Notes under the pieces: model-generated
The model's input: only the letters and a program-made list of their open reading frames with translations
Told to the model about the DNA's origin: nothing
The model's database searches: none
Position numbers and translations under genes: made by a program
Shown here: one piece after another, positions 1 to 64,000 of the stretch
Layout of the letters: the number at the start of each line of letters is the position of its first letter
How positions within the stretch are numbered: the stretch's first letter is position 1
DNA from: an uncultured Desulfomicrobium sp.
GTDB lineage: Bacteria; Desulfobacterota; Desulfovibrionia; Desulfovibrionales; Desulfomicrobiaceae
Direction of reading: 5' to 3'
Length of the DNA: 64,000 bases
Assembly: GCA_937872685.1 (NCBI GenBank)
Contig: CALMTS010000437.1
Span: 1-64,000 of the forward strand

Positions 1-2541
1 CAGCTTTCCGGCAAGCTCCTCCATAACCGCCATGGCCTGGCCCGAGCTTCGTCCGGGGGCCGGCGCACCCAGAATCTGCATGGCCGGGACGCCGTTATAG
101 CGCTCCAGGCGCGGCGAGCCCGTGGTCCAGTGGGCCGAGGCGAAGCTCGACAGGGGCACCATCTGGCCCGATTTGCCGCGCACGTGCCAGCGACCGATGT
201 CTTCGGGCATCATGCGGAAGGGCGCTTCGCCCTGCATGATGACCTTCTTCACGCGTCCCTTGTCCAGGAAGTCGTTGACGTATGAGCTGCCCCAGGCCGT
301 GGCGATGACGCTCGTCACGTCGGACACGGCAAGGCCGAGGGCGCTGGCCTTGTCCCAGTCGATGTCGATGCGGTATTGCGGCGTGTCCTCCAGGCCGTTG
401 GGTCGGACCATGGCCAGGTCCGGGTGCTGGGCGGCCATGCCCAGGAGCTGGTTGCGCGCGGCCATGAGCTTTTCGTGCCCAAGGCCCGCCCTGTCCTGCA
501 GTTCGAAGTCGAAGCCGGCGGCGTTGCCCAGTTCGAGCACGGCCGGAGGGGCGAAGGCGAAGACCAGCGCGTCACGATACTGCGAGAACGCGGCCATGGC
601 CCGGCCGGCCACGGCCTTGACCTTGAGGTCGGGGGTCTCGCGGACGTCCCAGGGCTTCAGGCGGATGAAGCAGATGGCCGTGTTCTGGCCGCTGCCGCCA
701 AAGCTGAAGCCGGCCACGCCCAGGACGGACTGCACGGCCTTTTCCTCGCGCTGGAGAAAATGGTTTTCGATGCGTTCCAGGACCTCAAGGGTTTTTTCCT
801 GGGTGGTGCCGACAGGCAACTGGGCCTGGACAAAAAGGATGCCCTGGTCTTCGTCGGGCAGGAAAGCCGTGGGCAGCTTCTGGAAGAGGAGGAACATGCC
901 GCCCAGCAGCAGCGCGTACAGCACGAGCGACCGGCCCCAGCGTCTGATCATGTGTCCGACCATGCCCTGATAGCCGGAAGCCATGCGCTCGAAGGCGCGG
1001 TTGAACCAGCCGAAGAAGCCTTTGCGGCCGTGCCCCGCCTTGGCGGGCCGGAGCATGGTCGCGCACAGGGCCGGGGTCAGGACCAGGGCCACGAGCACCG
1101 AGAGGACCATGGCCGAGACCACGGTGATGGAGAACTGCCGGTAGATGACGCCCGTGGAGCCGCCGAAGAAGGCCATGGGCACGAAGACGGCTGACAGGAC
1201 CAGGGCGATGCCGACCAGGGCGCCGGAAATCTGGCTCATGGACAGCTTCGTGGCCTCCTTGGGGGACAGCCCGTCCTCGTGCATGATGCGCTCGACGTTC
1301 TCGACCACGACAATGGCGTCGTCCACCAGCAGGCCGATGGCCAGGACCATGGCGAACATGGTCAGGGTGTTGATGGAATAGCCGAAGGCGGCGAGCACGC
1401 CGAAGGTACCGAGCAGCACGACGGGGACCGCGATGGTCGGGATGAGGGTGGCCCGGAAGTTCTGGAGGAAGAGGAACATGACCAGAAAGACCAGGACCAT
1501 GGCCTCGATCAGGGTGCGGATGACCTCCTCGATGGAGATGCGCACGAAGGGGGTGGTGTCGAAGGGTTCAACGACCTTCATGCCGGCCGGGAAAGTGGGC
1601 TTCACGCTCTCCATGTAGTCCCAGACGGCCTTGACCGTGGTCAGCGCGTTGGCGCCGGTGGCCAGCTTGATGGCCATGGCCGCCGAGGGCTGCCCGTTGA
1701 AGCGGCTGACGACCTGGCTGTTTTCGGGGCCGAGTTCGACCTTGGCCACGTCGCTCAAGCGGACGCTGGACCCGTCGGGGTTGACCCGCAGGAGGATGTC
1801 CCTGAACTGCTCGGGAGTCTGCAGCCGGTCCTGGACGATGACCGTGAAGTTGAGGCGCTGCTCCTGCACCGAGGGCAGGCCGCCCAGCTGCCCCGCCGAC
1901 ACCTGCGCGTTCTGGGCCCTGATGGCCGCGCTGACGTCGGCCGGGGTGAGGCTGTACGTATGCAGCCTGTCGGGGTTGAGCCAGATGCGCATGGAGTGCT
2001 GGGAGCCGAACAGCGTGACTTCGCCGACGCCGTCCACGCGGCTCAGGCCGTCGAGGAGGTTTGCTGCCACGTAGTCGGCCAGCTGGACGTTGGTCATGGA
2101 GCCGTCCTCGGAAACGAAACCGAGCACGGTGAGGAAGTTCTTGGCGGCCTTGGTGACCTGCACGCCCTGGGCCTGCACCTCCTGCGGGAGGAGCGACATG
2201 GCCAGCTGCAGCTTGTTCTGGACCTGGACCTGGGCGATGTCCGGGTTGGTCCCGGCCTTGAAGGTCAGGGTGATGTTGGCCTGCCCGGAGGACTCGCTGG
2301 TGGAGGACATGTAGTCGAGGCCGTCGAGGCCCTTCATCTTCTGTTCGATGACCTGGGTCACCGAATCTTCCAGGGTTTTGGCCGAGGCGCCGGGGTAGGC
2401 TGCGCTGATGGCCACGGACGGCGGCGCGATGGGCGGGTACTGGGCCACGGGCAGGGTGGCGATGGCCAGGACGCCGCCGAGCATGACGGCAATGGCGAGC
2501 ACCCAGGCGAAGACGGGTCTGTTTATGAAGAAATGTGCCAT
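1..2541 (-). CDS. RND-family multidrug efflux inner-membrane pump (AcrB/MexB type, HAE1), 3' end outside the window
   Basis: This is the proton-driven inner-membrane pump of a tripartite RND efflux system. The ORF track misses it because no stop lies in the window; I read it on the minus strand from ATG at 2541. The protein begins [16 protein letters not shown], the typical AcrB N-terminus with TM1. The porter region follows ([18 protein letters not shown]), then the RND transmembrane signature [18 protein letters not shown] with the paired acidic residues of TM4. About 847 codons are present where the family has about 1,040, so roughly 190 residues (the last TM segments) lie off the left edge. 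It sits 137 nt downstream of its adaptor gene in the same orientation, behind a strong stem-loop. Substrate cannot be told from sequence. The family assignment is firm. Confidence 0.95.
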
Positions 2542-2585
2542 GATATATCCTTGTTCCTCCTCCGGACCGGAAGGATCAGGCCGTC

Positions 2586-2622
2586 CCTGCGCAAGGCCTG
2601 CCCGGGGCGGGCTTTGCGCAGG
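2586..2622 (-). repeat. Intercistronic stem-loop between efflux adaptor and pump genes
   Basis: CCTGCGCAA at 2586-2594 is the exact reverse complement of TTGCGCAGG at 2614-2622, and the spacer can pair further (GCCTGCC with GGCGGGC). There is no T-run, so it is not a standard terminator. It could protect the upstream adaptor mRNA or reduce pump expression relative to the adaptor; that role is inference. Confidence 0.6.
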
Positions 2623-2678
2623 GGGCGTCTCCGGTTGTCCGGAAAGGCGTCGAAGCTGGTGGGGAATCCTTGAAGGGC

Positions 2679-3830
2679 CTACATCGTGTCCTTGGCGACG
2701 CGGACCTGCATGCCTGGTCTGGCCTTCTGCAGTCCTTCAACGACCACGCGGTCGCCGGCGGACAGGCCCTGGCGCACGATCCAGTCGCCGCCGACGGCCT
2801 GGGCCAGTTCGAGCTTGCGCAGGGCCAGCGTGTCCTGCCCGTCCACGATCAGGGCCTGGGCCTCGCCATGGGCGTTGCGGGTCACGGCTTGCTGCGGGAT
2901 GAGCAGAGCCTGTGCCAGGACGCCTTCCTCGATCACTGCGCGGACGTACATGCCGGGGAGCAGTTCCCGGTTGGGGTTGGGAAAGACGGCCCGCAGGGTC
3001 ACGGCGCCGGTGCTCTGGTCCACGCTGGCCTCTGCCAACTGCAGGGTTCCCGTCTGGGCGTAGGTGCTGCCGTCTTCGAGGATGAGCCGAACCCTGGTTC
3101 CGGCTTCGCCCGCCGACTGCATGGTGCCGTTGGCCAGGGCGCGTTTGAGGCGCAGGAGTTCCATGTTGGACTGGGTCAGGTCCACGTAGATGGGGTCGAG
3201 TTGCTGCACTGTGGCCATGGCAGTGGCCTGGTTGGCCGTGACCAGAGCGCCGGGGGTGATGGAAGAGCGGCCGATGCGGCCGTCGATGGGGGCCGAGACC
3301 CTGGTGCGCTCCAGGTCGATGCGGGCCGCTTCAAGCTCTGCCTGGGCCGAGGCCACGTTGGCCTGGGCAAGGGCGAATGCCGCCTGGGCTTCGTCATGGT
3401 CCTGCTGGCTGACGGCCTTGGAGCGGATCAGGTCGGCGAAACGCCGGGCCTTGAGGCGGGCCGGTTCGAGTTCGGCCTTGGCCGAGGCCACGGCAGCCCT
3501 GGCCCTGGCCACGGCAACTTCGTAGCTGGCCGGGTCGATCTGGTAGAGGAGCTGGCCTGCCTTGACCTCGGCGCCTTCGGTGAAGGCCCGCTTCTGGATT
3601 ATCCCGCCGACCTGCGGACGGATTTCGGCAACCTGATAGACGGCGGTGCGCCCGGGCAGTTCGGAGGTCAGGGTCACGGATTTTTCCTGCATCGTCACGA
3701 CGGCCACTTCCGGTGCGGGCGCGGCCTTCGCCTGCGCGGGCTGGTTGGCCTGGGACGGTTTGTTGTCCCAGGCAAGATAGCCAAGGCCGACAGCGACCAC
3801 GACGATAAAGGGGATGAGCATTTTTTTCAT
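2679..3830 (-). CDS. RND efflux periplasmic adaptor subunit (membrane fusion protein, AcrA/MexA type)
   Basis: This is the periplasmic adaptor that links the RND pump to an outer-membrane channel. The 383-aa length is normal for the family. An N-terminal hydrophobic segment ([21 protein letters not shown]) anchors it; there is no lipobox cysteine, so it is probably not a lipoprotein. A biotinyl-lipoyl-like half ([26 protein letters not shown]) is followed by an Ala-rich alpha-hairpin ([22 protein letters not shown]), the second lipoyl half ([21 protein letters not shown]) and the beta-barrel. It lies between the TetR gene and the pump, all on the minus strand, so a three-gene operon is likely. 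No outer-membrane factor gene is visible in the window; it may lie beyond the left edge. Confidence 0.93.
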
Positions 3831-3862
3831 GTGTGCCTTCCTGAAATTCGGTTGAGACGTAT

Positions 3863-3878
3863 GTGAACGAGTGTTAAC
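3863..3878. promoter_or_regulatory. Candidate TetR operator upstream of the efflux adaptor
   Basis: The 16-mer GTGAACGAGTGTTAAC lies between the TetR gene and the adaptor gene. It matches the operator candidate upstream of the TetR gene (read on the minus strand, GTGAACGATCGTTAAC) at 14 of 16 positions. Two near-copies of a near-palindrome flanking a TetR gene and the promoter region of its target are typical of autoregulated efflux systems. Binding is inferred. Confidence 0.65.
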
Positions 3879-3895
3879 TTCGCGGGTAAAAAAAA

Positions 3896-4492
3896 TTACG
3901 GGGCCACGGCCTTCTGGAACATTCGCCAGTTGGCCTCGGCCTGGGTCTTGGGATCGATCATGTCGCCGCGCCTGCTGTACAGGATGGCGATGGTCAGGAA
4001 CTGACCCAGGAACTGCACGAAGATTTCGTCGGCATCGATATCGTCGCGGATCTCCCCGGCGGTCTGGCCCTGCCGGATGATCCCGGCCACCTCGGACTGG
4101 TGCCGCTGATGGTTCTGCAGCAGCCGCTCCCGAAGATGGGTCTCGTCACTCCACAGCGCATCCGAGAGCACGAGGTTGGGCAGCGCCCGGTAGCGCTCGA
4201 TCACGCTGATGTGCAGGTCGTAGCAGCGGCGCAGCTTGGTCAGTGCGGGGCCCGGTTCCTTGAGGGCCTGACGGATTCCTTCGGTCTTGACGTCGTCGAG
4301 CAGGTCCAGGACGCTGGCCAGTATGTCGGCTTTGCCGCCCGGAAAATGCCTGTACAGGGCCGGCGCGGTCACGCCCACGGCGCGGGCAACGTTGCGCGCG
4401 GTGAGAGCCCCGACACCCTGGTCGGCAACCAGCGCGAGGGCTGCTTCGGCGATCTGTTCGCGACGGATTATGGTGGTGAGCCTCTTTGCCAT
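3896..4492 (-). CDS. TetR/AcrR-family transcriptional repressor of the efflux operon
   Basis: This 198-aa regulator has an N-terminal TetR helix-turn-helix at about residues 10-55 (REQIAEAALALVADQGV, then TARNVARAVGVTAPALYRHF). The helical C-terminal ligand-binding domain includes a stretch resembling the AcrR-like C-terminal family (EPGPALTKLRRCYDL). It is encoded immediately upstream of, and in the same direction as, the adaptor and pump genes. A near-palindrome sits 11 nt before its start codon and a second copy lies downstream, so it probably represses itself and the pump. No Shine-Dalgarno precedes the ATG (the upstream bases are CCCCCC on the coding strand), so translation may be weak or leaderless. 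The inducing ligand is unknown. Confidence 0.9.
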   Translation of the reverse strand: MAKRLTTIIRREQIAEAALALVADQGVGALTARNVARAVGVTAPALYRHFPGGKADILASVLDLLDDVKTEGIRQALKEPGPALTKLRRCYDLHISVIERYRALPNLVLSDALWSDETHLRERLLQNHQRHQSEVAGIIRQGQTAGEIRDDIDADEIFVQFLGQFLTIAILYSRRGDMIDPKTQAEANWRMFQKAVAP

Positions 4493-4502
4493 GGGGGGGC
4501 TA

Positions 4503-4518
4503 GTTAACGATCGTTCAC
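4503..4518. promoter_or_regulatory. Candidate TetR operator upstream of the tetR gene
   Basis: GTTAACGATCGTTCAC is a 16-bp near-palindrome (14 of 16 positions symmetric, perfect core AACGATCGTT) placed 11 nt upstream of the TetR start codon. A second copy occurs at 3863-3878. Its position suggests autorepression by covering the promoter or transcription start. Confidence 0.7.
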
Positions 4519-4694
4519 TTTGTCGTCAAGAGGGAAAAAACGTGTTTTGTTTTTCCGTGAAAAAAGGCATCAAATGCTGTTTTACAGGATCACCGCGGAA
4601 TGGCTCCTCGTCGGGGGCCCACATATTTCGATGCAAAGTCAGGATGTTGAAATTTTTTTCTTGCCATGTGGGCACGAATCCTTTAGTTTCTTTT

Positions 4695-4722
4695 TGAGAA
4701 TAATTCCTGATAATAAATAACT
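4695..4722. promoter_or_regulatory. Possible Fur/PerR-like box in the rubrerythrin promoter region
   Basis: The AT-rich stretch contains two overlapping partial matches to the Fur/PerR 7-1-7 pattern TGATAATNATTATCA: TGAGAATAATTCCTG (10 of 14) and TGATAATAAATAACT (11 of 14). Rubrerythrin genes are known PerR targets in Desulfovibrio. The match is imperfect and the promoter hexamers are not clear, so this is tentative. Confidence 0.35.
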
Positions 4723-4743
4723 ACTTCAACAAGGAGAATTTCG

Positions 4744-5238
4744 ATGAGCAAGACGACCGACAACCTGAAGGAAGCATTCGCCGGGGAATCCCAGGCCAAC
4801 CGCAAATACCTCGCTTTCGCCAGAAAGGCCGACGAGGAAGGGCTGCCCCAGGTTGCCAAGCTGTTCCGCGCCGCGGCGGAAGCCGAGACGATCCACGCTC
4901 ATGCCCATCTGCGCCTGCTGAAGGGCATCGGCTCCACCGCCGAGAACCTGAAAGAGGCCGTTGCGGGAGAAACTCATGAGTTCAAATCCATGTATCCGGC
5001 CATGATCGCCGACGCCCAGGCCGAAGGCGAGAAGGCGGCCGAGCGCTATTTCGGTTTCGCCAACCAGGCCGAGGAGTGCCATGCCAACCTGTACTCCAAG
5101 GCCGCCGAGAAGATGGGCGAACTGGAGAGCGTGGACTACTACGTTTGCAGCGTCTGCGGTCACATCCATGAGGGCCAGCCCACGGACAAATGCCCGATCT
5201 GCGGCGCGGCGCCCAAGGCTTACAACGTCGTGGCCTAG
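4744..5238 (+). CDS. rbr: Rubrerythrin
   Basis: Rubrerythrin is a cytoplasmic non-heme di-iron peroxidase that reduces hydrogen peroxide in anaerobes, fed by rubredoxin-like electron carriers. The 164-aa protein has the ferritin-like four-helix domain with two ExxH-type ligand sets (EAFAGESQANRKY, AAEAETIHAHAH, and FANQAEECHANLY further on). A C-terminal rubredoxin-like FeS4 domain follows (VCSVCGH and KCPICGAAP, two CxxC knuckles). It is the short form, without the longer insert of classical rubrerythrins. A good Shine-Dalgarno (AAGGAG, 8 nt spacing) supports the start. It is monocistronic, ending in a stem-loop terminator, with an AT-rich upstream region that may bind a Fur/PerR regulator. 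Confidence 0.96.
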   Translation: MSKTTDNLKEAFAGESQANRKYLAFARKADEEGLPQVAKLFRAAAEAETIHAHAHLRLLKGIGSTAENLKEAVAGETHEFKSMYPAMIADAQAEGEKAAERYFGFANQAEECHANLYSKAAEKMGELESVDYYVCSVCGHIHEGQPTDKCPICGAAPKAYNVVA

Positions 5239-5267
5239 CTCCGCGGCGTCTCCGGGCGCTCAGCGTG

Positions 5268-5303
5268 AAAGCCGCATTTCCTTCCCGGAGTGCGGCTTTT
5301 TCA
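5268..5303 (+). terminator. Rho-independent terminator after rubrerythrin
   Basis: AAAGCCGCA pairs with TGCGGCTTT across a 14-nt loop, followed by a T-rich tail (TTTTTCATTTT). Confidence 0.8.
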
Positions 5304-5364
5304 TTTTCGGGCTTGCGGGGGATTGGAAGAACCCTATCTGAAGACACGGGCATGGAGGTGAACC

Positions 5365-5559
5365 ATGAAGATCGCCGTGGAAATCACGATATTCGGGCAC
5401 AGGTTCACCGAGGTTGTGGATTATCCGGGCACTCCCGGTTCACAGGCCGAGGTGATCCGCTGGCTCATGAGCCAAACCGAATTCAGGTGGGTCGATTATG
5501 AGCATTCCCGCAAAGAGGACAAGCTGCTCTTTCATCTGGATGAGGGAGTTTCGCATTGA
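5365..5559 (+). CDS. Small protein of unknown function (64 aa)
   Basis: This 64-residue protein (MKIAVEITIFGHRF...) has no motif I recognise. It is charged, has no transmembrane segment or cysteines, and looks like a small alpha/beta fold with a final acidic-aromatic tail (LLFHLDEGVSH). A strong Shine-Dalgarno (GGAGGTGA, 5 nt before ATG) and codon use like its neighbours support a real gene. It stands alone between the rubrerythrin terminator and the bidirectional terminator shared with the convergent helicase gene. No function is proposed. Confidence 0.7.
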   Translation: MKIAVEITIFGHRFTEVVDYPGTPGSQAEVIRWLMSQTEFRWVDYEHSRKEDKLLFHLDEGVSH

Positions 5560-5615
5560 GGCACCACGTACGTGGAACATGGGCAACGCGCGGGGCTTTG
5601 AGCGGGGCGCAAGAA

Positions 5616-5643
5616 AAAGGCCGCGCATCGCTGCGCGGCCTTT
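5616..5643. terminator. Bidirectional terminator between the 64-aa gene and the DEAD-box helicase
   Basis: AAAGGCCGCGCA and TGCGCGGCCTTT form a perfect 12-bp stem with a TCGC loop. On the minus strand it is followed by TTTTTCTT, so it serves the convergent helicase gene well and may also serve the plus-strand gene. Confidence 0.85.
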
Positions 5644-5646
5644 GCC

Positions 5647-7242
5647 TTATTTTCTGACCGGCGGGGGGGTCGGCCGGCCCTTGGCCTTGGTGAAGACCAG
5701 GCCTCCGTCCTTGCCCTTGCGGTTGAACATGGAGAGCACCTTTTCGGCTTCCTGGAAAGGCAGGGAGACGAAGGCGAAGGTTTCCATGATCTGGATGTCC
5801 CAGACCTTGCGCGACGGAATCTGGCAGTTCTCGTCCAGGAAGGTCAGCAGGCGCTTGGGGGTGAGCCCGTCCTTTCTGCCCTGGGTGACGAAGAGGCGGG
5901 TCTTGCCTTTCTTGTCGACCACGAAAGCGTCCGCGATCTCGCGATAGTTGGAGGCGTCGAGCTCTTCCTGGAACATGTACTGCAACAGGGCGGCCAGGGT
6001 TTCGCGCGGCTTGCTCTGTTCCAGCAGTTCCTGGGCCATGCCCAGGAATTCCAGTTCGGGTTCCGTGGCCACGATGACCCCGAGCTCGGCCCGGATGCGC
6101 TCCTTCTTCATCTGGATGACGTCGCTGACCTTGGGCAGGCGCGCCTTGCGGATGTCCGTCTTGGCCTGCTTGCTGATGAACTGCAGGCGCCGGTACTCCG
6201 AGGGCGTGATGAAGGTGATGGCGATGCCCTGCTTGCCGGCCCGGCCCGTGCGGCCCACGCGGTGCACGTAGGCTTCGGGGTCGTGGGGCAGGTCGAAATT
6301 GATGACGTGGGTCAGGTCGTGCACGTCGATGCCGCGAGCGGCCACGTCCGTGGCCACCAGGATGCGGACCAGGCGCTTCTTGAACTTGACCAGGATTTTT
6401 TCGCGCAGGCTCTGGGACATGTCGCCGTGCAGGGTGTCCGCGTCATAGCCGCGCTCCATGAGGCGCTGGGACACCGCGTCGGCGTCAACCTTGGTGCGGG
6501 TGAAGACCAACCCGTAGAAATCCTCTTCCATGTCGATGATGCGGCACAGCGCCTCGAACTTGTCGGAGGCGGCAACTTCGAAGTAGATTTGGTCGGTCTG
6601 GGTGGCGGTCAGCTGCTCGGACATGGCGCGGATGACCTGGTAGTCGCCCATGTATTTTTTGGCGATGCGCAGGATTTCCGGGGGCATGGTGGCGGAAAAG
6701 AGCATGGTCCGTTTTTCGGTGGCCGTCTGCTCCATGATTTCGAGGACGTCGTCGAGGAAGCCCATGTTCAGCATTTCGTCGGCTTCGTCCAGGATCATGA
6801 AGCGGATGGAGGAGAGGCTGAGGCTGCCCCGGCGCAGGTGATCGAGAACGCGTCCCGGGGTTCCGACGACAATGGACACGCCCTTTCTGAGGTTCCTGAG
6901 CTGGATATCCATGGACTGCCCGCCGTAGATGGGGGCTACGCTGATGGTCCGCCCGCCGCGCAGGGAGTTGATTTCCTCGGCCACCTGGATGGCCAGTTCG
7001 CGGGTGGGCGCCAGCACCAGGGCCTGCACGGTGCGCACGTTCGGGTCCAGGAGTTCCAGCAGGGGCAGGCCGAAGGCCGCGGTCTTGCCGGTGCCCGTCT
7101 GGGCCTGGGCCACGATGTCGGACTCACCGGCCAGGACGGCCGGGATGGTTTTGATCTGGATGGGGGTCGGCTCCTCGAAACCCTTGCGGGAAAGAGCCTG
7201 GATGGTCAGGTCGGAAAGACCCAATTCGGTAAAGGTCGTCAT
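5647..7242 (-). CDS. deaD: DEAD-box ATP-dependent RNA helicase (DeaD/CsdA type)
   Basis: This RNA-unwinding ATPase probably acts in ribosome assembly and mRNA remodelling. The 531-aa protein carries the Q motif (FEEPTPIQ), motif I (AQTGTGKT), Ia (PTRELAIQ), II (DEAD, in VLDEADEMLNMG), III (SAT, in MLFSATMPP) and VI (HRVGRTGRAG). About 200 C-terminal residues follow, ending in a DbpA-like RNA-binding domain (RLFVTQGRKDGLTPKRLLTFL) and a short Pro/Lys tail. The track extends the ORF to 7383, but ATG at 7242 preceded by AAGG fits the conserved start (MTTFTELGL). A promoter about 190 nt upstream and GC-rich hairpins in the leader suggest post-transcriptional control, as is known for some cold-shock helicase genes. 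Confidence 0.95.
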   Translation of the reverse strand: MTTFTELGLSDLTIQALSRKGFEEPTPIQIKTIPAVLAGESDIVAQAQTGTGKTAAFGLPLLELLDPNVRTVQALVLAPTRELAIQVAEEINSLRGGRTISVAPIYGGQSMDIQLRNLRKGVSIVVGTPGRVLDHLRRGSLSLSSIRFMILDEADEMLNMGFLDDVLEIMEQTATEKRTMLFSATMPPEILRIAKKYMGDYQVIRAMSEQLTATQTDQIYFEVAASDKFEALCRIIDMEEDFYGLVFTRTKVDADAVSQRLMERGYDADTLHGDMSQSLREKILVKFKKRLVRILVATDVAARGIDVHDLTHVINFDLPHDPEAYVHRVGRTGRAGKQGIAITFITPSEYRRLQFISKQAKTDIRKARLPKVSDVIQMKKERIRAELGVIVATEPELEFLGMAQELLEQSKPRETLAALLQYMFQEELDASNYREIADAFVVDKKGKTRLFVTQGRKDGLTPKRLLTFLDENCQIPSRKVWDIQIMETFAFVSLPFQEAEKVLSMFNRKGKDGGLVFTKAKGRPTPPPVRK

Positions 7243-7425
7243 GGTAATACCTTGCGGGCGCATGGCCACGCGGTCAAAAGTGCCCGGCTCTGGAACCGGG
7301 CCTGCACCATGAGACCGACTGTCCAAGACGGGGAAAACGCATTTCGCAAACGTGTGGAACCGGATCTGGAAGCTGACGCTCAAGAAGGTCGTGCGGAAAG
7401 GGGGGCTCCCCCCTCGAAGAAATGC
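7243..7425 (-). promoter_or_regulatory. Long structured 5' leader of the DEAD-box helicase gene
   Basis: About 180 nt separate the predicted transcription start from the deaD start codon. On this leader lie a hairpin of six G-C pairs near the 5' end (GGGGGG at 7400-7405 with CCCCCC at 7408-7413) and a second stem (GCCCGG at 7282-7287 with CCGGGC at 7296-7301). No ORF with a convincing Shine-Dalgarno is present. A regulatory role is inference. Confidence 0.5.
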
Positions 7426-7431
7426 TCGGGG

Positions 7432-7460
7432 TTAATAGGTGACTCTTGAATGATTAGCAA
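7432..7460 (-). promoter_or_regulatory. Sigma-70-type promoter of the DEAD-box helicase gene
   Basis: On the minus strand a -35 TTGCTA (7455-7460) and a -10 TATTAA (7432-7437) are separated by exactly 17 nt. The element sits directly downstream of the terminator of the upstream minus-strand gene, as expected for a new transcription unit. Confidence 0.65.
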
Positions 7461-7461
7461 G

Positions 7462-7495
7462 AAAAAAAAGCGGGACGGGAAGAATCCCGGCCCGC
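7462..7495 (-). terminator. Terminator of the TrmO-aldolase gene
   Basis: Read on the minus strand, GCGGG-C-CGGGA pairs with TCCCG-T-CCCGC around a TTCT loop (one mismatch), followed by TTTTTTTT. Confidence 0.85.
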
Positions 7496-7524
7496 CAAGG
7501 TCTGGCGTAAGAAGGCAAGGGCGC

Positions 7525-8499
7525 TCAAAGGGTCAGCGCGATCCCGGCGAGGCTCTCCAGTTCTTCCGACAGGCCCAGGGCCTGGGTCATGGTTTCACCC
7601 AGGCAGACCAGGCCGTGGTTGTTCATGAATACGGCCTGGAAGTCGCGCGCGGCGATTCCAGCCTCCTGGCCGAGTTGCGGGGTGCCCGGCTCCCGGGCCT
7701 CAATGCGCGTGAGCCTGGCCGCGAAGACTCGCCCTTCGAAAAGCGGCAGGTCCAGGAGCGGCCCCTCGCCGCGCAGGGACAGGGCGATAAGTTTTGGGGG
7801 GTGGGTGTGCACAATGGCCCGCGCATCGGGCCGGTTGCGGTAGATTTCGAGGTGGACGGCCAATTCCGACGAGGCCCGTATGGCGGACATGGGCTCGCCG
7901 GTGTGCAGGTCCACCACGGCCAGATCCCGGGGGGTGAGGTGCCCCTTGGCGCTGCCCGATGCCGTGATGACGACGCGGTTGCCCTGGCGCATGCTGATGT
8001 TGCCGTTGAACCCGGCGAAAAGCCCGCGCAGCCAGCCGTCGCGGCCGGCCTCAAGGATGGCGCGGCCGGTGTCCGGGTTGACCAGGGCCGGGAATTCCTC
8101 GTTTCCCGGGGCGGGGCCGTTGTCGGGCTTGATGTCGATGACGGGCGTCCCGTCGATGACCTCCAGGGGGTGTACCTGCAGGCTCAGGCCGTCGCGCCCG
8201 ACGATACGCACCGGGTGCAGGCCGATGGGCGTCGGCCGGTCGGGCGACCGGGTGGAGAAGATGCCGCGCATGGGCAGGGCCCGGTTGCCTTTGGGGTGGC
8301 AGCGCAGGGTGTCCTGGTCGCCCTGGTGCATCCAGGTCAGGACCAGGATACTGTCACCGACCTGCAGATCCGTGGCCGCGGGTTCGAACCGCGGGTCCAG
8401 TTCTATCCTGACTGGCGGCAGGCTTTCCTCCCCGGATTTCGGGCATTGGTCGCGCGTGGCCAGATGGGAGCGAACTGTGCCGATGATGCGTGGATGCAT
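7525..8499 (-). CDS. Fusion protein: TrmO-like tRNA methyltransferase domain plus class II aldolase/adducin domain
   Basis: Residues about 1-135 match the TrmO/YaeB (TsaA-like, UPF0066) family, which methylates N6 of t6A37 in tRNA using SAM. The signature GIFSTRSPDRPTPIGL and DGTPVIDIKPD are clear. Residues about 138-324 form a class II aldolase/adducin domain (L-fuculose-phosphate aldolase-like) with GNISMR, the zinc-ligand motif IVHTHPP and NNHGLVCLG. A single frame runs through both with no stop or frameshift, and the start has a strong GGAGG 5 nt upstream. E. coli TrmO is about 235 aa with a different C-terminal domain. The sugar-phosphate substrate of the aldolase half is unknown, and whether both halves act together is unclear. 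It is transcribed alone with its own terminator. Confidence 0.88.
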   Translation of the reverse strand: MHPRIIGTVRSHLATRDQCPKSGEESLPPVRIELDPRFEPAATDLQVGDSILVLTWMHQGDQDTLRCHPKGNRALPMRGIFSTRSPDRPTPIGLHPVRIVGRDGLSLQVHPLEVIDGTPVIDIKPDNGPAPGNEEFPALVNPDTGRAILEAGRDGWLRGLFAGFNGNISMRQGNRVVITASGSAKGHLTPRDLAVVDLHTGEPMSAIRASSELAVHLEIYRNRPDARAIVHTHPPKLIALSLRGEGPLLDLPLFEGRVFAARLTRIEAREPGTPQLGQEAGIAARDFQAVFMNNHGLVCLGETMTQALGLSEELESLAGIALTL

Positions 8500-8727
8500 G
8501 GGACCTCCATGATGGGTAATGAACCATCAAACCCCACCGGGACCGCGGCGTCAAGGCGGGCGGCTCAGGGAATGCGGATTTCAGGGGCGCACGGTGTTTG
8601 TCGTGTCCGGGGCTTTGATTCCGACGCGTTCTGTGCGAAGAATTGATCCTTGCCGGAACGTTGCGCCTTTCATGACGCCGGCGCGCAGAGACGGCGTTTC
8701 CGGACGGAACATAACCGGAGGATGCGA

Positions 8728-10632
8728 GTGATTCAGCTTTTGTCGATAATCCCTCTGACGATGGACCATTCCTCGCCGAATTGGTCCGTGCACGGGCTTG
8801 TCGATCTGCCCATGTATTTCTGGGACGGCGTCCTTGTCGTTCTGGCCATCCTGAGCTTGGTGCTGTTGTTTCTGTTCTTCCACGGCCGCCGCACGGCGCG
8901 GAATCTGGAGCGGACCAGCTCCCTGCTGACCGAAGCGGCGTCTGAACGCGACGCGGCACTGCGGGTTGTTGAGGAACGCGAGTCTCTGTTCCGGCATCTC
9001 TTCGACCAGGCACAGGTGGGCATCTTCCGCAGCACTTTGGCCGGAGACCGCTTCCTGGTTGCGAACAGGGCGCTTGTGCGGATGTACGGCTACGAGTCCA
9101 TCGACCTGTTTCTGCAGGCTGTCCGTCCATCGGACCTCTACGATTTCCCGGAGCAGCGCGCCGAAGCCGTGCGCATGTTGCAGGAGCACGGACAGATCAC
9201 GAATTTCGAATTGAGTTTCAACCGGGCCGACGGCTCGCGGGGAGCCGTGCTCACCAGCATGTACCTGCGGTCCGCCGAAGGCTGGATCGAGGGTTCGGTG
9301 CTTGATATCACCGAACTGCGCATGGCGCACGCCGAAGTGGAGCGTCAGCACGGCTTTTTGCAGACACTTCTGAACGCCATCCCCAACCCGATTTTCTACA
9401 AGGACGCGGCAGGCGTGTACCGTCTGGTCAACGAGGCCTTTGCGCGCATGCTCGGCAGGCCCGAGAGCGAGCTGGTCGGGAAGAGTGTGCATGATATCGC
9501 GCCGCCGGACCTGGCCCACAAATATGAAGAGATGGACAACGTCCTGCTGCAGGCCCAGGGCCAGTCAACCCAGCGCTACGATTCCCAGGTGAAGTCCGAG
9601 CAGGGGCTGCGCAGCGTTGTCTTCTTCAAGGAGAGCATTCTCGACGCCACAGGAGCCATACGTGGCCTGGTCGGGACCATCTCCGACGTGACCCTCCTGC
9701 GAGAAAAGGAGCGCGAACTGCAGATCGCCACGGCGCGCTACCGGAACATTCTCGACAACGCCGTCGAGGGCATCGCGGAATTTTCTGCCCAGGGGGAATT
9801 CCTCGACGTCAACCCCGCCCTGGCCCGCATGCTCGGGTATATGACTCCATCGGAAGTGCTCGAGGACGCTCGTGAGCAGCCATACAAATTCTATGTCGAC
9901 CCCCCGCAGCGGGAGGCCATGGTCGAACTGGTCCGCGCCCAGGGGCACGTGCAGCGCTTCGAAATCCAGGTCCGGCGCAGGGACGGCGGATCGTCCTGGC
10001 TTTCCCTGAGCCTGAACGGCGTCATGGACGAGGCCGGCGGGCTCATGCGCATGCACGGCCTTGCGCTCGATGTCACCGTTCAGAAGAGGGAGCACGAGGA
10101 GCTGGCGCGCATGGCCTCCACGGACATTCTGACCGGCCTGGCGAACAGGGCCGCCATGCTTGCGCAACTGGACCGGATGCTGATCCAGGCGAAGGCGCGC
10201 GGATTGGTTTTGGGGGTGCTTTTCATGGACCTGGACGGCTTCAAGGACATCAATGACCAATGGGGGCATCAGGCCGGTGATCTTGTGCTGATCCAGGTCG
10301 CGGAACGGATCCGCCTGCGGTTGCGGGGCAGCGACGTGCTGGCGCGCATGGGCGGGGACGAGTTCGCCATCCTGCTCTGGGACCTCGGCGGGGAGCGCAA
10401 TCTGCACACCGTGGCCAAAGCCGTGGTGCGGGATATGCAGGCTCCGTTCGAATGTCTGGGCGTCTTCTGCAACCTGGGGGCAAGCCTCGGGGGGAGCCTT
10501 TTCCCGGAACACGCCTCGGGCAGCTCCGATCTTCTCGCCCTGGCCGACCAGGCCATGTACAGGGTCAAGCGGCAGGGCAAGAACGGGTTTTGCGTGCACG
10601 GGCGTGACCCGGTCCTGTTCGAGACGGATTGA
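8728..10632 (+). CDS. Membrane-anchored diguanylate cyclase with three PAS domains
   Basis: This protein is predicted to make cyclic di-GMP. It has one N-terminal transmembrane helix (VLVVLAILSLVLLFLFF), a short coiled coil, and three PAS/PAC modules at about residues 90-205, 215-325 and 335-455. A C-terminal GGDEF domain of about 160 residues follows, with an intact catalytic motif (RMGGDEFAILL, near residue 542). An RxxD product-inhibition site (RGSD) lies five residues before GGDEF. No EAL domain is present. The track starts the ORF at 8650, but GGAGG at 8717-8721 best fits GTG at 8728 (6 nt spacing); ATG 8722 is too close. It is divergent from the TrmO-aldolase gene. The signal sensed is unknown. 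Confidence 0.9.
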   Translation: MIQLLSIIPLTMDHSSPNWSVHGLVDLPMYFWDGVLVVLAILSLVLLFLFFHGRRTARNLERTSSLLTEAASERDAALRVVEERESLFRHLFDQAQVGIFRSTLAGDRFLVANRALVRMYGYESIDLFLQAVRPSDLYDFPEQRAEAVRMLQEHGQITNFELSFNRADGSRGAVLTSMYLRSAEGWIEGSVLDITELRMAHAEVERQHGFLQTLLNAIPNPIFYKDAAGVYRLVNEAFARMLGRPESELVGKSVHDIAPPDLAHKYEEMDNVLLQAQGQSTQRYDSQVKSEQGLRSVVFFKESILDATGAIRGLVGTISDVTLLREKERELQIATARYRNILDNAVEGIAEFSAQGEFLDVNPALARMLGYMTPSEVLEDAREQPYKFYVDPPQREAMVELVRAQGHVQRFEIQVRRRDGGSSWLSLSLNGVMDEAGGLMRMHGLALDVTVQKREHEELARMASTDILTGLANRAAMLAQLDRMLIQAKARGLVLGVLFMDLDGFKDINDQWGHQAGDLVLIQVAERIRLRLRGSDVLARMGGDEFAILLWDLGGERNLHTVAKAVVRDMQAPFECLGVFCNLGASLGGSLFPEHASGSSDLLALADQAMYRVKRQGKNGFCVHGRDPVLFETD

Positions 10633-10814
10633 TGCCGGTCGGCAGCGCGATTGTTCCCGGGTGCGGCAGATGCGTGCGGCGGGCCGTACGGGACCCGGCA
10701 GGCCCGGTGAGCGGGTCTTGGGCCGGATGACATGGGCGGATGGGTTTTTGTGTTGTCCCCCGTCGCGGGGCGACATCCTGGTACGGATCCTGTGTATTCA
10801 TGAGCGGAGTTGCC

Positions 10815-11666
10815 ATGAGCCGTTTTTCGACCAGTCTCCTGGGTGAAGCGCAAACATTGCTGCTGGCTACGGACGGTTCCCCTTTCAGCGAAGGGGCCAT
10901 GCAGGAAGCCATATTCTTCGGGCAGGCCTGCAAGGCCAAGGTCATCGTCCTGCATGTCGTCAGGATCGATACGGAATCCCTCAAGGCGGCCAATGACAGG
11001 CTGCGGCGCAAGCGGCAGGAAATCGCGCCGTATTTCGAGCAGGTCCGCAAGATGGCCCGGGACAGCGGGGTGGAATGCGAGACCGTGATGGTCGGCTCCT
11101 CCGTTCCCGAGCACGCCATCGTCGAACAGGCCCGGATGCGCAAGGCCGACGTCATCCTCATGGGACGTCACGGCAAGGCCGGCCGGTTGTACCTGATGGT
11201 CGGGAGCATGACTTCGAAGGTCATCGGCCTGGGCTTTCCCATGGTGCTGGTGGTCCCCAGCGAGGCCCTGATAACCGGCGCCCACATGCTCGTGGCCGTC
11301 GAGGACACTCCGGGCAGCCGCCTGGCCGTCGAGGAGGCCCTGAGCCTGGGCATGTGCTGCACCACCCTGGAGCGCCTGACCTTCGTGTCCGTGGCCAAGC
11401 GCCAGAACGGACTCGATGCGGCCAGGAAGATGGTCGAAGACGTCTGCGTCCGTGGCAGGGGGCAGTGGCCGCAGATCGAGTTCGAGGCCGTGGCCGCGGT
11501 CGGCCACCCGTCGAATATCATCGTCCGGGCCGCCGAAGAGCGCGGCGTGGACATGATCATGCTGGGCGGGATGAGCGCCGGGCCTCTGCCAAGGATGTTC
11601 ACGGGCCGCGTGACCAAGGAGGTCTGCGGCTGGGCCCATTGCGCGGTTCTCGTGGTTACGGCCTAG
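10815..11666 (+). CDS. Tandem-domain universal stress protein (UspA family)
   Basis: The 283-aa protein contains two Usp domains. The first (residues about 12-145) starts LLLATDGSPFSEGAMQEA and ends in an ATP-binding-like loop (VILMGRHGKAGRLYLMVGSMTSKVI). The second (about 150-280) starts MLVAVEDTPGSRLAVEEAL and ends with a degenerate loop (IMLGGMSAGPLPRMFTGRVTKEV). ATP binding is plausible only for the first. The start at 10815 is chosen because GGAG lies 7 nt upstream and the homologous region begins there; the track start at 10740 is unsupported. The gene precedes sulP by 75 nt and may be co-transcribed with it. Tandem Usp proteins often accompany transporters; the exact role is unknown. 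Confidence 0.88.
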   Translation: MSRFSTSLLGEAQTLLLATDGSPFSEGAMQEAIFFGQACKAKVIVLHVVRIDTESLKAANDRLRRKRQEIAPYFEQVRKMARDSGVECETVMVGSSVPEHAIVEQARMRKADVILMGRHGKAGRLYLMVGSMTSKVIGLGFPMVLVVPSEALITGAHMLVAVEDTPGSRLAVEEALSLGMCCTTLERLTFVSVAKRQNGLDAARKMVEDVCVRGRGQWPQIEFEAVAAVGHPSNIIVRAAEERGVDMIMLGGMSAGPLPRMFTGRVTKEVCGWAHCAVLVVTA

Positions 11667-11741
11667 GTTTTCACTGGATTGTCCGGCCGCAGATTGCGCG
11701 GCCTTTTCGGTTTCATGAATTTCAGGACAAGGAACGGTACC

Positions 11742-13862
11742 ATGTCGGCCAGGCTTTTGCGCTTCTTTCCCTTTCTCGCGTGGTTTCCCATCTCCGCACT
11801 GACTGTGCGGGCAGACCTCATGGCAGGCATCACGGGGGCCCTGATCCTCGTGCCCAAGGCCATGGCCTATGCCCAGCTGTCCGGGCTGCCACTGTACTTC
11901 GGCCTCTACACCGCCTTCGTGCCCGCCATGGTCGGCGCCCTCTGGGGGTCGTCCAGGCAACTGGCCACGGGCCCGGTGGCCATCGTCTCTCTCATGACGG
12001 CCGCAGCCATAACGCCGCTGGCCGTATCCAACACACCGGAGTACATCGGGCTGGCCCTGTTGCTGACGCTGCTGGTGGGGATTGTCCAGCTGCTCCTGGG
12101 CGTGCTCAAGCTCGGGACCATCGTCAATTTCGTGTCCCACCCGGTGATTCTGGGCTTCATGAACGCGGCCGCAATCATCATCGGCCTTTCCCAACTGGAC
12201 CTGCTCCTGGGCATCCCCAAGGGGCGCAGCGATTTCTTCCTGAAGGACATATGGGAGATGCTGTGGCTTCTCCCCCACACCCACCTGCCGACCCTGGCCA
12301 TGGCCCTGCTGGGACTGGCGCTGCTGATCGGGATCAAGAGGATACCCATGATGTCCAAGGCCAGCGTCCTGGCCGCGGTGGTCATCGCCACGCTAGTCAG
12401 CGCCTTCGTGGGCTACGATCAGCGTGGAACGGCCGAGCTGTCCGAAATCGCCACACCCCAGGCCCGCGAGATGGTGACCCGGTACGAGGAGAGCACCGCC
12501 CGGATGGGACAGGTCGCCGCGGACATCGCGTCCCTTGCGGCGCGGCAGCGGCAGGCGGAAAAGGAGGGGCAGGTCTGGGTGGCCGCCGGCCTGCGGCATC
12601 AGGTCGAGCTGGCGCGGCTGGACATGCGCTCTTTGGAGAGGCGGCACAACGAACTGCTGCGCGGGGTGCGGCAGTTGCGGTTCGTGCGCCCCGAAGGTGA
12701 GGAAAAAGGCTTGTTGTACGAGGTGGGCGAGTCTCCCGACGGCATGGCGACGGACAACCGCGCATGGCATATCAAGGGCATCAAGGACGGGGTCATGAAG
12801 CTTGTCGGCGGCGGAGACGTGGTGGGCGAGGTGCCGTCCGGCCTGCCGTCCCTGCGTCTGCCGGCCATGGATCTCGACGCAGCGCTGCAGCTTTTCTCCG
12901 CAGCGCTCATCATCGCCCTGGTGGCTTTCATGGAGTCCATTTCCATGGCCAAGGCCATGGCCAGCAAGGCCCGGCAGCACATCGACCCCAACCAGGAGCT
13001 GATCGGCCAGGGGCTGGCCAACATAGGGGGATCCTTTTTCCAGTCCTATCCCGCCTGCGGTTCCTTCACGGGATCGGCCATCAACTTCCAGGCAGGGGCC
13101 AAGACCGGGCTGGCCATGGTCTTCAACGGCCTGTTCGTGGGCGTCACCCTCCTTTTCTTCACCCCCTTGCTCTTTCATCTGCCCAAGGCCGTCCTGGCCG
13201 TGATCATCGTCATGGCCGTCGCCAGCCTGATCACGCCCCACGCCTTCGTCCACACCTGGAAGGCCAACCGCGGGGACGGCTTCGTGGCCGTCGTCACGTT
13301 CGTCGTCACCCTCATTGCGGCCCCGCATCTGGACCGGGGCATCATTACGGGCGCGGCCCTGTCCATCTGCCTCTATCTCTACAGGACCATGGCCCCGCGC
13401 GTGGCCATCCTGGGACGCTATGCCGACGGGACCATGCGCGACGTGAATGTCCATCCGGAAGTGTCCACCTCGGCCATGGTCACGGTCATGCGCTTCGACG
13501 GGTCCCTGTATTTCGCCAACGTGGCGCATTTCGAGGATGCCGTGCTGAAGGCCGTGGCCGACCACAAGGATGCCCGGTTCCTGCTCGTGGTCGGAGACGC
13601 CGTCAATTACCTGGATTCGTCCGGCGAGGAGATGCTGCAGAGCCTGGTGGGACAGTTGAGGGAGGCGGGGGTGGAACCGGTCTTTTCGGGGCTCAAGAAG
13701 CAGGTTCTCGATGTGATGCGCAGCACCGGGCTCTACGAGCGCATCGGAGACGAGAACATCTTCGCCACAGAGTGCCAGGCCCTCAAAGCCATTTTCCGGA
13801 GGATGGGCCAGGACGTAGAGGACGACGCCCTGTTCGAGCACGTCAAGACCATGGTCTGCTGA
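11742..13862 (+). CDS. SulP-family anion transporter with STAS domain and an extra soluble insert
   Basis: This is a membrane transporter for sulfate or other anions (bicarbonate is also possible for SulP). The N-terminal SulP signature (GALILVPKAMAYAQLSGLP) and multiple TM helices precede a hydrophilic, coiled-coil-like segment at about residues 225-370 (REMVTRYEESTARMG, RLDMRSLERRHNELL). The second TM block resumes at VGEVPSGLPSLRLP. A C-terminal STAS domain (about 565-690, VMRFDGSLYFANVAHFEDAV) ends the protein. At 706 aa it is longer than typical bacterial SulP proteins (550-600 aa), and the insert accounts for most of this. ATG 11742 has AAGGA 8 nt upstream; the track start at 11679 does not. 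A bidirectional terminator follows. Substrate is not determinable here. Confidence 0.92.
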   Translation: MSARLLRFFPFLAWFPISALTVRADLMAGITGALILVPKAMAYAQLSGLPLYFGLYTAFVPAMVGALWGSSRQLATGPVAIVSLMTAAAITPLAVSNTPEYIGLALLLTLLVGIVQLLLGVLKLGTIVNFVSHPVILGFMNAAAIIIGLSQLDLLLGIPKGRSDFFLKDIWEMLWLLPHTHLPTLAMALLGLALLIGIKRIPMMSKASVLAAVVIATLVSAFVGYDQRGTAELSEIATPQAREMVTRYEESTARMGQVAADIASLAARQRQAEKEGQVWVAAGLRHQVELARLDMRSLERRHNELLRGVRQLRFVRPEGEEKGLLYEVGESPDGMATDNRAWHIKGIKDGVMKLVGGGDVVGEVPSGLPSLRLPAMDLDAALQLFSAALIIALVAFMESISMAKAMASKARQHIDPNQELIGQGLANIGGSFFQSYPACGSFTGSAINFQAGAKTGLAMVFNGLFVGVTLLFFTPLLFHLPKAVLAVIIVMAVASLITPHAFVHTWKANRGDGFVAVVTFVVTLIAAPHLDRGIITGAALSICLYLYRTMAPRVAILGRYADGTMRDVNVHPEVSTSAMVTVMRFDGSLYFANVAHFEDAVLKAVADHKDARFLLVVGDAVNYLDSSGEEMLQSLVGQLREAGVEPVFSGLKKQVLDVMRSTGLYERIGDENIFATECQALKAIFRRMGQDVEDDALFEHVKTMVC

Positions 13863-13899
13863 AGAACCGCGCTCCGGCGGGTTCGCATTCTTCTGCGCG

Positions 13900-13942
13900 A
13901 AAAAAGGACGGGGCGTCGTAAAACGGCGCCCCGTCCTTTTTT
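13900..13942. terminator. Bidirectional terminator between sulP and the UvrD-like helicase
   Basis: AAAAAAGGACGGGGCG and CGCCCCGTCCTTTTTT form a perfect 16-bp stem with an 11-nt loop, giving a T-run on both strands between convergent genes. Confidence 0.92.
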
Positions 13943-13946
13943 CGGC

Positions 13947-16106
13947 TCATTCCAATTCGACGAAATCCTCGATGATCAGCTTGAGCCCGAAGCCCGGGAA
14001 GTTGATCTTGTACTTGTTGGGCTCCACCCGCTGCACGACCTTGCCTCGCCCGAAGATCTTGTGCCGGGCGTAGGTGCCCTGGACCGGGGTCTGTCCCGCC
14101 GGCTTCGGGCGGGGCGGTTCGTCCACGGAGAATTCCGCCGCGCAGGAGTCGGGGCGCGGGGCGGCAGGCTTCGGGGACGGCAGCGTCTGCAGGCCCACGC
14201 CGCCGGTGAACTGTTCGCGGTAGCGGGACATGAGGTGCGCGGGGATGTCCTGCAGGAAGGGGCTGACCCGGGCCGGGGTGGTGGCCGAGAGCTCCCGGCT
14301 GTAGAGGGTCTCGGGGGAGAAGAGGGTCAGGCTGTCGCGGGCGCGGGTGCAGGCCACGTACAGGAGGCGCCGTTCCTCCTCGAAATCGTCGTTGTCGTTC
14401 AATGCGTGGCGGGACGGAAAGCGGTCCTCCACCAGGTCGATGATCAGTACCGCGTCCCATTCCAGACCCTTGGCCGAATGGACCGTGGACAGGGTCACGG
14501 CCTGGCCGAGGCGCTCCTCGGCATCGGGGCTGTCCAGGCTCAAGTCGCCCAGAAAGGCGGGTATGTCGTCGTAGCCGAGGGCGATCTGCGTCAGCTCCTC
14601 GAGTCCCGCCTCGCGGCGCGGGTAATCGTCCGGGAATTTTTCCTTCATGACGGGCAGGTAGTATTCCAGCACGAAGGTGATGGCCGTGGACGGCCGCATG
14701 ACCTGGGTGCGCAGGGTGTCGAGCACGCGCAGGAGCTCGTCCAGCCGGGGCCGTTTGGCGCGCTGGGCCCTGATGAAGGCCTGGTCGTTGATCATGGCCG
14801 CGTGGTGGATCTTCTGGGCGCTTTTGGGCCCGATGCCGGGCACGTTGGACAGGACCCGCTGCCAGGCCGGCAGGTCCGAGGCGTTCAGGCCCAGGCGCAG
14901 GCAGGCCAGGACATCCTTGATGTGGGCCGCCTCGGAGAACTTGATCCCGCCGTACTTGCGGAAACCCAGGCCGATCTTGTTCAGTTCCACTTCCACATGG
15001 TAGGATTGATATCCGGCCCTGAAGAGCACGGCGATCTGGTCCAGGGGGTAGGTCCGCGCGAGCTCCACGACCTTGGCCGTGACCAGGCGGGCCTGGCTGC
15101 GGTCCGAGAAGGGCAGGATGTGCTCGGGCAGGCGGGAGTCCGTGCGCTCGGAGAAGAGGTTCTTGCAGAATTTGTCGCGGAATCCGTCCAGGATGGCGTT
15201 GGTCAGCTCCAGGATGGGCTGGGTGGATCGGTAATTCTGTTCCAGCTTGATGACCCTGGTCCCAGGGAAGGTCTTGGGAAAGTCCAGGATGTTGCGCACG
15301 TTGGCGCCGCGAAACGCGTAGATGGACTGGGCGTCGTCGCCCACGGCCATGATGTTGGGCGACTGGTCTCCGGGCCGCGTCAGCAGGCGCACCAGCCGGG
15401 CCTGGACCAGGTTGGTGTCCTGGTACTCGTCGACCATGATGTGTGAAATCGAAGATGATACGGTCTCGCGTACGTGTTCGTGTTCCGTCAGGAGCCGCTC
15501 CAGCAGGAAGAGCAGGTCGTCGTAGTCCAGGAGGCCGCATTCGCGCTTGATCCGCTCATACTCTTCAATCAGGCGCGTCAGGTCGTCTTCGTAGGCGCCC
15601 AGGTGGTAGGCTTCCTGGCGCAGGACCTGGGAGAGGGGCAGCTCCTTGTTGCGGCACTTGCTGTAGAGTCCCAGGACTGTGGCGCGTTTGGGGAATTTGC
15701 GATCACCGCGGCCGATGCTCAGGCGGTCCTTGGCCTGCCCGAGGATGTCTTCGCCGTCGGAGCGGTCCATGACGGTGGCCCCGCGTTCGAAGCCCAGGAG
15801 GCCTGCGTGCTGTTTGAGCAGCGAGTAGGCGAAGCCGTGGAAGGTGCCGCCTCGTACTCCGCCCAGGCCCTGGTGGCCCAGGAGCCCTTCGGCGCGGTGC
15901 AGCATCTCGGAGGAGGCCTTGCGGGTGAAGGTCAGAAGCAGGATTTCGGACGGGCAGATCCCGGACTCCACCAGGCGGGCCAGGCGGTAGACGATGGTGC
16001 GGGTCTTGCCCGACCCCGCCCCTGCGATGACAAGGACCGGGCCGTCCAGGGTGGTGGCGGCTTCGTATTGGGCCGGGTTCAGGTCTTTTTCGTAGTCGAT
16101 GCGCAT
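13947..16106 (-). CDS. UvrD/PcrA/Rep-family ATP-dependent 3'-5' DNA helicase
   Basis: This superfamily 1A helicase probably acts in DNA repair or in removing proteins from DNA. The 719-aa protein has Q-motif/N-terminal LNPAQYEAA, Walker A (AGAGSGKTRT), motif Ia (LTFTRKASSEM), motif II (MVDEYQDTN), motif III (VGDDAQSIYAFRGA), motif IV (EQNYRSTQPIL), motif V (TVHSAKGLEWDAV) and motif VI (RRLLYVACTRARDSL). The C-terminus (HKIFGRGKVVQRVEPNKYKINFPGFG) resembles the Tudor-like domain with which PcrA/UvrD contact RNA polymerase. It starts only 2 nt after the stop of the upstream phosphodiesterase-like gene, so the two are probably translationally coupled. UvrD, PcrA and Rep cannot be separated reliably by eye. 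Confidence 0.94.
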   Translation of the reverse strand: MRIDYEKDLNPAQYEAATTLDGPVLVIAGAGSGKTRTIVYRLARLVESGICPSEILLLTFTRKASSEMLHRAEGLLGHQGLGGVRGGTFHGFAYSLLKQHAGLLGFERGATVMDRSDGEDILGQAKDRLSIGRGDRKFPKRATVLGLYSKCRNKELPLSQVLRQEAYHLGAYEDDLTRLIEEYERIKRECGLLDYDDLLFLLERLLTEHEHVRETVSSSISHIMVDEYQDTNLVQARLVRLLTRPGDQSPNIMAVGDDAQSIYAFRGANVRNILDFPKTFPGTRVIKLEQNYRSTQPILELTNAILDGFRDKFCKNLFSERTDSRLPEHILPFSDRSQARLVTAKVVELARTYPLDQIAVLFRAGYQSYHVEVELNKIGLGFRKYGGIKFSEAAHIKDVLACLRLGLNASDLPAWQRVLSNVPGIGPKSAQKIHHAAMINDQAFIRAQRAKRPRLDELLRVLDTLRTQVMRPSTAITFVLEYYLPVMKEKFPDDYPRREAGLEELTQIALGYDDIPAFLGDLSLDSPDAEERLGQAVTLSTVHSAKGLEWDAVLIIDLVEDRFPSRHALNDNDDFEEERRLLYVACTRARDSLTLFSPETLYSRELSATTPARVSPFLQDIPAHLMSRYREQFTGGVGLQTLPSPKPAAPRPDSCAAEFSVDEPPRPKPAGQTPVQGTYARHKIFGRGKVVQRVEPNKYKINFPGFGLKLIIEDFVELE

Positions 16107-16108
16107 GG

Positions 16109-17416
16109 TTAGAAATTCCCCAGGGTGGAGGCGGGGATGCCGTAGTGTTCGAGGATCTGCCGGCCGGCATCTGCCGGCGTGCGTGCGGCCGAACCCATGG
16201 AGTCGTAGAAAAACACGTCGTCCGCCGTGTGCATGCCCTGACGGCCGAAATGGCCGAAGACGCCGGCACGGCCGAACTTGCCCTTGAGATCGAACCCGTG
16301 CTCCGGGACGAGCACGAGGTCGGGGGCCAGGTGGGCCATGGGGCCGCGATAGAGTTCCCGCCCGCGAAAGATGTGCCGGACGACCCTTCGGCCCTGCCAG
16401 GTCAGCCCTGAAAGGGCGCGGGACAGTTCCGTGGCCAGCTGTCCGGCCTCGGATTGCGTAAGGGTGCCGCGGGCGAACCGGTCCCTGGTGTGCAGGTAGA
16501 TGCGGCCCGGGTCAAGGGCGAAGGCCCTGGTGCCCGGGCCGATGGCGTCCGTGTCCCATTCGCTGCCGGGCGGGCGGGAGAGGCGCAGCAGGTTCAGGCT
16601 GCGCAGCCAGGCGTTGAGGTCCACTTCCTGCTCCAGGGCGGTGAACCCGTGGTCGGCCATGACCATGAGGCGTTTGGGTCCCGGCAGGCTGTGGAAACGG
16701 TCGAGGAAACGGCCGATAAGGGCGTCCCAGTCGGCCATGAAACGCAGGGCTTCGGAACGCCAGGGATGGAAAGGTTCGGTCAGGGCCGGGAAGAGGAAAT
16801 GGCCCAGACGGTCTGTCTCGGTCAGCACGAAGAAGAAGAGGTCCCAGGCCAGGTCGGGCCACAGCAGCCCCAGGGCCTGTTCGCGGCAGGCCAGGGAGCG
16901 GTGGAGATCGGCCATCAGGAACGCCGGGTCCGTGGCGCCGCGCACGGTGTCGGCCTCGATGGTGTAGCCGTGGTCGGCCAGGATGCCGCCCAGGGCCGGC
17001 GGATGAACCGACCCTTCGAGGGTCTGGGCCGGAAACCCCGCCACGAGCATGGCCCGCATGGGGCGCACCGGGGCGAGGTTGGGCATGTTCACGACCTTGC
17101 AGAACAGTCCCGTGTCGGCCAGGCGTTCGAAAATGGTCGGGCCGTGCACATGGGTGAAATCCGTGAACCGGAGTTCGTAGCTGTGCGGGTCCATGCCGGT
17201 GAAGCCGAAAACGCCGTGGTCCCCCGGAGCCGAGGCGGTGAACAGGCTGGTCCAGTTCACGGGCGAGAGTTCGGGCAGTTCCGCCGAGATGGCCCGGCAG
17301 TCCGGGGAGGCGACGAGAGAGGAAAGGTTGGGCAGCAGCCCCTGGGCGCAGAGGTCCCTGGCCAGGGACCAGGGGAGGCCGTCCAGGCCCAGGAAAACCA
17401 GTCGGGATGAATGCAT
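16109..17416 (-). CDS. Alkaline phosphatase superfamily hydrolase (type I phosphodiesterase/nucleotide pyrophosphatase-like)
   Basis: The 435-aa protein shows the binuclear metal-site pattern of the alkaline phosphatase superfamily. An early Asp appears in RLVFLGLDGLPWS, a nucleophile Thr/Ser region in SPVNWTSLFTASAPGDHGVFGF, and later metal ligands in TETDRLGHF, MVMADHGF and near the end FGHFGRQGMHTADD. No signal peptide or transmembrane helix is evident, so it is likely cytoplasmic. ATG at 17416 matches the usual family N-terminus; upstream in-frame codons to 17482 look non-coding, and no clear Shine-Dalgarno is visible for either. It is the first gene of a two-gene unit with the UvrD-like helicase. 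Phosphodiesterase, pyrophosphatase and phosphoglycerate-mutase-like activities all remain possible. Confidence 0.82.
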   Translation of the reverse strand: MHSSRLVFLGLDGLPWSLARDLCAQGLLPNLSSLVASPDCRAISAELPELSPVNWTSLFTASAPGDHGVFGFTGMDPHSYELRFTDFTHVHGPTIFERLADTGLFCKVVNMPNLAPVRPMRAMLVAGFPAQTLEGSVHPPALGGILADHGYTIEADTVRGATDPAFLMADLHRSLACREQALGLLWPDLAWDLFFFVLTETDRLGHFLFPALTEPFHPWRSEALRFMADWDALIGRFLDRFHSLPGPKRLMVMADHGFTALEQEVDLNAWLRSLNLLRLSRPPGSEWDTDAIGPGTRAFALDPGRIYLHTRDRFARGTLTQSEAGQLATELSRALSGLTWQGRRVVRHIFRGRELYRGPMAHLAPDLVLVPEHGFDLKGKFGRAGVFGHFGRQGMHTADDVFFYDSMGSAARTPADAGRQILEHYGIPASTLGNF

Positions 17417-17623
17417 GGAAGGCGATGTAGCAGGGGCTTCGGCGATTGGCCAGGGGCGGCCGTGGGGCCGGCGACGGAACATTGCTTCGAGGTGAAAAAA
17501 TCGGGCGGGCCCCCCTTGCGCAAGCGCACGGAAATCTTAAAAGTCGAACTGCTGTGAATAAACCGGCTGACCGGCCCTGTGCGGCACGCCATGGCGCCGA
17601 AGCCTCAACCAAGGGAGTTCGCA

Positions 17624-18139
17624 ATGATGAAAAGAGATAATGTCGTGACATTCATGGGTAATCCCCTGACTTTGCTTGGCCCCGAGATCACCCCCGGCAT
17701 GGCGGCCCCTGATTTTGCCGTCGTCAACAACGACCTCGGCCCCGTGTCCCTGGCCGACGTGAAGGGCAAGGTTACGGTCATTTCCGCCGTCCCGTCCCTG
17801 GACACCCCCGTCTGCGACATGGAGACCCGTCGCTTCAACCAGGAGGCTCAGGCCCTGGGCGACAAGGTCAAGGTCCTGACCGTGAGCATGGATCTCCCCT
17901 TTGCCCAGAAACGCTGGTGCGGCAATGCCGGGGTCGAGAACGTGCAGACCGTCTCCGACTATCAGACTGCCTCCTTTGGCCAGGCTTACGGCGTGCTCAT
18001 CGATGGCCTGCGTCTTCTGGCCCGGGCCATCTTCGTCGTCGACGCAGCGGGCAAGGTCGCCTATGTGCAGGTTGTCCCTGAACTGACCCACGAGCCCGAC
18101 TATGCGGCGGTGCTGGACGCCGTGAAGAAACTGCTCTGA
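17624..18139 (+). CDS. tpx: Thiol peroxidase (Tpx, atypical 2-Cys peroxiredoxin)
   Basis: Tpx reduces hydrogen and lipid peroxides in the cytoplasm or periplasm using thioredoxin as reductant. The 171-aa protein has the family N-terminus (NVVTFMGNPLTLLG), the peroxidatic cysteine in SLDTPVCDMETRRFN and a resolving cysteine in KRWCGNAGV. No signal peptide is present, so it is cytoplasmic. The start at 17624 follows AGGGAG by 6 nt; the track start at 17579 includes an unsupported extension. The gene lies 32 nt before ferritin on the same strand, forming a small oxidative-stress/iron-storage unit. Confidence 0.95.
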   Translation: MMKRDNVVTFMGNPLTLLGPEITPGMAAPDFAVVNNDLGPVSLADVKGKVTVISAVPSLDTPVCDMETRRFNQEAQALGDKVKVLTVSMDLPFAQKRWCGNAGVENVQTVSDYQTASFGQAYGVLIDGLRLLARAIFVVDAAGKVAYVQVVPELTHEPDYAAVLDAVKKLL

Positions 18140-18171
18140 TTTTCATCAATTTCAAAACAGGAAGGTGACCA

Positions 18172-18678
18172 ATGATAAGCCCCAAGATGGAAAAGGCGCT
18201 CAACGATCAGATCAACGCCGAAATGTTCTCCGCATATCTCTATCTGGCCATGGTGGCCTATTTTCATGAGAAGAATCTGGGCGGGTTCGCCAACTGGATG
18301 ACGGTTCAGAACCAGGAAGAGACCTTTCACGCCATGAAATTCTTCCGCTACGTCAGCGAGCGCGGCGGCCGGGTCACCCTGGAAGCCATCGAAAAACCCC
18401 AGTTCGAATGGGAGAGCCCCCTGGCCGCCATGGAAGCCGCGCAGAAGCACGAGGCCTACATCACCGGGCGCATCAACGACCTGGTCAATATCGCCATTGA
18501 GGAAAAGGACCACGCCACGGCGAGCTTCCTGCGCTGGTTTGTGGACGAGCAGGTTGAAGAGGAGGACAGCGTGAACGCGGTCGTGCAGAAGCTGCGCCTC
18601 CTGGGTTCCGACGGAGGCGGCCTGTTCATGATGGACCGCGACATGGCCACGCGTGTTTTCACTCCGCCGGTGGAATAG
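18172..18678 (+). CDS. ftn: Ferritin (non-heme, FtnA-like)
   Basis: This iron-storage protein forms a 24-subunit shell and oxidises ferrous iron at a di-iron centre. The 168-aa sequence begins MISPKMEKALNDQINAEMFSAYLYLAM and carries the ferroxidase ligands (E17-type in NAEMFSAY, EETFHAMKFF with the ExxH pair, and later FVDEQVEEE). Length and motifs are those of bacterial ferritins rather than bacterioferritin. It follows tpx closely, which couples iron sequestration to peroxide removal. A GNRA-capped hairpin lies just after the stop codon and a T-tailed terminator about 125 nt further on. Confidence 0.95.
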   Translation: MISPKMEKALNDQINAEMFSAYLYLAMVAYFHEKNLGGFANWMTVQNQEETFHAMKFFRYVSERGGRVTLEAIEKPQFEWESPLAAMEAAQKHEAYITGRINDLVNIAIEEKDHATASFLRWFVDEQVEEEDSVNAVVQKLRLLGSDGGGLFMMDRDMATRVFTPPVE

Positions 18679-18684
18679 GCGGAC

Positions 18685-18704
18685 GGGGCAGGGCGACCTG
18701 CCCC
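18685..18704 (+). repeat. GNRA-capped stem-loop directly after the ferritin gene
   Basis: GGGGCAGG and CCTGCCCC form an 8-bp stem closed by a GCGA tetraloop, 6 nt after the ferritin stop codon. No T-run follows, so it may protect the 3' end of the mRNA rather than terminate transcription. Confidence 0.55.
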
Positions 18705-18741
18705 GGACGTGCATCGGGCTCAATGGGCGGCGCGAAATGCA

Positions 18742-18769
18742 TTGACAAGTTGCGGACGCGGGCAATAGA
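18742..18769 (+). promoter_or_regulatory. Possible promoter upstream of DUF2062/rsmA
   Basis: A perfect -35 hexamer TTGACA (18742-18747) is followed after 16 nt by a weak -10, AATAGA (18764-18769). Transcripts from here would meet the terminator hairpin at 18802 after about 30-60 nt. Confidence 0.4.
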
Positions 18770-18801
18770 CCTGCTGCAGAAATCAATGTCGAGCCCCCAC
18801 G

Positions 18802-18834
18802 AAGGCAGGCTGGGTAACCCAACTGCCTTTTTTT
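18802..18834 (+). terminator. Terminator or attenuator just before the DUF2062 gene
   Basis: AAGGCAG pairs with CTGCCTT, with an inner TGGG/CCCA stem, followed by TTTTTTT. It ends only 10 nt before the DUF2062 start codon, so it may terminate tpx-ftn transcripts or attenuate the downstream genes. Confidence 0.8.
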
Positions 18835-18844
18835 ATGTGAATAC

Positions 18845-19354
18845 ATGGAAAGAATCTGGATCAAGATCGCTCGCCTGAGCCGTTACACCTACCTGCGCAT
18901 CGTACGCATCAAGGCTCCGGCCGAGTCCATCGCGCTGGGCCTGGCCCTGGGTGTCTTTGCCGGCGCGTTGCCGTTCCTGTCCCTGCAGATGATCATTGCC
19001 GTGTCCCTGGCCCTGCTCCTTCGCGCCAGCATCATCGCGGCGGCCCTTGGCACGTGGTGGAGCAACCCTTTCAACTGGGCCATCGTCTTTCCTCTCTTCT
19101 ATCTTCTCGGCAAGGTTTTCGTGCCGGTTGACGTCCCGCACCTGAGCATCACGGAGTTCATCCACCTGCCCTTGCTGGAACTCCTGCAGCGCGGCTGGCA
19201 ATGGCTGCTCATCACCACTCTGGGTGGCGTCATCGCCGGCATTCCGCTGTCCGTCGCAACCTATTTCGTTACCCTGCGCGCCGTGCGCATCTATCACGAC
19301 AGGCGGGCCAAGCGCAGACTCGAGCGCCAGCGGCGGGAGTTGCGCCGTGGATAG
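18845..19354 (+). CDS. DUF2062 family membrane protein
   Basis: This is a 169-aa membrane protein of the DUF2062 family. It has two to three hydrophobic segments (ESIALGLALGVFAGALPFLSLQMIIAVSLALLL, the NPFNWAIVFPLFYLLG region, and WLLITTLGGVIAGIPLSVATYFV) and a strongly basic C-terminal tail (DRRAKRRLERQRRELRRG). The function of the family is unknown. The only in-frame ATG that keeps the conserved N-terminus is at 18845, yet it has no Shine-Dalgarno and follows a terminator T-run by 10 nt, so it may be leaderless or poorly translated. Its last 8 nt overlap the GTG start of rsmA, indicating coupling. Confidence 0.85.
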   Translation: MERIWIKIARLSRYTYLRIVRIKAPAESIALGLALGVFAGALPFLSLQMIIAVSLALLLRASIIAAALGTWWSNPFNWAIVFPLFYLLGKVFVPVDVPHLSITEFIHLPLLELLQRGWQWLLITTLGGVIAGIPLSVATYFVTLRAVRIYHDRRAKRRLERQRRELRRG

Positions 19355-20168
19355 CCGCTCCTTTTCGAACCCAAAGAGGTCTCTGGGACAGAATTTCCTG
19401 TCCGACCCCAACGTCTGTCGCCGCATTGTGGCCGCCGCACAGCTTTGTCCCGGAGAGCCGGTTCTGGAGATCGGGCCGGGGAGGGGGGCCTTGACCCGCG
19501 TCCTGGCCGACCATGACGGGCCAGTGATGGCCCTGGAAAAGGATTCGGCCCTGGTGCGCTGGCTTCGGGGGGAGTTCCCCCGGATCGGGGTCGTGCACGC
19601 GGACGGGCTGGAGTTCTGCTGGGAGGCTACGGGCCGGCTGCCGGGTCTCACCCTCGTGGGCAACCTGCCCTACAACGTGGCCTCGCCCATGATCTGGGAG
19701 ATGGTCAGCCGGTGCCGCTCGTGGAAAGCCATGCTCTTCATGGTGCAGAAGGAGGTGGCCCTGCGGCTGACCGCGCAGGCCGAAAGCAGGGCCTACGGGG
19801 CGCTCACGGCCTGGGTCGGAAATTTTGTGCGGGCCGAGTATGTGTTCACGGTGCCTCCCCATGTCTTCACGCCGCGCCCCAAGGTCGACTCGGCCATCGT
19901 ACGTTTTCTGCCCCGGCCGGATCCGGCCTGGCGTGAGGCCGAAGACCTGTCCCGGCTGCTCAAGATACTTTTCCAGCAGCGCCGCAAGCAACTCGGCACC
20001 ATACTCAAGGGACACTGGTCCGCAGCAATTGAGCAGTGGTGTCATGCCGCGGGCGTGGACCGGCGTGTGCGCCCCGAAGACCTCGATCCGGACACGTTGC
20101 GGACGCTGGCGCCTCTGGTCGCGGAAGGAAAAGATGCTTCGCGGACTCCAAAAAGCCCGAGAACGTAG
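19347..20168 (+). CDS. rsmA: 16S rRNA (adenine1518/1519-N6)-dimethyltransferase RsmA (KsgA)
   Basis: RsmA dimethylates two adjacent adenosines in the 3' terminal hairpin of 16S rRNA during small-subunit maturation. The 273-aa protein shows RSLGQNFLSDPNV, SAM motif I (VLEIGPGRGALT), an acidic ribose-binding position (ALEKD), the catalytic NLPYN (VGNLPYNVASPM) and the family stretch TPRPKVDSAIV. The GTG start at 19347 is chosen because GGGAG lies 7 nt upstream and the preceding 41 codons of the track ORF lie in the DUF2062 frame overlap. It overlaps the DUF2062 gene by 8 bp. Confidence 0.95.
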   Translation: MDSRSFSNPKRSLGQNFLSDPNVCRRIVAAAQLCPGEPVLEIGPGRGALTRVLADHDGPVMALEKDSALVRWLRGEFPRIGVVHADGLEFCWEATGRLPGLTLVGNLPYNVASPMIWEMVSRCRSWKAMLFMVQKEVALRLTAQAESRAYGALTAWVGNFVRAEYVFTVPPHVFTPRPKVDSAIVRFLPRPDPAWREAEDLSRLLKILFQQRRKQLGTILKGHWSAAIEQWCHAAGVDRRVRPEDLDPDTLRTLAPLVAEGKDASRTPKSPRT

Positions 20169-20441
20169 GTTTTACCTGTATTTTTCGAAAATAAGCTTGA
20201 CTTTGGATATGAAATTCTGTTTGCCTGCGCTCTGGGCGTTTGCGCCGGAAAGCGAGGCTGTCTTTGGGCTCAGGGCTCTGGACATGTCCCTTTTCTTCCA
20301 GTAGGGAGTAGCGCATTCGTATCCGCGGTATTTTTTCGAATCAGGCCGGATGTACCAAATGTTGACGGCTGCGGGGCGCATGAGGCTTCTGGAGAGTCTC
20401 TCCGTATCCGTTTGGTGAATTACTGCAAAGGAGGAAGACTG
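20169..20441. other. Gene-free 273-bp stretch between rsmA and the HU gene
   Basis: No convincing ORF or T-tailed terminator is visible here. An AT-rich segment with TTGACT (near 20191) could belong to a promoter for the HU gene, but no good -10 lies at the right spacing. The middle part is GC-richer and could be transcribed leader or a small RNA; I see no family signature. Confidence 0.4.
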
Positions 20442-20714
20442 ATGACGAAAGCTGAATTGGTTGCCAAAATGGCGGAAAAGGCTGGACTGACCAAGGCGAA
20501 TGCCGAACGTGCCCTCACGGAATTTCTGAAGGCTGTCCAGGAAACCCTGGTGACGGAAAAGAAGATGACCCTCACCGGTTTCGGAACCTTCGTGGTTGAA
20601 GAGCGTCAGGCCCGCACCGGCCGCAATCCCCGCACCGGCGAAGAGCTGAAGATTCCCGCATGCAAGGTTGTCAAGTTCCGCCCCGGCAAGGAACTCAAGG
20701 ACGCAATCAAGTAA
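20442..20714 (+). CDS. hup: HU family DNA-binding protein
   Basis: This is the small histone-like protein that bends and compacts DNA. The 90-aa length and the sequence (MTKAELVAKMAEKAGLTKANAERAL, then the beta-arm signature GFGTFVVEERQARTGRNPRTGEEL) are typical. The start at 20442 follows AAAGGAGG closely; the track start ten codons upstream is not supported. A 56-aa membrane protein gene follows 18 nt later with its own Shine-Dalgarno, and a terminator follows that. Confidence 0.95.
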   Translation: MTKAELVAKMAEKAGLTKANAERALTEFLKAVQETLVTEKKMTLTGFGTFVVEERQARTGRNPRTGEELKIPACKVVKFRPGKELKDAIK

Positions 20715-20732
20715 GACCGTCAAGGGGGACCT

Positions 20733-20903
20733 ATGTTGCATGGGGAAACTGTTCAGAGCCCATTGCCCCAGGATCTTCCCTGGTGGCAGCCTGATCATGC
20801 CATTTTTTTCGGAGTTCTCTACGCGGTTCTGTTTATTATCGGAAGCGGCGTGGGCGTTGTCATCCTCAAGTCTCTCGCCGAGACCATCAAGGAAAAGATG
20901 TAG
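20733..20903 (+). CDS. Small single-pass membrane protein (56 aa) downstream of HU
   Basis: This ORF is too short for the supplied track. It reads MLHGETVQSPLPQDLPWW..., followed by one hydrophobic helix (FGVLYAVLFIIGSGVGVVIL) and a short charged tail (KSLAETIKEKM). AGGGGGA lies 4-5 nt before the ATG, it starts 18 nt after the HU stop codon, and a terminator follows 23 nt after its stop. These features together support a real gene in the HU transcript. The single helix and lack of a signal-peptide cleavage motif suggest an inner-membrane microprotein. No function can be assigned. Confidence 0.7.
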   Translation: MLHGETVQSPLPQDLPWWQPDHAIFFGVLYAVLFIIGSGVGVVILKSLAETIKEKM

Positions 20904-20926
20904 TAGCCTGATTTTCGGAGCTTTTT

Positions 20927-20950
20927 AAGGGCGCCACGGCGCCCTTTTAT
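20927..20950 (+). terminator. Terminator after HU and the 56-aa gene
   Basis: AAGGGCGCC and GGCGCCCTT form a tight stem followed by TTTATTTT. Confidence 0.85.
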
Positions 20951-21055
20951 TTTGCCTTTATTTTACTTGCCATGCCTTTGAGGTTGGCATAAAAACCAAA
21001 ATTTCCTGTGCGCCGCCAGGTGCCGGATAAAGATCGAGAACGGGAGGTGATCCGT

Positions 21056-21256
21056 TTGCCAGGTGTATACATGGGTGACAGCGATACGTTTGACTACTCC
21101 CTGCGGAAGTTCAAGAAGCAGGTAGAGAAGGCCGGTATCCTTTCCGAGCTGAAAAAGCGTCAGCATTTCGAGAAGCCCAGCATCCAGAAGAAGAAGAAGG
21201 AAGCTGCGGCCAAGAAGCGTCTGATGAAGAAAATCCGTAAACTTCAGGTGATGTAA
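21056..21256 (+). CDS. rpsU: 30S ribosomal protein S21, TTG start
   Basis: S21 is a small basic protein of the 30S subunit. The family N-terminus (M)PGVY and the core ([26 protein letters not shown], then [15 protein letters not shown]) are unmistakable. The track begins at an upstream ATG (21008), but GGAGG at 21043-21047 lies 8 nt before TTG at 21056, which gives exactly the conserved N-terminus and a normal 66-aa length. I therefore take TTG as the start. Its stop overlaps the next start by one base (TAATG), linking it to yqeY, mutS2, dnaG and rpoD as a macromolecular synthesis operon. Confidence 0.93.
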
Positions 21257-21702
21257 TGAGTCTTTCTGAGCGCATTGAAAAGGACTATGTGGCCGCTTTC
21301 AAGGCGAAGAAGACTGACGAGGTGGCTGTCTTGAGAATGCTCAAGGCAGCCGTCAAAAACAAGCAGGTCGAGCTCCGGCGGGAGTTGGCCGACAATGAGA
21401 TTCTCGACGTCGTGGCCAAGCAGGTCAAGCAGCGTCAGGAGTCCATTGACCAGTTCCGAGCCGCGGGTCGGATCGATCTGGCTGAAATCGAGGAGCGCGA
21501 GCACCTCATTCTGCGCACCTATCTCCCCACGGCCCTCTCCTCCGCAGAGCTGGAGGAGGCCGTCGTCTCGACCATCCAAGCCCTTGGCGCTTCCGGCATG
21601 AAGGATATGGGCAAGGTCATGAACGCCATTCTGGGCGAACATGCCGGCCGTGTCGACGGCAAGGAACTCAGCGCGCTGGTGCGCGCCAAGCTTTCTTCAT
21701 AA
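21256..21702 (+). CDS. yqeY: GatB/YqeY domain-containing protein
   Basis: The 148-aa protein belongs to the YqeY family, which is related to the C-terminal tRNA-binding domain of GatB. Visible features are the helical N-terminal part ([35 protein letters not shown]), the conserved TYLPTALSSAELEEAV region and the final KDMGKVMNAILGEHAGRVDGKELSALVRAKL. Its exact role is not established; a link to tRNA-dependent amidation is assumed from the domain. It overlaps rpsU by one base and is followed 4 nt later by mutS2. Confidence 0.92.
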   Translation: MSLSERIEKDYVAAFKAKKTDEVAVLRMLKAAVKNKQVELRRELADNEILDVVAKQVKQRQESIDQFRAAGRIDLAEIEEREHLILRTYLPTALSSAELEEAVVSTIQALGASGMKDMGKVMNAILGEHAGRVDGKELSALVRAKLSS

Positions 21703-21706
21703 TCCT

Positions 21707-24001
21707 ATGGATTCAAGAACATTGCAGCTGCTGGAATATCCCAAGGTCCTGCAGCACCTTTCGCTTTTTGCGGTCAGCGAGGCGGGCAGGGATGCCTGCC
21801 TTTCGCTTTTGCCCGAAACCGACCCCGGCCGCATCGCCGCGCGCTCCGCGCTGGTGCGCGAGGCCATGCATTTTTGCGCAAGCCGGGACGTGCGGCTGTC
21901 TCCCTTCCCGGATGTGGCCGGTGTCTTTGCCTTCCTGCGCAACCCCCTGGCGTATCTCGATCTGGACGGCCTGGTCGGCGTCCGGGAGATGCTCGGGGCC
22001 GCGGCCGCACTGCTGGGCGGTCTCGGCGACGCCGACCCCGGGCGCTATCCGGGCCTGGCGTCGCTGGTCGCCGGACTGACTCTGCCCCCCAAGACCTGGT
22101 CGGCCCTTTCGCGTTGCCTGGCCCCGGACGGAGTCATCCGCGACGAAGCGTCCCCCGAACTCTACTCCGTGCGGCAGGAGATTCGCCGCGTGCACCAGAT
22201 GTGCACCCGCAAGGTCCAGGACTTCTTCCAGAACAAGGACCTGCAGTTCATGCTGCAGGACGAGTACCTGACCATCTCCTCGGACCGTTACGTGCTGGCC
22301 CTCAAAAACAATTTCAAGGGTCGCATCAAGGGCATCGTGCATGATTACTCCCAGACCGGGGAGACATGCTATTTCGAGCCCCTCTTTCTGGTGGAGCTCA
22401 ACAACGACCTGCAGGAGTACAAGCAGGAGGAGAGGGCCGAGGAGCAGAAGATTCTGCGCTTTTTGAGCGAACTCGTCCGCTCGGAGCAGGGCGCCATCGA
22501 GCGCACCTTCGCCGAACTGGTCCGCTTCGACAGCCTGCTGGCCATCTGCCGGTTCGCGGCCAAGGCCGACGCACATGTCGTCGACATCGCGCCGGACGCC
22601 CCCCTGCACCTGACCCAGGCGCGGCATCCGCTGCTGGTTTTCGGGAACGACCGCGTCGTGCCCGTGGACCTCGTCCTGCACCAGGGGCAACAGGTCCTTG
22701 TCATCACCGGCGGCAACGCCGGCGGCAAGACCGTGTGCCTGAAGACCCTGGGGCTCCTGGGGCTCATGGCCCACGCCGGCCTGCCCGTCACCGCGGAGGA
22801 AGGCAGCACCCTGCCGCTGTGGGACAATTTCGTCGTGTCCATGGGCGACGAACAGTCCATTGAACAGAGCCTGTCGACCTTCACGGCTCAGATCCGGCAT
22901 TTCAGCGAGGTCTGGCCGCGCATCGACTCCCGCACCCTGGTCATTCTCGACGAATTCGGAGTCGGGACCGATCCCAGCCAGGGCGCAGCACTCGCCCAGG
23001 CCGTGGTGGACGGGTTGCTCGAACGCGGCGCCTGGGCAGGAGCGGCCACACATTTTCCGGCCCTCAAGGCCTACGGTCTCTCACGCGAGGGAGTCAGAGC
23101 GGCCTCGGTCATTTTTTCGCCGGACACCAAAAAGCCCCTCTTCAAGCTCGGCTACGATCAGGTCGGGGCCAGCCGGGCTCTGGATGTGGCCCGCGAACAG
23201 GGCCTGCCCGACTCCATCCTCGCCCGCGCCCAGGAGTACCTGTACCTCGACTCCGGGAACACCGAAGAGGTCTTCGAGCGGCTGAACCGCCTGGCTGCGG
23301 ACAAGGAAGACGAGCTCGAGAAGCTCAAGGCCCGCAGCCTGGAGCAGGAGCGCAAATTCGCCCGCAGGCTCGAAAAGCTCGAGCAGGAGCGGGTGCGCAT
23401 GCAGACCGAGCTTCGCGAGGCTTCCCGCGAGATCATGCGGCAGTGGCGCGAGGGCCAGCGCGGGCGCAAGGAGGCCCTGAAGGAGCTTGCGCAGTTGCGG
23501 GACAGCGTGGGGCAGACCGGCGGCGGTGAAGAAGAGAAGAAACTTTCCATCGAGGCCATTGCCCAAGGGCAGGTCCTGCTTTATCTGCCCTGGAACAAAA
23601 AAGGGCAGGTCCAGGAAGTGGACGGCAAAAAGGAGCGGGTCAGGCTCGATATGGGCGGGGTGTCCCTGTGGGTGGGCCTGGCTGATGTCCAGATCGGCGA
23701 GCGGGACAAGACCGACGGCGGCAAGGTCGTGGTCAAGAGTTCGCCTGGTCCCGTGACGCCCCTGAGGCTCGACCTGCGGGGCTATCGAGCCGACGAGGCC
23801 GAGGCCGAACTGGCCAGGTTTCTGGACAAGGCGCTTCTGGCCGGCCGGGTTGAAGTGGAGATCGTGCACGGCATGGGCACCGGAATCATGCGCAAAGTCG
23901 TGCATGAGCATCTGCGCCGTTCCCGGGCCGTGGACAGCTTCCGGCTCGGCAACGCCGACGAAGGCGGAGACGGCATGACCAAGGTGGTTCTGGCCGGATA
24001 A
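21707..24001 (+). CDS. mutS2: MutS2-family ATPase/endonuclease
   Basis: MutS2 proteins lack the MutS mismatch-recognition domain. They act in suppressing recombination or, in some bacteria, in splitting collided ribosomes. The 764-aa protein has the MutS core helices and Walker A (ITGGNAGGKTVCLKTLGL, near residue 334). Walker B/D-loop follows (LVILDEFGVGTDPSQGAAL), then a long coiled coil (about 520-600) and a C-terminal Smr nuclease domain (LDLRGYRADEAEAEL and HGMGTGIMRKVVHEHL). All are intact. The start at 21707 gives the conserved N-terminus MDSRTLQLLEYPKVL, though no strong Shine-Dalgarno is present, suggesting translation coupled to yqeY. It sits between rpsU-yqeY and dnaG-rpoD. Confidence 0.95.
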   Translation: MDSRTLQLLEYPKVLQHLSLFAVSEAGRDACLSLLPETDPGRIAARSALVREAMHFCASRDVRLSPFPDVAGVFAFLRNPLAYLDLDGLVGVREMLGAAAALLGGLGDADPGRYPGLASLVAGLTLPPKTWSALSRCLAPDGVIRDEASPELYSVRQEIRRVHQMCTRKVQDFFQNKDLQFMLQDEYLTISSDRYVLALKNNFKGRIKGIVHDYSQTGETCYFEPLFLVELNNDLQEYKQEERAEEQKILRFLSELVRSEQGAIERTFAELVRFDSLLAICRFAAKADAHVVDIAPDAPLHLTQARHPLLVFGNDRVVPVDLVLHQGQQVLVITGGNAGGKTVCLKTLGLLGLMAHAGLPVTAEEGSTLPLWDNFVVSMGDEQSIEQSLSTFTAQIRHFSEVWPRIDSRTLVILDEFGVGTDPSQGAALAQAVVDGLLERGAWAGAATHFPALKAYGLSREGVRAASVIFSPDTKKPLFKLGYDQVGASRALDVAREQGLPDSILARAQEYLYLDSGNTEEVFERLNRLAADKEDELEKLKARSLEQERKFARRLEKLEQERVRMQTELREASREIMRQWREGQRGRKEALKELAQLRDSVGQTGGGEEEKKLSIEAIAQGQVLLYLPWNKKGQVQEVDGKKERVRLDMGGVSLWVGLADVQIGERDKTDGGKVVVKSSPGPVTPLRLDLRGYRADEAEAELARFLDKALLAGRVEVEIVHGMGTGIMRKVVHEHLRRSRAVDSFRLGNADEGGDGMTKVVLAG

Positions 24002-24020
24002 CTTTTACAAGCGGAGCCTG

Positions 24021-25727
24021 ATGAGCACCTTCGACCAGGGACTGATCGCGCAGATTAAGGCGCGCCTGCGTATTGAAGACGTGATCGGCAGGCACGTTGA
24101 GCTCCGCCCGGCCGGCACCAGGCTGGTTGCGCCGTGCCCCTTCCATCAGGAAACCAAGCCGTCCTTTTCGGTCAATCCGGAGGGGGGCTTTTATTATTGT
24201 TTCGGCTGCCAGGCGTCGGGGGACATCATCGAATTCTACCGGGCCATCAACGGCCTGGAATTCGGCGAGGCCGTGGAGGCCCTGGCCCGGGAAGCGGGCC
24301 TGGAGGTCCGCAGCCGGCCGGCGTACCAGCCGCCCGGAGCCCTGTCCCGGGGGCAGTGCCTGGAGATGCACGCCCTGGCGGCGACATTTTACCAGAAGAT
24401 GCTGGGGCGGCCCGCCGGCCAGGCTGCGCGTGACTACATCTCGCGGCGCGGGCTTGCGCCGGAGATCGTGGAGCGCTTCTGCCTGGGCTGGGCTCCTGCC
24501 GCCTGGAACGAGCTGCGTGATCATCTGCGGCGGGGCGGGTTCGTCGAGGCCTCGGCCGAAAAGGCGGGGTTGGTCAGCAAGTCGGCCAAGGGCAGTTATT
24601 ACGACCGGTTCCGCGAGCGGCTCATTTTTCCGATCATGAACCTGTCCGGTCAGACCGTGGCTTTCGGGGGGCGCAGCCTGACGGATGGGGACGGGCCCAA
24701 GTACCTGAATTCGAGCGAGACGCCCATCTATACCAAGGGCGAGCACCTCTATGGCCTGTACCAGGCCAGGCGCGCCATGTCGCATGCCAAGAGCGTGCTT
24801 TTGACCGAAGGGTACGTGGACGTGCTGAGTCTGCACCAGTTCGGGTTCGAGAACAGCTGCGGGGTGCTCGGCACGGCTTTGACCAAGGAGCAGGTTCATC
24901 GCCTTTCCGGGTTGGTTGGGCGTGTTGATCTGGTTTTCGACGGCGACAACGCGGGCCGCAAGGCGGCCTTGCGCAGCGCGGAGATGATCCTGACCCAGGG
25001 GCTGAAGTGCCGCGTGCTCCTGATGCCGGAAGGCGAGGACGTGGACTCCGTGCTGCAGAAGCACGGCCGGGAGCGGCTGGAAGAGCTTATGGCATGCGCC
25101 GTGGACGGCCTTGATTTTTGCATGCGCTACGTCTCGGAGACGAAGTCCCCCAAGGAGGTCCTGCAGTGGGCCAGGGGGTTCGTGAAGCAGTTGGGCGACC
25201 ATGACCTCCAGTCCTATTACCTGCCGAAACTGCCGGCGGGACTTGGACTTTCCGAAGCGCAGTGGCGGCAGGTGCTCCCCGATCCCGGACGGACCTCCGA
25301 CGCAACGGCGTCGGGGACACGGCTCGAGACCTGCAAACCTGCCCAACTGGACAGGGATCTGCTCGCTTTTGCCGTGCGTTTTCCCGAGTACCATGGCGAG
25401 TTGCACGAATTGGGGCTCGGTACGGCCCTGGCCACGGACCGGGGCAGGATTTTCTGGAAAAAGATTTTCGGAGCGAACCCGCATGAGGTTCTGAGCACGC
25501 TCGATCAGGGCGAAAAGCAGTTTTACGTGCAGTGTCAGATGCGCTCCGACGTCACGGTGGACGACGGGCGGGGCGAATGGGACGAGATCAGGGAATTTTT
25601 GCAGCAGACCGGCCGACGCCGCGAGCTGGACAGTCTGAACGCAGGCCTGCGCAAGGCCCGCCTGAGCGGGGACTTCCAGGAAGAATTGCGCCTTCTGGCC
25701 TTGATTCAGACGAAAAGGCAGGGCTGA
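24021..25727 (+). CDS. dnaG: DNA primase DnaG
   Basis: DnaG makes RNA primers at the replication fork. The 568-aa protein has an N-terminal CHC2 zinc finger (CPFHQETKPSFSVNPEGGFYYCFGC), the RNA polymerase domain (LIFPIMNLSGQTVAFGGRSL), the TOPRIM catalytic motif (LLTEGYVDVLSLHQFG, then VFDGDNAGRKAALR) and a C-terminal helicase-interaction region. The length is near that of E. coli DnaG. It starts 19 nt after mutS2 with a GGAG-type ribosome-binding site and is followed 57 nt later by rpoD, the classical primase-sigma pairing. Confidence 0.96.
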   Translation: MSTFDQGLIAQIKARLRIEDVIGRHVELRPAGTRLVAPCPFHQETKPSFSVNPEGGFYYCFGCQASGDIIEFYRAINGLEFGEAVEALAREAGLEVRSRPAYQPPGALSRGQCLEMHALAATFYQKMLGRPAGQAARDYISRRGLAPEIVERFCLGWAPAAWNELRDHLRRGGFVEASAEKAGLVSKSAKGSYYDRFRERLIFPIMNLSGQTVAFGGRSLTDGDGPKYLNSSETPIYTKGEHLYGLYQARRAMSHAKSVLLTEGYVDVLSLHQFGFENSCGVLGTALTKEQVHRLSGLVGRVDLVFDGDNAGRKAALRSAEMILTQGLKCRVLLMPEGEDVDSVLQKHGRERLEELMACAVDGLDFCMRYVSETKSPKEVLQWARGFVKQLGDHDLQSYYLPKLPAGLGLSEAQWRQVLPDPGRTSDATASGTRLETCKPAQLDRDLLAFAVRFPEYHGELHELGLGTALATDRGRIFWKKIFGANPHEVLSTLDQGEKQFYVQCQMRSDVTVDDGRGEWDEIREFLQQTGRRRELDSLNAGLRKARLSGDFQEELRLLALIQTKRQG

Positions 25728-25784
25728 GGCCTCGCGGACGTGCGCGTCGGCAGGCAGGGTTTTTATCACTTTTGGGGGGAACGG

Positions 25785-27551
<1,767 letters not shown>

Positions 27552-27569
27552 CGGGAACCAGTCGTCACG

Positions 27570-27604
27570 AAAGAAGGCAACCTCCCGGGTTGCCTTCTTT
27601 TTTT
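27570..27604 (+). terminator. Terminator after rpoD, abutting the nuclease start
   Basis: AAAGAAGGCAACC and GGTTGCCTTCTTT form a perfect 13-bp stem with a TCCCG loop and a T-run to 27604. It ends 2 nt before the proposed GTG start of the nuclease gene, which is unusual. Confidence 0.88.
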
Positions 27605-27606
27605 GG

Positions 27607-28263
27607 GTGGTGCGCCGCGCACTGCCCGTATTTTTTGCCCTTTTCCTTCTGGCCCAGAGCGTCCTTGCCGGGGACTGGAGGGTGCGGGTCGAGGCGGTGC
27701 TGGACGGCGACACGCTGATCCTGGAGGGCGGCGAGCGCTTGCGGCTGCGTGGCATCGACGCTCCCGAGGTGGCGCACGAGGGGCGGACCGGACAGTACTA
27801 CGGACAGGAATCCGGCCGGGAGCTTTCACGCCTGGTGGCCGGGCGGGATATTTTTCTGGACAGGGGCGAGCTGGGCAGGGACCGATACGGGCGTTTGGTC
27901 GGCGTGGCGCGGCTTGGCGACGGGCGGGTGGTCAATCTGGCCATGATTGAACACGGGGCCGCTTTCGTCTATCCTCATGATTCGGACAAGGATACGGCGT
28001 TGAACCGGCGCCTGCTTGCCGCCCAGGCCCAGGCCATGGCTCGCGGCGAGGGGTTCTGGCCGGAGGTGCTGCGTTCGTCCTCGGCGGGCCGGAAATATGT
28101 CGGCACGCGGGGGTCCCGGCGGTTCCACACCATGTCCTGCACCCTGGGGCGACAGGTGAAGGACGCCAATCGGGTGTATTTTTCTTCCCTCAGGGAAGCC
28201 TTCTCGGCCGGGTACGCCCCGGCCAGGGAGTGCACGCCCTGGCCCCCGGAGAGGGGGCGTTAG
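27607..28263 (+). CDS. Secreted staphylococcal-nuclease-like (thermonuclease) protein with Ada-like metal-binding tail
   Basis: A signal peptide (RRALPVFFALFLLAQSVLA, cleavage before GDW) precedes an SNase domain. Its active-site pattern is intact: VLDGDTLILEGGERLRLRGIDAPEV and DRYGRLVGVARLGDGRVVN. The C-terminal about 55 residues (KYVGTRGSRRFHTMSCTLGRQVKDANRVYFSSLREAFSAGY) resemble the small Ada-type zinc-binding module often attached to such proteins. The usual final CxxC is replaced by ARECTP, so one ligand appears lost. The start is uncertain: GTG 27607 or 27610 gives a neat signal peptide but no Shine-Dalgarno, while ATG 27541 overlaps the rpoD stop and would translate through the terminator. 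The protein is likely periplasmic or extracellular. Confidence 0.8.
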   Translation: MVRRALPVFFALFLLAQSVLAGDWRVRVEAVLDGDTLILEGGERLRLRGIDAPEVAHEGRTGQYYGQESGRELSRLVAGRDIFLDRGELGRDRYGRLVGVARLGDGRVVNLAMIEHGAAFVYPHDSDKDTALNRRLLAAQAQAMARGEGFWPEVLRSSSAGRKYVGTRGSRRFHTMSCTLGRQVKDANRVYFSSLREAFSAGYAPARECTPWPPERGR

Positions 28264-28287
28264 GTCACAACAACCGGAGAACTCCGC

Positions 28288-29646
28288 TTGAAAGTCATCA
28301 TTGTCGGCGCGGGCGAGGTGGGATTTCACATCGCCAAACGGCTGGCTTCGGAAAACAAGGATGTCGTGGTCATCGACCGCAACCCCGCGGTCCTGCAGCG
28401 CATCCTCGACCACATGGATGTGCAGGTGCTGGAAGGCTCGGGCTGCAGCCCCCTTGTGCTGCGCGAGGCCGGCATCGCCACGGCAGACATGCTGCTGGCG
28501 GTTACCGACAGCGACGAGATCAACCTCATGGCCTGCACCTTCGCCAAGATGCTGGCCCCGGGCCTGACCAAGCTGGCCCGCATCCGCAACGACGAGTACA
28601 CGGCCTACGGCGAGCAACTGGCCCGGGAGATCGGCATCGGCCTGATCATCAATCCCGAGGTCGAGGTCGTGCGGACCATCGAGCACATGCTGCGCGCGCC
28701 CGGCGCCGTGGACATCAGCGATCTGGCCGGCGGTCGCATCAAGATCGCGGGCACCTGGATCGCCGAAGGGAACCCTCTGGCCGGCCTGAACCTCATGGAA
28801 CTGCGCCGGAAGGCAGGCGACATGCCGCTCATCGTCGCGGCGATCATCCGCAACGACAAGGTCATCGTGCCCACCGGTTCCGACGGGATCCGGGAGGGGG
28901 ACCTGGTCTATTTCGTGTGCGAGGACAGCCAGCTCCAGACGGTTTTCTCCTTTCTCGGCAACAGGCAGGGAAGGAAGAGCAGCGTGCTGATCATCGGCGG
29001 CGGCAACATCGGCCTGCGACTGGCCCGGGCCCTGGAGAAGAAGCCGATCCACGTCAAGCTTCTGGACAAGAGCCCCGAACGCTGCGCCGAACTGGCCGGC
29101 GAGTTGGACCGGACCGTGGTCCTGGTCGGCGACGGCACGGATCAGGAAGTGCTCCTGGAAGAGAATATCGGCGAGATGGATGTGGTCGTGACCATGACCG
29201 GCGTCGAAGAGAGCAACATCCTGTCCTCGCTCCTAGCCAAGAAGCTGGGCACGCCCATGGCCATCACGCGGCTGAACAAGATCGAGTACATGCCGCTGGT
29301 GCGCGCCATCGGCCTGGAGCATATCGTCAGTCCGCGCCTTTCCGCCGTGAACAGCATCTTCAAGCATGTGCGCAAGGGCGGCGTACTTTCGGCCGTGGCC
29401 ATCAAGGACGGGGCGGAGGCCCTCGAAGCATTGATCAGCCAGGATTCGAGCCTGGCGGGCAACGCCCTGAAGGACCTCACGTTTCCCAAGGGCGTGCTGG
29501 TGCTGTGCATCATGCGTGGAGACAGCGTGCTCATCCCTTCGGGCCACGATGTCATCAGGAGCGGTGACCGCCTGTTTATCCTGAGCCTCACGGATTCCAT
29601 CCCCGAGGTGGAGCGGATGCTGACCCGGGGCAGGGAGCAGGGCTGA
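28288..29646 (+). CDS. trkA: Trk potassium uptake regulator TrkA, TTG start
   Basis: TrkA is the cytoplasmic NAD(H)/nucleotide-binding gating ring of the Trk K+ channel. The 452-aa protein is a tandem RCK unit. The first RCK-N (KVIIVGAGEVGFHIAKRLA, Rossmann GxGxxG) and RCK-C (about 140-220) are followed by a second RCK-N (SVLIIGGGNIGLRLARALE) and RCK-C ending at residue 452. The start is TTG at 28288, 9 nt after GGAG. The stop overlaps the trkH start (TGATG), so the two subunits are translated together. Confidence 0.95.
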   Translation: MKVIIVGAGEVGFHIAKRLASENKDVVVIDRNPAVLQRILDHMDVQVLEGSGCSPLVLREAGIATADMLLAVTDSDEINLMACTFAKMLAPGLTKLARIRNDEYTAYGEQLAREIGIGLIINPEVEVVRTIEHMLRAPGAVDISDLAGGRIKIAGTWIAEGNPLAGLNLMELRRKAGDMPLIVAAIIRNDKVIVPTGSDGIREGDLVYFVCEDSQLQTVFSFLGNRQGRKSSVLIIGGGNIGLRLARALEKKPIHVKLLDKSPERCAELAGELDRTVVLVGDGTDQEVLLEENIGEMDVVVTMTGVEESNILSSLLAKKLGTPMAITRLNKIEYMPLVRAIGLEHIVSPRLSAVNSIFKHVRKGGVLSAVAIKDGAEALEALISQDSSLAGNALKDLTFPKGVLVLCIMRGDSVLIPSGHDVIRSGDRLFILSLTDSIPEVERMLTRGREQG

Positions 29647-31091
29647 TGCGCTGGTCCGTCGCCTGGCACGTGACCGGGCTCATTCTCATGTGCGTCGGCC
29701 TGTGCATGATCGCCCCCCTGCTCTGCGGTTGGTACTACGGGGATTCATCCGTGGCGCCGCTCTTTCTTTCACTGTGCGTCACGGTTCTGGCCGGGGCCTT
29801 CCTCATGTTCTACTTCCGCCGGCCGGGGCCCATGGTCATCAACCACCGCGAGGGCATGCTCATCGTTTCCCTGGGCTGGGCCGCGTGCGGTTTTTTCGGT
29901 GCCCTGCCGTTTGCCCTGGGCGGTTTCCCGTCCTTCACCGACGCCTTTTTCGAATCCGTTTCCGGTTTCACGACCACGGGCGCGTCAATCCTGACCAACA
30001 TCGAGGCCATGCCCAAGGGGCTCCTCCTGTGGCGCAGCCTGACGCACTGGCTGGGAGGCATGGGCATCATCGTCATGACCATCGCCATCCTGCCCTTCCT
30101 GGGAGTGGGCGGCATGCAACTCTACAAGGCCGAGGTGCCGGGGCCCGTGGCCGACAAGCTGCAGCCGCGCATCAAGGATACGGCCATGAGCCTGTGGAAG
30201 GTCTATGTGCTCTTCACCGTGGTGCAGACGATCCTGCTCATGTTCGGCGGCATGGACCTCTTCGAGAGCGTCTGCCATTCCTTCGGAACCATGGCCACGG
30301 GCGGGTTCTCGACCCGCAATGCATCCATCGCGGCCTATGATTCGGCCTATATCGACTACGTGATCTCGTTCTTCATGCTGGTGGCCGGGCTCAATTTCGC
30401 CCTGCATTTCCAACTGTTCCGGGGCCGTCCCCTGGTGCTCTGGCGGGATCCGGAGTTCCGTTTTTTCGGCATCTTCGTTCTGGTGCTGACGGCCGTCGTG
30501 ATCCTGGCCACCTACGGGACGAACTATGACTCGTGGGCCGACGCCACGCGCTACAGCGTTTTCCAGGTGGCCTCCATCATCACCACCACCGGCTACGCCA
30601 CGGCGGACTACGAACTCTGGCTCCCCCTGCCGCAGGGCGTGCTGCTGCTGTGCATGTTCGTGGGCGGGTGCGCCGGATCCACGGCGGGCGGGATCAAGTG
30701 CATGCGGGTCATGCTGCTTTTCAAGCACGCCTACCGGGAGTTGTTCCGCATGGTGCACCCCCGGGCCGTGCGGCCGCTGAAGTTCGGCGCCAAGCTGGTC
30801 AAGGAAGAGGTACTGACGAGCATCTGGGGCTTCTTCGTGCTCTTCATCGTCCTTTTCGTGCTCGCCTCCCTGGCCCTGGCGGCCCTGGGCGTTGACGTGC
30901 TGACGGCCTTCGCCGCCGTGGTGGCCTGCATCGGCAACGTCGGTCCGGGTCTTGGAGGGGTCGGCCCCACGGACAATTACTCCGCCATTCCCGCCCTGGG
31001 GAAATGGGTGCTGAGTTTCTGCATGCTGCTCGGACGTCTTGAAATTTATACGATATTGGTACTGTTCGTTCCGGAATTCTGGAGAAAATAG
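29646..31091 (+). CDS. trkH: Trk potassium transporter membrane subunit TrkH
   Basis: TrkH is the K+-conducting pore. The 481-aa protein has the repeated M1-P-M2 architecture with selectivity-filter glycines seen in [37 protein letters not shown] and [13 protein letters not shown]. Its N-terminal start overlaps trkA by one base. Many hydrophobic helices run the full length. With TrkA it forms a complete potassium uptake system. Confidence 0.95.
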
Positions 31092-31112
31092 ATCGCGACA
31101 AAGGAGACAGTC

Positions 31113-31304
31113 ATGACGCAATGGATAGAGATGGGAAAGTTTGCGGAGCTTGACGAAGCGGCGCAGAAAGAGGCCAACCGGCTGGCCGAGTACGCCCTGG
31201 ATGTGGCCCTGGACCCGGCCAAGGTCATCCGCTTCGAGGAAACCGACAAGGGGTTCCGCCTGCTGATCGACGAGGATCTGTACAAGTTCTATCAGGGCAT
31301 CTGA
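31113..31304 (+). CDS. Small conserved-looking protein of unknown function (63 aa)
   Basis: This soluble acidic protein (MTQWIEMGKFAELDEAAQKEANRLAEYALDVALDP...) has an N-terminal amphipathic helix and a beta-like C-terminus (RFEETDKGFRLLIDEDLYKFYQG). AAAGGAG lies 6 nt upstream. It follows trkH by 21 nt and its stop overlaps the start of the HD-domain gene (TGATG), so it is part of the trk-HD transcript. No family is recognised. Confidence 0.75.
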   Translation: MTQWIEMGKFAELDEAAQKEANRLAEYALDVALDPAKVIRFEETDKGFRLLIDEDLYKFYQGI

Positions 31305-32071
31305 TGGATGTCGCCGTGATGCGGCGCCTGCGCACCCGGTTCGTGAGTCTGGCCGGGGAGTATGCGGACCGGATGGGGGAGAGGCGGGAACACATCGTCC
31401 TCAAGCGCGACCACTCCCTGCGCGTCCATGCCCTGACTGTCAGGATCGTGGCCGGGGAGGGGCTCAAGCCGCCCCTGGCCCATCTGGCCGCGGCCCTGCT
31501 GCACGACATCGGGCGTTTTCCCCAGTTCGAGCGCTTCGGCACCTACCGCGACGACGAGTCCGTGGATCACGGGGAGGCCGGCGCCGCGTTCCTGGCGGAC
31601 GGGGATTTCCTGGAAGCGTTCGGGGCAAGGGAGCGGGTGTGTATCATCGAGGCGGTGCGCCTGCACAACAAGCGCGAGCTTCCGGACGGGTTGGACCCGT
31701 TGACCGGATCCCTCTGCAACGTGGTCCGGGACGCGGACAAGCTCGACATCGTGCCTGTCGTCCTGGCCCGGATGCAGGCCGGCGGGCCGCGTGATTCCGT
31801 GGTCACCCTGGGGCTTGAGGACGACCCCGGGGCCTGGACCGGGGATGTGCTGGAAACCGTGGCCGGAGGCGGGAACCCTGCGTACAGGGACCTTCGCTAC
31901 ATCAACGATTTCAAGCTGCTGCTGGCGTCCTGGGGGCCCGTTCTGGTCCACGGCACCAGCCGCCGCCTTTTTGCCGCACGCGGCTATCTGGACCGCCTTT
32001 TCGCCCTGCTCCCGGAGACTTCGCGCCTGAGCGCCCTCAAGTCGGACCTGGCGGAACGCCTCAGGGCTTGA
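31304..32071 (+). CDS. HD-domain phosphohydrolase
   Basis: The 255-aa protein carries the metal-binding HD motif pattern: an upstream His in RDHSLRVHALTV, HD in LAAALLHDIGRF, then DHGEAGAAFL, the HNKRELP loop and the final Asp in NVVRDADKLDI. These are the ligands of a metal-dependent phosphohydrolase or nucleotide phosphatase. The substrate is unknown. It begins one base inside the stop of the 63-aa gene, and its last 11 bp overlap the convergent BPL_N-like gene. Confidence 0.85.
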   Translation: MDVAVMRRLRTRFVSLAGEYADRMGERREHIVLKRDHSLRVHALTVRIVAGEGLKPPLAHLAAALLHDIGRFPQFERFGTYRDDESVDHGEAGAAFLADGDFLEAFGARERVCIIEAVRLHNKRELPDGLDPLTGSLCNVVRDADKLDIVPVVLARMQAGGPRDSVVTLGLEDDPGAWTGDVLETVAGGGNPAYRDLRYINDFKLLLASWGPVLVHGTSRRLFAARGYLDRLFALLPETSRLSALKSDLAERLRA

Positions 32072-33284
32072 GCTGCAGCCACAGGAGCTCGTCCAGCGTC
32101 CGCAGGATGTCTCCATAGAGCCCGCCGTATCCCGGAAACTTTCCGAAGAGCTCCTGCTTGCTGCGCTGCAGGCTCGGGGACGCGCTGGATTCGGGTGAGG
32201 ATGGCGCCGTGGCCAGGATGCGGCGTTCCTGCAGAAGGTATTTACGAACCCGGGTGCAGAATTCCCGGCATTGCGACAGGCACTGTCCGCCATGCCGGGC
32301 CCAGTAGTCCCGGGCTGCGGGAGGAGCGCCGGCGTGCCGCGCCTGCCAGATCATGGCCAACAGGAAATTCAGGGGCGAACCGGGCACTCCGCGGCGCCAG
32401 CCCAGCAGCCAGGGCGTCCGCCAGAAGAGCAGGAAGTGCGATTGCCCGAAGCCGATCAGGTCCAGGAGGGCTGCCTGCATTGCGCGGAGAGGTTCGTCTG
32501 CCCAGCGGGGTTCCTCACGGGCAAGGTCCCAGGCGGGGACCTGGCCGGACCGGCCCAGGCCCAGCAGGCGGCAGAGCAGGGCATTGGCGTCGGGTGAGTC
32601 AGGCGTCTCCAGGTGGGCGTAGCTGAGCGTAAAGGACCCCCGGCCGTAACGCCCCCGGACGATGCACGGCTCGTGTCGCAGCAGTTCCGGGTTCAGGTTG
32701 ATGCCGTAGAGCTCCTCCCACTGCCCGACCTCCTTCGGCGCCACGCCGGACCACTCCAGATCCGCTGACCAGAAATCGGGGCCAGGGCTCTCGTAGCGGG
32801 CCACCACGTCCAGCGGGGCCGTGTCGTCCGGAGCGAACTGCGACGGCCACCAGACCGGCAGGGCCGCCTCGTATGAGCCTGCTTCATGGCGCACGGAGCA
32901 GCGCAGGTGGCCGCTGAAGTTGGGCAGACGCTGGGCGGCCGGCTTGCGCGACCAGGAGCACAGGTCCAGAAAGGGCGTACCGCGTTCGGACCCCAGGGCC
33001 AGGCCGGCCCCGCCGCAGAATCCGAGGTAGTTGCCGCCGGTTTCCACGTATGCGCGAATTTCGCTGCGGCCGTCTTCCCCCAGCGCCAGGGATTTGAGCC
33101 TGGCCCATCCCCCGGGCACGATGAGGGTGGCGGGGGCGAGGGCGCGCAGGCTGCCCGCTTTGACATCCCCGGCATTGAGGAGGGTGAAGGGCGCGTCCAG
33201 GGCCTGCAGGGCGCGGTGCAGAAGCAGGCCCCAGAGGTGGGATTCGTCCCACAGGACGGCCAGGTGTGCGGGGTGACGGTTCAT
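32061..33284 (-). CDS. Biotin-protein-ligase N-terminal (BPL_N)/class I amidotransferase-like protein
   Basis: The N-terminal about 240 residues resemble the BPL_N, glutamine-amidotransferase-like fold seen at the N-terminus of eukaryotic biotin protein ligase: AVLWDESHLWGLLLHRAL, PATLIVPGGWARLKS, and the nucleophile-elbow-like GGNYLGFCGGAGLALG with a cysteine. The remaining about 165 residues are helical and unassigned. No biotin ligase catalytic domain is present. It is encoded alone, convergent with the HD-domain gene (11-bp overlap). There is no good Shine-Dalgarno at 33284. Enzymatic activity is uncertain because the catalytic His/Glu partners are not obvious. Confidence 0.7.
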   Translation of the reverse strand: MNRHPAHLAVLWDESHLWGLLLHRALQALDAPFTLLNAGDVKAGSLRALAPATLIVPGGWARLKSLALGEDGRSEIRAYVETGGNYLGFCGGAGLALGSERGTPFLDLCSWSRKPAAQRLPNFSGHLRCSVRHEAGSYEAALPVWWPSQFAPDDTAPLDVVARYESPGPDFWSADLEWSGVAPKEVGQWEELYGINLNPELLRHEPCIVRGRYGRGSFTLSYAHLETPDSPDANALLCRLLGLGRSGQVPAWDLAREEPRWADEPLRAMQAALLDLIGFGQSHFLLFWRTPWLLGWRRGVPGSPLNFLLAMIWQARHAGAPPAARDYWARHGGQCLSQCREFCTRVRKYLLQERRILATAPSSPESSASPSLQRSKQELFGKFPGYGGLYGDILRTLDELLWLQLKP

Positions 33285-33428
33285 ACCCGGCCCGCCTAGC
33301 AGGAACCGGGGTGGGGGGCAAGTCGGGCTTGATTTTTGACATGGCCCCCAGTACTCATTTTTGTTTGCGTGACGCCGGGCGATCCGGCGTTTTTTGCCGC
33401 CAACAGCTCACAATCCGGAGTTCATCAT

Positions 33429-36092
33429 ATGGCCAACGAGACGCTTTCCAAGGGATACGAACCCGCCGACGTGGAAGGGCGGTGGCTCGACTACTGGAAG
33501 TCGCACCAGAGTTTCACCCCGGACGCGGCCAAGGCCGCCGCGCACCCGAAGGACAACTATTCCATCGTCATCCCGCCGCCCAACGTCACCGGCGCCCTGC
33601 ACATGGGCCACGCCCTGAACATCACCCTGCAGGACATCATGTGCCGCTACATGCGCCAGCAGGGCAAGACCGTCCTCTGGGTCCCGGGCACGGACCACGC
33701 GGGCATCGCCACCCAGAACGTGGTGGAGCGCAAGCTCCTGGCCGAGGGCAAGCGCCGCGAGGACCTGGGGCGCGAGGAGTTCATCGAACGCGTCTGGGAA
33801 TGGAAGGAAGACTACGGCGGGCGCATTCTGAACCAGATCCGCCGCCTGGGCGCCAGCGTCGACTGGACCCGCGAGCGTTTCACCATGGACGAGGGCCTGT
33901 CCAAGGCCGTGCGCGAAGTTTTTGTCTCCCTTTACGAGCAGGGCCTCGTCTATCGCGGCAAGTACATCGTCAACTGGTGCACCCGCTGCCACACCGCCCT
34001 GGCCGACGACGAGGTCGAGTACGCCCCGGCCAAGTCCACCCTCTATCACCTGCGCTACCCGCTCGAGGACGGCTCCGGTTACGTGACCGTGGCCACGGTC
34101 CGTCCCGAGACCATGCTCGGCGACACGGCCGTGGCCGTGCACCCCGAGGACGAGCGCTACCAGGACATGGTCGGAAAATTCGTCATCCTGCCACTCGTCG
34201 GTCGCCGCATCCCGGTCATCGCCGACGCCTACGTGGACCGCGAGTTCGGCACCGGGTGCCTCAAGATCACCCCGGCCCACGACATGAACGACTGGGAGAT
34301 GGGCCGCAAGTTCGGTCTCGAGGCCGTGAGCGTCATCGACGACAAGGGCTGCATGAACGACAACGCCCCCGAGGCCTACCGCGGCATGACCGCGGCCAAG
34401 TGCCGCGAGGCAATCGTGGAAGATCTCAAGGCCTGCGGCGCCCTGGTGGCCGAGGAGCCCTACGAGAACAAGGTCAACCAGTGCTACCGCTGCAAGACCA
34501 CCATCGAGCCCTTCGTTTCCGAGCAGTGGTTCGTGTCCGTCAAGCCTCTGGCCGAGAAGGCCCGGGCGGCGGTCGAGGACGGCCGCACGACCATCTGGCC
34601 CGCCCAGTGGAACAAGACCTACTACAACTGGCTGGACAACATCCGCGACTGGTGCATCTCGCGCCAGCTGTGGTGGGGCCACCGCATCCCCGTCTGGACC
34701 TGCCAGGACTGCGGCGAGCTCATCGTCGCCCGTCAGGACCCCACTGCCTGCAAGTGCGGAAGCTCCAATCTGGTGCAGGACGAGGACGTGCTCGACACCT
34801 GGTTCTCTTCGGCCCTGTGGCCCTTCTCGACCATGGGCTGGCCGGACAAGACGCACGAGCTTGCGGCCTTCTACCCGACCTCGCTCCTGGTCACGGGCTT
34901 CGACATCCTCTTCTTCTGGGTGGCCCGCATGATGATGATGGGTCTGCAGTTCATGGACAACGTGCCCTTCAAGGACGTCTACATCCACGCCCTGGTGCGC
35001 GACGAGCACGGCAAGAAGATGTCCAAGTCCACGGGCAACGTCATCGACCCCCTGCAGATGATCGACCGGTACGGCTGCGACTCCCTGCGTTTCACCCTGA
35101 CCTCCTTCGCCGCCATGGGCCGCGACATCAAACTGTCCGAGGCGCGCATCGAGGGCTACCGCCACTTCATCAACAAGATCTGGAACGCGGCCCGCTTCGC
35201 CCTCATGCATGTGGACGGCAGCGAGCCCGAGTTTGATCCGAACGCCCTGAAAGGGCTGCACCACAGGTGGATTCTGCACCGCCTGGAAGTCCTCAAGAAG
35301 GAGCACGCCGCGCAGATCGAAGGCTACCGCTTCAACGAGGCCGCCCAGGGCATCTATGGCTTCGTCTGGCGCGAGTTCTGCGACTGGTACCTGGAACTCA
35401 TCAAGCCCGAGCTGTACGGTGATGATCTGGAAGCCAAGGCCGCGGCACGCTCGTGCCTCAAGCACGTGCTCGCCGAGATCATGGTCATCGCCCATCCCGT
35501 CATCCCCTTCGTGACCCAGGAGATCTGGTCCTGCATCCCGGCCCTGGATGCCGAGAGCCTGTCCGTGCGGCCCTACCCCAAGGCCCGCCCCGAATGCGAG
35601 GACGAGGGGGCCGTGCGCGACATGGAGTTCCTGCAGGGCGTCATCGTGGCCGTGCGCAACATTCGCGCCGAACTGGGCGTGGCCCCGGGCATCGCCCTGA
35701 ATGTGCTGATCCGCGCCGGCGGCGATGACCAGACCTTTCTTGCGGCCCATGAGACCGAGATCGCGGCCCTGGCCCGGGTCGGTTCCCTGACCGCGGCACC
35801 GGATATCGCGCCGCCCAAGGGGTGCGCCTCCGCCGTGGTCCGCGGCTGCGAACTCTTCGTGCCCCTGGAGGGAGTGGTGGATTTCGTGGCCGAATTGGCC
35901 CGCCTGGACAAGGAACTGGGCAAGATCACCAAGGAACTCGAATTCGTGTCCAAAAAGCTCGGCAACGAGAGCTTCGTCAGCAAGGCCCCCGAAGACGTGG
36001 TGGCCAAGGAGAAGGCCAAGGCGGCGGAGTTCGCCGAGAAGAAGGCCGCCCTGGAGCAGCTGCGGGCCAAGGTGCAGGAGTTCATCGGCTAG
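33429..36092 (+). CDS. valS: Valyl-tRNA synthetase
   Basis: ValRS charges tRNA-Val in translation. The 887-aa class I synthetase has the HIGH-type motif (PPNVTGALHMGHALN), CP1 editing-domain sequences (TVRPETMLGDTAVAVHPEDERY), a zinc-knuckle-like pair (VWTCQDCGELI and ACKCGSSN), the KMSKS motif (GKKMSKSTGNVIDP) and the C-terminal ValRS coiled coil (ELARLDKELGKITKELEFVSKKL). The start at 33429 follows GGAG by 9 nt; the track extension to 33336 runs through the intergenic region. It leads a unit with cobA-hemD, purN and amrA-like genes. Confidence 0.97.
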   Translation: MANETLSKGYEPADVEGRWLDYWKSHQSFTPDAAKAAAHPKDNYSIVIPPPNVTGALHMGHALNITLQDIMCRYMRQQGKTVLWVPGTDHAGIATQNVVERKLLAEGKRREDLGREEFIERVWEWKEDYGGRILNQIRRLGASVDWTRERFTMDEGLSKAVREVFVSLYEQGLVYRGKYIVNWCTRCHTALADDEVEYAPAKSTLYHLRYPLEDGSGYVTVATVRPETMLGDTAVAVHPEDERYQDMVGKFVILPLVGRRIPVIADAYVDREFGTGCLKITPAHDMNDWEMGRKFGLEAVSVIDDKGCMNDNAPEAYRGMTAAKCREAIVEDLKACGALVAEEPYENKVNQCYRCKTTIEPFVSEQWFVSVKPLAEKARAAVEDGRTTIWPAQWNKTYYNWLDNIRDWCISRQLWWGHRIPVWTCQDCGELIVARQDPTACKCGSSNLVQDEDVLDTWFSSALWPFSTMGWPDKTHELAAFYPTSLLVTGFDILFFWVARMMMMGLQFMDNVPFKDVYIHALVRDEHGKKMSKSTGNVIDPLQMIDRYGCDSLRFTLTSFAAMGRDIKLSEARIEGYRHFINKIWNAARFALMHVDGSEPEFDPNALKGLHHRWILHRLEVLKKEHAAQIEGYRFNEAAQGIYGFVWREFCDWYLELIKPELYGDDLEAKAAARSCLKHVLAEIMVIAHPVIPFVTQEIWSCIPALDAESLSVRPYPKARPECEDEGAVRDMEFLQGVIVAVRNIRAELGVAPGIALNVLIRAGGDDQTFLAAHETEIAALARVGSLTAAPDIAPPKGCASAVVRGCELFVPLEGVVDFVAELARLDKELGKITKELEFVSKKLGNESFVSKAPEDVVAKEKAKAAEFAEKKAALEQLRAKVQEFIG

Positions 36093-36125
36093 GACGGCCG
36101 GCATATTCTAACGAAAGGAAACATC

Positions 36126-37634
36126 ATGGCCAAAGCGTATCTCATCGGCGCCGGTCCCGGCGATCCGGGCCTCATCACGGTCAAGGGGCAGCGCCTCCTG
36201 CAGGAGTGCGAGGTCGTCATTTACGACTATCTCGCGAGCAAGAGCTTTTTGTCCCTGTGCCGCCCCGACGCCGAGATCATCTACGTCGGCAAGAAGGGAG
36301 GGGACCACACCCTGCCCCAGGACCAGATCAACGAGCTCATCGTCCGCAAGGTCAAGGAAGGCAAGGACGTGGCGCGCCTCAAGGGCGGCGACCCGTACAT
36401 CTTCGGGCGCGGGGCCGAGGAGGCCGAGGAGCTCCTTGAAGCGGGCCTGGAATTCGAGGTCGTGCCCGGCGTGACCTCGGCCGTGGCCGGCGCGGCCTAC
36501 GCGGGCATCCCGCTGACGCACCGCAAGTACGCTTCCTCCGTCTCGCTGATCACCGGCCACGAGGATCCGACCAAGCCCGATTCGGCCCACAACTGGCCGG
36601 CCCTGGCCACGGCGGCCAGCACGCTGTGCTTCTACATGGGCGTGAAAAACCTGGCCTACATCACGGGCAAGCTCATGGAGAACGGCATGCGCGCCGACAT
36701 GCCTGCGGCCCTGGTGCGCTGGGGCACGACCGCCAAGCACCGGTCCTGGGTTTCCACCGTGGGCGAGATCGCGGACATGGCCGTGCGCGAAGGCGTCAAG
36801 GCCCCGTCCATGCTTGTGGTCGGCGAGGTGGTGCAGCTGCACGACACCCTGAACTGGTTCGAGAAGCTGCCCCTGCACGGCAAGGGCGTGGTCGTCACGC
36901 GCGCCCGCGAGCAGGCCAGCGGCCTGAAGGACACCCTGGAGCGCCTGGGCGCGGCCTGCTACGAGTTCCCGACCATCACCATCGTGCCCCTGGATGACTA
37001 CGCCCCGGTGCGCGAGGCCATCGACAGGCTGCCGGAGTACGACTGGGTCATCTTCACGTCCGTCAACGGCGTGCGCCATTTCTGGAACCAGCTCGAACTC
37101 GTCGGCAAGGACGCCCGGGCCCTGGGGGCCGCGCAGGTGGCGGCCATCGGCCCGGCCACGGCTGAGGCGCTCCTGGAGCGCGGCATCCGCCCCGACTTCA
37201 TTCCGCCCAAGTACGTGGCCGAGTCCGTGGTCGAAGGCCTGCTCGAGCGCGGCGTGGCCGGCGCGAAGGTGCTCATCCCCCGCGCCAAGGTGGCCCGCGA
37301 GGTGCTGCCCGAGGAACTGGCCAAGGTGGCTGCGCGGGTCGACGTGCTGCCCGTCTACGAGACGCAGCTGACCCAGGAGGACGGCGGCGAGATCGTCGAG
37401 TTGCTGGAAAAGGGCCGGCTCCACTACCTGACCTTCTCCAGTTCATCCACGGTGGAGAACTTCTTCGCCCTGGTCCCGGCCGACACCCTGCGCCCCTTCG
37501 TGGGCAAGGGCCTCAAGATCTGCTGCATCGGGCCCGTGACGGCCAAGACCTTGCAGGGTTTCGGCTTCACGCCGGACATCATGCCCGAGGACTATACCAT
37601 CCCGGCCCTGGTCGACGCGTTGGTGAAGGGGTGA
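36126..37634 (+). CDS. cobA-hemD: Fused uroporphyrinogen-III C-methyltransferase/uroporphyrinogen-III synthase (CobA-HemD)
   Basis: This bifunctional tetrapyrrole enzyme joins two activities. Residues about 1-240 are SUMT/CobA, which methylates uroporphyrinogen III to precorrin-2 (GAGPGDPGLITVKGQRLL, RLKGGDPYIFGRGAEEAE, VVPGVTSAVAGAAYAGIPLTHR). Residues about 255-502 are HemD, which closes hydroxymethylbilane to uroporphyrinogen III (VVVTRAREQASGLKDTLERLGA, VIFTSVNGVRHF, AIGPATAEAL, FSSSSTVENF). The product feeds siroheme (needed for dissimilatory sulfite reductase), cobalamin and the alternative heme route. Such fusions are known in sulfate reducers. A good AAAGGA site lies upstream and purN starts 1 nt after its stop. 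Confidence 0.95.
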   Translation: MAKAYLIGAGPGDPGLITVKGQRLLQECEVVIYDYLASKSFLSLCRPDAEIIYVGKKGGDHTLPQDQINELIVRKVKEGKDVARLKGGDPYIFGRGAEEAEELLEAGLEFEVVPGVTSAVAGAAYAGIPLTHRKYASSVSLITGHEDPTKPDSAHNWPALATAASTLCFYMGVKNLAYITGKLMENGMRADMPAALVRWGTTAKHRSWVSTVGEIADMAVREGVKAPSMLVVGEVVQLHDTLNWFEKLPLHGKGVVVTRAREQASGLKDTLERLGAACYEFPTITIVPLDDYAPVREAIDRLPEYDWVIFTSVNGVRHFWNQLELVGKDARALGAAQVAAIGPATAEALLERGIRPDFIPPKYVAESVVEGLLERGVAGAKVLIPRAKVAREVLPEELAKVAARVDVLPVYETQLTQEDGGEIVELLEKGRLHYLTFSSSSTVENFFALVPADTLRPFVGKGLKICCIGPVTAKTLQGFGFTPDIMPEDYTIPALVDALVKG

Positions 37635-37635
37635 T

Positions 37636-38307
37636 ATGACCATCGCTCTGGGCGTGCTCGTCTCCGGCTCGGGTTCCAACCTGCAGGCCATCATCGATCG
37701 GGTGCGGGAGGGGAGCATCGATGCGGACATCCGCATCGTCATCTCCAACAAGCCCGAGGCCCTGGGGCTCGACCGCGCCCGTGAGGCGGGTATCCCCACG
37801 GCCTGCGCGTTGCACGCCGACTTCCCCGTGCGCGAGGACTTCGACCGCGAGGTGGTCCGCCTGCTGCGCGGGGCCGGCGTGGAGTGGGTGGCCCTGGCCG
37901 GATTCATGCGCATCCTCACGCCCGAGTTCCTGACGCCCTTCGCCGGACGCGTGGTCAACATCCACCCGGCCCTGCTACCGGCCTGCGCCGGGCTGCACGC
38001 CCAGCGCCAGCAGGCCGAGCACGGGGTGCGCCTGGCTGGGTGCACGGTGCACTTCGTGGACGAGGAGATGGACCACGGCCCCATCGTCATCCAGGGCGCA
38101 GTTCCGGCCTTCCCCGGCGACGACGCGGAGAGTCTCGGCGCGCGCATTCTGGAGATGGAGCACCGCATCTACCCCCAGGCCCTGCAGTGGATCGCCCAAG
38201 GCAGGGTGCGGGTGGAGGGCCGGCAGGTCCTGGTCGACGGCGCCGGCCGCGCATGCGGGGGGCCGTTCTGGACCAACCCGCCCCTGGAATCCCCTTTTGA
38301 CCGCTAG
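37636..38307 (+). CDS. purN: Phosphoribosylglycinamide formyltransferase PurN
   Basis: PurN transfers a formyl group from 10-formyltetrahydrofolate to GAR, the third step of purine synthesis. The 223-aa protein has the substrate loop LGVLVSGSGSNLQAI, the catalytic Asn-His region VVNIHPALLPACAGLHAQ, and HFVDEEMDHGPIVIQGAVP with the catalytic Asp. The ATG at 37636 is preceded by GGGGTGA within the end of cobA-hemD, implying coupling. The next gene follows after 10 nt. Confidence 0.95.
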   Translation: MTIALGVLVSGSGSNLQAIIDRVREGSIDADIRIVISNKPEALGLDRAREAGIPTACALHADFPVREDFDREVVRLLRGAGVEWVALAGFMRILTPEFLTPFAGRVVNIHPALLPACAGLHAQRQQAEHGVRLAGCTVHFVDEEMDHGPIVIQGAVPAFPGDDAESLGARILEMEHRIYPQALQWIAQGRVRVEGRQVLVDGAGRACGGPFWTNPPLESPFDR

Positions 38308-38317
38308 GGAGGCAGCC

Positions 38318-38869
38318 ATGAACGCATTCCAGCTGGCGCTCACCGACGAGGAGAAGCGCTTCTGCAAGGATCTCATCCGCCATGTCATCGCCCGGCACCT
38401 GGGTTTGGAGGCGGGGCCGGCACCGGCCCTTGAATCCGAAACCCTGAACATGGAGCTGGGAGCCTTCGTGACGCTCAAGCTGCACGGCCGCCTGCGCGGC
38501 TGCATCGGCAACATCGTGGGCAACGGGCCCCTGGTGGCCACCATCGAGCGCATGGCCGGGGCCGCCGCCTTCGAGGACCCGCGCTTTTCGCCCGTTACGG
38601 CCGAAGAGTTTCCGGAACTCGAGATCGAGGTCTCGGTCATGGGTCCCATCACCCCCTGTCCCGACCCGGAACTGATCGAGATCGGCCGGCATGGGCTCTA
38701 TATCCGCAAATCCATGCACTCGGGCCTGCTGCTGCCGCAGGTGGCCACGGAATGGGGCTGGGACCGGGAGACCTTCCTGGACCAGACCTGCGTCAAGGCC
38801 GGGCTGCCCAAAGGCACCTGGCGCAAGTCCAAGACCGAAATCTGGTGGTTCGAAGCCGTCATCTTTTAA
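38318..38869 (+). CDS. AMMECR1-domain protein (AmmeMemoRadiSam system protein A)
   Basis: The 183-aa protein carries the AMMECR1 domain with its hallmark LRGCIGNI near residue 63 and the later GLYIRKSMHSGLLLPQVATEWGWDRETFLDQTCVKAGLP. AMMECR1 proteins often pair with a MEMO-type dioxygenase-like protein and a radical SAM enzyme (the AmmeMemoRadiSam set). Neither partner is encoded in this window. The biochemical role is unknown. Start 38318 is chosen over the track start 38297 because GGGAGG lies 5 nt upstream. It sits between purN and the cyclophilin gene in a compact unit. Confidence 0.88.
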   Translation: MNAFQLALTDEEKRFCKDLIRHVIARHLGLEAGPAPALESETLNMELGAFVTLKLHGRLRGCIGNIVGNGPLVATIERMAGAAAFEDPRFSPVTAEEFPELEIEVSVMGPITPCPDPELIEIGRHGLYIRKSMHSGLLLPQVATEWGWDRETFLDQTCVKAGLPKGTWRKSKTEIWWFEAVIF

Positions 38870-38881
38870 GGAAGGAACATC

Positions 38882-39436
38882 ATGCGTACTCTCGCTTTCG
38901 CACTGCTTCTGCTCTGTCTGTCCGCTTCCGCGGCCCTGGCCGAAAACCCGAGGGTGGCCCTGACCACGACCAAGGGCGTCATCGTCCTGGAACTCGACGC
39001 GGCCAAGGCCCCGGTCACGGTGGAGAATTTTCTGGCCTACGTGAAGAAGGGGTTCTATGCGGGCACGGTTTTCCACCGCGTCATCCCGGGCTTCATGATC
39101 CAGGGCGGCGGCATGGACGCCTCCATGTCCCAGAAGCCGGGGATGCCCCCCATCAAGAACGAGGCCGACAACGGCCTGACGAACGACGCATACACCATCG
39201 CCATGGCCCGCACCGGCGAGATCGACTCGGCCACGTCGCAGTTCTTCATCAATACCGCGGACAATACGTTTCTCAACCACGGCACGCGTGATTTCGGCTA
39301 CGCCGTCTTCGGCAAGGTCATCGCGGGCAAGCGCGTGGTCGACGCCATCGAGTCCGTGCCCACGGGTTCCAAGGGCATGCACCAGGACGTGCCCGTCGAG
39401 TCTGTCGTCATCGAGAAGGCCGAAGTGGTGAACTGA
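38882..39436 (+). CDS. Periplasmic peptidyl-prolyl cis-trans isomerase (cyclophilin type)
   Basis: This cyclophilin catalyses proline isomerisation of exported proteins. A clear signal peptide ([20 protein letters not shown], cut before ENP) precedes a cyclophilin domain with [35 protein letters not shown] (catalytic Arg in FHRV), [15 protein letters not shown] and [18 protein letters not shown]. The size, 184 aa, is that of PpiA-like proteins. It starts 12 nt after the AMMECR1 gene with an AAGGAA site and ends at a strong bidirectional terminator. Confidence 0.94.
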
Positions 39437-39452
39437 AAGCTTTCGCAACCGC

Positions 39453-39492
39453 AAAAAAAGAGGGCGCCCCACACGGAGCGCCCTCTTTTTTT
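39453..39492. terminator. Bidirectional terminator between the cyclophilin gene and dctM
   Basis: AAAAAAAGAGGGCGC and GCGCCCTCTTTTTTT form a perfect 15-bp stem with a 10-nt loop, giving T-runs on both strands between convergent genes. Confidence 0.92.
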
Positions 39493-39507
39493 GCCTTTTG
39501 TCCGGGT

Positions 39508-40785
39508 CTAGGAAGCGAGCAGGCTCGGCAGGATCGTGATGATGATGGGGAAGAAGGTCAGCAGGAGCAGGCTCACCAGCAATGCGTAAAGGTAGGGCAG
39601 CGAGGCCTTCATGACTTTTTCCAGAGGCACCTTGGTGATGGCGCTGGCCACGAAGAGGTCGAGGCCCACTGGCGGCGTGATGCAGCCGATGGCCAGGTTG
39701 CAGACCATGAGCACGCCGAAGAAGAGCGGGTCGATGCCCAGGGTCTTGGCCACGGGCAGGAAGATGGGCGTCAGGATGACCACCGCGGCCGAGGCGTTGA
39801 CCATGGTGCCGATGATCAGGAGCAGCACGTTCATGGCCAGCAGGAAGAGGATGGGCGAGGAGGTCAGGCTGGCCACGAAGGCGCCGACATGGTGGGGGAT
39901 CTGCAGGTTGGTCAGCAGCCACCCGAAGACGTTGGCCGCGCCGACCAGGAACATGATGATGGTCGTGCCGATGACGGCCTGGAAGATGATCTGGGGGAAG
40001 TCCCTGAGCTTGAGTTCCTTGTAGATGAACATGCCCACGAAGATGCCGTACACGGCGGCGACTGCCGCGGCTTCCGTCGGGGTGAACACGCCGCCGTATA
40101 TGCCGCCGATGATGATGACCGGGGTCATGAGGGCGAAGAAGGAGTCCTTGAAGGATTTCCAGACGCCGGCCGCCGAGAACGTGCCTTCGGGCTTGAGGCC
40201 GTTCTTCTTGGCCAGCCACCAGCTGACGAGCATCATGGACAGACCCATGAGCAGGCCCGGCAGGAATCCGCCCACGAAGAGGTCGCCGATGGAGGTGTCG
40301 GCGATGACGCCGTAGACGACCAGGGTGATGGACGGCGGGATGACGATGCCCACGGTTCCGCCGGCGGCGACGATGCCCGTGGCCCATTCGCGGGTGTATC
40401 CCTTCTTCTCCATCTCATTGACCATGGTCGAACCCAGGGCCGCCGTGGTGGCGGCGGAGGAGCCGGAGATGGCGGCGAAGAACATGCCGGACACGGCCAC
40501 GGCCTGGGCCAGGCCGCCGGTGAAGGAGCCGACCAGAGCCTGGGAGAAGCTGACCAGGCGTCCCGTCACGCCGCCGGCGGACATGAAGGAGCCCGCGAGC
40601 ATGAAGAAGGGCACGGCCATGAAGGAGAAGGAGTCGATGCCCGCGTACATCATCTGGGAAACCATGACGAGGGGCATGTTCATGAAAAAGTGCAGGATGG
40701 TGGCCGCGGCCAGGCACAGGGCGAAGGCCACGGGCACGCCCAGGGCGGTCAGGCCCAGGAATATGAAGAGAAGGACGAATTCCAT
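39508..40785 (-). CDS. dctM: TRAP transporter large permease subunit (DctM)
   Basis: DctM is the transporter-proper membrane subunit of a TRAP system, importing organic acids with sodium or proton gradients. The 425-aa protein has about 12 hydrophobic helices and family sequences such as MFFAAISGSSAATTAALGSTMVNEMEKKGY, AAGGTVGIVIPPSI and LAIGCITPPVGLDLFVASAI. The track ORF extends 124 residues upstream into the dctQ region; ATG 40785 with GGAGG 7 nt upstream gives the normal N-terminus MEFVLLFIFLGL. It begins 2 nt after the dctQ stop. Confidence 0.95.
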   Translation of the reverse strand: MEFVLLFIFLGLTALGVPVAFALCLAAATILHFFMNMPLVMVSQMMYAGIDSFSFMAVPFFMLAGSFMSAGGVTGRLVSFSQALVGSFTGGLAQAVAVSGMFFAAISGSSAATTAALGSTMVNEMEKKGYTREWATGIVAAGGTVGIVIPPSITLVVYGVIADTSIGDLFVGGFLPGLLMGLSMMLVSWWLAKKNGLKPEGTFSAAGVWKSFKDSFFALMTPVIIIGGIYGGVFTPTEAAAVAAVYGIFVGMFIYKELKLRDFPQIIFQAVIGTTIIMFLVGAANVFGWLLTNLQIPHHVGAFVASLTSSPILFLLAMNVLLLIIGTMVNASAAVVILTPIFLPVAKTLGIDPLFFGVLMVCNLAIGCITPPVGLDLFVASAITKVPLEKVMKASLPYLYALLVSLLLLTFFPIIITILPSLLAS

Positions 40786-40787
40786 GG

Positions 40788-41282
40788 TCAACCCTCCTGG
40801 CCGGTCTTGCGTCCGGCGACGGTCTTGATGATGCGAAGGGTCTCCTTGAGCAGGTAGAGAAGCATCAGCACGCAACTCACGGGGATGATGACGTAGACCC
40901 AGCTCATGGGGATATCCAGGCCCGGCGCGCGCTGGAAGGTCATGATGGAGGTCATCTTCCAGCCCTGCGTCAGGAGCAGGATGATGAAGACGTACCCGCT
41001 TATGTTGATGATGACGTCGAGGACGGTGCCGAAGGCCGTGCCCTTGAACTTGTCCGGCAGGAACTGCACGGCCAGGTGGCCGCTCTCGCCCATGATCAGG
41101 GCCGAGCCCAGGAAGACCACCCATACGAACAGGAAGCGGGCCAGCTCTTCGGACCATTCAGGGGTGTACCCGAACAGGTAGCGGGTCACGACCTGGGCAA
41201 AGATGATCACGAGCATGACGGACATGGCCACGACGGAAAAGCCGTAAAGAACCGTGCGCACGCCCTTGAGGAGTTTGTCCAT
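40788..41282 (-). CDS. dctQ: TRAP transporter small permease subunit (DctQ)
   Basis: DctQ is the small four-helix membrane subunit of the TRAP transporter. The 164-aa protein begins MDKLLKGVRTVLYGFSVVAMSVMLVIIFAQVVTRYLFG and contains the family stretch PEWSEELARFLFVWVVFLGSALIMGESGHLAVQFLPD. AGGAGG lies 6 nt before ATG 41282; the 30 upstream residues in the track are rejected. Gene order dctP-dctQ-dctM on the minus strand is standard. Confidence 0.95.
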   Translation of the reverse strand: MDKLLKGVRTVLYGFSVVAMSVMLVIIFAQVVTRYLFGYTPEWSEELARFLFVWVVFLGSALIMGESGHLAVQFLPDKFKGTAFGTVLDVIINISGYVFIILLLTQGWKMTSIMTFQRAPGLDIPMSWVYVIIPVSCVLMLLYLLKETLRIIKTVAGRKTGQEG

Positions 41283-41340
41283 GGAATTCCTCCTGAAATG
41301 TGAAATGGCTGGGCCGCGCCAGCGGGCGGCCTGAACGCGG

Positions 41341-41366
41341 GCCCGCCCCGGCGTTGAGGGGCGGGC
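41341..41366 (-). repeat. Stem-loop between dctP and dctQ
   Basis: GCCCGCCCC (41341-41349) pairs perfectly with GGGGCGGGC (41358-41366). It lies just after the dctP stop and lacks a T-run. Such hairpins commonly stabilise the upstream binding-protein mRNA so that it exceeds the permease subunits. Confidence 0.65.
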
Positions 41367-41378
41367 TCGCAAAACGTT

Positions 41379-42353
41379 TTAGTTGCCCAGTGCCAGCACC
41401 TTGTCGATGTTGTCCTGCCCGACGGTGGGGGCGAATTCCTTCCACACGGGCTGGGTCGCTTCCATGAAGGGCTTGCGGTCGACTTCGATGACTTCGATCT
41501 TGCCGGTGGCCTTGATCTTGTCCCAGTACTCGTTGTCCTGCTTGGTGGACAGATCGCGCTGCCAGGCGATGGCCTCGGTGGCGGCTTCCTGGATGATGGC
41601 CTTCTCGGCGTCGCTCAGGCGGCCCCAAGTGATCATGGAGATGAGTACCGGTTCCGGGGCGTAGGCGTGGGCGGTCAGGGAGGCGTACTTCTGCACCTCG
41701 AAGAAGCGCTTGGTGTAGATGTGGGCGCTGGGGTTCTCCTGGCCGTCGACCGTGCCCTGCTGCATGGCGGAGTACAGTTCGCCGAAGGCCATGGGGGTCG
41801 GGGAGCCGCCCAGGGACTTGATGGTTTCGATGTAGATCTTGTTGGACATGACGCGGATCTTGAGCCCGTTCATGTCGGCCGGGGTCTTGACCGGGCGGAC
41901 GTTGTTGGTCAGGTGGCGGATGCCGTTCTCCATGTATCCCAGAAGCTTGAGGCCGCGGGGCTCAAGTTCCTTGCCCAGTTCCATGCCGACCGTGTCCAGG
42001 GCCTTGTAGGCGTGGGTGCGGTCCTTGAAGAGGAAGGGCAGATCGAAGAGGGACATCTTGGGCTGGAACTGCCCCAGGTCGGCGGTGCCCGTCAGGACCA
42101 TGTCGATGGTGCCGTAGATGAGGCCCTCGGTCATGTCCTTCTGGCTGCCCAGCTGCGATGACGGGAAAACCTGGACTTCCATGTTGCCGCCGGATTTTTC
42201 GGCGACCAGCTTGGCGAAATGGTCCGCGCCCTGAGCGTAGGGATGGCTGACTTCGGCGATATGGCCGAGCTTCAGGACAGTCTTGGCGAAAGCGGGGACG
42301 GTGATGAGCGCAATGGCGAGCAGCGCGACTGCGCACGTAAAGAAACGTTTCAT
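41379..42353 (-). CDS. dctP: TRAP transporter periplasmic substrate-binding protein (DctP family)
   Basis: This is the periplasmic receptor that delivers the substrate to DctQM. The 324-aa protein has a signal peptide (MKRFFTCAVALLAIALITVPAFA) and DctP-family sequences: LKLGHIAEVSHPYAQGADHF, PSSQLGSQKDMTEGLIYGTIDM, and a substrate-binding arginine region LKIRVMSNKIYIETIKSLGGSPTPMAFGELYSAMQQGTVDGQENP. This set resembles C4-dicarboxylate binders, in line with the DcuS/DcuR-like regulators upstream, though other carboxylates are possible. A leader with inverted repeats precedes it. Confidence 0.94.
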   Translation of the reverse strand: MKRFFTCAVALLAIALITVPAFAKTVLKLGHIAEVSHPYAQGADHFAKLVAEKSGGNMEVQVFPSSQLGSQKDMTEGLIYGTIDMVLTGTADLGQFQPKMSLFDLPFLFKDRTHAYKALDTVGMELGKELEPRGLKLLGYMENGIRHLTNNVRPVKTPADMNGLKIRVMSNKIYIETIKSLGGSPTPMAFGELYSAMQQGTVDGQENPSAHIYTKRFFEVQKYASLTAHAYAPEPVLISMITWGRLSDAEKAIIQEAATEAIAWQRDLSTKQDNEYWDKIKATGKIEVIEVDRKPFMEATQPVWKEFAPTVGQDNIDKVLALGN

Positions 42354-42367
42354 GACTCCTCCTTCAA

Positions 42368-42433
42368 CATATTCGTGTTGGGGCGCGGTATGCGCCGTGG
42401 AATGGACCTCAAGTTTCTGAAGCCACGAATATG
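42368..42433. repeat. Paired 10-bp inverted repeats in the dctP leader
   Basis: CATATTCGTG (42368-42377) and CACGAATATG (42424-42433) are perfect inverted copies 56 bp apart centre to centre. A GGCGC/GCGCC stem (42382-42396) lies between them. They could be operator half-sites or a folded 5' leader of the dctP mRNA. Confidence 0.55.
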
Positions 42434-42472
42434 CGGTTGCGGGGAGGAAATGTTCTTTGGATCGTAAAAAGG

Positions 42473-42495
42473 AAAATCCCCATTTTGGGGATTTT
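42473..42495. terminator. Terminator after the response regulator gene
   Basis: AAAATCCCC and GGGGATTTT are perfect inverted arms around ATTTT. On the minus strand the right arm is followed by CCTTTTTAC. It separates the regulatory pair from dctPQM. Confidence 0.7.
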
Positions 42496-42509
42496 GTTCA
42501 TTTTGTTCA
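42492..42509. promoter_or_regulatory. Tandem 9-bp direct repeat upstream of dctP
   Basis: TTTTGTTCA occurs twice back to back, partly overlapping the terminator arm. CitB/DcuR-type response regulators bind AT-rich repeated sites, so this is a candidate site for the adjacent regulator; that is inference. Confidence 0.4.
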
Positions 42510-42537
42510 CGGCGGGGAAGGGGGCGGTCGAGATGCG

Positions 42538-43224
42538 TCAGCTGCGGAAATACCGGCGTTCGGGCCGCCCCACGCTGCCGTAGACCGCTTCGGCGTAGAG
42601 CATGCCTTCGGAGATGAGGTATTCGAGGTAGCGCCTGGCCGTGGACCTGCTGATGCCGATGAGCTCTCCCACGTCCTCGGCGCTGCGGCCGGCCGCGTCG
42701 GCCTGGTCTTCGAAGACGGCGCGGACCTTGATCAGGGTCAGGGCGTCGATGCCTTTGGGCAGGCAGCCGCTGCCGGCCGGCGTGCGCGAAGTGACGGGGT
42801 GGAGCAGGGTGTCCACGTCGTGCTGTTCGATGACGCTGCCCTGGCGCAGGCGGTCGCGGTATGCGCAGAACTTGGTCAGGCAGTCGTGAAATCGTTCGGC
42901 CGTGACGGGCTTGATGAGGTAGTCGAAAACGCCGCCCCGCAGGGCTTCCTTGAGAGGGCCCATCTCGCGGGCCGCAGTGATGAGGATGACGTCGATTTCG
43001 AGCCCCCTGGTTCTGATCTCGCGCAGGAAATCGGTGCCTGGGCCCTCGGGGAAATAGAGGTCCAGCAGGATGAGGTGCGGCTCCAGGGCCAGGGTCATGT
43101 CCCTGGCGTCGTCCAGGCGGTGGGCGATGCCTATCACCTCGCAGTTCGGCACGCGCTCCGTGAAACGGCGGTGCAGCTCGGCGATGCGTACGTCGTCCTC
43201 GACAATGAGTACTCTGGTGACCAT
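42538..43224 (-). CDS. Response regulator of the DcuR/CitB family
   Basis: The 228-aa protein has an N-terminal receiver domain (VLIVEDD acidic pocket, phospho-acceptor Asp55 in HLILLDLYFPEG, Thr in LITAARE, Lys in YLIKPVTAERF). The C-terminal helix-turn-helix is of the CitB/DcuR type (SAEDVGELIGISRSTARRYLEYLISEGML). ATG 43224 is used instead of the track GTG at 43230 because AAGGAG lies 5 nt before it. It starts 2 nt after the sensor kinase stop. Position next to dctPQM and family both point to control of carboxylate uptake. Confidence 0.93.
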   Translation of the reverse strand: MVTRVLIVEDDVRIAELHRRFTERVPNCEVIGIAHRLDDARDMTLALEPHLILLDLYFPEGPGTDFLREIRTRGLEIDVILITAAREMGPLKEALRGGVFDYLIKPVTAERFHDCLTKFCAYRDRLRQGSVIEQHDVDTLLHPVTSRTPAGSGCLPKGIDALTLIKVRAVFEDQADAAGRSAEDVGELIGISRSTARRYLEYLISEGMLYAEAVYGSVGRPERRYFRS

Positions 43225-43226
43225 CT

Positions 43227-44843
43227 TCACTCCTTGGGGATGACCACGGTGAACAGGGCTCCGCCCAATCCGCTGCGGCTCACCATGATTTGTCCTCCGA
43301 GTTCCTCCAGGCGTTGCCGCACGAGGTACAGGCCCACGCCGCGCCGCCCCTGGCCCTTGGACGTAACGCCCCTCTCGAAAATGTGGTCCTGCTCGTCCAC
43401 GGCCACTCCGGGCCCCGAGTCTTCGATCTCGAAGACGATGTCGTTACCCAGGTCGGTGAAGGACATGTCCACGGAACGCAGGCCGGGCGGGCGCTGCAGG
43501 GCCGCTTCGAAGGCGTTGTCCAGCAGGTTGCCCACGATCGTCACGATTTTTTCCTGGCTGATGGACTTGGGCACGTCGGCCAGGGTGCTCTCCCGGTCGA
43601 TGGAGAAGTTCACCCGCAGCTCCTTGGCCCGGTTGTACTTGCCGAGGATGATGGCGGCGATGACCGGGTGCGGGACCGCTTCGCCGAGGAACCGGATGAA
43701 GTCTTCGTAGCCCGATGACTCGGTGACCACAAGGTCCAGGGCTTCCCGGTAGGCCTCGATCTGGATCAGCCCGGCGATGGTGTGCAGCTTGTTGGAATAT
43801 TCGTGGGTCTGGACCCGCAGCAACTCGGAGTATTCCTGTACCTTCGACAGTTCGGCGGCCAGGCGGTCCAGCTCGTCCTTGCGGCGGAAGCTGGCCACCA
43901 CCCCGCGCACCTTCTGGTCCTGGAACACGGGCACGATGTTGAAGATGAGCTCCTGGCCGCCCACGGTGCGCTCCTGGTCGAATTCGGCCTGTCCGGTGTA
44001 GAGCGTGTGAAGCAGGCCGGCCTCGGGTATGACGCTGTCCACCGGCCGGCCCGAGAGACGCTCCTGCTGGCTCAGTCCGATGTACCGGCGGGCCGCCTGG
44101 TTGGTCACGCGGATATCGCCCTGGTGGTCGATGGCCACGACGCCTTCGCGGATGGTTTGGAGCACGGCGACGCGTTCCAGGTAGAGGTTGGTGATTTCGG
44201 AGGGCTCCAGGCCCAGGGTCAGGCGTTTGAGCCGGCCGGCGATGACCACGGCGCTCAGGATGCCGACCACGCTCATGCCGATGATGTACATGAGCGGCTT
44301 GTCCAGGTGCGCCGATATGGATTGGTGCACGTTTTCCGAGAGGTAGCCCACGGACACGAAGCCTATGATGCTCCCGTCCTCGTCCAGGATGGGCGTCATG
44401 CCGCGCAGGGATCGTCCCAAGGTGCCGACGGCCTCGGAGACGTATGATTTGCCTTCCTTCAGGGCCGGCCCCGTGTCGCCGCCGACAAAGGTCTGTCCGA
44501 TGCGTTCCGGGACCGGGTGCGAGTAGCGCCGCTCCTGCGTGTCGCCGATGACGACGAACGAGGCGCCGGTCTTGCTGCGGATGGCTTCGGCCAGGGCCTG
44601 GATCTCCCCCTGGGGGTCGCCTGCCAGCAGGGCCTCTCGTATGCGCGGTATCTGGGCGATGGTCTTGGCCGTCTGCAGGGCCGTTTCGCCGATCTGCTCG
44701 TGGAGCATCTCTTCGGCCAGTTCGGAAATGACGTGCCAGCTGACGGCGATCTGGATGACGACCAGGGCCAGCACCATGTGGATCAGGTGCGACTGGATGG
44801 TTGCCGGCTTCAGCCAGCCGAGGATTCGTGACCAGGACAACAT
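43227..44843 (-). CDS. Sensor histidine kinase of the DcuS/CitA family
   Basis: The 538-aa membrane kinase has two transmembrane helices (about 18-38 and 181-201) flanking a periplasmic sCache/PDC sensor domain (SKTGASFVVIGDTQERRYSHP, GRSLRGMTPILDEDGSIIGFVSVGYL). A cytoplasmic PAS domain (REGVVAIDHQGDIRVTNQAARRYIG) follows. The kinase core has the DcuS/CitA-type H-box HEYSNKLHTIAGLIQ, N-box GNLLDNAFEAAL and G-boxes EDSGPGV and GRRGVGLYLVRQR. ATG 44843 with GGAGG 7 nt upstream is chosen; the track ORF adds 304 spurious residues. It probably senses a periplasmic di- or tricarboxylate and phosphorylates the adjacent regulator. Confidence 0.93.
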   Translation of the reverse strand: MLSWSRILGWLKPATIQSHLIHMVLALVVIQIAVSWHVISELAEEMLHEQIGETALQTAKTIAQIPRIREALLAGDPQGEIQALAEAIRSKTGASFVVIGDTQERRYSHPVPERIGQTFVGGDTGPALKEGKSYVSEAVGTLGRSLRGMTPILDEDGSIIGFVSVGYLSENVHQSISAHLDKPLMYIIGMSVVGILSAVVIAGRLKRLTLGLEPSEITNLYLERVAVLQTIREGVVAIDHQGDIRVTNQAARRYIGLSQQERLSGRPVDSVIPEAGLLHTLYTGQAEFDQERTVGGQELIFNIVPVFQDQKVRGVVASFRRKDELDRLAAELSKVQEYSELLRVQTHEYSNKLHTIAGLIQIEAYREALDLVVTESSGYEDFIRFLGEAVPHPVIAAIILGKYNRAKELRVNFSIDRESTLADVPKSISQEKIVTIVGNLLDNAFEAALQRPPGLRSVDMSFTDLGNDIVFEIEDSGPGVAVDEQDHIFERGVTSKGQGRRGVGLYLVRQRLEELGGQIMVSRSGLGGALFTVVIPKE

Positions 44844-45002
44844 GCGGTTTCCTCCGTACACGAGTTTCATCACCAATTGCTGCTGGTCTGGCAAGGGTAC
44901 ACATCCGCCGGGCGGTGATGGGAGGGGAAGGACCGGCGGTCCTGGATGCCGGGGGATATGCCGGAACCCTGCGAGATTGCGGACGGAATTCAAGGGTCGA
45001 GA

Positions 45003-45031
45003 TTGCCGTGGGGCCGGACACGGAGTATGAC
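45003..45031 (+). promoter_or_regulatory. Sigma-70-type promoter of the ZIP transporter gene
   Basis: TTGCCG (45003-45008) and TATGAC (45026-45031) are separated by 17 nt, 35 nt upstream of the ATG. Confidence 0.5.
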
Positions 45032-45066
45032 AACCGAAATATGGAACACGCAATGGAGGATGGCGT

Positions 45067-45879
45067 ATGCACGAATGGTTTTTGACCCAGAGCCCGGTGA
45101 TGCAGGCTTTTCTGGCGACGTGCTTCACCTGGTTCGTCACCGCCCTGGGTGCGGGGGTGGTTTTTTTCTTCAAGCGAATCAACCGCAAGCTGCTGGACGG
45201 AATGCTCGGGTTTGCCGCCGGAGTCATGATCGCCGCCAGTTTCTGGTCATTGCTGGCGCCGGCCATCGAGATGGCCGAAAACATGGGGCACAGGGCCTGG
45301 CTGACTGCGGCCACGGGTTTTCTGTCCGGGGGCGCCTTCCTGTGGCTGGTGGACGCATTCCTTCCCCATCTGCACCTGGGGTTTCCCAGGTCCGAGGCCG
45401 AAGGCGTGAAGACAAGTTGGCACCGAAGCATCCTCCTGGTCCTGGCCATCACCCTGCACAACATCCCTGAAGGCCTGGCCGTGGGGGTGGCCTTCGGGGC
45501 CCTGGCCGCGGACCTGCCTTCGGCCAACATGGCCGGCGCCATCGCCCTGGCCCTGGGTATCGGGCTGCAGAATTTTCCCGAAGGCGCGGCGGTGTCCGTC
45601 CCCTTGCGCCGGGAAGGCTTCTCCAGGCTGAAAAGTTTCTGGTACGGGCAGATGTCGGGGATCGTGGAGCCCATAGCCGGGGTGCTGGGAGCCTTGGCTG
45701 TCATCACCATGCAACCCATCCTGCCGTACGCATTGGCCTTTGCGGCCGGGGCCATGATTTATGTGGTGGTGGAGGAGCTCATCCCGGAGTCGCAACTGGA
45801 AAAGAATACCGATATCGCAACCATTGGAACCATGCTTGGTTTCTCCGTGATGATGATGCTTGACGTGGGGCTGGGATGA
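45067..45879 (+). CDS. ZIP-family divalent metal transporter
   Basis: This inner-membrane metal ion importer of the ZIP family (zinc or other divalent cations) has 270 aa and about eight hydrophobic helices. The binuclear metal-site motifs are present as [11 protein letters not shown] in TM4 and [11 protein letters not shown] in TM5. The His-rich loop (FLPHLHLGF) is typical of the GufA-like bacterial subgroup. GGAGG precedes ATG 45067 and a plausible promoter lies 35 nt upstream. It is divergent from the sensor kinase and appears monocistronic. The specific metal is unknown. Confidence 0.93.
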
Positions 45880-46029
45880 GGCGTCCAAAAGTGCATGGAC
45901 CGTGCGGAAAATCTCGATGATTCGAGTGGTTACTTGAAACGAAGAAAAAAAACGGCGCCTCCTCTTGTCATTGAAATACAGGGTATTATTCTTAGTCAAT
46001 CGAATGAAAGAATCTCTCTCTGTTTTTCG

Positions 46030-46058
46030 TTGACTCTAAATTGATTGAAACATAATAC
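46030..46058 (+). promoter_or_regulatory. Strong sigma-70-type promoter of the 126-aa gene
   Basis: TTGACT (46030-46035) and TAATAC (46053-46058) are separated by exactly 17 nt, 35 nt upstream of the start codon, in an AT-rich region that could include an UP element. Confidence 0.7.
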
Positions 46059-46093
46059 TCGACACAAACATCCAACTCATTTTGGAGGCTGCT

Positions 46094-46474
46094 ATGGTTA
46101 ATATGGATTATCCAGGACCGTGCTTTGCGTGTTCCGCCATTGATGGCTGTGCGACTGAAGAAGCGAAGAAGCTCGCTGTAAAAGGTTACTGCAAGGGCGT
46201 GGAGCGTGAACTCAACGCCTGGAAAGCCACTCTCTATGAGGTCATGGCAGGTTTTCTCGATCTTGGCGACAAGGATCGTGGCGCAGCTGCCGACGCAGTT
46301 GCAGAGATAAAGGCCCTGGTACGGGAAATCGAAGCCAAGACAGCCCAGCTCGAAGCCGAATGCCCGCTTGAGATGGCCCCCATCGAGAAAGACCTCGGCG
46401 ACAAGATGGGCAAGCTCCGGGTGCATTACACCAAGGCCATGGAAGTGATCGGAGCCGGTTCTTTCGGAGGCTGA
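46094..46474 (+). CDS. Protein of unknown function (126 aa) with cysteine-rich N-terminus
   Basis: I do not recognise this family. The N-terminus (MVNMDYPGPCFACSAIDGC) holds three closely spaced cysteines, with a fourth in VKGYCKG. The rest is predicted helical and charged (DAVAEIKALVREIEAKTAQLEAECPLEM), with a glycine-rich end (GAGSFGG). There is no signal peptide or membrane helix. GGAGG lies 5 nt before ATG 46094 (the track start at 46082 is the TTG that overlaps the Shine-Dalgarno). A near-consensus promoter and a strong terminator enclose it as a single-gene unit, which suggests high expression. The cysteines could bind metal or take part in redox chemistry; this is speculation. Confidence 0.8.
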   Translation: MVNMDYPGPCFACSAIDGCATEEAKKLAVKGYCKGVERELNAWKATLYEVMAGFLDLGDKDRGAAADAVAEIKALVREIEAKTAQLEAECPLEMAPIEKDLGDKMGKLRVHYTKAMEVIGAGSFGG

Positions 46475-46505
46475 TCCCCGGCCCGAAGCAGAAAATGAAC
46501 GTGTG

Positions 46506-46535
46506 CGCCCGGTGTTTAACGCCGGGCGTTTTTTT
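46506..46535 (+). terminator. Terminator after the 126-aa gene
   Basis: CGCCCGG pairs with CCGGGCG, followed by TTTTTTT. Confidence 0.88.
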
Positions 46536-46578
46536 GGCTCGCCAGTCCTGGCACAGAGATTCAACCGGAGGTTATCCC

Positions 46579-46986
46579 ATGAATTTCATGTTCTGGGCCA
46601 AGCTCTATCTGGCAACTGTTCCGGTCTTTTTCGCCATCGACATGGTCTGGCTGGGCTTTGTGGCCAGAAATTTCTATAAGTCCAATTTGAACCATCTTCT
46701 GAGTCCCGACGTCAACTGGCCCGCCGCCTTCGTTTTCTATTTCATCTATATCGCGGGCATTCTCCTCTTTGCCGTGCGCCCCGGCCTGGAGGCCCAGTCC
46801 CTGGCCAGGGCCTGTCTGTGGGGCGCGCTCTTCGGTTTCTTCACCTACGCGACCTATGACCTGACCAATCTGGCCACCCTGCGGGACTGGCCCGTGAACG
46901 TCGTGGTCGTGGATATCCTGTGGGGCACGGTCCTGTGCACCCTGGTGGCCGGAGGCAGCTATCTGATCGGCCTCCGGCTGGCCTGA
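46579..46986 (+). CDS. DUF2177 family membrane protein
   Basis: The 135-aa membrane protein has four hydrophobic helices and DUF2177-like sequences: VPVFFAIDMVWLGFVARNFYKSNLNHLL near the N-terminus and GALFGFFTYATYDLTNLATLRDWPVNVVVVDILWGT in the middle. The function of the family is unknown. ATG 46579 has GGAGG 7 nt upstream; the track start in the terminator is rejected. It is the first gene of a compact operon of lipid-related genes. Confidence 0.88.
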   Translation: MNFMFWAKLYLATVPVFFAIDMVWLGFVARNFYKSNLNHLLSPDVNWPAAFVFYFIYIAGILLFAVRPGLEAQSLARACLWGALFGFFTYATYDLTNLATLRDWPVNVVVVDILWGTVLCTLVAGGSYLIGLRLA

Positions 46987-47003
46987 AACAAACGGAGGGA
47001 CGC

Positions 47004-47819
47004 ATGACGACCGTTCTGCTCGGCGCGGCCGTGGCTCTGCTTCTGACCATGAACGCCATGTTTGTCGTGAACATGCGCGCAAACGACAACAGCCTCATCG
47101 ACGTCGCCTACGGTCCGGCCTTCATCCTGGCCTCGGCCGGGGCCTGGCTCGCGGGCGGGATGCCGGATCATTTCCGGATCCTGCTCATGCTCGGCATGGT
47201 CTGCCTGTGGGGCGTGCGGCTGGCGTTGCATATCGGCCTGCGACACCGCGGCCGGGGGGAGGATTTCCGCTATCGGAACTTCCGTGAAGCCTGGGGCGAA
47301 GATTTTGTCTGGCGCAGCTTCCTGCAGATCAACATGCTGCAGGGGGCCGTCATCCTCGTCGTCGCCACGCCCATTCTGCTGGTCATCGCCCGTCCCGGCG
47401 GTGAGCCGGCCTGGACCGACGCGCTGGGGTTGGCCCTTTTTGCGCTGGGCTTTTTCTTCGAGGCCGTGGGTGACTGGCAGCTCATGCGTTTCAAGAAGGA
47501 CCCGGCCAACAAGGGGCGCATCATGACCCTTGGCCTGTGGAGGTACACCCGGCATCCGAACTATTTCGGGGAGGCGGTCCTGTGGTGGGGTATCTTTTTC
47601 GTCGGTCTGGCATCGCCTTTGGGCCTTTTCGGCCTGATCAGCCCTCTGGTCATCGGTTTTCTGCTGCTCAAGGTTTCGGGCGTTCCCATGCTGGAGGCCA
47701 GGTACGGCGGAAATCCCGAGTTCGAGGCCTACAAGGAGGCGACCAGCGCTTTCATACCCAGGCCTCCGCGTCAGCCCGCGGCGGCGCCTTCGGTTCCTGA
47801 ACAGGGAGAAGAGCCATGA
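47004..47819 (+). CDS. DUF1295 membrane protein (steroid 5-alpha-reductase/isoprenylcysteine methyltransferase-like)
   Basis: The 271-aa polytopic membrane protein belongs to the DUF1295 family, related to steroid 5-alpha-reductases and ICMT-type enzymes. Key sequences are SLIDVAYGPAFILASAGAWL near the N-terminus and the C-terminal signature LWRYTRHPNYFGEAVLWWGIFF, then EARYGGNPEFEAYKEATSAFIPRPP. These suggest an NADPH-dependent reductase or transferase acting on a hydrophobic substrate. ATG 47004 has GGAGG upstream. Its stop overlaps the next start (ATGA), so it is translationally coupled to the FAD oxidoreductase. Confidence 0.88.
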   Translation: MTTVLLGAAVALLLTMNAMFVVNMRANDNSLIDVAYGPAFILASAGAWLAGGMPDHFRILLMLGMVCLWGVRLALHIGLRHRGRGEDFRYRNFREAWGEDFVWRSFLQINMLQGAVILVVATPILLVIARPGGEPAWTDALGLALFALGFFFEAVGDWQLMRFKKDPANKGRIMTLGLWRYTRHPNYFGEAVLWWGIFFVGLASPLGLFGLISPLVIGFLLLKVSGVPMLEARYGGNPEFEAYKEATSAFIPRPPRQPAAAPSVPEQGEEP

Positions 47820-49084
47820 ACACTGCGCCGGCACAGAAGTCCGTGGCGGTCATCGGCGGCGGGGTTGCGGGAATCGTGGCCGCGCATCTGCTGCAGGGAA
47901 CCCGCGAGGTGACCGTCTTCGAGGCGAACGACTACCTGGGCGGCCACACCCACACGATCTCCGTGCCGGACGGGCCCGATTGCGGCACTCCGGTGGACAC
48001 GGGCTTCATCGTCTTCAACGAGGCTACGTACCCGCTTTTCATACGGTTTCTGGATGAACTGGAGGTCCCTTCCCGAGAGTCCGAAATGTCCTTCGGCTTT
48101 CATTGCGAACGAACGGGGCTGACCTATGCGGGCACGGACCTGAACGGCCTTTTCGTCCAGCGCGGGAACGCCGTCTCTCCGCAATACTGGCGCTTTCTGT
48201 TCGAAATCGCCCGTTTCTGCCGCCAAGCCAAGAAGGATGTCGAGGGCGACGAGGACATGGGCACCCTGGATGATTACATCCGGCGGCGCAACTTCTCGCC
48301 CTTCATGGTCGAGAATTATCTCCTGCCCATGGCCGCGGCCATCTGGTCCACACCGGCCGGGCGTGTCGGCCGGTTCCCGGCCCTGTCCTTCCTGCGCTTC
48401 TTCCGCAACCACGGACTCCTTTCGCTCGTCGACAGGCCGCGCTGGAGGACCGTACGGGGAGGGAGCTGCAGCTATGTTCGGGCCTTCCTGCGCCGTTTCC
48501 GGGGCACGATACGGCTTGGAGCGCCGGTGCGCAGGGTCATGCGCAACGCTGGGGCCGTGACGGTGGAAATCGATGGCGGGGAGTCCCGCGTGTTTGATGA
48601 CGTCTTCATCGCGGCCCATGCCGATCAGGCCCTGCGGCTTCTGGGCGACCCCTCGCCCGAGGAGGTCCGGCTTCTGGGCGCATGGCGCTACGAGGAGAAC
48701 AGGACCGTCCTGCACACGGACGTCTCGGTCCTGCCACGGGAGCGAGCGGCCTGGGCGTGCTGGAATTTCAGGCGCGAGGCCAGGGAGGAACGGAGCGTAT
48801 TCGTGACCTATTCGATGAATCTCCTGCAGGGCCTGGCCGGGGATCGGCAGTTTCTGGTCACCCTGAACAGCCCGGCGCCCCTCGCCAGGTCGAAGGTCCT
48901 GGCGGACCTGGTCTATCATCACCCCGTGTACACGCGGGAGTCCATGGCCACCCAGGGCGAGCTCGCTTCGCTCAACGGGCAGCGGAACACATGGTTCTGC
49001 GGCAGCTATTTCGGGTACGGATTCCACGAGGATGCGGTCCGCTCCGCTCATGCGGCCGTGGAAAGCTTCAGGAGGAAAGGATGA
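47816..49084 (+). CDS. FAD-dependent oxidoreductase (amine oxidase/desaturase-like) of the lipid operon
   Basis: The 422-aa flavoprotein starts with a Rossmann FAD-binding motif (VAVIGGGVAGIVAAHLLQG), followed by FEANDYLGGHTHTISVPDG, typical of amine-oxidase/phytoene-desaturase-like enzymes. A second conserved segment is DDVFIAAHADQALRLLGDPS, and the C-terminus carries WFCGSYFGYGFHEDAVRSAHAAVE. Genes of this type are commonly found next to DUF1365 and cyclopropane-fatty-acid synthase genes and are thought to act on unsaturated or modified acyl chains. It overlaps the previous gene by 4 bp and the next by 4 bp (ATGA). Confidence 0.9.
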   Translation: MNTAPAQKSVAVIGGGVAGIVAAHLLQGTREVTVFEANDYLGGHTHTISVPDGPDCGTPVDTGFIVFNEATYPLFIRFLDELEVPSRESEMSFGFHCERTGLTYAGTDLNGLFVQRGNAVSPQYWRFLFEIARFCRQAKKDVEGDEDMGTLDDYIRRRNFSPFMVENYLLPMAAAIWSTPAGRVGRFPALSFLRFFRNHGLLSLVDRPRWRTVRGGSCSYVRAFLRRFRGTIRLGAPVRRVMRNAGAVTVEIDGGESRVFDDVFIAAHADQALRLLGDPSPEEVRLLGAWRYEENRTVLHTDVSVLPRERAAWACWNFRREAREERSVFVTYSMNLLQGLAGDRQFLVTLNSPAPLARSKVLADLVYHHPVYTRESMATQGELASLNGQRNTWFCGSYFGYGFHEDAVRSAHAAVESFRRKG

Positions 49085-51057
49085 ATTCGAGGATCTATGC
49101 CGGGATTCTGCGCCACGAGCGGCTGCACGCAGTCCGGCACGGCTTCGAGTACGGGCTGCACATGTTCGCCCTGGACCTGGCTGAACTGGGTGAACTGGAT
49201 CGCACATGCGCCCTGTTCGGGCACAACCGGTTCCGCCCGTTGGCCCTGTACGACCGTGACTATCTGTATCCGGGCGACGAACCCCTGGGCGACAAGGTCC
49301 AGCGCGTACTGCGCGGGAGCGGGATCGACGGAGAGCCTGCCCGGGTGGTACTGCTCACGGCCCTGCGGCAGTTCGGCTACGTCTTCAATCCGGCCAGCTT
49401 CTTCTACTGCATGGACGCGTCCGGCCGCCTTTTCTGCGTGCTGGCGCAGGTCAACAACACCTTTGGCGAGACGCACCTCTATGTCCTCACGCCGCAGGGG
49501 GACGCTGGACGTTTCCGGGCGGACAAGGCTTTTCACGTCTCCCCTTTCTTCCCGCGCGAGGGTCGCTACGAATTCGATTTTTCCGGGCTGGAAGAGGGGA
49601 TGTCCATCACCATCACCTATTTTCTGGAAGACAGGCCTGCCCTGACGGCCTCCTTCTGCGGTACCGCCAGCCCCATGACCGGACGGAATCTGGCCGCCCT
49701 GCTGTGGCGTCATCCTCTGCGCGCCGCCATGACATTCCCGCGCATTCTTGCGCAGGCGGCACGGCTCTATTTCGGGAAAAAGCGGCCGGTATTCCCCAAG
49801 CCCGAGCCCGCCTCGGCCATGACCATCCGACATGCCCCCCCGACTTTCGCTGACAGGCTCGGGAGGGCTGCGGTGCGTTCCTTCCTGAACCGTCTGGATC
49901 ATGGGCGCCTGACCATGACCCTGCCGGACGGGAGCAAAGAGATTTTCGGCGTTTCCGACGGGGGGCCGGACGTCGAAATGGCCGTGCACCGCTTCCGTTT
50001 CTTCCGGCGGACGCTCTTTTCCGGAGACATCGGTTTCGGCGAGGCCTATGCCGACGGGGATTGGAGCGCTCCCGAACTCACCCGGTTGCTCGGCTTGCTG
50101 GCCCTGCGCGAGGAAGTCCTGAACGACCGCCGCTTTCTCCCGGCGCTGGCCGGGCGGGCCCTGAATTTCGCGGCCCACCTGCGCCGGCCCAACACCGTCC
50201 CCGGAAGCCGGCGCAACATCGCCGAACACTACGACCTGGGCAACGACTTCTACCGCCTTTTCCTGGACCCGACCATGTCATATTCCGGCGGGCTCTTCCT
50301 GAGCGGGAATGACAATCTGGAACAGGCCCAGAGGAACAAGATGCGAGCCGTCATCGACATGGCCGGCATCGGCCCCGGGGACCACGTCCTTGAGATCGGG
50401 TGCGGGTGGGGCGGTTTCGCCCTGGAAGCGGTCCGGCAGACCGGATGCCGGGTAACCGGGCTCACCATTTCCGCGGAGCAGCACCGGCTGGCCACGGAGC
50501 GTGTCCGCGAAGCCGGCCTCGAAGACCGGATCGAAATCCTGTTGACCGACTACCGCCACGCACAGGGCATGTTCAGCCGCATCGTGTCCATCGAGATGCT
50601 CGAGGCCGTGGGACACGCCAACCTGCCCGTCTACTTCGAGGCCATCGATCGCCTGCTCTCCCCGGGCGGCACGGCCGTGCTGCAGGTCATCACCATGGCC
50701 GACCAGAAGTACGGTGCCTACCGCCACGGCTCGGACTGGATCCGCAAGCACATCTTCCCCGGCGGCCATCTGCCTTCACTGGGAGCCATGGTCCGGGCCA
50801 TGAGCGCCCGCACGAGGCTTGGCGTCACGCGGCTGGCGGACATCGGGCCGGATTATGCGCATACGCTCAGGCTGTGGCGCGAGGCGTTCCTGGCCCGCGA
50901 CCAGGAGATACGGGCGCTGGGTTTCGACGATATTTTTATTCGTAAATGGTTGTATTATTTTGGTTATTGCGAAGCTGGATTTGCCTGCCGCACGGTGCGC
51001 AACTACCAGTTGCAGCTTTCGAGAATGTGTGAGCCGGGCAACCGGGGGCGGGCGTGA
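49081..51057 (+). CDS. Fusion protein: DUF1365 domain plus cyclopropane-fatty-acid-synthase-type methyltransferase
   Basis: One 658-aa frame joins two proteins that are usually separate. Residues about 1-240 are DUF1365 (IYAGILRHERLHAVRHGFEYGLHMFALDL, LTALRQFGYVFNPASFFYC, NNTFGETHLYVL). Residues about 265-650 are a CFA synthase-like SAM-dependent methyltransferase (RRNIAEHYDLGNDFYRLFLDPTMSYS, SAM motif HVLEIGCGWGGFALEAV near residue 435, SIEMLEAVGHANLPVYF, QVITMADQKYGAYRHGSDWIRKHIFPGG). CFA synthases transfer a methylene or methyl group to the double bond of membrane acyl chains. ATG 49081 follows GGAGGAAAGG and overlaps the FAD gene stop; the track ORF upstream part is a frame shadow. The DUF1365 function is unknown. 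Confidence 0.9.
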   Translation: MNSRIYAGILRHERLHAVRHGFEYGLHMFALDLAELGELDRTCALFGHNRFRPLALYDRDYLYPGDEPLGDKVQRVLRGSGIDGEPARVVLLTALRQFGYVFNPASFFYCMDASGRLFCVLAQVNNTFGETHLYVLTPQGDAGRFRADKAFHVSPFFPREGRYEFDFSGLEEGMSITITYFLEDRPALTASFCGTASPMTGRNLAALLWRHPLRAAMTFPRILAQAARLYFGKKRPVFPKPEPASAMTIRHAPPTFADRLGRAAVRSFLNRLDHGRLTMTLPDGSKEIFGVSDGGPDVEMAVHRFRFFRRTLFSGDIGFGEAYADGDWSAPELTRLLGLLALREEVLNDRRFLPALAGRALNFAAHLRRPNTVPGSRRNIAEHYDLGNDFYRLFLDPTMSYSGGLFLSGNDNLEQAQRNKMRAVIDMAGIGPGDHVLEIGCGWGGFALEAVRQTGCRVTGLTISAEQHRLATERVREAGLEDRIEILLTDYRHAQGMFSRIVSIEMLEAVGHANLPVYFEAIDRLLSPGGTAVLQVITMADQKYGAYRHGSDWIRKHIFPGGHLPSLGAMVRAMSARTRLGVTRLADIGPDYAHTLRLWREAFLARDQEIRALGFDDIFIRKWLYYFGYCEAGFACRTVRNYQLQLSRMCEPGNRGRA

Positions 51058-51608
51058 TGTCCGGACTCCTGCGGACCAGGCTGCTCAACTTCGTCCTTTT
51101 TCAGGCCGGGTGGTTCTGTTGCGTTCTCGGTGCGGCCTCGGGGCGGCCATGGATGGGCGCGGGTCTGGGCCTTCTGCTTGTCATGGCGCATCTCGGGCTG
51201 GTGCGGACCCGCCGGAAGGAGGCGACGCTGCTGCTGGGGGCACTGGCGCTGGGCCTTGTGATCGACACGTTGCACATGCGCACGGGTTCCCTGGTTTTCA
51301 CGGGCGGCAGCCTGCACGCCGAGTTCGCCCCTGTCTGGATTCTCGTCATGTGGATGCAGTTTGCCTCCACGCTGCGCTTTGCCATGAGCTGGCTGGAGGG
51401 ACGCTACGTGCTGGGCGGCCTGCTGGGAGGCGTTGCCGGGGCCATGGCCTACTGGGCCGGGGTGCGTCTCGGCGCAGCAACTCTTGGTCCCGATGCGGCC
51501 GTTTCCCTGTTGCGAATAGGCTTGAGCTGGGCCCTGGCCCTGCCGCTCCTGCTGTTTCTGGCAGGCGGCGACGGTGACGAGGGCGCGAGGCTTTATCGCA
51601 TATTCTGA
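51057..51608 (+). CDS. DUF2878 family membrane protein
   Basis: The 183-aa protein has five to six hydrophobic helices with the DUF2878-like start LLNFVLFQAGWFCCVLGAA and internal LGLVIDTLHMRTGSLVF and FAPVWILVMWMQFASTLRFAMSWL. The function is unknown. It starts one base inside the stop of the DUF1365-CFA fusion gene (TGATG) and is the last gene of the operon before a terminator. The same family accompanies CFA/DUF1365/FAD-oxidoreductase genes in other proteobacteria, to my knowledge. Confidence 0.85.
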   Translation: MSGLLRTRLLNFVLFQAGWFCCVLGAASGRPWMGAGLGLLLVMAHLGLVRTRRKEATLLLGALALGLVIDTLHMRTGSLVFTGGSLHAEFAPVWILVMWMQFASTLRFAMSWLEGRYVLGGLLGGVAGAMAYWAGVRLGAATLGPDAAVSLLRIGLSWALALPLLLFLAGGDGDEGARLYRIF

Positions 51609-51651
51609 GAATTCGCAGCCAGAGCTGCTCCGTCTGATCATGAAACGCAAA

Positions 51652-51685
51652 AAACGCCCGCAGATGCCTGCCGGGCGTTTCTTTT
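51652..51685 (+). terminator. Terminator of the lipid operon
   Basis: AAACGCCCG pairs with CGGGCGTTT, followed by CTTTTT. Confidence 0.8.
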
Positions 51686-51705
51686 TGCACGCGACTGAAG
51701 GCTGG

Positions 51706-51740
51706 ACGGTTTGGCTGAGAAGCCAGCTCAGCCAAACCGT
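51706..51740. repeat. 14-bp perfect inverted repeat upstream of fliK
   Basis: ACGGTTTGGCTGAG (51706-51719) and CTCAGCCAAACCGT (51727-51740) are perfect inverted copies with a 7-nt spacer. There is no T-run on either strand, so it is not an ordinary terminator; it could be an operator or a stable RNA hairpin. Confidence 0.6.
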
Positions 51741-51943
51741 GCACGTGCCATGACGCGATAGTCGGTGTCCGGATAGCATAGAAAAAATAAAAAAGTAAAT
51801 CAAAAAAGGTATGTATGACAAAAATCGCTGCATTTGTAGGACGTCGGTCGGCGGTCTTTCCAGGTCATACGCCCGGACTGTTTCCGGCCGCTGCCACACG
51901 TTGGCCCGCCTTTTGATCTGCTTCCGCCAGCAGGAGGTGGATC

Positions 51944-54010
51944 ATGCAGTTTTTTCCCTCAGTGGATGCAGGCACAGGACAGTTGGCGCTGGCGAACCCG
52001 CGGTTCGAGTCTGCGGATATGGCGTCGGGAAGGGATTTTTCAGGTTTGCTGTCGGAACAGATGAATCGGCCGGAACCCGTGCCCGCCGCCTCCAAGACGG
52101 CTGAGACCGCCAGCGCGCCGGAGCCGGAGCCTGCGGTGACCGATGTTCGTTCCCGCAATGCCGCCGATGAGGAAAAGACTCACCGAAACGCGCCGCACGC
52201 GGAAAATAGCGCTTCTGACAGCCATCGCGAGGAGCCGGAAGGAAAGGACGGCATGGAAGCAGTCCAGGAGGACGGTTCGGCAAAAGCTGCCGACTCAGAG
52301 GCGGCAAGACCTCAGAAAAAGGCGGACGACGCGTCCGTTCCAAAAGATACCGCCGAGGAATCCGTGTCTGTTTCCGGTGCAGAGAGCGTCGGCGCCGCAC
52401 GCGGCGCGGAAGGATCCGTGGGCGTGAATCTGCAGGAGGCTCTGGCTCAAGTGGTCCGGGAAGCCCGGGGACGTGCTGCGGTGAACCCCGAGGTTGAAGC
52501 CAGGATCGAGGCGCTGCATGGGCTTCTTCGCCAGTTTCGGCAGAGCGCCCCGGCGGAACGCAAGGAGCTGGCCACTGCCCTGGGCGCGCAAATCGCGGAG
52601 CTGCGGAAGGAATTGGCCGCAGCCAGGAATGCGGGCGAGGCCGTCGCAACAGAAGCCGGGAAAGGCTCTGCAGAAGGGAAGGGCAAGAGTGGCCGGGCAA
52701 AATCTGCGGATGTGATCCCGGCAGAATCCGCAAAGCCCGGTGCGAAAGAGTCCGGGAAGGACGCTACGGTCTTGCCGCAACGGGAGGGGAGAGCGGAAAA
52801 GGGCTCCGAGGCTCCGGCGCAGCCGCACGTTGCCGAAGGGAAGGGCGCGGCCATGAACGCGCAGGAGCTCCGGGCCGGAGTGAAGGCCGGAGAGGCCTCG
52901 GGCCGTTCGCAGGATACCGGTGGTGACAAGAATTCCAAGGCGGAAGCGGAGCACGTTTCCGCGGCGCGTCAGGACGCCGTCCCGGCGCAGCCCAAGGCCG
53001 AGGGGAAGCTTGCGGGCAGGATGTCGTCCGACGCGGCTCGCTCCGGCAAAGCCGACGCCGGTGTGCGTCAGGAGAGTGCGCAGGCGCAGGAGACAGCCGT
53101 TTCTGAAAACAGGGACGCCGAGGGCCGGGAGGCGGAGCGGGTTTCTTTGAAACATGACGCGAAGTCCGGGAAGGGTGCGGCGCACATGAGCGCGCCCGAG
53201 GCTCCCGCGCGCGAGGCGGCGAAGGGTTCCACGCTGTCCGCCGGTCTTGCCGGCCGGAACGAAATTGCCAGGGACAAGGGCGAGGCGCAGCCGCAGCCGG
53301 TCTCCGACGCCCAGGACGGGGGCGTCCGGCAGCGTGTGGCGGCCGATTCCGCAGACGGCAAGAGTCGGCAGAACAGCCGGGATTCACGCGACGGGTTTTT
53401 CAGCGCGCGGGGGGAAAACAAATCCGCGGCAGCCAAGTCGGCCGATTCCGTATCCGGCAAAATCGTCCTTGAGACCGAAGCCCAGGCGCAGGGAGCAGGG
53501 CAAAATCCGCAGTCCCCGGTTCAGCAGCGGCTGGAGTCGCCCGTCAGCGCACGCTCCGCGGAGGTGTACAGGCAGGTCGAGAATGGAGCCTTCAAAAACC
53601 TGGGGCAGGGGGTCAAACAGCTGGTCATCCGTCTCGACCCCGCCGAACTGGGCCAGGTCAGCGTGATCCTGCAGGTCAAGGGCAAGGAAGTTCAGGCCGT
53701 GCTCAGGGCCAGCAGCCAGGAGGCAACCCATGCCCTCGGCGAGCAGTTGGCCCAGCTGCGGACCCAACTGGAGTCCCAGGGCCTCAAGGTCGGCAAGCTT
53801 GAAGTCCAGACCCAGCTGGCCGACTCCCAGGGGCAGCCCCAATGGCAGGGCGCCGAACAGCACAACCACTATCAGGAGAACCGGGAACTGGCACTCTCCG
53901 CCCAGCGCTGGCGGACATTGGAGCGGGTGGATACCGGTCTGGTCCGGGATGTGCAGAATGCCCCGCAGAGGGAAAAACTTTCCTCCGGCGGATTGGATCT
54001 TTTTGCCTGA
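51944..54010 (+). CDS. fliK: Flagellar hook-length control protein FliK
   Basis: FliK measures hook length and triggers the export specificity switch of the flagellar type III system. The 688-aa protein has a long, low-complexity Ala/Glu/Lys-rich N-terminal and central region (about 1-540), as expected of a molecular ruler. The C-terminal Flg_hook domain is conserved (FKNLGQGVKQLVIRLDPAELGQVSVILQVKGKEVQAVLRAS, LRTQLESQGLKVGKLEVQ). GGAGG lies 6 nt before ATG 51944. It leads the fliK-flgD-flgE unit. Confidence 0.93.
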   Translation: MQFFPSVDAGTGQLALANPRFESADMASGRDFSGLLSEQMNRPEPVPAASKTAETASAPEPEPAVTDVRSRNAADEEKTHRNAPHAENSASDSHREEPEGKDGMEAVQEDGSAKAADSEAARPQKKADDASVPKDTAEESVSVSGAESVGAARGAEGSVGVNLQEALAQVVREARGRAAVNPEVEARIEALHGLLRQFRQSAPAERKELATALGAQIAELRKELAAARNAGEAVATEAGKGSAEGKGKSGRAKSADVIPAESAKPGAKESGKDATVLPQREGRAEKGSEAPAQPHVAEGKGAAMNAQELRAGVKAGEASGRSQDTGGDKNSKAEAEHVSAARQDAVPAQPKAEGKLAGRMSSDAARSGKADAGVRQESAQAQETAVSENRDAEGREAERVSLKHDAKSGKGAAHMSAPEAPAREAAKGSTLSAGLAGRNEIARDKGEAQPQPVSDAQDGGVRQRVAADSADGKSRQNSRDSRDGFFSARGENKSAAAKSADSVSGKIVLETEAQAQGAGQNPQSPVQQRLESPVSARSAEVYRQVENGAFKNLGQGVKQLVIRLDPAELGQVSVILQVKGKEVQAVLRASSQEATHALGEQLAQLRTQLESQGLKVGKLEVQTQLADSQGQPQWQGAEQHNHYQENRELALSAQRWRTLERVDTGLVRDVQNAPQREKLSSGGLDLFA

Positions 54011-54022
54011 CGGGAGATGACC

Positions 54023-54715
54023 ATGGCTACGGTTGATTCGATACTTTCCGAACTGGGTTCGGCCTCGGCGGGGGCCTCAAGCGCCTCATCGGCGGTCAGC
54101 AGCGCCCTTGGCAAGGATGACTTTCTGGAGTTGCTTGTGGTGCAGCTGCAGAACCAGGATCCTCTCAACCCGCTCGACGACAAGGAATTCATCGCCCAGC
54201 TGGCCCAGTTCTCGAGCCTGGAGCAGATGTCCAACGTCGCCTCGGGCATCGAGGCCCTGACCGAGACGGTCTCCAGACAGGACTCTCTGAGCGCCGTAAG
54301 CTATATCGGCAAGAATGTCGTGGCGGACGGGAGCTCGGTCACGAAGCTGGATTCGGGCATCACCCCCCTCTATTTCACGCTGGAGGACACGGCTGCGACG
54401 GTGACGATCAACGTCTACGACCAGAACAACAACATCGTACAGACGCAGACGCTCAATTCCATGCAGGCCGGCGAATACACGTTTTCCTGGGATGGGCTCA
54501 ACTACAATGGGCAAGAGGCGGATAACGGGCAGTACAAGGTGTATTTCGCCGCGGTGGACGCCACGGACAAAGCGGTTCTGGTTGACACGAAGGTTGTGGG
54601 GACCATCACGGGAGTGTCCAAGACGACCGACGGCATATCTTTCAGGTTGAGTGACGGACGGACCGTCGAGTTCGATGACATCTCCATGGTCACTCAGGGA
54701 GTTTCAGCAGAGTAG
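54023..54715 (+). CDS. flgD: Flagellar hook-capping protein FlgD
   Basis: FlgD forms the cap under which hook subunits polymerise. The 230-aa protein has the conserved N-terminal export/cap region [41 protein letters not shown] and a C-terminal FlgD Ig/Tudor-like part ([30 protein letters not shown]). ATG 54023 is used because GGGAG lies 6 nt upstream; ATG 54017 overlaps that site. It lies 12 nt after fliK. Confidence 0.95.
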
Positions 54716-54751
54716 TTTCTCCATGCTTCATGGCTGGATGAGGAGGTAAAT

Positions 54752-56407
54752 ATGGGTTTGTCGGCATCACTGTACTCCGGGACGAGCGGACTCAAGGTTC
54801 ACGGCGAGGGCATGACCGTCATCGGTAACAACATTTCCAACGTTTCGACGCTCGGGTACAAGGGTTCAAGCATGTACTTCGAGGATGCCCTCAGTCAGGA
54901 AGTGACGACGGCGTCGGGAGTCGGACAGGTCGGACGCGGCGTGGCCGTGGGCGCGGTCATGGCGGATTTCGCCCAGGGCTCCCTGGAGACCACCACATCC
55001 GCGACGGACCTCGCCATCGGCGGCAACGGCTTCTTCGTCGTTTCCCCGGCAGGCGAGGAGGTCAATTACTACACGAGGGCCGGCAACTTCACGTTCGACG
55101 AAGACGGTTTTCTGGTCGATTCTCACGGCTACCGTCTGCAGGGCTGGGAAGTGCAGCAGACGGATTCGAGCGTCGCAGCCACGGGCGACGCCACCTCGTC
55201 CGCCTCGACGGGCGTGAAGACGACAGGCGTGCCCCAGGACATCAAGCTGGAGAATTTCCAGTCGCCGCCTCAGTTTACCAGTCACGTGGACATGATCGTC
55301 AACGTCGACTCCCAATCCGAAGACCGGACCACGGGCGAGGCGGCCATCCCTGCGGACGACGCCCCCTTTACCGGAATTTTCGATGCGTACGACGCGGACT
55401 CCGTGGACGGCATTCCCCTTGGCGACACGGCGTACGCGTACCAGACGACGATCAAGGTTTACGACGAGAACGGCTCTTCCCACACGCTGACCATCTACAT
55501 GGACCCCGTGGAATACGAGGACGTGGTCGATCACGCCGGCGGCAAGAGGTACTGGGAGTATGTCGTGGCCGTGCCGCCCAGCGAGGACAACCGGGAGTTC
55601 TGGGGAACGGCAAGCGACACGAGCGCCCGCGGCATCCTCATGACAGGGACCCTGACCTTCAACGCCGGCGGCGAGCTGGAGAACATGTCGGCCTACACGG
55701 TCAACGATGCCACCGCGGACCCCGCCGACCTGACCAATTGGGAACCGGCGAACTTCTCCCAGAACGGGTATCCCATCTGCACGGCCAACTTCCTCGGCGC
55801 GACCGACGCCAGCACGACGACCGCCACGGAAGCGAACAACATCGAGATCAATTTCGGCCTGCGCAACAAATCCACTTCCTGGTCGGGCAGCGTGGACAAC
55901 CTCCAGGAACTGCAGGACCTCGACGTGACCACTGCAGCCTCGTTGGCGACTATGAACGGCATGGCCTCCACCGAGATCAGCGCCCTGGCGACGACCAACT
56001 ACAGCACCGGCTCGACCACCATCTTCCAGTCCCAGGACGGATACACTGCGGGCTTCCTGCAGAACATCTCCGTGGACCGTGACGGGGTCATCACCGGCAA
56101 CTACTCCAACGGCCAGGTCCTGCAGCTCTTCGCCGTGACCCTGGCCACCTTCAACAACAACTTCGCCCTGTACCGCGAGGGCGGCAACCTCTTCTCCGAG
56201 ACCCGCTCTTCAGGGCCGCCCATCACCGGCCTGGCCAACACCGGCGGCAAGGGCAGCATCGCCTCCAACTCCCTGGAGCAGTCCAACGTGGATCTGGCCA
56301 CGGAATTCGTGAAGATGATCACCACGGAGAAAGGCTTCCAGGCCAACTCCAAGACCATCACCACGGTGGACCAGATGCTGACGACCCTGATCCAGCTCAA
56401 GCGGTAA
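54752..56407 (+). CDS. flgE: Flagellar hook protein FlgE
   Basis: FlgE is the structural protein of the flagellar hook. The 551-aa protein has the N-terminal rod/hook motif ([33 protein letters not shown]), the FlgE D1/D2 body with Thr/Ser/Asp-rich surface regions, and the C-terminal motif ([46 protein letters not shown]). Both coiled-coil termini are intact. It is longer than E. coli FlgE (402 aa), the excess being in the surface domains. GGAGG lies upstream and a terminator follows. Confidence 0.95.
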
Positions 56408-56433
56408 GCGTCCCGGTTCGTCCGGACAACGTG

Positions 56434-56471
56434 AAAAAGCCCGTACTGCATCTGCAGTCACGGGCTTTTTT
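56434..56471. terminator. Terminator between flgE and flaG
   Basis: AAAAAGCCCGT pairs with ACGGGCTTTTT around an ACTGCA-TC-TGCAGT inner palindrome. T-runs on both strands fit the convergent flgE and flaG genes. Confidence 0.85.
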
Positions 56472-56488
56472 CTGTCCAAGGGAAGGGG

Positions 56489-56872
56489 TTAGAGCGCCCG
56501 GTCCAGGAAGAGGCCGACCATGTTCTCGATGGAAGCGGCCAGATCGAGCATCTCGTCGGCAGGGATTTTGCGGATGAGCTTGTCGGTCTCGGGGTCGCGA
56601 ACTTCCACCTGGACCATGTCCGTGCGCTCGTCGATGTTGAATTTGAGGCTCACGCCGATGGACGACATGTAGGAATCCACGGCTTCGGTCAGGTGCTGCA
56701 GCTTCTGCAGGGAAATTTCTTCCGTGTCTTCCTGCTGCGCGGCTTCGCGCTGGTCGCGCAAGGGTATGGGCGCGGTGCGATCGGCGTTCTCCAGGGAAGA
56801 GCGCTGCTGCGAAACCTGATCGACGGCTGTCAGCATGTCCTGGGGCTCAAACGAAAGGGAGGATATCTTCAT
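56489..56872 (-). CDS. flaG: FlaG family flagellar protein
   Basis: FlaG-family proteins influence filament length in several bacteria. The 127-aa protein has a variable N-terminus and the conserved C-terminal FlaG domain (LTEAVDSYMSSIGVSLKFNIDERTDMVQVEVRDPETDKLIRKIPADEMLDLAASIENMVGLFLDRAL). ATG 56872 has GGAGG 8 nt upstream; the track ATG at 56878 is only 2 nt from it. It lies convergent with flgE and divergent from the flagellin gene, all within the flagellar region. Confidence 0.9.
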   Translation of the reverse strand: MKISSLSFEPQDMLTAVDQVSQQRSSLENADRTAPIPLRDQREAAQQEDTEEISLQKLQHLTEAVDSYMSSIGVSLKFNIDERTDMVQVEVRDPETDKLIRKIPADEMLDLAASIENMVGLFLDRAL

Positions 56873-57026
56873 GGCCATGGCCTCCTCGGAATAAATTGAT
56901 TCATCTTATTGATCGGCCGCCGGCGGAAAAACTTTAGAAGGGAGGGGCAGGCAAATTTGACCTGTTTTTTGACAGATGTGGCGGGTGTTTTTTTTAATCA
57001 TTTGAAAATAAAAGATAATTTAAAAA

Positions 57027-57043
57027 TGGCACCGGGCCTGCAA
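57027..57043 (+). promoter_or_regulatory. Sigma-54 (-24/-12) promoter of the flagellin gene
   Basis: TGGCAC-N5-CTGCA gives the canonical GG-N10-GC core, with 6 of 6 bases at -24 and 4 of 5 at -12 compared with TGGCAC-N5-TTGCA. Transcription would start near 57054, just before the Shine-Dalgarno AAGGAGG. A sigma-70-like TTGACA lies further upstream at 56969. Confidence 0.75.
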
Positions 57044-57077
57044 TGCCGCGTGTACAACTGCATAAGGAGGTCTTCTC

Positions 57078-57971
57078 ATGTCTTTGGTCATAAATCACAA
57101 CTTGATGGCGATGAACGCCGCCAGAAACTTGTCCCAGTCGTATGGCAACCTTGCAACCTCGACCAGGCGTCTTTCCTCCGGACTGCGCGTGGGCACTGCC
57201 GCCGACGACGCGGCCGGCCTGGCCATCCGTGAGTTGATGCGAGCCGATATCGCGTCCCTCAACCAGGGCATGCGCAACGCCAATGACGCCATCTCCATGA
57301 TCCAGACGGCCGACGGCGCGCTGCAGGTCATCGACGAAAAGCTCATCCGCATGAAGGAGCTTGCCGAACAGGCCGCCACCGGTACCTACACTTCGGATCA
57401 GCGTCTGATCATCGATTCCGAGTACCAGGCCATGGCCTCGGAAATCACACGAATCGCCAACGCTACGGATTTCAACGGAATTTATCTTCTGAACGGCAAT
57501 CTTTCCTCGACTACCCATAACGGCGCGGGCCTCAATTCCACGGGCCAGCTCAAGGTGCATTTCGGCACCGGCAACGATTCGGCCGAGGACTACTACTACA
57601 TCCAGATCGGCAACGCCACCGCTTCGGCCCTGGGCGTGGGCAGCCAGACGGGCGTAGGTCAGGCCGGCCACAGCATTTCGACCCAGCAGGCGGCCCAGAG
57701 CGCCCTGGCCGCGATCAATACGGCCATCGTATCCAAGGACAAGATCCGGGCCAGCCTGGGCGCCTTGCAGAACCGCCTGGAGAACACCATCACCAACCTG
57801 AGTATCCAGGCCGAGAACCTGCAGGCTGCCGAATCGCGCATCTCCGACGTCGACGTGGCCCAGGAAATGACCGAGTTCGTGCGCAACCAGATCCTGACGC
57901 AGTCCGCCGTGGCCATGCTGGCCCAGGCCAATCAGCTGCCGCAGATGGCCATGCAGCTCATGCAGGGCTAA
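57078..57971 (+). CDS. fliC: Flagellin
   Basis: This is the flagellar filament subunit. The 297-aa protein has the conserved N-terminal D0/D1 region (MSLVINHNLMAMNAARNLSQSYGNLATSTRRLSSGLRVGTAADDAAGLAIRE) and C-terminal D1/D0 region (RASLGALQNRLENTITNLSIQAENLQAAESRISDVDVAQEMTEFVRNQILTQSAVAMLAQANQLPQMAMQLM). The central variable part is only about 100 residues, so the filament surface domain is small. AAGGAGG lies 7 nt before the ATG. A sigma-54 promoter and a strong terminator enclose it as a single-gene unit. Confidence 0.96.
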   Translation: MSLVINHNLMAMNAARNLSQSYGNLATSTRRLSSGLRVGTAADDAAGLAIRELMRADIASLNQGMRNANDAISMIQTADGALQVIDEKLIRMKELAEQAATGTYTSDQRLIIDSEYQAMASEITRIANATDFNGIYLLNGNLSSTTHNGAGLNSTGQLKVHFGTGNDSAEDYYYIQIGNATASALGVGSQTGVGQAGHSISTQQAAQSALAAINTAIVSKDKIRASLGALQNRLENTITNLSIQAENLQAAESRISDVDVAQEMTEFVRNQILTQSAVAMLAQANQLPQMAMQLMQG

Positions 57972-58006
57972 TGATGGGATTTCTGGCAAAGGCGATGATC
58001 AAAGAC

Positions 58007-58035
58007 AAAGCCGGGGCATGTTGCCCCGGCTTTTT
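58007..58035. terminator. Terminator between flagellin and rnc
   Basis: AAAGCCGGGGCA and TGCCCCGGCTTT form a perfect 12-bp stem with a TGT loop, followed by TTTTT on the plus strand. It can serve both convergent genes. Confidence 0.88.
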
Positions 58036-58059
58036 CGATTTGCTTGGCGCCGCGTCCGG

Positions 58060-58785
<726 letters not shown>

Positions 58786-58796
58786 CAAGGTTCTCC

Positions 58797-60890
58797 ATGA
58801 GAGACGTTTTTCTTCACGCCCTGTTTTCTCCCAAAGCCATCGCTGTCGTCGGTTCTCTTGACGACGCAGGGGCTCCGGCCCGTGTGGTCCTGGCCAATCT
58901 GGCTGGCTCCGGGTATCAGGGGAGGATCGTTCCCGTCAATTGGACCGGTGGGCTCCCCGCCGGCGCGTTCGCAGAAGTCGACGGCGCCGACCTCGCCGTG
59001 GTCTGCCTGCCGCCAGAGTCCGTCCTCGAAGCCCTGGAGGGGATCGCCGACCGCGGCATCAGGTCGGTCATCGTCACGTCCGCCGGTTTCCGCGAGATCG
59101 GAGGCAAGGGCTACTATCTCGAAGAGGCCGTGATCCAGTTGGCCGAGCGCAGGAACATGACGCTTCTGGGGCCAAACTGCCTCGGTGTGGCGTCCTGGGC
59201 CGACCGCCTGAACGCTTCCCTCATCTCCCGCTTGCCCGCCGAAGGCAATATCGCCTTTTTTTCGCCATCCGGCTCCATGTGCAACGCCATCCTCGACTGG
59301 GCGGCCAGCGAGGAGATCGGCTTCTCCAAATTTGCGAGCCTGGGCAACAGGGCGGTCATCGACGAAGCGTCCATGCTGCAGTTTTTGGCCGACGACCCCC
59401 ATACCCATGTCGTCATCGGCTACCTCGAAGGCATGAACAACGGCCGGCGCTTCGCGCGAATCAGCCAGACCATTACCCGCGAGAAGCCGGTCATCATGCT
59501 CCAGGCGGGCATGACCGAGCACGGGCAGAAGGCAATTTCTTCCCATGTGGGGGCCCTGACCGGGTCCGAGCGAGCCTATCAGACGGCGCTGAAGCAGGCC
59601 GGCATCATCCAGGTGGACAACCTCTCGACGCTCTTCGACCTGGCGCGCATGTTCGGCACGCAGCCCCTGCCCAAGGGCGCGAGCCTCGCCATCGTCACCA
59701 ACTCGGGCGGGGCCGGCATCCTGGCTGCCGACGGCATGGCCGGGACGAGCCTGCACCTGGCGCGCCTTGGCCGGGACACATCCGAGGCGCTGTCTGCGTT
59801 TTTGCCCCGGCATGCCCCGGCTTCAAATCCCGTGGACATCGGCACGGAAGCCGCGCCCGAGGACTACGCCAGGGCCGTCGAGCAGGTCGCCCGTGACCGG
59901 CAGGTGCACATGGTGCTCGTGGTAATCGCCCCCGGCCTCGGGGTGGACATGCCGGCCATCGTGCGGGCTCTGGCGGAGCTGTCCCAGCCTCTGGACGCGT
60001 CGCTGGCGGTCTGTCTTCTGGGGCAGGAAGGGGTGCTGGAAGAGAGACGGTTCCTGCAGCGCAGCGGGTTGCCGTGCTATTCCAACCCCAAGTCGGCTCT
60101 GGCCAGCCTTGAGGCCATGATCCGCTATGCGCAGTGGCAGACCACGTCCTATCCGGTGGAGGTCTGCTACCGTCGTGACAAGGCCAAGGCCGAGCGGTTC
60201 CTGGCTGAATGCCAGGAGATCGGCAAAACGGAGCTTTTCGGGTTTGAGGTGCAGCCTTTGCTGCAAGCCTATGAATTGCAGTATCCCCGCACCGAGCTGG
60301 CCCGCACCAGCAGAAGCGCGGCCAAGATCGCCAAGCGTCTGGCCTGCCCCGTGGCCCTCAAGATCGCGTCCCCGCACATCGAGTACAAGAGCGACGTGGG
60401 CGGAGTGGAGCTTGGCCTGCAGACGCCGGATGACGTGCGCCAGGCGTTTCTCCAGCTGACTTCCCGGGTGCAGTGCCTGCGTAGCGAGGCCTTCATCTCT
60501 GGGTGCCTGGTCCAGGAGATGATCCAGGGCAAGCCCACCGAGGTCTGTATCCGCGCCCGGCGCGACCCCAAGTTCGGCCCCCTGATCCGTTTCGGGCTCT
60601 CGGGCAGCCAGGCCGAGATATTCCAGGACTATTCCCTGCGCCTTGCGCCCCTTTCCCTGGCCGACGCCGCGGGCATGATGCGCGAGCTCAAGGTCTTTTC
60701 CCTGCTCAAGCGCGAACGGGGGCGGGACGCTCTGGACTTGCGGGCCCTGGAGGATGTACTCCTGACCGTGTCGCAGATGACTCTGGATTTTCCCGAAATA
60801 TACGCACTCGAATTCGATCCTGTCCTGGTGACCCCGCGGGGGGCGTGGATTGCCGGGGCGCGGATGTCTCTTTTGCCTCAGTCCGAATAG
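58797..60890 (+). CDS. NDP-forming acyl-CoA synthetase (acetate-CoA ligase ADP-forming type, fused alpha-beta)
   Basis: The 697-aa protein belongs to the NDP-forming acyl-CoA synthetase superfamily, which interconverts acyl-CoA and acid with ATP or ADP through a phosphohistidine. N-terminal CoA-binding (FSPKAIAVVGSLDDAGAPARVVLANL) and succinyl-CoA-ligase-like domains (SRLPAEGNIAFFSPSGSM, the His-containing MTEHGQKAISSHVGALTGS) form the alpha part. A C-terminal ATP-grasp beta part follows from about residue 480 (LACPVALKIASPHIEYKSDVGGVELGL). The start at 58797 gives the conserved N-terminus. It may produce ATP from acetyl-CoA or act on another acyl group. It is followed 56 nt later by the DRTGG gene. 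Confidence 0.88.
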   Translation: MRDVFLHALFSPKAIAVVGSLDDAGAPARVVLANLAGSGYQGRIVPVNWTGGLPAGAFAEVDGADLAVVCLPPESVLEALEGIADRGIRSVIVTSAGFREIGGKGYYLEEAVIQLAERRNMTLLGPNCLGVASWADRLNASLISRLPAEGNIAFFSPSGSMCNAILDWAASEEIGFSKFASLGNRAVIDEASMLQFLADDPHTHVVIGYLEGMNNGRRFARISQTITREKPVIMLQAGMTEHGQKAISSHVGALTGSERAYQTALKQAGIIQVDNLSTLFDLARMFGTQPLPKGASLAIVTNSGGAGILAADGMAGTSLHLARLGRDTSEALSAFLPRHAPASNPVDIGTEAAPEDYARAVEQVARDRQVHMVLVVIAPGLGVDMPAIVRALAELSQPLDASLAVCLLGQEGVLEERRFLQRSGLPCYSNPKSALASLEAMIRYAQWQTTSYPVEVCYRRDKAKAERFLAECQEIGKTELFGFEVQPLLQAYELQYPRTELARTSRSAAKIAKRLACPVALKIASPHIEYKSDVGGVELGLQTPDDVRQAFLQLTSRVQCLRSEAFISGCLVQEMIQGKPTEVCIRARRDPKFGPLIRFGLSGSQAEIFQDYSLRLAPLSLADAAGMMRELKVFSLLKRERGRDALDLRALEDVLLTVSQMTLDFPEIYALEFDPVLVTPRGAWIAGARMSLLPQSE

Positions 60891-60946
60891 CGGGGTGTGA
60901 TCCTTAACGTGGCGCCAGAATATCGCAGTCCAGATCAGGAGGGAGT

Positions 60947-62008
60947 ATGGTAGGAATTTATGTGGGAGCGACTTCCGGCTATTCCGGAAAGAACATGATC
61001 GCCATGGGCATTGGGCTCAAGCTGCAGAAGGAGGGCTACCGGGTCGGCTACATGAAACCCGTCGGCGCCCTGCCGCAGGAAAAGAACGGCGTGCTCGGCG
61101 ACGCCGACGCCTTTTTTGTCCAGGATATTCTCGGCCTGTCCGATAATCCCGCCCTGGTCACCCCCGTGGTCGTGGACCAGGACTTCAAGATGAAGGCCTT
61201 TACCGGCAAGTGCGAAGACCTGATGCCCCGCATCAAGACCGCCTTCGAGGAGCTCAGCAAGGACAAGGACGTCATGATCGTGGCCGGGTCGGGCAGCATG
61301 TACTCGGGCAAGTACTGCGGGCTGGACGGTGTCAGCGTGGTCAAGTCCCTGGGCATCAAGGCCATCGTCATCGACCGCTACATCAAGGAACTCAACTACG
61401 ACTACCTCATCGCCATGAAAGAGCGTCTCGGCGACCAGCTCCTGGGCGTGCTCCTGAACGACATCCCGCCCGTCTTCAAGGAAGAGCTCGACACCCTCCT
61501 GCATCCCTTCCTGGAGAGCAAGGGCATCAAGGTTCTGGGCAAGATCCCCAGCGACCCCCTCATGGGCGCCATCAAGGTCGCCGACCTGGCCGACCGACTG
61601 GGCGGCCGCATCATCACGGCCCAGGACAAGTCCGAGCGCGTGGTCGAGAATTTCCTCATCGGCACCATGCAGGTCGAAAACTTCATGACCCATTTCCGCA
61701 AGAGCAAGAAATCGGCGATCATCGTCGGTGGCGACCGCTCGGACGTGCAGCTGGTGGCTCTGGAAGGCCAGTGCCAGTGTCTGGTCCTGACGGGCAACCT
61801 CTACCCCAACGACATCATCATGACCCGGGCCGAGGTCCTTGAAGTGCCCATCGTGGTGGTCCGCGACGACACCTTCACCGTGGCCAAGAAGATGGAAGCC
61901 ATCCTCTCCCGCCACAAGCTGCGCGACGTCATCAAAATCCAGCATGGCTCCCAGCTGGTCAGTTCCATCATCGACTTCCAGTTCATGAAGGAGAATCTGG
62001 GAATCTGA
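60947..62008 (+). CDS. DRTGG-domain protein with BioD-like N-terminal P-loop domain (phosphotransacetylase-related)
   Basis: The 353-aa protein starts with a BioD/cobyrinate-synthase-like NTPase domain (MVGIYVGATSGYSGKNMIAMGIGLKLQKEGYRVGYMKP); the P-loop here is GATSGYSGKN, slightly off the GxxxxGKT/S consensus. A central DRTGG domain follows (LGKIPSDPLMGAIKVADLADRLGGRIITA, then VGGDRSDVQLVAL). The same arrangement occurs at the N-terminus of some long phosphotransacetylases, without the catalytic PTA domain here. In Desulfovibrio a DRTGG protein gene lies near pta-ackA in the organic-acid oxidation region, so a role in acetyl metabolism or its regulation is likely but unproven. GGAGGG precedes the ATG. 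Confidence 0.85.
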   Translation: MVGIYVGATSGYSGKNMIAMGIGLKLQKEGYRVGYMKPVGALPQEKNGVLGDADAFFVQDILGLSDNPALVTPVVVDQDFKMKAFTGKCEDLMPRIKTAFEELSKDKDVMIVAGSGSMYSGKYCGLDGVSVVKSLGIKAIVIDRYIKELNYDYLIAMKERLGDQLLGVLLNDIPPVFKEELDTLLHPFLESKGIKVLGKIPSDPLMGAIKVADLADRLGGRIITAQDKSERVVENFLIGTMQVENFMTHFRKSKKSAIIVGGDRSDVQLVALEGQCQCLVLTGNLYPNDIIMTRAEVLEVPIVVVRDDTFTVAKKMEAILSRHKLRDVIKIQHGSQLVSSIIDFQFMKENLGI

Positions 62009-62019
62009 CGCTTTCTCCC

Positions 62020-62068
62020 GAATCCCAAAGAAAAAGCCCCGTAATCCGGGGCTTTTTCTTTGGGATTC
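62020..62068. terminator. Long bidirectional terminator between the DRTGG gene and cimA
   Basis: Two perfect 22-nt inverted arms (62020-62041 and 62047-62068) surround a 5-nt loop. The core AAAAAGCCCCG/CGGGGCTTTTT gives a T-run on both strands between convergent genes. Confidence 0.92.
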
Positions 62069-62105
62069 ACAGCGATATCGACGGCGTCCGCCTTTCCGGC
62101 CGCTG

Positions 62106-63725
62106 TCAGATCTCCCGTATGGCCTGTGTCAGCTTGCGCTGGTCGTCCTTGAACAGCTTGTAGTTGATGGAGTCCTCCAGGGCCTGGCGGCTGGCCTCGA
62201 TGATGTTGTAGGACACGCCCACCGTGGTCCAGCGGCTTTTCTGGTCGCCGGACTCGATCAGGACGCGCACCACGGACGCCGTGCCGCTGTTTCCGTCTTC
62301 GCTGACCGTTCCGGCCAGGACCCGCACCTTGAAATCCATGAGTCGCATTTCCCCCAATTTCGGGTAGAAACGCTCCAGACCCTTGCGCAGGGCACAGTCC
62401 ATGGCGTTGACCGGACCCTTGCCCGTGGCGGCGGTGTGTTCGATCACGCCGCCCACGCGCAGCATGACCGTGGCCTCGGTGAACGGGTCGGCACCTTCGG
62501 TGAAGACCGAGTCCATGATGCGGAAGCTGATGACGCGGAAATAATTTCTCGCACGGCCCAGGACCCGGTTGACCAGCAGTTCGTAGGACGCTTCGGCGGC
62601 GGAGTACTCGTAGCCCTGGTCCTCGCGGTTCTTGAGCTCCGTCAGGAGTTCCAGAACGAAGGGGTCGCCCTTGTCCAGTTCGAACCCGTACTGCTTGGCC
62701 TTGAAGAGGATGTTGGACTGCCCGGCCAGGTCCGAGAGGATGATGCGCTGCTTGTTGCCGACGAGTTCGGGTTCGATGTGCTCGTAGGTGCGCGGGTTGC
62801 GACGTACGGCCGCGACATGCACGCCGCCCTTGTGGGTGAAGGCCGACTGGCCCGTGTATGGCTGGCGCTTGAAGCAGCGCAGGTTGGCCACCTCGGAGAC
62901 GAAGGCCGAGGTTCCGGTCAGGCGTTCCAGGTGCCCCTCGGGCAGGCAGGACAGGCCCATCTTCAGTTCAAGGTTGGGGATGATGGAGCAGAGGTTGGCG
63001 TTGCCGCAACGCTCCCCGTAGCCGTTGACGGTCCCCTGGACCTGTACGGCACCGTGGCGCACGGCAGCCAGGGAGTTGGCCACGGCCAGTTCGCAGTCGT
63101 TGTGGGCGTGGATGCCCAGCCGGGCGCCGGGCAACTGCGCGCGCACGGCGTCCATGATAGATGCGATCTCGTCGGGCAGGCTCCCGCCATTGGTGTCGCA
63201 CAGCACCAGGAGTTCCGCGCCGGCGTCCCAGGCCGTGCGCAGGCAGGAGATGGCATAGTCCGGGTTGGCCTTGTACCCGTCGAAGAAATGTTCGGCATCA
63301 TAGAAGAGCTCCTGCGCGTGGGGACGCAGGAAGGCCAGGGAGTCGCGGATGAGCTCCAGGTTGCGCTCCAGGGTGATCTTGAGGGCATCGGTGACGTGAA
63401 TGTCCCAGGTCTTGCCGAAGATGGTCAGGACCGGCGCCCCTGATTCCACCAGAGCCAGCAGGTTGGGATCGTTCTCTGCCGAGGATTTGGCGGCATGCGT
63501 GGAGCCGAAGGCCGCAAGCTTGGCCGTGCCCAGTTCGTACTGGCGCATTTCCGCGAAGAAACGCTTGTCTTTGGGGTTGGAGCCGGGCCACCCGCCTTCA
63601 ATGTAGGCGATGCCGAGTTGGTCGAGCCGTGTGGCGATGCGCAGTTTGTCCTCGGTGGACAGGTTCAGCTCCTCGGACTGGGTGCCGTCACGCAGGGTGG
63701 TGTCGTAGATCTGGATGGTGTTCAT
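62106..63725 (-). CDS. cimA: Citramalate synthase
   Basis: CimA condenses pyruvate with acetyl-CoA to (R)-citramalate, the entry to isoleucine synthesis without threonine deaminase. The 539-aa protein has the DRE-TIM metallolyase start IQIYDTTLRDGTQSEELNLS, the metal-ligand motif GIHAHNDCELAVANSLAA, NGYGERCGNANL, and HKGGVHVAAVRRN. A C-terminal regulatory (LeuA dimer) domain follows. Length and motifs match the long Desulfovibrio/Geobacter-type CimA and distinguish it from the shorter homocitrate synthases; 2-isopropylmalate synthase is the main alternative. GGAG lies 6 nt before ATG 63725. An Ile-rich leader peptide and attenuator lie directly upstream, which supports a role in branched-chain synthesis. 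Confidence 0.92.
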   Translation of the reverse strand: MNTIQIYDTTLRDGTQSEELNLSTEDKLRIATRLDQLGIAYIEGGWPGSNPKDKRFFAEMRQYELGTAKLAAFGSTHAAKSSAENDPNLLALVESGAPVLTIFGKTWDIHVTDALKITLERNLELIRDSLAFLRPHAQELFYDAEHFFDGYKANPDYAISCLRTAWDAGAELLVLCDTNGGSLPDEIASIMDAVRAQLPGARLGIHAHNDCELAVANSLAAVRHGAVQVQGTVNGYGERCGNANLCSIIPNLELKMGLSCLPEGHLERLTGTSAFVSEVANLRCFKRQPYTGQSAFTHKGGVHVAAVRRNPRTYEHIEPELVGNKQRIILSDLAGQSNILFKAKQYGFELDKGDPFVLELLTELKNREDQGYEYSAAEASYELLVNRVLGRARNYFRVISFRIMDSVFTEGADPFTEATVMLRVGGVIEHTAATGKGPVNAMDCALRKGLERFYPKLGEMRLMDFKVRVLAGTVSEDGNSGTASVVRVLIESGDQKSRWTTVGVSYNIIEASRQALEDSINYKLFKDDQRKLTQAIREI

Positions 63726-63814
63726 GGTGCTCCTGGCATGGTCCCCGGTGTTGCGCCCCTGGTGCGGAGCGGTCTGTGTCGCGGAACCGGTTGTTCGAAA
63801 ATTCCCCTTGAAAG

Positions 63815-63850
63815 CGAAAAAGCCCCCGGACCTTTCGGTCGGGGGCTTCT
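63815..63850 (-). terminator. Attenuator terminator of the cimA leader
   Basis: On the minus strand AAGCCCCC...GGGGGCTT with inner GACC/GGTC stem and a short loop is followed by TTTTTCGC, about 90 nt before the cimA start codon. Its 5' arm contains CCCCCGA, which can pair instead with TCGGGGG at the end of the leader peptide coding sequence. Confidence 0.82.
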
Positions 63851-63881
63851 GGTGTGCGGATGTCCGTTTCGTACAGGCGCG

Positions 63882-63956
63882 TCACTCCCCCGATCGTGAC
63901 CGGATAATCACGGAAATCAGAATAATAATGGAGATGGGGGCGGTGATGTTTTTCAT
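63882..63956 (-). CDS. Isoleucine-rich leader peptide of the cimA attenuator (24 aa)
   Basis: This short ORF is absent from the track. It reads MKNITAPISIIILISVIIRSRSGE: eight of 24 codons are Ile, with one Leu and one Val, clustered in the first 18 residues. AGGA lies about 7 nt before the ATG. Its final codons (TCG GGG GAG TGA) include TCGGGGG, which is complementary to the 5' arm of the terminator downstream. This is the classical layout of ribosome-mediated attenuation: stalling at Ile codons would free TCGGGGG to block the terminator, while a ribosome at the stop would cover it. Expected effect: cimA is expressed when charged tRNA-Ile is scarce. Confidence 0.82.
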   Translation of the reverse strand: MKNITAPISIIILISVIIRSRSGE

Positions 63957-64000
63957 GTGTCGTTCCTGACTGCGTAGATGAACAATGGAGAATCGATTGT

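Follow-up and report, generated by a model that had tools for sequence, protein, structure and literature searches.

The gene at the start of this analysis encodes a TrmO-like domain and a class II aldolase domain in one polypeptide, an architecture that is conserved and old across the Desulfovibrionales, an order of sulfate-reducing bacteria. Both families are known, and their combination, although real and conserved, is apparently undescribed: the open-access papers searched on TrmO with aldolase or with Desulfovibrio did not describe this fusion. The preferred reading, with a rough probability of 0.4, is that of an order-ancestral bifunctional protein that would combine a ketose-1-phosphate aldolase, perhaps involved in salvage of S-adenosylmethionine (AdoMet) by-products, with an AdoMet-binding barrel that probably does not act on t6A37.

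The fusion gene is a single uninterrupted open reading frame of 324 aa with an ATG start and no internal stop (Table 1; the window is the whole 64,000-nt stretch of DNA that was analyzed). The TrmO_N domain (Pfam PF01980) was recognized at residues 29 to 125 (E = 1.2e-20, 74.3 bits against the cut-off of 26.8) and the Aldolase_II domain (PF00596) at residues 147 to 322 (E = 1.7e-42, 145.8 bits against 22.2), with the latter profile covered end to end (positions 2 to 183 of 183). The AlphaFold2 model, based on an alignment of 32 relatives, had a mean pLDDT of 86, with a low-confidence stretch at linker residues 129 to 133. In Foldseek searches, it matched L-fuculose-1-phosphate aldolase (2opi, E = 5e-15), the AdoMet-bound TrmO relative AF0241 (2nv4, E = 9e-12), and the 5-deoxyribulose-1-phosphate aldolase DrdA (6btd). 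The reading frame, Pfam matches, and model, together with the same architecture in dozens of genomes, bear out the proposal of the earlier note that the two domains share one frame. Because these genomes are independent and carry the architecture in a single frame, chance, a frameshift, or an assembly error can be excluded as its source. Judging by the translations of the open reading frames, the window also encodes a DEAD-box helicase on the same strand as the fusion (positions 5647 to 7383) and a divergently transcribed PAS/GGDEF protein (8650 to 10632), neither with an evident pathway link to it.

Table 1. Features of the TrmO-aldolase fusion gene and positions of the overlapping gene pairs in family f44
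Feature	Position	Strand	Basis
Fusion gene, N-terminal TrmO-like domain and C-terminal class II aldolase domain	7525..8499	-	ORF, Pfam, AlphaFold2, Foldseek
Ribosome-binding site GGAGGT, directly upstream of the ATG	8503..8508	-	Sequence
TrmO_N-like AdoMet-binding beta-barrel, residues 4-125	8125..8490	-	Pfam PF01980; Foldseek 2nv4
Ser22, replacing AdoMet-binding Gln25 (E. coli)/Gln22 (AF0241)	8434..8436	-	Alignment; roles from PMC4132733
Thr90, replacing the conserved Asn of RPNPIG	8230..8232	-	Alignment; common to genus members
Glu113, replacing AdoMet-binding Asp125/Asp111; change nearly order-wide	8161..8163	-	Alignment
Variable linker, residues 126-145	8065..8124	-	Identity and pLDDT both at their minimum
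Class II aldolase domain (FucA/AraD superfamily), residues 146-322	7534..8064	-	Pfam PF00596
Glu212 (motif SSE), aligned with FucA catalytic Glu73	7864..7866	-	Invariant in 32 fusions; FucA alignment
His231-Thr-His233, aligned with FucA metal ligands His92/His94	7801..7809	-	32 fusions; FucA alignment
Glu255, invariant in fusions, absent from FucA, present in aq_1979	7735..7737	-	Alignments
His295, aligned with FucA metal ligand His155	7615..7617	-	32 fusions; FucA alignment
Overlapping aldolase II/TrmO genes of family f44	L147:2753-4378, L148:4464-6103, L150:3839-5595		

All 16 members of the genus Desulfomicrobium among 61 related genomes carried the full fusion, as did most of the other genera. 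When 247 Desulfovibrionales genomes were sampled evenly, at least 71 of them, from at least 23 genera and all six sampled families, had the full-length fusion, counted among the matches listed as alignments that exceeded 300 residues within a single open frame. The fusion-bearing members of the Desulfovibrionaceae in this larger sample belong to at least 10 genera, which excludes a loss of the fusion from that family as a whole. The 378 sampled genomes of the phylum outside the Desulfovibrionales did not contain the fusion, with only one half found in any one place, and no plasmid record covered 80% of the fusion query. Given its presence in all six families and its absence from the sampled genomes outside the order, the fusion is ancestral in the Desulfovibrionales, or nearly so. 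Thus, the search across genomes that the earlier note had called for recovered the fusion throughout the order, and the idea that it is unique to this assembly clearly fails.

All three metal-binding His residues and the catalytic Glu of the class II superfamily are present in the aldolase half. Gly166, Asn167, Thr179, Ser210, Glu212, His231, His233, and His295 are invariant in the 32 fusions and align with the residues that in FucA bind phosphate, act as the base, or bind the metal, so that the metal and catalytic site is intact. This is the only Aldolase_II protein encoded in this genome, and the same is true of most of the order. However, none of the named aldolase equivalogs (FucA, MtnB, AraD, OxoTetrPhDc, and ribulose-1-phosphate aldolase) reached its NCBIfam cut-off, the best score being 111 bits against 267; because of that, homology does not fix the substrate.

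E. coli TrmO cannot form m6t6A without Arg92 and Lys136; Gln25 and Asp125 are important, with the Q25A and D125A mutants being strongly impaired, and the C-terminal DPRxxY domain is also required (PMC4132733). In the fusion, the counterparts of the two indispensable residues, Arg84 and Lys124, are kept, and they are invariant in the 32 fusions. The position of Gln25 is occupied by Ser in this fusion and by Tyr or His in sister species among the genus members examined; fusions from most other genera keep this Gln and the Asn of the RPN motif and share the Glu in place of Asp. The earlier note had credited both halves with their key motifs, which holds for all motifs of the aldolase and fails in the TrmO half at Ser22, at Glu113, and at the RPT that replaces RPN. 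Missing catalytic residues in one half, which that note had listed as refuting its proposal, are thus found in part in the TrmO half, and the aldolase half is complete. The TrmO half scored 85.2 bits with the NCBIfam TrmO equivalog TIGR00104, below the cut-off of 93.25, and the DPRxxY domain, found in the E. coli control, was absent from the fusion and from the order's paralogues examined. This genome also encodes a standalone TrmO_N paralogue (G000:C59:81-419) that retains all AdoMet residues but likewise has no DPRxxY. Three further TrmO-like paralogues from the order (L075, L076, and L078) have Cys at the position of the essential Arg92.

These changes do not represent decay. The pN/pS ratio was 0.05 to 0.45 in both halves, which excludes a decaying TrmO half, and it was about as low there as in the aldolase half, so purifying selection acts on the TrmO half and the domain is in use. 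The simplest reading of these sequences is that of a divergent paralogue with a changed role, probably not the textbook tRNA job. A serious rival, even if an unlikely one, is that the TrmO half has remained an m6t6A37 tRNA methyltransferase that tolerates the altered residues, and that the aldolase replaces the missing RNA-binding domain or just rides along. The clear TrmO_N fold in Pfam and Foldseek, the two strictly required residues, the Gln and Asn kept in most genera outside Desulfomicrobium, and the selection acting on both halves are all consistent with retained activity. However, Gln25 and Asp125 are both changed here, the equivalog cut-off is missed, there is no DPRxxY, the same genome has a paralogue with the full set of residues, and several Desulfovibrio-type genomes keep the aldolase without any TrmO_N. 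Accordingly, the designation of the N-terminal half as a tRNA t6A methyltransferase in the earlier note was not supported: the score, the altered pocket, the lack of DPRxxY, and the better-conserved standalone paralogue all speak against it.

The surroundings of the fusion gene are generic, with UvrD, ThiL, and RsmJ as its neighbors; in several genera, UvrD and ThiL precede it. At the same ThiL locus, genomes of one Desulfovibrionaceae genus (g12) encode the aldolase alone, and those of g17 and g8 (L068, L069, L164, and L165, also Desulfovibrionaceae) encode the TrmO half alone. In the aldolase tree, fused and solitary Desulfovibrionales aldolases form one clade with support of 99/99; with the shared locus, this makes the single genes most likely remnants of the fusion. 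Six near-complete g12 genomes (G030, G034, G038, G042, G046, and G057) retain the solitary aldolase and have zero TrmO_N matches. Each half can therefore serve without the other, and the loss of either one in different Desulfovibrionaceae genera argues against obligate coupling.

A second pairing was found in family f44, where the aldolase and TrmO genes overlap by 14 to 26 nt in three genomes, downstream of a CDP-alcohol phosphatidyltransferase (phosphatidylinositol-phosphate-synthase-like) gene; two other genomes (L149 and L151) have only one of the two genes at the same locus. Since both f44 proteins fall outside the fusion clades, in other subclades of both families, and the gene order is reversed relative to the fusion, the TrmO-aldolase link, as judged from the trees, probably arose twice independently. 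These two origins, of which the second is seen in the single family f44, provide moderate support for the idea that the two types of domain are functionally linked. The same f44 cluster encodes a PNP_UDP_1 phosphorylase, which adjoins a menaquinone-type prenyltransferase gene and may belong to the menaquinone-like pathway of that enzyme. A candidate third fusion, in genome G117, was rejected, as that locus holds the aldolase only. The coupled function envisaged in the earlier note is thus suggested by the f44 pair, but not in its obligate form, given the single losses in the Desulfovibrionaceae.

These data also bear on a fortuitous fusion, in which two housekeeping enzymes would have been joined once in the ancestor of the order and kept by inertia, uncoupled. 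This is about as doubtful as retained tRNA methylation. It would account for the separate losses at the ThiL locus in different genera, for the generic neighbors, and for the approximately 22 other aldolases and 12 related standalone TrmO genes that had no partner within 3 to 5 kb. It fits poorly with the f44 pair, whose overlapping genes come from other subclades, and with retention in at least 23 genera over a long divergence.

Less probable still is that the C-terminal half is a methylthioribulose-1-phosphate dehydratase (MtnB-like) or another non-aldol enzyme of the superfamily, whose members include dehydratases, epimerases, and decarboxylases. The invariant Glu255, which lines up with a Glu in aq_1979 and has no counterpart in FucA, keeps the dehydratase reading alive, and the MtnB model did match the aldolase half with 71 bits. 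However, the cut-off for that model is 137 bits, and the FucA_Meth and PRK08333 aldolase models scored higher. From the standpoint of physiology, an oxygen-requiring MtnB pathway is unlikely in strict anaerobes. Such a pathway is fed by the standard form of MtnB (PMC6302742). Finally, a non-catalytic barrel that senses AdoMet and regulates the aldolase by the AdoMet level, as the changes in the pocket alongside the strong conservation of the domain might suggest, is very improbable, given that the pocket is kept in most fused copies outside Desulfomicrobium.

For the bifunctional protein, the preferred reading, the C-terminal half can be expected to act as a metal-dependent class II aldolase that splits a ketose-1-phosphate into dihydroxyacetone phosphate and an aldehyde. 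Its likeliest substrate would be one of the products of the MtnA isomerase, 5-deoxyribulose-1-phosphate or 5-methylthioribulose-1-phosphate, which would make this reaction a step in the salvage of AdoMet by-products. DrdA, also known as Ald2, is the 5-deoxyribulose-1-phosphate aldolase of the DHAP shunt in such salvage (PMC6079011), and a further source likewise places the DHAP shunt there (PMC10986504). MtnA was over the cut-off in 58 of the 61 genomes, including this one (G000:C205). However, it was also present in all 15 of the 15 further genomes of the phylum; being phylum-wide, MtnA does not single out this aldolase, and its presence is weakened as specific support for a salvage role. Neither MtnK nor an MTA/SAH nucleosidase was found over the cut-off in the 61 genomes. 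Strong matches to MTA phosphorylase were confined to three of them (G025, G050, and G060), not including this genome. In these three, all Desulfovibrionaceae, the aldolase half is gone and an unrelated Aldolase_II protein is present. An MTA phosphorylase and a distinct aldolase where the half has been lost are consistent with a role in the salvage of AdoMet by-products, but are not proof of it. The fusion gene is not clustered with mtnA, which lies elsewhere in the genome, and the clustered kinase, isomerase, and aldolase genes of the DHAP shunt are absent from the fusion locus.

The N-terminal half would belong to the TrmO superfamily as an AdoMet-binding barrel of the class VIII type, and its substrate is probably something other than t6A37 of tRNA-Thr; the pocket of the Desulfomicrobium barrels appears to have been remodeled while still under selection. 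The two halves might be linked by AdoMet economy. FucA-type aldolases are tetramers (PMC6079011), and the AdoMet site of AF0241 is built from two subunits (PMC4132733), so two dimers of the barrel might be accommodated in a tetrameric fusion. A broader proposal, rather doubtful at present, is that pairs of TrmO-like barrels and class II aldolases constitute a new AdoMet by-product module, in which the barrel, although its family is annotated throughout as a tRNA methyltransferase, would have a small molecule derived from AdoMet, not tRNA, as its substrate or signal.

Archaea and anaerobes commonly have short TrmO homologues that lack the RNA-binding domain; these carry the tRNA-methyltransferase label with no demonstrated substrate (PMC4132733). 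The conserved and apparently repeated link to a class II aldolase is a first concrete lead to the role of some of them, and Desulfomicrobium is a tractable genus for probing it. Should the aldolase be the missing step after MtnA, it would fill a gap in the disposal of toxic radical-SAM by-products by strict anaerobes.

Among known systems, TrmO/YaeB (TIGR00104, PF01980; E. coli b0195) shares with the fusion the TrmO_N beta-barrel and the equivalents of Arg92 and Lys136, whereas the fusion has replaced Gln25, Asp125, and the Asn of RPN, falls below the equivalog cut-off, and has an aldolase domain instead of DPRxxY. Short archaeal homologues of the AF0241 type (2nv4) have the same barrel, with 36% identity in Foldseek, and also lack DPRxxY, but AF0241 is a standalone protein in which both Gln22 and Asp111 are retained. 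FucA (1fua and 2opi) resembles the aldolase half in its fold, in Glu73, His92, His94, and His155, and in the GN and SSE phosphate-binding motifs; the fusion differs in having no C-terminal tail, in the extra invariant Glu255, and in an identity of only 22 to 28%. DrdA/Ald2 (6btd) belongs to the same superfamily and has the same type of active site, and MtnA is encoded in this genome, although the fusion is not part of a kinase-isomerase-aldolase cluster and MtnK was not found. A precedent for the architecture is Arabidopsis DEP1, in which a phosphatase is joined to an MtnB-type class II domain (PMC6079011): like the fusion, it joins a class II aldolase-fold domain to another enzyme, and it does so in AdoMet by-product salvage, but with a different partner domain, one that acts in the same known pathway.
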